Shown: piece by piece, positions 1-15,071 of the stretch
Layout of the letters: every line of letters begins with the position of its first letter
Position numbering within the stretch: the first letter of the stretch is position 1
DNA from: Aquisalimonas sp.
GTDB taxonomy: Bacteria > Pseudomonadota > Gammaproteobacteria > Nitrococcales > Aquisalimonadaceae
Reading direction: 5' to 3'
Length of the DNA stretch: 15,071 nucleotides
NCBI GenBank assembly: GCA_007127625.1
Contig: SKYZ01000395.1
Location: 1-15,071 of the forward strand
Notes under the pieces: model-generated
The model's input: the letters and a program-made list of their open reading frames with translations, nothing else
Database searches by the model: none
What the model was told of the DNA's origin: nothing
Position numbers and translations under genes: made by a program

Positions 1-50
1 TCGTAGCCCTTCTTGGTAACCTGCTCGATGGTTTCATTGCTTGCAGACAT
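1..50 (-). CDS. sufB: SufB, Fe-S cluster assembly scaffold (N-terminal fragment)
   Basis: Only the first 16 codons lie in the window; they read MSASNETIEQVTKKGY on the minus strand. This resembles the start of SufB, part of the SufBCD scaffold that builds Fe-S clusters in the cytoplasm. A GGAG ribosome binding site lies 8 bases before the ATG. The gene starts 13 bases after the stop of the Rrf2-type regulator on the same strand, the usual regulator-first order of suf operons in gammaproteobacteria. The identification rests on a very short segment plus this neighbour; the rest of the operon would continue to the left of the window. Confidence 0.75.
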   Translation of the reverse strand, partial: MSASNETIEQVTKKGY

Positions 51-63
51 TGACACGCTCCGC

Positions 64-528
64 TCAGCTGACTGCCGTTTTGACCCGTATGTCGATGCCG
101 CGGAGGCTGGGGTGCTCCGGCGGCAGCGGTTGACTCATGTCCTTGATGCTTACGCCTTCCAGCGCCTGGTAGAAGGCTTCGTTGATGCGCGCCCAGTTAC
201 TGCTCACTTCGCAGTAGGGACTGTACTGGCATGCCGCACCACCGCCCTCGATGCAGTCGGTGAGTGCGATGGGCCCTTCGATGGCCCGAAGCACGTCGGC
301 CAGGGAGATTTCCTCCGCCGGCCGTGCCAGACTGTAGCCGCCCCTGGAGCCGCGGTGCGACGCGAGCACCTCGGCACGCACCAGCTGCTTCAGGATCTTG
401 CTGACAATGGCCTGCGGCAGACCGCGCTGCTCGGCAAGCCAGGCCGCACTGAACCGGTCCTCGCGCTCGGTGGCCATGAGCCCGAGGATGGCGGTTGCAT
501 AATCCGTTTCGCGGTTGATCCGTATCAT
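64..528 (-). CDS. Rrf2/IscR-type SUF operon transcriptional regulator
   Basis: A 154-residue Rrf2-family regulator, the usual size for the family. The N-terminal winged helix (about residues 1-75) includes the RGSRGGYSLAR wing. Three cysteines, C92, C100 and C106, sit where IscR-like proteins bind an Fe-S cluster, so DNA binding probably responds to cluster supply. It is 13 bases upstream of sufB on the same strand and is expected to control suf and itself. The ATG lies only 3 bases from a near-perfect palindrome (532-544), with no clear Shine-Dalgarno, so the transcript may be leaderless or have a very short leader. Family assignment is firm; the suf target is inferred from position. Confidence 0.9.
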   Translation of the reverse strand: MIRINRETDYATAILGLMATEREDRFSAAWLAEQRGLPQAIVSKILKQLVRAEVLASHRGSRGGYSLARPAEEISLADVLRAIEGPIALTDCIEGGGAACQYSPYCEVSSNWARINEAFYQALEGVSIKDMSQPLPPEHPSLRGIDIRVKTAVS

Positions 529-531
529 GGT

Positions 532-544
532 TAGACTCAGTCTA
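532..544. promoter_or_regulatory. Candidate operator palindrome upstream of the Rrf2 regulator
   Basis: TAGACT-C-AGTCTA is two perfect 6-base arms around one central base, starting 3 bases upstream of the regulator start codon. GACT/AGTC half-sites resemble the core of IscR type 1 sites, but the spacing here is one base rather than five. Autoregulation by the Rrf2 protein is inferred from symmetry and position. Confidence 0.45.
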
Positions 545-621
545 CACTAAACAGGACCTTTTTGGTACACATTCATTATCACCCGGGCCGACGCCGGGGT
601 GCAAAGGGGAGACTCGACGGC

Positions 622-1251
622 GTGCCGGAACGGTTGTGCACCATTGCTCAACAAGGCGTTCTGATGGCGGCGCTTGCCCTGCTGACGCTACCCATGGGCA
701 GCGCCGTGGCCGCCCCGGGGGATTTCTGGGAAGTCCAGCAGTACTCCACCAACCTGCGATCGGGCCCCGGCACGGATCACGGCGTGTACACCCAGCGCGG
801 CCGCGGCGACGTGGTCATGGAAGTTTACCGCGAGGGCGACTGGCTGCAGGTTGCCATCGATTCCGACGGCCGCACGGCGTGGGTCCACGAACGGCTGCTG
901 GAGCAGATCACCGCGGAACCCGGCGAAGCCGCCCCGGCGCCGAACTTCGACAACTTCGCCAGCCTGTTCGACCCGCAGGACCCCGACAACCAGTTCGGCG
1001 TGCCCGTCTACTTCCGCGAACCGGTGCACCTGGAATACGGCGTCCTGCGGGTGGACGCCCACGACGGCTTTCTCGAACTCGACCCCGACACCCGCGAAAG
1101 CCACCTGCGCAGCCTGCTGCGCCTGTGGTCCACGGCGGACAACTCCGGTGTTCCCGTCACGATCATCGTGCGCGACCCCGACACGCGCGAGCACCGCTAC
1201 ATCCGCAGCGACCTTCGCGGCGACCACGTCATCGGTGGCTCAAGCGAATAA
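622..1251 (+). CDS. Exported SH3-domain protein
   Basis: A protein of about 209 residues. From the GTG start it has an N-terminal export signal: an Arg in the n-region, hydrophobic MAALALLTLPMGSAVA, and a likely cut before APGDF. A bacterial SH3-like domain follows, with the typical NLRSGPGT motif and a DWLQV...GRTAWVHERLL core. The C-terminal half is unassigned and rich in charged residues. GTG at 622 was chosen because AGGGGAGA lies 10 bases upstream; a TTG at 562 and an ATG at 664 are possible in the same frame. The 3' end overlaps the convergent SpmAB-like gene by 12 bases. Such domains usually bind cell-wall or envelope partners; no specific role can be read here. Confidence 0.8.
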   Translation: MPERLCTIAQQGVLMAALALLTLPMGSAVAAPGDFWEVQQYSTNLRSGPGTDHGVYTQRGRGDVVMEVYREGDWLQVAIDSDGRTAWVHERLLEQITAEPGEAAPAPNFDNFASLFDPQDPDNQFGVPVYFREPVHLEYGVLRVDAHDGFLELDPDTRESHLRSLLRLWSTADNSGVPVTIIVRDPDTREHRYIRSDLRGDHVIGGSSE

Positions 1252-2592
1252 CCACAGGCACACCGCCACCGCCGCGATGACCGCCACCACGTCCGCGGTC
1301 AACGCGGCCGCCAGGGTGTGACGGATCCGGCGAATCTGCACGGCGCCGAAGTACACCGCGATGACGTAGAAGGTGGTCTCCGTGGACCCCTGCAGCGTGG
1401 TCACCAGCATGCCGGTATAACTATCCGGCCCCACCGCCGGATCATTGATGATGGACGCCATGACACCGTAGGCCCCGGACCCGGAGAGCGGGCGCAGTAG
1501 CGCCATGGGCAGGGCCTCTGCAGGCAGACCCAGCTGTTCGGTGAAGCCGCCAACCCAGCGCACCATGGCCTCCATGGCCCCGCTGGCCCGGAGCATGCCC
1601 ACCGCCACGAGGATCGCCACCAGGTAGGGAATGATGCGCACTGCCACCTGGAACCCTTCCTTGGCGCCCTCCACGAAGACCTCGTAGATGCGCACCCCGC
1701 GGATCACGCCGTAGAGCAGAAAAAACACGATCAGACCGGGAATGATCCAGGGCGCGATCACGCGACCATAGACGATGCTCAGCGGGATCAGACTCAACAG
1801 GCCGGCGAGGAACAGGTAGGACACCCACACCGGATACCCTGTCTGCGACGCTTCGGCGGCTTCGGTCATGGCCGGCTCAGCCTCCTGTTCCTGCTGTCGG
1901 TCATGCGCGGCTGAATCCGGGGTGCCCTCCTCCGACCCCAGGCGGCCAGTCGGCACGGGATCCGGTTTCGGCACGGCACTCAGGCGCTGATAGGTCTTCG
2001 CGGCAATGACGGCCGCCACCGTGGCGCAGGCGGTTGCGAACAGCGTCGAGGGGAGGATGGCCGCAGGTTCGACGGACCCCGAAGCCGCACGCAGTGCGAT
2101 CACGCCCGTGGGCAGCAGCGTGATACTGGAGGTGTTGATGGCCAGAAACAGCGCCATGCTGTTGGTGGCGGTGCCCTTGTGCGGATTGAGCTTGTCCAGC
2201 TCCTGCATGGCGCGGATGCCGAAGGGCGTGGCGGCATTGCCGAGCCCCAGGGCATTGGCCGACATGTTCAGGATCATGGCCCCCATGGCGGGGTGATCCG
2301 GGGGCACGTCCGGAAACAGGCGCGTCATTAGTGGCCGGATCAGACGGGCGAGCACGGTGAGCATGCCGCCGGCCTCGGCGACCTTCATCAGCCCCAGGAA
2401 CAGCGTCATCACGCCGATGAGACCAATGGCCAGTTCCACCGCGCCGCCGGCGGATTCCACCACCGCCTCCGAGAGCTCGGCCATGGGCGTGGTGGCTTCG
2501 GGGTCGTCCGGATCGCCGGGTTCCCGGGTGACTTGATGCCAGGCCGCGGTGACGAACGCGACCAGAACGATCAGCAGGAATACCGTATTCAT
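1240..2592 (-). CDS. Fused spore maturation protein A/B homologue (nucleoside-recognition Gate domains)
   Basis: A 450-residue integral membrane protein. The first half resembles SpmA (ALGLGNAATPFGIRAMQELD, then a NTSSITLLPTGVIALR segment); the second half, after a charged linker at about residues 210-250, resembles SpmB (PLSGSGAYGVMASIIND, then QGSTETTFYVIAVYFG). In Bacillus these are two separate sporulation proteins; fused versions are known in non-sporulating proteobacteria, where the transport role is unclear. GGGGAGG precedes the ATG. The linker is Glu/Ala-rich and poorly conserved in appearance, as expected for a fusion joint. Nothing in the sequence suggests sporulation, so a general membrane transport or envelope role is the safer reading. 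Confidence 0.9.
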   Translation of the reverse strand: MNTVFLLIVLVAFVTAAWHQVTREPGDPDDPEATTPMAELSEAVVESAGGAVELAIGLIGVMTLFLGLMKVAEAGGMLTVLARLIRPLMTRLFPDVPPDHPAMGAMILNMSANALGLGNAATPFGIRAMQELDKLNPHKGTATNSMALFLAINTSSITLLPTGVIALRAASGSVEPAAILPSTLFATACATVAAVIAAKTYQRLSAVPKPDPVPTGRLGSEEGTPDSAAHDRQQEQEAEPAMTEAAEASQTGYPVWVSYLFLAGLLSLIPLSIVYGRVIAPWIIPGLIVFFLLYGVIRGVRIYEVFVEGAKEGFQVAVRIIPYLVAILVAVGMLRASGAMEAMVRWVGGFTEQLGLPAEALPMALLRPLSGSGAYGVMASIINDPAVGPDSYTGMLVTTLQGSTETTFYVIAVYFGAVQIRRIRHTLAAALTADVVAVIAAVAVCLWLFA

Positions 2593-2778
2593 CGGCCGAT
2601 CCGGCCTCCCCGAAAGTCGGACCGTGCCCGGTCCCGATCCACAGTAAACGCGACGAAGAGTCGGGTCCGGGGTGCCGCCACGTCAAGCGTCGTCGATTCC
2701 GGACGCCCGGGGGGTGGACCTGCGGAGTTCATCGCGCCATGCTATCGCGCCGCAATCCTGCCGCATGGAGGTCCACGC

Positions 2779-3144
2779 ATGACCCGCGTGACGGGCTTTA
2801 TCGTCTTTGCCGCCGCCGTGATCACGGCACTGGTGTTCGTCATCATCGCCAGCTTCAACCGCATGCCTGAACCGTACGCCAGCTGCGTGGACGCCCACCG
2901 GGATCGACCCGACGTCGCCCTGGAGGGAAGTTATGATACGGACCTGATCCTGGACGAGGACATGTCCAGCGTCGAGGAAGGCAGCCACGACGGCATTGGC
3001 TACCGGGTGATCGTCGCGGACGTGGCCCCGGCATCACGCGCCGCAGGCCGGGGCGTCACCCTGACCTGTTACGAAGTGGACGGCCACGGAAGCCTGCTGC
3101 TGGACGAGAAAACATTCAGGGACATGGTGGGCATGAACGAGTAA
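2779..3144 (+). CDS. Small membrane-anchored hypothetical protein
   Basis: A 121-residue protein with an N-terminal hydrophobic helix (about residues 5-26, GFIVFAAAVITALVFVIIA) followed by a soluble acidic domain, probably periplasmic. Two cysteines (in YASCVD and LTCYE) could form a disulfide. No family is recognised. The start is well supported: GGAGG lies 7 bases before ATG. It stands alone between a minus-strand SpmAB-like gene and a minus-strand thioredoxin-fold gene. A GC-rich imperfect hairpin (around 3158-3182, CACCCC pairing with GGGGTG) lies between this stop and the convergent gene but has no T-tract. Confidence 0.7.
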   Translation: MTRVTGFIVFAAAVITALVFVIIASFNRMPEPYASCVDAHRDRPDVALEGSYDTDLILDEDMSSVEEGSHDGIGYRVIVADVAPASRAAGRGVTLTCYEVDGHGSLLLDEKTFRDMVGMNE

Positions 3145-3190
3145 CTCCGGGCCGCCGCACCCCGCGAATGCCGGGTGGGGTGGCTCGGCG

Positions 3191-3667
3191 CTACGCCTCA
3201 CTCAGCGAGCGGAACACCCCGCGCAGTTCCTGTGGTGACCGCACGCCCTCGAGAATCCGATAGACCTCTCCGGAGCCGTCGAAAAGCACCAGCGTGACAT
3301 GAGAGACGTTGTGCTCGCGGGCGAAGCGGCTGCCTTCACTGGAATCGATATCGACGATCCTGAATTCGATGGTGTCACCGAAATCCGCGTGGGCGCTCTC
3401 CACGTTATCCAGCAACCGCCGGCAGGTCGGGCACCCCCGATCGTGGAGCTGAACGATCACCGGCCGCCCCTCGCCGATGACGCTGATGTCCGCCCGCGCA
3501 CTGCGTGAACGCCACTCCATGCCGATCCAGAGCGCCGGAATGCTGAGCACGGCCAATCCGAGAAACCCGCGTCGGCTCATGGTTGCGGCATCAATGCCCT
3601 TGCGGGCCGGTTTTCCGGGTTTTCCGGGTTTTGCCGCCTTGCCGGCGGACTTCTTCGCCTTACCCAT
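3191..3667 (-). CDS. Tat-type membrane-anchored thioredoxin-fold protein
   Basis: A 158-residue protein. Residues 1-29 are very basic with KPGKPGKP repeats. SRRGFLG at 31-37 is a twin-arginine-like motif leading into one hydrophobic segment (37-50). From about residue 60 there is a thioredoxin fold with a redox pair CPTC (C79, C82), then the beta strands FRIVDID and VTLVLFDGSG and the EGVRSP loop. It is probably a periplasmic or membrane-tethered thiol reductase or oxidase; substrate unknown. An alternative start at the Met just before SRRGFLG (3580) would give a conventional Tat signal but has only a weak ribosome binding site; the upstream ATG has AGGG about 12 bases away. It stands alone on this strand. 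Confidence 0.75.
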   Translation of the reverse strand: MGKAKKSAGKAAKPGKPGKPARKGIDAATMSRRGFLGLAVLSIPALWIGMEWRSRSARADISVIGEGRPVIVQLHDRGCPTCRRLLDNVESAHADFGDTIEFRIVDIDSSEGSRFAREHNVSHVTLVLFDGSGEVYRILEGVRSPQELRGVFRSLSEA

Positions 3668-3969
3668 GGAGCGATTTTCCCTCGTGTTTCGACGGGATGC
3701 TTTCGAGCGCGATCACAACACCACGACCGCGACGCCTCATGGAGCTTGCCTCGCTGGTGCCCAGGGCGGTCCATTCGTGGAACTACGTAGCAACCAGCAC
3801 TGAACGCGGCGTCATGAGTCACTGCGATTTGCAGAATCGAGGCGGGTCGCAGCTCCGTACTAGCCCTAATGGTTGCCGTTCCCGGTTGGCGATTATCGTG
3901 AAAGTGCAGATTCAGCGAGTCGAACGGGACTCACTACATTGATGCACGAAACTTCCAAGGGAGGCCGGT
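3668..3969. other. Intergenic region between divergent genes
   Basis: About 300 bases between the thioredoxin-fold gene (minus) and doxX-like gene (plus). No open frame here has a convincing ribosome binding site or recognisable product. It must hold promoters for both sides, but I see no clear -35/-10 pair. It contains the 8-base palindrome CTACGTAG at 3783-3790. AAGGGAGG at about 3957-3964 is the ribosome binding site for the DoxX gene. Confidence 0.5.
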
Positions 3970-4389
3970 ATGGCCGCACACACCGAGACGCCGGATGCCA
4001 CGCTGGGGCTTCCATATCGCCATGCACACTGGGCGTTGCGATTCGCTCTGGCGAGCGTGTTCATCTACCACGGCATTGACAAGTTCCTGGGCGGGGGCGT
4101 CGCCGAATTCTCTGCCGCCATGGGTTTGCCGTGGATCCTGGGACTGCTCGTCGCACTCACGGAGATCGCAGCCGGCGTGCTGATTGTCGCCGGCGCGCTG
4201 ATCAACCCGTGGATCACGCGACTCGGAGCATTGCTGATGGTTCCGGTGATGATCGGCGCCATCGTCATGGAGCACTGGGGGCAGTGGCACTTCATGGCGA
4301 CACCCAGCCATCCGCTGGGTGGCATGCAGTTTCAGGTAACACTCCTGATGATCGCCCTTTACTTCTTTATTCGCGGGAACAACGCCTGA
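3970..4389 (+). CDS. DoxX-family membrane protein
   Basis: A 139-residue protein with four predicted membrane segments and DoxX-family signatures: WALRFALASVFIYHGIDKF at the N-terminus, a GLLVALTEIAAGVLIVAGAL helix, and a short His/Trp-rich loop (EHWGQWHF) before the last helix. The family includes the small subunit of thiosulfate:quinone oxidoreductase and many small redox-linked membrane proteins of unknown role. GGGAGG precedes the ATG. The stop is 14 bases before the Glu-rich protein A gene, so the two are probably one operon. That pairing suggests DoxX acts in the membrane alongside the modified, membrane-directed peptide, but the exact link is unknown. Confidence 0.85.
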   Translation: MAAHTETPDATLGLPYRHAHWALRFALASVFIYHGIDKFLGGGVAEFSAAMGLPWILGLLVALTEIAAGVLIVAGALINPWITRLGALLMVPVMIGAIVMEHWGQWHFMATPSHPLGGMQFQVTLLMIALYFFIRGNNA

Positions 4390-4403
4390 ACAGGAGGTCC
4401 CTC

Positions 4404-4700
4404 ATGGGCAGCGAAGACAGCAAACGCAGCGAACTCGCAAGGACGCTTTCGAAAGGAGTGGCATACACGGCTCCGCTGATTGTAGCGGTGGCAGGCATCG
4501 CCTCGGTACACGCCATCCTCGGGGATGCCACCAACGCTGACAGCGGTTACTACATGGCGGCGGCCGGAGAAGCCGAAGGCGAAGCCATGCCGGAGGCTGA
4601 AGGAGAAGCCGAGGGGGAAGCCGAAGCAGAGGCTGAAGGAGAAGCGGAGGGCGAGGCTGAAGGAGAAGCTGAAGGCGAAGGAGAGGCTGAAGCGCAATGA
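4404..4700 (+). CDS. Glu/Gly/Ala-repeat protein A (candidate modification substrate)
   Basis: A 98-residue protein of two parts. Residues 1-40 hold a polar stretch, then TLSKGVAYTAPL (14-25) and a hydrophobic run to about 37, resembling an export signal. Residues 55-98 are Glu alternating with Gly or Ala (EAEGEAEGE type), ending GEAEAQ. The same N-terminal motif occurs in protein B and in the cytochrome at 11578-12246. AGGAGG precedes the ATG. It follows doxX by 14 bases and is followed by a perfect 9-base-pair hairpin. No family is recognised. Because a TTLL-like ligase with a leader-binding-type domain is encoded next door, I infer the acidic tail is glutamylated or otherwise extended. It could instead be an unmodified polyanion that binds cations or basic proteins. 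Confidence 0.75.
   Translation: MGSEDSKRSELARTLSKGVAYTAPLIVAVAGIASVHAILGDATNADSGYYMAAAGEAEGEAMPEAEGEAEGEAEAEAEGEAEGEAEGEAEGEGEAEAQ
4566..4697 (+). repeat. GEAE codon repeat tract of protein A
   Basis: An imperfect purine-rich repeat, mostly GAA/GAG alternating with GCC/GCT/GCG or GGC/GGA, encoding the acidic tail of protein A. Synonymous codons vary along the tract. Confidence 0.8.
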
Positions 4701-4712
4701 CGAGACGTGCCA

Positions 4713-4734
4713 CGGCGTCCCTGATGGGACGCCG
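4713..4734 (+). terminator. Hairpin after protein A
   Basis: CGGCGTCCC-tgat-GGGACGCCG is a perfect 9-base-pair stem with a 4-base loop, starting 12 bases after the protein A stop. No T-tract follows, so it may end transcription weakly or protect the 3' end of the doxX-A transcript. Confidence 0.5.
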
Positions 4735-4784
4735 GAGCATCGTTGCGCCCTAAGGAAACGTCGAATTCCCGCTGATCACTGCAC

Positions 4785-4821
4785 AAGAAAAAACACCTCC
4801 ACGGATTACCGCGGAGGTGTT
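4785..4821 (-). terminator. Rho-independent terminator after protein B
   Basis: On the minus strand, AACACCTCC pairs with GGAGGTGTT (9 pairs), then one mismatch and a 3-pair CGG/CCG inner stem with a 4-base loop. A run of T follows (plus-strand AGAAAAAA). It lies about 20 bases beyond the protein B stop and separates the convergent A and B transcripts. Confidence 0.85.
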
Positions 4822-4841
4822 CGGCACGAGCGCGTCGGCAA

Positions 4842-5138
4842 TCAGGCTTCGCCTTCGGCTTCTCCCTCGCCCTCGCCCTCGCCTTCTCCTTCTCCTTCAC
4901 CTTCGCCCTCACCTTCGCCCTCACCTTCACCCTCGCCTTCACCTTCGCCCTCGGCTTCTGCGACCACGATCTGATCCGTCTGCTCGACGTCAGTGGCACC
5001 GAGTTCGGCGGGGTTGGTATCGCTGGCCACTGCCTGCCCTGCGCCGTAGACGGCGACAAGCATCAGTGGCGCGGAATACAGCAACCCTTTGGAGAGGGTT
5101 CCCATTAACGATTGACGACTGTCTTTCGACTGTGACAT
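4842..5138 (-). CDS. Glu-Gly-repeat protein B (candidate modification substrate)
   Basis: Also 98 residues. Residues 1-13 are polar; TLSKGLLYSAPL (14-25) aligns without gaps with the same positions in protein A; the hydrophobic run ends in GQAVA, a plausible signal peptidase site before SDTN. Residues 41-60 form a short neutral spacer. Residues 61-98 are almost entirely alternating Glu and Gly, ending EAEGEA, much like tubulin C-terminal tails in composition. GGAGGAG precedes the ATG. It is divergent from the TTLL-like gene across 177 bases and ends at a clear terminator, so it is probably its own transcript. A role as substrate of the neighbouring ligase is inferred from position, the tail and the shared leader. 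Confidence 0.8.
   Translation of the reverse strand: MSQSKDSRQSLMGTLSKGLLYSAPLMLVAVYGAGQAVASDTNPAELGATDVEQTDQIVVAEAEGEGEGEGEGEGEGEGEGEGEGEGEGEGEGEAEGEA
4845..4958 (-). repeat. Glu-Gly codon repeat tract of protein B
   Basis: A near-pure two-codon repeat with GAA and GAG alternating with GGC, GGA and GGT in no fixed order. The mixture of synonymous codons argues the amino-acid pattern is selected, beyond simple slippage. Confidence 0.85.
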
Positions 5139-5208
5139 TCACTCCTCCTTCGCTTGCTTTACGGCATACCATACCGTTGCACGCCGCAATCACGGCGTCA
5201 CTGAAGTA

Positions 5209-5237
5209 TTGATGAGCAACTGTTCTGACGCTATACG
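5209..5237 (+). promoter_or_regulatory. Candidate promoter of the TTLL-like gene
   Basis: TTGATG (-35) and TATACG (-10), each matching the sigma70 consensus at 4 of 6 positions, are separated by 17 bases. The predicted start of transcription is about 70 bases before the ATG at 5316. It lies in the divergent region shared with protein B. Confidence 0.45.
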
Positions 5238-5315
5238 CAATTCAACGTACATGAGCACCTACCGTCCCGTGATACGTTTCCGGATACTCTCGCTGGCAAC
5301 GAAGGAGACGGGGTC

Positions 5316-7781
5316 ATGGCCTCGCGAGCACTGAAGAAGAAGTACTGGCTGGGCGGCAAGCGGGAGGCAGCGCAGGACCGCTTTTTTCTGGAAGCACTTG
5401 ACCCGGAACTCTGGACCGAAGGGGATGCAAGCGAGTGGGATACCTGCTGGTACACGGGCATGCCGGATCAATCCGCCTTCCGGCAACTCGAAACCGGCAA
5501 GACCATCAACCACATCCCCGGTAACAATGGCCTCACGATCAAGAGCAATCTGTACCGAACCCTGAACGACATGTACCAGCGTGTCGTCGCCCAGGACGGC
5601 GTTAACAGCGAGGCAGCTCGTCGACTCCGGTTCTTCCCGAGAGTCTACTCGATGCCCACGGAGTACCATGCGCTCCAGGAAGCCGCACTGGCCCGCCCGG
5701 ATGCCCACTGGATACTGAAACCGAAGAACTCGGCCCGGGGGAAAGGGATCTCCGTGCTGGAGGACGTGGCCCTGGCACCGCTGGATAACGCCTCCATGGT
5801 TCAGGAGTACGTGGGCAACCCGCACACCATGTGGGGGCACAAATACGTGCTGCGCCTCTATGCGGTGATTACGTCGGTGGTGCCGCTGCGGGTGTATCTG
5901 TACAACGAGGGATCCGCAAAGCTGGCGTCGGCGCCGTACGATCTGGAGCACTTTGACAATATCTACGCCCACCTGACCAACCCCGACGTCAACGCCACCA
6001 ACACCGAGAGCGAATCGCCGGTGGTTTTCCGGAGCCTCGCCAGCTATCGCCAATGGCTCCGTGAAGACGGCCACGACGACGACAAGCTGTTCGCGCGCCT
6101 GCGCGACATGGTTGCTCTGACAGCAATCGGCGTGCGCGAGCGCATGCGCAACCGGCTAGCGGAGGTCAAGGCGGATACGACGGGATGTTACGAGCTGCTG
6201 GGATTCGACTGTCTGGTCGACGCCGACCTCAACCCATGGATTCTGGAGTGCAACCTGAGTCCGTCACTGGAAGTCTGCGCCGCCCCCAAGGACGGTGGCG
6301 AGGTGGAGGAGCAGATGAAGCGCCGTCTGGTTGGCGACCTGGTGGCACTGCTCAACCTCAACGGCGACAGCGCCGATGCCGACAATGTCAGCGCCCCGGC
6401 TGCGCGAATCGGGGCCGTGGCCGAGGGGGAACTGCGGAGAGCAGGCGACTACACACGGGTCTACCCCGATTCCGACCCCGAAGCCTATCTGCCCTACTTC
6501 CCCCTGCCCCGCCAGGCCGACCTGGCGCTGGCCGATGCCGTTACCGGCAGCGCGGTACAGCGGCCGAAGGTACGTCCGCACCGGGTCCAGGAGATCATCG
6601 GTGAGGGCCGGCTCGGGTTATACGGCGAGCGCGAGGGCACACTGTACACCCCCAACGACGTTGCCGCCTGGATCTGGCTTCAGGCCACCGACGGCGTTGC
6701 CCCGGACAGCATTGCCGATGCCCTGCTGGACGCCCAGCGGCAGGCCGGGCAGCCCGCCGACGACTGGACGGTTCGGGAGCAGGTCTGGGATATCCTGGCA
6801 GATTCGGCTGCCTCCAGCCTGCTGCTGCAGGGTACACAGCCCTCAGGGGTGCCGGATTCGCAGGCTGACCCCGACGGCACGACCGAATCCGACGACTCCG
6901 GTGTCGAGCCGTCGTCGCTGTTCACGTTTGCCGGCGAGCGCTCCCTGCGCATCACGCTCCCTGATGCACCGGTTGCATCGCGAGTCGCAGCGGCTTTCCC
7001 GGCTTTGCGTGAGAGCGCATCCGCCGAGGAGACCCTGTCGGTGCTGCGCTCGGGACGCGGCTATGCCATTGCCGACCACCGGGGCGTGAAGGCGGATGGG
7101 TTACGCCTTGCCCAGGTGGCACCGGTTCTCCGGCAGATGCTGTTGAACCGTGGGCTTACCGACGCGGACGAACTCGCCCTGGACGGGGTTCTGGTTCCTG
7201 TCACGGCGGCGGATGCGGCCGGCAATGCCGGAACAGCCATCCTGGTCACCAGCAGGGACCCGGCGCTGGCCGGCGCGGCGGCCATCATGGTGGCCCGGGC
7301 CGTCGGGAGTCAGCGATTCAGTGGGGGACTCTACCTGCCGCCGGACGGTGGCCCCGTCCGGGCCGCTGGTCTGCCACTGGTGGTTGATCACGGCGTGGGT
7401 GCAGATCTGCTAAATGACCACCACTCGCGGCATTTGCATCAGACACGAGCTGGTGCACCAACACACTTGATGATTCCACCCACGGATCGAACACGCCCCG
7501 GCTATAAGGTCGGCACTGTGCTTGTGGCTCAGACGGAGACGTCCGGGGGCACCGATGCGGTCCTGCAGACCGCGGACCGCCTGGACGTTCTTTCGGCGAT
7601 ACTGCCAGTGCTGACCGGAGCCCGCGGCGTTGCCCCCGACGGCGCCCAGATTACCGGGCTGAATCAACGCCTGGAGGGAATGGAGCTGTTTGCCCTCGAC
7701 GTTACGGAACCCTCCAGGGCATCGCACGCCTTGACCGGTTGGCTCGACACGGATCGAGAAACGGTCGCAGGACCCTCATGA
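5316..7781 (+). CDS. TTLL-like ATP-grasp ligase with PqqD-like and degenerate HPr-kinase-like regions
   Basis: An 821-residue protein with no signal peptide, so cytoplasmic. Residues 1-345 match the tubulin-tyrosine-ligase family: WILKPKNSARGKGI (ATP-binding lysines K135, K137), QEY (163-165), KYVLRLYA with R180, HLTNPDVN (219-226) and GFDCLVD...WILECNLSPSL, with E311 and N313 as expected Mg ligands. Residues about 430-506 resemble PqqD, the fold that binds leader peptides: an LY..EGTLY strand pair, AAWIWLQATDG, then helices. Residues about 535-810 resemble HPr-kinase-like domains found beside PqqD proteins, but no GxxxxGK[ST] P-loop is visible, so that part is probably not a kinase. AAGGAGA precedes the ATG. 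ATGA overlap couples it to the VTT gene. TTLL enzymes link amino acids to Glu side chains or tails; the flanking Glu-rich proteins are the likely acceptors. The TTLL call is firm, PqqD moderate, HprK-like tentative. Confidence 0.85.
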   Translation: MASRALKKKYWLGGKREAAQDRFFLEALDPELWTEGDASEWDTCWYTGMPDQSAFRQLETGKTINHIPGNNGLTIKSNLYRTLNDMYQRVVAQDGVNSEAARRLRFFPRVYSMPTEYHALQEAALARPDAHWILKPKNSARGKGISVLEDVALAPLDNASMVQEYVGNPHTMWGHKYVLRLYAVITSVVPLRVYLYNEGSAKLASAPYDLEHFDNIYAHLTNPDVNATNTESESPVVFRSLASYRQWLREDGHDDDKLFARLRDMVALTAIGVRERMRNRLAEVKADTTGCYELLGFDCLVDADLNPWILECNLSPSLEVCAAPKDGGEVEEQMKRRLVGDLVALLNLNGDSADADNVSAPAARIGAVAEGELRRAGDYTRVYPDSDPEAYLPYFPLPRQADLALADAVTGSAVQRPKVRPHRVQEIIGEGRLGLYGEREGTLYTPNDVAAWIWLQATDGVAPDSIADALLDAQRQAGQPADDWTVREQVWDILADSAASSLLLQGTQPSGVPDSQADPDGTTESDDSGVEPSSLFTFAGERSLRITLPDAPVASRVAAAFPALRESASAEETLSVLRSGRGYAIADHRGVKADGLRLAQVAPVLRQMLLNRGLTDADELALDGVLVPVTAADAAGNAGTAILVTSRDPALAGAAAIMVARAVGSQRFSGGLYLPPDGGPVRAAGLPLVVDHGVGADLLNDHHSRHLHQTRAGAPTHLMIPPTDRTRPGYKVGTVLVAQTETSGGTDAVLQTADRLDVLSAILPVLTGARGVAPDGAQITGLNQRLEGMELFALDVTEPSRASHALTGWLDTDRETVAGPS

Positions 7782-8461
7782 TCCGGCTCCTGGTGGCGGC
7801 TCTACTCCTGGTGGCCGCAGGGAGCACGGGGTGGCTGCTCTACGATGCCGGGTACCTGGAGCGCGAAGGACTCGTCGAGTGGGCCGGCGACAGCGGCATA
7901 CTGGCACCCCTGATCGTCATGGGTGCCATGATGCTGGCGGTGGTGGTAGGGCCGATCCCCACGGTACCAATCTCGGTGGCCAGTGGCTTGCTGTTCGGCC
8001 CCGTCATGGGTTTTGGCTACGCCATGCTGGGTGCACTGCTCGGGGCCGCCGCGAGCTTCTGGATCGCCAGACTGGCCGGGCGGCCGGTCATGGAACGGTT
8101 CTTCGGGGGACATGCATCGTTCTGTCGGGACTGCAGTGACCGCATGCTGTTCTGGGTGGTGCTGGGTACCCGGCTGATACCGGTGATTTCGTTCGCCCTG
8201 GTGAGCTATGGGGCGGGACTGACGGCCATGAGCATCCGCGCTTTCCTGACAGCGACGGCTATCGGCATGGTGCCAATGACATTCGTCTACGTTGCCATTG
8301 GCGCGCAGATCACCGTGAATGTCTGGTGGGCGGCCGGGGGCAGCGCGGTCGCGCTGCTCCTGCTGCTCGCCCTGCCCAGGATCGTGGAGCGCTACAACCC
8401 CTTCGGCCTGCGCCGGTATCTCGGTCACGCCGGAATCAGTTCTTCTCTCAGCGACCACTGA
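7778..8461 (+). CDS. VTT/DedA-family membrane protein
   Basis: A 227-residue protein with five or six hydrophobic segments and VTT (SNARE-associated/DedA) signatures: GPIPTVPISVASGLLFGPVMG, then GALLGAAASFWIARLAGR, and a later RLIPVISFALVSYGAGL segment. Relatives act in membrane lipid transport and homeostasis. The ATG overlaps the TTLL-like stop as ATGA, with AGGA just upstream, so translation is coupled and the two proteins are probably needed together. A cysteine pair in FCRDC sits in a cytoplasmic or periplasmic loop. A hairpin 18 bases after the stop likely ends the operon. A direct role in handling the modified Glu-rich proteins is possible but not shown. Confidence 0.85.
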   Translation: MIRLLVAALLLVAAGSTGWLLYDAGYLEREGLVEWAGDSGILAPLIVMGAMMLAVVVGPIPTVPISVASGLLFGPVMGFGYAMLGALLGAAASFWIARLAGRPVMERFFGGHASFCRDCSDRMLFWVVLGTRLIPVISFALVSYGAGLTAMSIRAFLTATAIGMVPMTFVYVAIGAQITVNVWWAAGGSAVALLLLLALPRIVERYNPFGLRRYLGHAGISSSLSDH

Positions 8462-8478
8462 ACAGTGAAGCAAACACG

Positions 8479-8506
8479 GGGCAATTCGCGCGACCGGCGA
8501 TTGCCC
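8479..8506 (+). terminator. Probable terminator after the TTLL-VTT operon
   Basis: GGGCAAT pairs with ATTGCCC (7 pairs), extended by a CGC/GCG inner stem past a one-base bulge, with a 7-base loop. The following gttctatgttc is only moderately T-rich. Confidence 0.5.
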
Positions 8507-8542
8507 GTTCTATGTTCATGCCGAATCGATCTTGCGAAGTCC

Positions 8543-8571
8543 CTGCCACAGAAGGCGCCACCCCCTATAAT
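8543..8571 (+). promoter_or_regulatory. Sigma70-type promoter of the rhodanese gene
   Basis: A perfect TATAAT (-10, 8566-8571) lies 17 bases downstream of CTGCCA (-35, 4 of 6 matches). Transcription should start near 8578, giving a leader of about 30 bases before ATG 8607. Confidence 0.7.
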
Positions 8572-8606
8572 GGACCGCACATTCCCTGTCCCCGAGGTAA
8601 GGCACA

Positions 8607-9539
8607 ATGCGCTTCTCCATTCTGAAATGGGTGCTCCTTGCAACCACGTTCGTGCCGCTGATTGCGGGAGCACGGTCAATGGGTCCGTTGGTCTCGGTCG
8701 AATGGCTGGAAGACGAACTGCACGGCGACAATCTGGTGGTTGTGGACATCCGCAGCGACATTGACGGCGGTGATCGCAGTGATTACGAAGAGGCGCACAT
8801 TCCAGGGGCCGTTTACAGTAACTATGTCACCGCCGGTTGGCGGCAGGACGAGGACGGCGTCCCCGGCAAGTTGCCCCCGGAGGATGATCTGGCGAAGCTG
8901 ATTGGCTCCCTGGGCATTGATAATGACACCGATGTGGTGATCGTGCCGGCGGGTGTCGGCTCGACGGACTTCGGCAGCGCCGCACGGATTTACTGGACGT
9001 TCCGTGTACTGGGACATGATCGGGTGGCCATTCTCAACGGCGGCCACACGGCATGGGTGGAAGCCGACAAGCCGGTGGAATCCGGCTGGAACGAACCGGA
9101 GCATGCCACCTTTGAAACGGACTTTCGCCCGGAATTGTTGGCGGATGCTGACGATGTGAATACAGCCCGGGATGCAGGAATCCAGCTCGTGGATAACCGG
9201 CCCGAGGCCCAGTTCCGCGGTGACGACAAGCACCCTGCCTCGCGCGCAGCCGGGACCATACCGGGGTCGCTCAACCTGCAGGAAGGAAGTCTGACCGAGG
9301 ATGGCACCGCCTTCATGGTGGACCGCGACACCGTGGAAGCACTGATGGACCGTGCCCAGGTCAGCGGTGATCAGCAGACCATCACGTTCTGCAACACGGG
9401 CCACTGGGCCGCCATGGGCTGGTTCGCCCTGAGCGAGATTGGAGGCAACGAGGACGTCGCCATGTACGATGGCTCCATGGTGGAGTGGTCGCAGGACGAG
9501 AATCGGCCGCTGGAGCGCGGCGGCCTGTTCGGGAACTGA
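8607..9539 (+). CDS. Periplasmic two-domain rhodanese (thiosulfate sulfurtransferase type)
   Basis: A 310-residue protein. Residues 1-22 form a signal peptide (basic RFSILK, then a hydrophobic stretch ending IAGA). Two rhodanese domains follow. The first (about 27-160) has VVVDIRSD, HIPGAV and LNGGHTAW but no active cysteine. The second (about 175-308) has LVDNRPEAQF, GTIPGSLNL and the active loop C262-NTGHWA. The enzyme moves sulfane sulfur from a donor such as thiosulfate to a thiol or cyanide acceptor, here in the periplasm. The loop differs from the CRKGVT loop of typical thiosulfate sulfurtransferases, so the true substrate is uncertain. It has its own promoter and an AGGTAAGG ribosome binding site, and is probably monocistronic. 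Confidence 0.9.
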   Translation: MRFSILKWVLLATTFVPLIAGARSMGPLVSVEWLEDELHGDNLVVVDIRSDIDGGDRSDYEEAHIPGAVYSNYVTAGWRQDEDGVPGKLPPEDDLAKLIGSLGIDNDTDVVIVPAGVGSTDFGSAARIYWTFRVLGHDRVAILNGGHTAWVEADKPVESGWNEPEHATFETDFRPELLADADDVNTARDAGIQLVDNRPEAQFRGDDKHPASRAAGTIPGSLNLQEGSLTEDGTAFMVDRDTVEALMDRAQVSGDQQTITFCNTGHWAAMGWFALSEIGGNEDVAMYDGSMVEWSQDENRPLERGGLFGN

Positions 9540-9574
9540 TCCGCGAGCGGTTCAGGCTACCCGGACGCACGCAT

Positions 9575-9609
9575 TGACGGGCTGACGATCGTCGACGGTC
9601 AGCCCGTCA
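9575..9609. terminator. Perfect inverted repeat between convergent genes
   Basis: A 12-base arm containing GACGGGCTGAC pairs perfectly with GTCAGCCCGTC around an 11-base loop. It lies between the rhodanese stop (plus) and the DinB-type stop (minus) and may serve both. Neither side has a T-tract, so a role in 3'-end stability is equally likely. Confidence 0.5.
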
Positions 9610-9648
9610 CTCATTCGCCCGAGCTCTGCGGCCAACTGCACAGGCAGC

Positions 9649-10224
9649 TCAATCCGCCCGACTGGCCGCATGAAGCACACGATCCCCGCCTCCGGCTGTC
9701 TCCTGCGCCGCCCAGTACCGACGCGTTGACGGGGCCACCCCGAACCCTTCGGGCACACTGACACCGCAAAGACTGGCCATCATGCCGATCAGCGCCATGT
9801 GATGGACGCTGTGGCTTTGCAGGAAGGCAAGCTCGCGGGAGAGACTGGTATCCAGCCAATGGTCACACTGGCCATCAGGGCTGTCCACGACGTGGCGAAC
9901 CTTGAGCGCGAAGTCTCGCATGCTCTGCCGCCGCATCCCGTCAAATTGCTCGGTCAGCTCATTGAGGCGTCGATGCGCCACGGCCCGAATGGTCTCCGTG
10001 GCCGTATCACGCTCCCGGCTGTGGAAATCCACACTGCCACATGGCGCGGCGAGAACGGCTTCCGCGTGCTCAATCGCATGTCGCACCTGCTGGCCGATCG
10101 TGCTTCCGTAGCAGGGATCTGCAGGGGAAGTGAATACATCATCGTCAAGGCGAAGCAGGAGTTCCGCCAGATCCCTGAGGATATCGGCGTTCTCGGCAAG
10201 CAGGCAGTCGACGGATTCAGACAT
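9649..10224 (-). CDS. DinB-superfamily protein
   Basis: A 191-residue helical-bundle protein. YGSTIGQQVRHAIEH (39-53) and FLQSHSVHHMALIG (134-147) hold the histidines that bind metal in DinB/YfiT-like proteins, and EGFGVAPSTRRY near the C-terminus is typical of one DinB subfamily. Relatives are metal-dependent thiol transferases or of unknown function; no substrate can be named. Start chosen at MSES because AAGGGGGAAGTG directly precedes that ATG; the frame stays open upstream to 10353 but that extension looks non-coding. An overlapping minus-strand frame (9552-9764) downstream is not supported. It is divergent from the GAF gene and convergent with the rhodanese gene. Confidence 0.8.
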   Translation of the reverse strand: MSESVDCLLAENADILRDLAELLLRLDDDVFTSPADPCYGSTIGQQVRHAIEHAEAVLAAPCGSVDFHSRERDTATETIRAVAHRRLNELTEQFDGMRRQSMRDFALKVRHVVDSPDGQCDHWLDTSLSRELAFLQSHSVHHMALIGMMASLCGVSVPEGFGVAPSTRRYWAAQETAGGGDRVLHAASRAD

Positions 10225-10272
10225 CACTTCCCCCTTTTCAGTCCGAACATGCGCCGGAGACTTTTGGTCATC

Positions 10273-10286
10273 ATGGTAAACACCAT
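10273..10286. promoter_or_regulatory. Small palindrome upstream of the DinB-type gene
   Basis: ATGGT-aaac-ACCAT, two perfect 5-base arms about 50 bases upstream of the DinB-type start codon. It could be an operator, but the arms are short and the chance of a random match is considerable. Confidence 0.2.
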
Positions 10287-10482
10287 AGAGCCAACGCCGC
10301 GTCGCCCCCATGCGTATTTCTACGGAGCGTTTCCTCCTGCAGGGTAACCCCAAGTATCGACCTTATTTCTGGTCCTGTCAGTCAAGCTGCATGACGGCAC
10401 TGCGGAAATCCCGTACGTTCACAGGACTCGGACTCTGCTAGCGTTCCCTTAATGACGGGACATACGAGCGAGGAGGTATGCC

Positions 10483-10965
10483 ATGCAGTTCGACACCTTC
10501 TACTACCCCGGTTTCGGCAAGAAATGGCAGAAGCCCCTGGAGACGCTGGCGGAGGAGACCGGCATTCAGTCCTTGCTGATCATGCGTTCAACACCCACCC
10601 ACATGGTGGCGGTGGTCAGTGCCGGCCCCAAGCGTGACACCTACCACCCGGGGGATGCGGGCCCCAAGAGTGTGAATCCCGGTTGCCATAAGCTCTATTG
10701 CGAACAGGTGGTTAACGACAACCGGGCACTGCACGTGGCGGACGCGGCATCGGATCCGGAATGGGCCGGCAACGAGGATTACGTCCGTTTCGGCCTCGGG
10801 GTCTACCTTGGCTATCCCATTCACAGCCCCGAGGGACAAGTCCTCGGAACGATTTGCGCGCTTCATGATGCCCCCTTCGATTTCGAAGCAGGACGACCAT
10901 CCTTGAATGAGAGGCTGGGCCGGCTGAAACACGAGATCGAGCGGGATCTAGAAGCACGTCACTAG
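10483..10965 (+). CDS. Stand-alone GAF-domain protein
   Basis: A 160-residue protein that is almost entirely one GAF domain: ETGIQSLLIMRS, the GCHKLYCEQVV helix, LHVADAASDPEWAGN, then VYLGYPIHSPEGQVLGTICALHD. GAF domains bind small ligands, chromophores or redox groups. Cysteines C68, C73 and C125 could sense redox state, but this is inference. No output domain is attached, so it probably acts through a partner. GGAGG lies 7 bases before the ATG. A weak extended -10 (TGCTAGCGT, near 10436-10444) is a possible promoter. The gene stands alone in its orientation. Confidence 0.85.
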   Translation: MQFDTFYYPGFGKKWQKPLETLAEETGIQSLLIMRSTPTHMVAVVSAGPKRDTYHPGDAGPKSVNPGCHKLYCEQVVNDNRALHVADAASDPEWAGNEDYVRFGLGVYLGYPIHSPEGQVLGTICALHDAPFDFEAGRPSLNERLGRLKHEIERDLEARH

Positions 10966-10967
10966 CA

Positions 10968-11150
10968 ATGCCCGGCTGGCGACCATCGCGCACCTTTGAA
11001 TCGAATCAGGGCGTCATCCGATGGATTTGCGCCGGTCACGGTTCGCCCGTGGTGCTGCTGCAGACCACCGAGTTCATTGATCAGGCGGGGCATTTCTCAC
11101 CGGAGGACCAGCCGGGAGGCCGTGGCGAATGCGATCATGCGTTTCCCTAA
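10968..11150 (+). other. Possible small open frame of 60 codons
   Basis: An open frame starting 2 bases after the GAF stop. Codon use is moderately GC-rich at third positions, but there is no clear ribosome binding site and no recognisable motif. It overlaps the end of the minus-strand membrane protein gene by 4 bases. It may be a decayed remnant or noncoding; otherwise nothing is seen between 10966 and 11146. Confidence 0.2.
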
Positions 11151-11527
11151 AACCGGTGTATCAACGGAGCGACAAGGAGATCCCCGTAGCCCCAGGTGAC
11201 CGTGCCGGTGATCGAGAGTACAAAGCCAAAGTACTCATCCCTGAGAATCCGCCTTGCCCGTTCGACCTCCTGCACATACCGCTCGGTCCCTGGCTGCGGC
11301 ATGGGCGGACTGTAGTGAAGCTTCTCGACAAGAGCGGCCTCGCTCCTGTCAGTAATGCAAAGCAGATTGCGCTTGAGCATGAGGATCAGCCCGAGCACCG
11401 CAACCAGCGAGCCGGCCCTGCCAAACCAGCCAGGATCCTGCCACAGCAGGGAAAGCCCCAACGAAACACCAAGAAAACACAGGGCCATGAACACCATGAC
11501 CCATGTTTTCATCATGTAGGTGGCCAC
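11147..11527 (-). CDS. Small membrane protein, unknown function
   Basis: A 126-residue protein with two N-terminal hydrophobic helices (about 5-28 and 35-52), a soluble middle part of about 45 residues with a PPMPQPGTERYVQEVERARR stretch, and a C-terminal hydrophobic segment ending TWGYGDLL. No firm family. Start taken at GTG 11527 because GAGGTG lies 5 bases upstream; ATGs four and five codons downstream have no such site. It is 50 bases downstream of the repeat-linked cytochrome c on the same strand, with a hairpin between them, so the two may share a transcript and the protein could help place the cytochrome in the membrane. Confidence 0.7.
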   Translation of the reverse strand: MATYMMKTWVMVFMALCFLGVSLGLSLLWQDPGWFGRAGSLVAVLGLILMLKRNLLCITDRSEAALVEKLHYSPPMPQPGTERYVQEVERARRILRDEYFGFVLSITGTVTWGYGDLLVAPLIHRF

Positions 11528-11548
11528 GCGTCACCTCGCGCGCTCGGC

Positions 11549-11567
11549 GCCCCGTTTTCCACGGGGC
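11549..11567 (-). terminator. Hairpin between cytochrome and membrane protein genes
   Basis: GCCCCGT-tttcc-ACGGGGC is a perfect 7-base-pair stem with a 5-base loop. On the minus strand no T-tract follows, so it more likely lowers or processes the downstream transcript than stops it fully. Confidence 0.45.
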
Positions 11568-11577
11568 ATTCACCCAC

Positions 11578-12246
11578 CTACTGCTGCTCCTGGAATGCCG
11601 GCTGTTCCACCCGCTCGTAGTACTCCACCAGGGCAGCCAGCTCCCGGGAATCCCAGGCCAACGGATCTTCCGCCATGGGAATGACCATGCAGACCTGGAT
11701 CATCTCGTCCAGGTGGATGCGGTCGATGCCGAATTCACTTTGCGCCATGTCGACCAGATGCGGATAGGGCTCGGCAAACGTCTGTTCATACTGGGCTCCG
11801 CCGGCATGGCACGTCATGCAGGAAACTCCGGTGCTCGAGAGGCTGGCATCCCCGTACAGCTCCTCGCCGTACTCAAGCAGCTCATCGGGATCCCCTTCAT
11901 ACGGCTGATAGTCGTCCGGGCGCGTGACAGCCTCCACAGGCACATCGGCCTCTGCTTCGCCTTCCGCTTCGCCCTCGGCTTCACCTTCCGCCTCACCTTC
12001 CGCCTCACCTTCCGCTTCCCCTTCCGCTTCGCCCTCGGCTTCACCTTCCCCTTCAGCTCGGGCTTCGCTGACGGCCATGACCCGTTCCGAAGCTTGCCCA
12101 GCGAGAGTTTCAGTCTGTTCGGCAGCGAAGGTCGTGCTCGCCCCGTAGGCCGCCACCAGCAACAAGGGCGCAGACCCAATCAAACCTTTTGTGAGAGTGT
12201 CCCGGAGTTCGCCCCGTTTTTCGGTATTCTTATTGTCCTCGCCCAT
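11578..12246 (-). CDS. Monoheme c-type cytochrome with EAEG-repeat linker and shared leader
   Basis: A 222-residue protein in three parts. Residues 1-42 carry TLTKGLIGSAPLLLVAAYGA (17-36), matching the leaders of proteins A and B, and end in a plausible signal or anchor. Residues 64-101 are an acidic linker with about seven EAEG units. Residues about 108-222 form a cytochrome c domain with one heme site, C143-x2-C146-H147, and a candidate distal Met in VIPMAEDP (M191). Heme is attached in the periplasm, so the protein must be exported. GGAGGG precedes the ATG. The shared leader and Glu-rich stretch suggest it is a third substrate of the TTLL-like enzyme although it lies about 4 kb from that gene. 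The redox partner is unknown. Confidence 0.85.
   Translation of the reverse strand: MGEDNKNTEKRGELRDTLTKGLIGSAPLLLVAAYGASTTFAAEQTETLAGQASERVMAVSEARAEGEGEAEGEAEGEAEGEAEGEAEGEAEGEAEGEAEADVPVEAVTRPDDYQPYEGDPDELLEYGEELYGDASLSSTGVSCMTCHAGGAQYEQTFAEPYPHLVDMAQSEFGIDRIHLDEMIQVCMVIPMAEDPLAWDSRELAALVEYYERVEQPAFQEQQ
11944..12057 (-). repeat. EAEG codon repeat tract inside the cytochrome gene
   Basis: Repeated 12-base units (plus strand, gcctcgccctcg-like and gcttcaccttcc-like), encoding EAEG. Some neighbouring units are nearly identical, so recent expansion by slippage or recombination is likely here, more so than in protein B. Confidence 0.75.
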
Positions 12247-12384
12247 GACCCAACCCTCCCATTCGGTGATTAAGGCAACGCACTCTCTGAGTGTAGAAGA
12301 TAAACCACTGGATTCGCGGTTCCGTACTTCTACGTAGATCGACCCATAACCCCTGGGCGAGAACAGGCACCGCGCGCCAGATGG

Positions 12385-12744
12385 TCACCCCAGGAGAACG
12401 CCCCTGCGCTTTCCGCCAATGATGGGATTCTCCTCCGCCGCCAGCGCGTTGCACGGCTGTCCGGACATAAGATAGGCCTCCGCTTTGTCCAGACACCGAA
12501 GCGCAATTCCGGCAGACGCATCGCCCTGCAACGCAGCACGGACGTATCCAAGATGCCGTAGCATCTCGGCCGGTGCCTGCTCCGAGTAAACCAGTGAAAG
12601 CTGAACGAGGTCATCCATGTCATCGGCAGCGTCCTCGTATGCCCGCTGCGCCACAGGATTCGAACTCTGGCGCGCCGCATTACGATAATACGCTTCCAGA
12701 AGTTCGAGATTTTTCCGATTCAGTGTAATGTAGTCTGCCGTCAT
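12385..12744 (-). CDS. Small helical hypothetical protein
   Basis: A 119-residue soluble protein, mostly predicted helical: LNRKNLELLEAYYRNAARQ, then YEDAADDMDDLVQLSLVYSEQ and a second helical pair. It has no signal peptide or membrane segment and no recognised family. The C-terminus ends in a glycine- and arginine-containing tail (GGKRRGVLLG). Start taken at the ATG before TADYITLN; a TTG 16 codons upstream is possible but less likely. It is 138 bases upstream of the cytochrome on the same strand and is preceded by an AT-rich control region. Confidence 0.6.
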   Translation of the reverse strand: MTADYITLNRKNLELLEAYYRNAARQSSNPVAQRAYEDAADDMDDLVQLSLVYSEQAPAEMLRHLGYVRAALQGDASAGIALRCLDKAEAYLMSGQPCNALAAEENPIIGGKRRGVLLG

Positions 12745-12792
12745 CACCGAGCCTATCCGAGAAAGCGATCTTTCAATCAAGACTATCAGCAA

Positions 12793-12834
12793 TGGGAATA
12801 TTTTTAATTAGGAATATTGCTTAGTTTCTAGATC
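12793..12834 (-). promoter_or_regulatory. AT-rich region with a direct repeat upstream of the helical protein
   Basis: This stretch is far more AT-rich than its surroundings. GGAATATT occurs twice (12795-12802 and 12811-12818), 16 bases apart start to start. It lies 50-90 bases upstream of ATG 12744 and may be an UP element or regulator site; a weak TTGATT with GATAGG follows closer to the gene. Confidence 0.35.
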
Positions 12835-12872
12835 AAAAAAAGGGACAAAGGCTCACAGATGAAGCCAAGCCC
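12835..12872 (-). terminator. Probable terminator of the exported coiled-coil protein gene
   Basis: On the minus strand GGG and GGCT pair with AGCC and CCC around a 9-base loop with an internal bulge, followed directly by seven T. A larger inverted repeat (AGCCAAG/CTTGGCT, 12863-12911) lies just before it. Confidence 0.4.
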
Positions 12873-12926
12873 AATCACCAAGAGTCCTCCAGGAGACCAA
12901 GACTTGGCTCATGGCCACGTAATCAA

Positions 12927-13304
12927 TCAACCGCCAAGATGGCGAACATCCACTTCCTCACCGAGCATTTCAAACTTCCGGTAGCCGGCATCGATGCTGG
13001 ACTGGTCTTCCTCGATCAGGCCGTTCACCTTGTCATGCAAAGCGTCGATCATGCGGATCATGATCTTGTTCTGCTCGGCCATGACCAGTGCCGTCTCGTG
13101 CAACACCATGCCGTACTCGCTGCTTGATGCGGCCTCGAGCTTGTCGAGCTGCGCCTGGAGATCGTTGAGCATCACTCCATAGGTCGTTCCTTCCAGATTC
13201 GGCAACCTTTCCTCCGCCGAAGCCGAAGCCGGCAGGAGCAGTGCCCCTGCGACAAGAGCGGCCGATGCGATTCCCCATAAGCCTGTCTGTTTTTTACCAA
13301 TCAT
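12927..13304 (-). CDS. Exported small coiled-coil-like protein
   Basis: A 125-residue protein with a clear signal peptide: MIGKKQ, a hydrophobic core, and a likely cut after LLPASASA before EERLP. The mature part is mainly helical with heptad-like stretches (LNDLQAQLDKLEAA and NKIMIRMIDALHDKVNGLIEED), so a periplasmic coiled coil is likely. No family is recognised. The start is well supported by GGGAGGT 8 bases upstream; the frame extends further up but without support. A good -35/-10 pair (13335-13363) precedes it, and the pair of hairpins downstream of its stop suggest it is transcribed alone. Confidence 0.75.
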   Translation of the reverse strand: MIGKKQTGLWGIASAALVAGALLLPASASAEERLPNLEGTTYGVMLNDLQAQLDKLEAASSSEYGMVLHETALVMAEQNKIMIRMIDALHDKVNGLIEEDQSSIDAGYRKFEMLGEEVDVRHLGG

Positions 13305-13334
13305 TTGAACTACCTCCCTTGGATTCGCACTTTC

Positions 13335-13363
13335 ACTATAGAAACCGCCATCACCAGCCACAA
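13335..13363 (-). promoter_or_regulatory. Promoter of the exported coiled-coil protein gene
   Basis: On the minus strand TTGTGG (-35) and TATAGT (-10, 5 of 6 matches) are separated by exactly 17 bases. The expected start of transcription is about 24 bases before the ATG at 13304. Confidence 0.6.
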
Positions 13364-13536
13364 TGTGGAAACTACGCAGCCCCGCGCTCCCGGGGATGAG
13401 GGCATAATTCGGCTTTCCCCTTCAAAGCAAAGGGATACTCATTACGCAAAACCTCTAATGGGACCGAAAGGCGAGACCATGAGAGGGTGCCGCCGACACG
13501 CTACCCACCAGGCGACGCTGAAAACTGGAGAGATAA

Positions 13537-14412
13537 ATGCAGCGAACAGGCACCTGTATCAAGACCCTGACCACGGCCGCGGCCCTGACCGCGCTGGCAC
13601 CGCTTGCCACGGCCAACGCCGCCGAGACGATCGAGGAAGTCTATTCGGACTACCAAGTGCTCCTGGACCGCCACCTCGTCACGAAAGATCTGCCCGGTGA
13701 CGGCCTCGTCTCGGCGTTCGACTACCAGGCAGCGCTGGAACGCGACGACACAAGCGAACTACTTCAACGGCAACGGGAAGCACTGGCGCAGTTCGACACG
13801 GCCGCCATGGACAGCCGCGAAGAAGGGAACGCATTCTGGCTCAATGCCTACAATTTCTTCATGATCGCTCATCTGCTCGAGGAACGCCCTGACGGCAACC
13901 TGGTCGACTCCGTCTGGGACTACGGCGGCCGCTACAACCCGTTCCGTGCCAGTGTCTTCGAGCGCGAGCTGTTCGAAGTGGATGGCGAGGAGCACAGCCT
14001 GAGCGGGATCGAGAAGGGCATTCTCCTTGGCGATACATACTGGGAGAAGGGCTGGGCCGAGGCCCGTGTGCACTTCGCCGTAAACTGTGCCTCGGTGGGG
14101 TGCCCGCCCCTGCGCAGCGAGGTCTACACGCCGGAGAACGTGGACGACTACCTGACCGAGAACACGCGCCGCGCGTTCAACACCGAACGGCAACTCCACG
14201 TTGACGGCAACACACTCCATCTGTCCGAGTTGTTCGACTGGTACGAGGAAGACTACGTACGCGAGGAAGGCTCGGTGCGCTCCTTCATCAAGGCATACGC
14301 GGCCCCTGAGGTCACCGAGGCTGTCGAGGGCACTGACCGGATCCGGTTCATCGACTATGACTGGACGCTGAACGCACCGGAGAACTTCCCCGAACTTCAG
14401 GACAGTGACTGA
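13537..14412 (+). CDS. Exported DUF547-family protein
   Basis: A 291-residue protein. Residues 1-29 are a signal peptide ending ATANA before AETIEEV. The rest matches DUF547: NAFWLNAYNFFMI (98-110), the RYNPFRASVFERELFEVDG region, LSGIEKGIL, and the hallmark VHFAVNCASVGCPPLR (178-193) with H179 and the cysteines C184 and C189. The fold resembles papain-like or transglutaminase-type domains, and the His and Cys could form an active site, but the reaction is unknown. GGAGA lies 5 bases before the ATG. The glutamate-synthase fragment begins at or just after its stop. Confidence 0.9.
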   Translation: MQRTGTCIKTLTTAAALTALAPLATANAAETIEEVYSDYQVLLDRHLVTKDLPGDGLVSAFDYQAALERDDTSELLQRQREALAQFDTAAMDSREEGNAFWLNAYNFFMIAHLLEERPDGNLVDSVWDYGGRYNPFRASVFERELFEVDGEEHSLSGIEKGILLGDTYWEKGWAEARVHFAVNCASVGCPPLRSEVYTPENVDDYLTENTRRAFNTERQLHVDGNTLHLSELFDWYEEDYVREEGSVRSFIKAYAAPEVTEAVEGTDRIRFIDYDWTLNAPENFPELQDSD

Positions 14413-15071
14413 GGGCACCGCTGCAAGACCGCGGCCGCCCAGCCGGATGATCGAGATCAAGCTCTTCCAGGGGGCCAAACCCGGCCATGGCGGCATCTTG
14501 CCGGCCGCGAAGGTGAATGCTGAAATCGCTGAAGCCAGGGGCGTGCCCATCGGCCAGGACGTGATCTCCCCCGCCGCACATTCAGCCTTTCACACGCCGC
14601 TGGAGTTGATCGATTTCGTCGGACAACTCCGGGAACTGTCCGGTGGCAAACCCGTGGGCATCAAGCTCGCCATCGGCCACGCGTGGGAGTGGTTCGCCAT
14701 CGTCAAGGCCATGCTCCAGCGTGATCGCGTTGTAGATTTCGTCGTGGTTGATGGCGGCGAGGGCGGAACCGGAGCGGTCCCCCTGGAACTCGTCAACCGC
14801 CTGGGCATGCCCATGGATGATGCGTTACGCCTTGTCCATAACACCCTGGTGGGTGCCGGGCTGCGCGACCGTGTCCGGGTCGCCTGCGCCGGCAAGATCA
14901 CCTCCGCGTTCAAGATCGCCCGCTGCATGGCACTGGGCGCGGACTGGTGCAATGCCGGGCGTGGCTTCATGTTCTCCCTGGGATGCATCCAGTCCCTCAG
15001 CTGCCATACCGACAAATGCCCCACGGGTGTCGCGACCCAGGATCCGGGGCGCAACCGGTCCCTGGATGTCA
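14405..15071 (+). CDS. Glutamate synthase-type FMN-domain protein lacking its N-terminal half (runs off window)
   Basis: The translated segment begins near MIEIKLFQGAKPGHGG and continues with GVPIGQDVISPAAHS, DFVVVDGGEGGTG, HNTLVGAGLRDRVRV, ADWCNAGRGFMFSLG and CIQSLSCHTDKCPTG. These match the second half of the FMN-binding TIM barrel of glutamate synthase and the Cys motif (C-x5-C-x4-C) for a 3Fe-4S cluster. Usual stand-alone family members are about 500 residues; about 200 N-terminal residues, including the first barrel strands, are absent because the intact DUF547 gene sits there. The start is GTG 14405 (overlapping the DUF547 stop by 8 bases) or ATG 14447. It is either a truncated, probably inactive gene or part of a rearranged one. 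The 3' end lies outside the window. Confidence 0.7.
   Translation, partial: MTEGTAARPRPPSRMIEIKLFQGAKPGHGGILPAAKVNAEIAEARGVPIGQDVISPAAHSAFHTPLELIDFVGQLRELSGGKPVGIKLAIGHAWEWFAIVKAMLQRDRVVDFVVVDGGEGGTGAVPLELVNRLGMPMDDALRLVHNTLVGAGLRDRVRVACAGKITSAFKIARCMALGADWCNAGRGFMFSLGCIQSLSCHTDKCPTGVATQDPGRNRSLDV

What the first reader, a model, noticed from the sequence alone, without database searches (positions are those of the whole stretch)
3970..8461. A bacterial tubulin-ligase-like system with Glu-Gly-tail substrates encoded alongside
The 821-residue protein retains the key TTLL residues (K135, K137, R180, E311, N313) and its gene lies beside two genes for 98-residue proteins with alternating Glu/Gly or Glu/Ala tails. 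Eukaryotic TTLL enzymes modify the Glu/Gly-rich tails of tubulin, so the enzyme and acceptor types match here without tubulin. I know of no described bacterial pathway with this set. Seen: the ligase family, the tails, the gene order. Inferred: that the tails are the acceptors, and that Glu, Gly or another amino acid is added.
Basis: partly seen in the sequence, partly recalled or inferred. Interest (0 to 1): 0.95.

Follow-up and report, generated by a model that had tools for sequence, protein, structure and literature searches.

The report
Bacterial tubulin-type glutamylase with leader-tagged tails
Several groups of bacteria carry an enzyme closely related to the ones that decorate tubulin tails in our cells, together with proteins that share one leader and bear glutamate-repeat tails, which the enzyme likely recognises through that leader and would modify by adding glutamate.

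Summary

The two 98-aa proteins, and a third with a cytochrome c domain at 11578-12246, share one leader followed by Glu-Gly/Ala repeats. A leader-tail protein accompanies the enzyme in 83 of 84 loci or their genomes. In the window's order, 17 of 17 genomes with the enzyme have one, even where the genes lie over 100 kb apart. Tails avoid Asp (Glu:Asp 1886:24), and one genus uses Pro-Glu-Ala repeats, so Glu is the shared element.

Most likely: leader-guided glutamylation of tails before export, a bacterial counterpart of TTLL5 acting on RPGR Glu-Gly repeats. The chemistry is untested. The paper searches I ran showed no description.

The parts
5316..7781 (+). TTLL-RRE ligase, 821 aa (stop included in the coordinates)
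   Evidence: Pfam TTL 2.1e-50; profile against the PDB: TTLL6 4.5e-61; AlphaFold2 model pLDDT 88, pTM 0.85
5496..6275 (+). ATP-grasp (TTL) domain, residues 61-320; catalytic residues K135, R180, D298, E311, N313; R141 (elongase Gln in TTLL6) and L314 (His in TTLL6)
6570..6830 (+). predicted RRE (PqqD-like winged helix), residues 419-505
6903..7766 (+). PEPCK-like C-terminal domain, residues about 530-817, no Walker A; likely a pseudo-kinase
4404..4700 (+). Protein A, 98 aa: leader plus Glu-Ala/Glu-Gly tail, likely substrate
   Evidence: leader hit E=3.5e-18 in the whole genome
4566..4697 (+). Glu/Gly/Ala tail of protein A, residues 55-98
   Evidence: read from the translation
4842..5138 (-). 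Protein B, 98 aa: leader plus (EG)n tail, likely substrate
   Evidence: leader hit E=3.1e-19
4845..4958 (-). (Glu-Gly)n tail of protein B, residues 61-98
   Evidence: read from the translation
11578..12246 (-). Protein C, 222 aa: same leader, (EGEA)n tail, then a cytochrome c domain with CxxCH; likely substrate
   Evidence: leader hit E=2.3e-13; SoxA/TsdA cytochrome c 5.2e-05, below cut-off; above cut-off in a relative, 4.8e-09
3970..4389 (+). DoxX-family membrane protein, ending 14 bases before protein A; role unknown
   Evidence: Pfam DoxX 4.6e-13
7775..8461 (+). VTT-domain membrane protein, overlapping the end of the ligase gene; role unknown
   Evidence: Pfam VTT 2.6e-25; its cluster occurs in 24 of the 85 sequences clustered

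Best explanation
The 821-residue protein is a TTLL-family ligase with a predicted RRE domain, and it likely adds glutamate to the side chains of glutamates in the repeat tails of proteins that share one leader. Proposed steps: (1) the RRE would bind the conserved leader (consensus RxxLLxxLSRxLxYxAPxL) of the tail proteins; (2) the ATP-grasp site would activate an acceptor glutamate and ligate a free amino acid, most likely glutamate, making branched, more acidic tails; (3) the leader likely doubles as a Sec-type signal, so the modified tail would be exported, either alone or as a tag on periplasmic haem proteins; (4) in the periplasm the branched polyanionic tail would hold cations or dock the haem protein, which is the weakest step. 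Shown: family, predicted folds, shared leader, tails, and gene co-occurrence. Inferred: leader binding, acceptor, donor, export and purpose.
Against: No chemistry was measured, and the donor amino acid is inferred from relatives. The window protein's own PqqD hit is below cut-off (E=0.025). The initiating-type pair is not universal: TTLL7, which can initiate (recalled), has Met and Arg at these positions. Two genomes of the order (G312, G321; 84% and 86% complete) have the leader and a Glu-repeat tail but no ligase hit. The distant TTLL of G194 has no leader protein. In the genome of L078 the leader scores only E=0.024 with the leader alignment, so this locus counts mainly by its tail. The leader also looks like a Sec signal, so part of its conservation may serve export. 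The loci were found with a ligase profile and the leader model was built from the tail ORFs, so its 108 of 109 is partly by construction; the genome scans are the independent test, and the three samples share the window's own genome. No leader peptidase or deglutamylase was identified.
Confidence: 0.7

Rival explanations
1. The ligase modifies the tails as proposed, but adds glycine, tyrosine or another amino acid rather than glutamate.
Against: Glutamylases are the nearest relatives by profile and fold.
Confidence: 0.15
2. It is a graspetide-like system: the ATP-grasp enzyme makes internal amide or ester links between tail Glu and a Lys, Ser or Thr.
For: ATP-grasp enzyme plus leader plus acidic core is the graspetide plan, and some tails hold Lys (146 of 4348 residues).
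Against: 38 of 107 distinct tails hold no Lys, Ser or Thr, and 50 hold no Lys. The enzyme is TTLL-type by profile and fold.
Confidence: 0.05
3. The tails are unmodified acidic linkers or cation binders, and the ligase acts on some other molecule in the same pathway.
For: Acidic low-complexity tails need no enzyme to bind cations, and the substrates are not proven. No call excludes this.
Against: The ligase carries a domain with the fold of leader-binding RREs, and the leader occurs with it in 17 of 17 genomes of the order, sometimes far away on the chromosome. Asp is rare in the tails, which mere acidity would not demand.
Confidence: 0.08
4. The leader is only an export signal, and the association with the ligase reflects operon inheritance.
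For: The leader has a basic start, a hydrophobic stretch and AxA-like ends, and is followed by haem domains in part of the proteins.
Against: Strong leader hits were confined to ligase-bearing genomes in the class and phylum samples, and the link holds where the genes are unlinked.
Confidence: 0.05

Closest known systems
Eukaryotic TTLL glutamylases (TTLL6, TTLL7, TTLL11; TTLL5 with RPGR ORF15)
   Same: Same fold and catalytic residues; acceptors are Glu/Gly-rich tails; for TTLL5-RPGR, an interface outside the repeats (CID-BD) serves substrate choice (PMC13052805, passages).
   Different: The likely targets are not tubulin; docking would be by a predicted RRE on an N-terminal leader; the tails are joined to that leader and in part to haem proteins; found here in bacteria.
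RiPP systems with an RRE (lasso peptides TbiB1/TfuB1, PQQ PqqD)
   Same: RRE fold at 1.3-1.4 A; a short conserved leader shared by several precursor types; enzyme and precursor genes mostly adjacent.
   Different: The modifying enzyme is a TTLL ligase; the core is a Glu repeat of median 39 residues, often part of a larger haem protein; no leader peptidase or exporter gene was identified.
Graspetides (microviridin type)
   Same: ATP-grasp enzyme with leader-bearing acidic precursor.
   Different: 38 of 107 tails hold no Lys, Ser or Thr to cross-link; the enzyme is of TTLL type.
RimK and other bacterial glutamate ligases (recalled, no call)
   Same: ATP-grasp addition of Glu to a bacterial protein.
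   Different: RimK acts on the C-terminus of ribosomal protein S6, without an RRE or a leader.
HvfX/bufferin copper RiPPs (DoxX-type partner)
   Same: DoxX-family gene beside a signal-like leader with a low-complexity tail (the resemblance of precursors is recalled).
   Different: The DoxX protein scores 18.4 against a cut-off of 80 for HvfX; Cys makes up 3 of 4348 tail residues.

Membership tests
TTLL family (PF03133) | TTL domain above curated cut-off | tested here: met
   172 bits against 20.1
TTLL family (PF03133) | Invariant ATP-grasp catalytic residues | tested here: met
   K135, R180, D298, E311, N313 in 79 of 79
TTLL glutamylase | Closest fold and sequence to glutamylases rather than TTL or glycylase | tested here: met
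TTLL glutamylase | Microtubule-binding domain after the catalytic core | tested here: inconclusive
   An RRE fold and a PEPCK-like domain follow instead; absence of a short helical motif was not tested separately
TTLL glutamylase | Glutamate ligation | not testable with these tools
   needs mass spectrometry
RiPP | RRE (PqqD-like) domain in or beside the enzyme | tested here: met
RiPP | Precursors with a shared leader and a variable core | tested here: met
   (114 leader ORFs at E<=1e-3); cores of EG, EA, EAK and PEAX types
RiPP | Leader binds the enzyme and directs modification | not testable with these tools
   no complex was modelled
RiPP | Dedicated leader peptidase or exporter | tested here: inconclusive
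   none seen among the neighbour clusters annotated; a general signal peptidase would not be linked; a C92 amidase occurs in 28 of 85 sequences, role unknown
Graspetide | Core with acid and Lys/Ser/Thr partners for cross-linking | tested here: not met
   38 of 107 tails have none of Lys, Ser or Thr
HvfX/bufferin | HvfX equivalog match | tested here: not met
   18.4 bits against cut-off 80

The most novel reading that the evidence does not exclude
Bacteria have their own 'tail code': a leader-guided TTLL enzyme builds branched glutamate chains on Glu repeats of periplasmic haem proteins and stand-alone tail peptides. It would be a class of ribosomal-peptide modification in its own right and the bacterial counterpart, perhaps the ancestor, of tubulin and RPGR glutamylation.
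Probability: 0.55. Interest if true: 0.92.

Novelty: new variant of a known kind. Interest (0 to 1): 0.87.

Why it matters
If true, tubulin-type tail glutamylation, regarded as part of the eukaryotic cytoskeleton, has a full bacterial form with its own substrates and its own way of choosing them. It gives a simple two-gene test bed for TTLL chemistry, joins the RiPP and tubulin-code fields, and gives a function to genes now named 'amylase', 'TTLL5' or 'PqqD family peptide modification chaperone' (names seen) and to small proteins named 'hypothetical'. It also makes the origin of eukaryotic TTLLs directly testable.

Tried and rejected
Rejected: the graspetide reading, HvfX membership, and chance low-complexity ORFs. 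K137 as a key residue was dropped. A kinase role of the C-terminal domain is disfavoured: Walker A in 0 of 77 rows, and the domain is missing from 6 of 6 g235 enzymes.

Led nowhere: a single-protein scan of genome contigs found no relative; the alignment scan did. A leader search with protein B in the protein database found one protein, 'hypothetical'; with a Halomonas leader it found 26, of which 11 are named hypothetical, one a permease and 14 carry no name. Within the limit E<=0.001, the L130 haem protein has no Pfam hit and L129 only a sub-threshold P460 hit besides a low-complexity one.

Leader hits not counted as leader proteins: G238, G241, G305, G463, G620 and G670, each E 2e-4 to 3e-3, and weak second hits in G278 and G325. 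I read seven of these eight (all but G278's): six have no Glu-repeat tail and read as unrelated frames; G241's resembles the leader but has a Pro/Thr tail. The fold searches list the best rows only, so an absent family there proves nothing.

Papers: PMC12710340, PMC7470986, PMC4431377 and PMC8939145 were searched for terms only; PMC12366701 and PMC13052805 seen in passages. Searches for a bacterial TTLL-RRE pathway: in a library without most subscription journals. I saw listings and abstract starts, capped at 20 of 53, 20 of 73, 10 of 15, 10 of 681, 10 of 51, 4 of 4 and 1 of 1; the ten shown matched the two genus names only. The 2020 TTLL6 paper is not held.
Full report
What is there. The window (contig C24 of a 3.04 Mb, 83%-complete genome) holds a TTLL-like gene at 5316-7781 +. 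On its 5' side lie two short genes, A (4404-4700 +) and B (4842-5138 -), each of 98 codons, and further off a third, C (11578-12246 -, 222 codons). All three begin with one leader and continue into Glu-rich repeats: (EA/EG) in A, (EG)n in B, and (EGEA)n followed by a cytochrome c domain with CxxCH in C. A and B each have AGGAGG before the start codon, so the starts are sound. A follows DoxX by 14 bases. The VTT gene overlaps the end of the ligase gene.

The tails belong to the enzyme. One search found 141 relatives in the species collection and kept the best 80 loci. With three and the window, 84 loci were scanned: 76 have a Glu/Gly/Ala tail ORF within 3 kb of the ligase, and 60 of the 65 with full flanks do. 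Of the other eight, L008, L054 and L062 have an adjacent leader protein that the filter missed, and L046 has one 4.75 kb away. L007, L022 and L035 have leader proteins elsewhere in the genome. Only L084, a distant TTLL of 29% identity, has none. A leader model built from 104 tail ORFs finds 114 ORFs at E<=1e-3; 108 are tail ORFs of the strict filter, and the six others also carry Glu-rich stretches, two of them cut at or close to a contig or locus end. The one tail ORF of 109 without a leader is cut off by its contig end. These figures are partly circular, so whole genomes were searched with a leader alignment (A3) and the ligase separately. In the window's order (54 genomes) 17 have the ligase and all 17 have the leader; two more (G312, G321) have strong leader hits without a ligase hit, and G305 has a weak one (Fisher p=3.6e-12 with 17, 0, 2, 35). 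All 19 strong cases carry Glu-repeat tails. In a class sample of 274, strong leader hits occur in the three genomes with the close ligase family and no others; two weak hits do not count, and G194 has only the distant TTLL. In a phylum sample of 398 the three ligase genomes are the three with leader hits at or below 6e-12, with Glu tails; three more hits at 3e-4 to 8e-4 lie in frames without such tails. The window's genome is in all three samples. In G311 and G316 the two genes are more than 100 kb apart on one contig, so mere operon inheritance does not explain the link.

What is modified. In 107 distinct tails (4348 residues) Glu makes up 43.4%, Ala 24.3% and Gly 22.7%, Glu stands at every second place in 1494 of 1776 steps, and Asp occurs 24 times against 1886 Glu. 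The ligases of the same loci have 4526 Glu and 4860 Asp, so the tails select Glu, not negative charge as such. Glu is encoded by GAA and GAG, and Gly and Ala by all four codons each, which speaks for selection on protein rather than recent DNA slippage. The eight g235 leader proteins read use repeats such as PEATPEAMPEA, so Gly is not essential and Glu is the shared element. Of 107 tails, 38 have no Lys, Ser or Thr, which argues against internal cross-links.

Where it goes. Of 109 tail ORFs, 70 have at most 60 residues after the tail, 38 continue into a CxxCH domain, and one is a cut piece that also holds CxxCH. The haem domains are of two kinds: a cytochrome c of SoxA/TsdA type (4.8e-09 in L021), and in Rhodobacteraceae a different domain with a sub-threshold P460 match in one of two scanned (8.9e-05). 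One relative has LAAC in its leader, like a lipobox. Covalent haem attachment and lipoprotein processing happen outside the cytoplasm (general knowledge), so the leader likely also serves Sec export. The ligase needs ATP, so modification would precede export.

How it would work. The enzyme would be held on its substrate by the RRE-leader contact and work along the repeat, adding branch glutamates. A similar plan, docking apart from the Glu-Gly repeats, is described for TTLL5 and RPGR, whose repeats are mostly monoglutamylated (PMC13052805, passages). The purpose in the periplasm is open. Frequent neighbours, each named from one representative (an ECF sigma factor in 49, an MDMPI_N/DinB-like protein in 44, a C92 amidase in 28, VTT in 24, rhodanese in 23 and DUF3179 in 21 of the 85 sequences clustered, which count the window twice), suggest a stress-responsive envelope function, which is a guess.

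Novelty. The searches named in Tried and rejected showed no description of a bacterial TTLL-RRE pathway; the library lacks most subscription journals, the lists were capped, and I recall a 2009 survey of amidoligases by Iyer and colleagues that discusses bacterial TTL relatives, which I did not read. Databases name the enzyme amylase, TTLL5, TTL family protein or PqqD family chaperone, and 11 of 12 named leader proteins are hypothetical. Each half is known, from TTLLs and from RiPPs; I found the union nowhere, so I file it as a new variant of a known kind with high interest.

Noticed in passing
14405-15071: Open-ended + strand ORF that reads like an FMN-binding glutamate synthase family protein (by eye, no search).
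   Followed up: no
1240-2592: Membrane protein with two nucleoside-recognition (Gate) stretches; an Rrf2-type regulator lies at 64-528.
   Followed up: partly
L125 (G241): 80-aa ORF with a similar start (RRELLGRLGRFAAYTPPAML) and a Pro/Thr-rich tail in a genome without a ligase hit; perhaps a related leader used by another enzyme.
   Followed up: partly
L096-L101 (g235 genomes): Six short TTLL-RRE enzymes (487-596 aa frames) without the PEPCK-like domain, paired with Pro-Glu-Ala repeat tails.
   Followed up: yes
L129, L130, L049: Leader plus Glu tail fused to a haem domain with CxxCH near its end, weakly P460-like, in Rhodobacteraceae; no clear family.
   Followed up: partly
loci cluster c3, e.g. 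L028:17666-18421: YiiX-type C92 amidase in 28 of the 85 clustered sequences; could be tested as a remover of added glutamates.
   Followed up: no
L084 (G194): A distant bacterial TTLL (29% identity, about 370-aa frame) in a genome with no leader hit; likely a different TTLL pathway.
   Followed up: no
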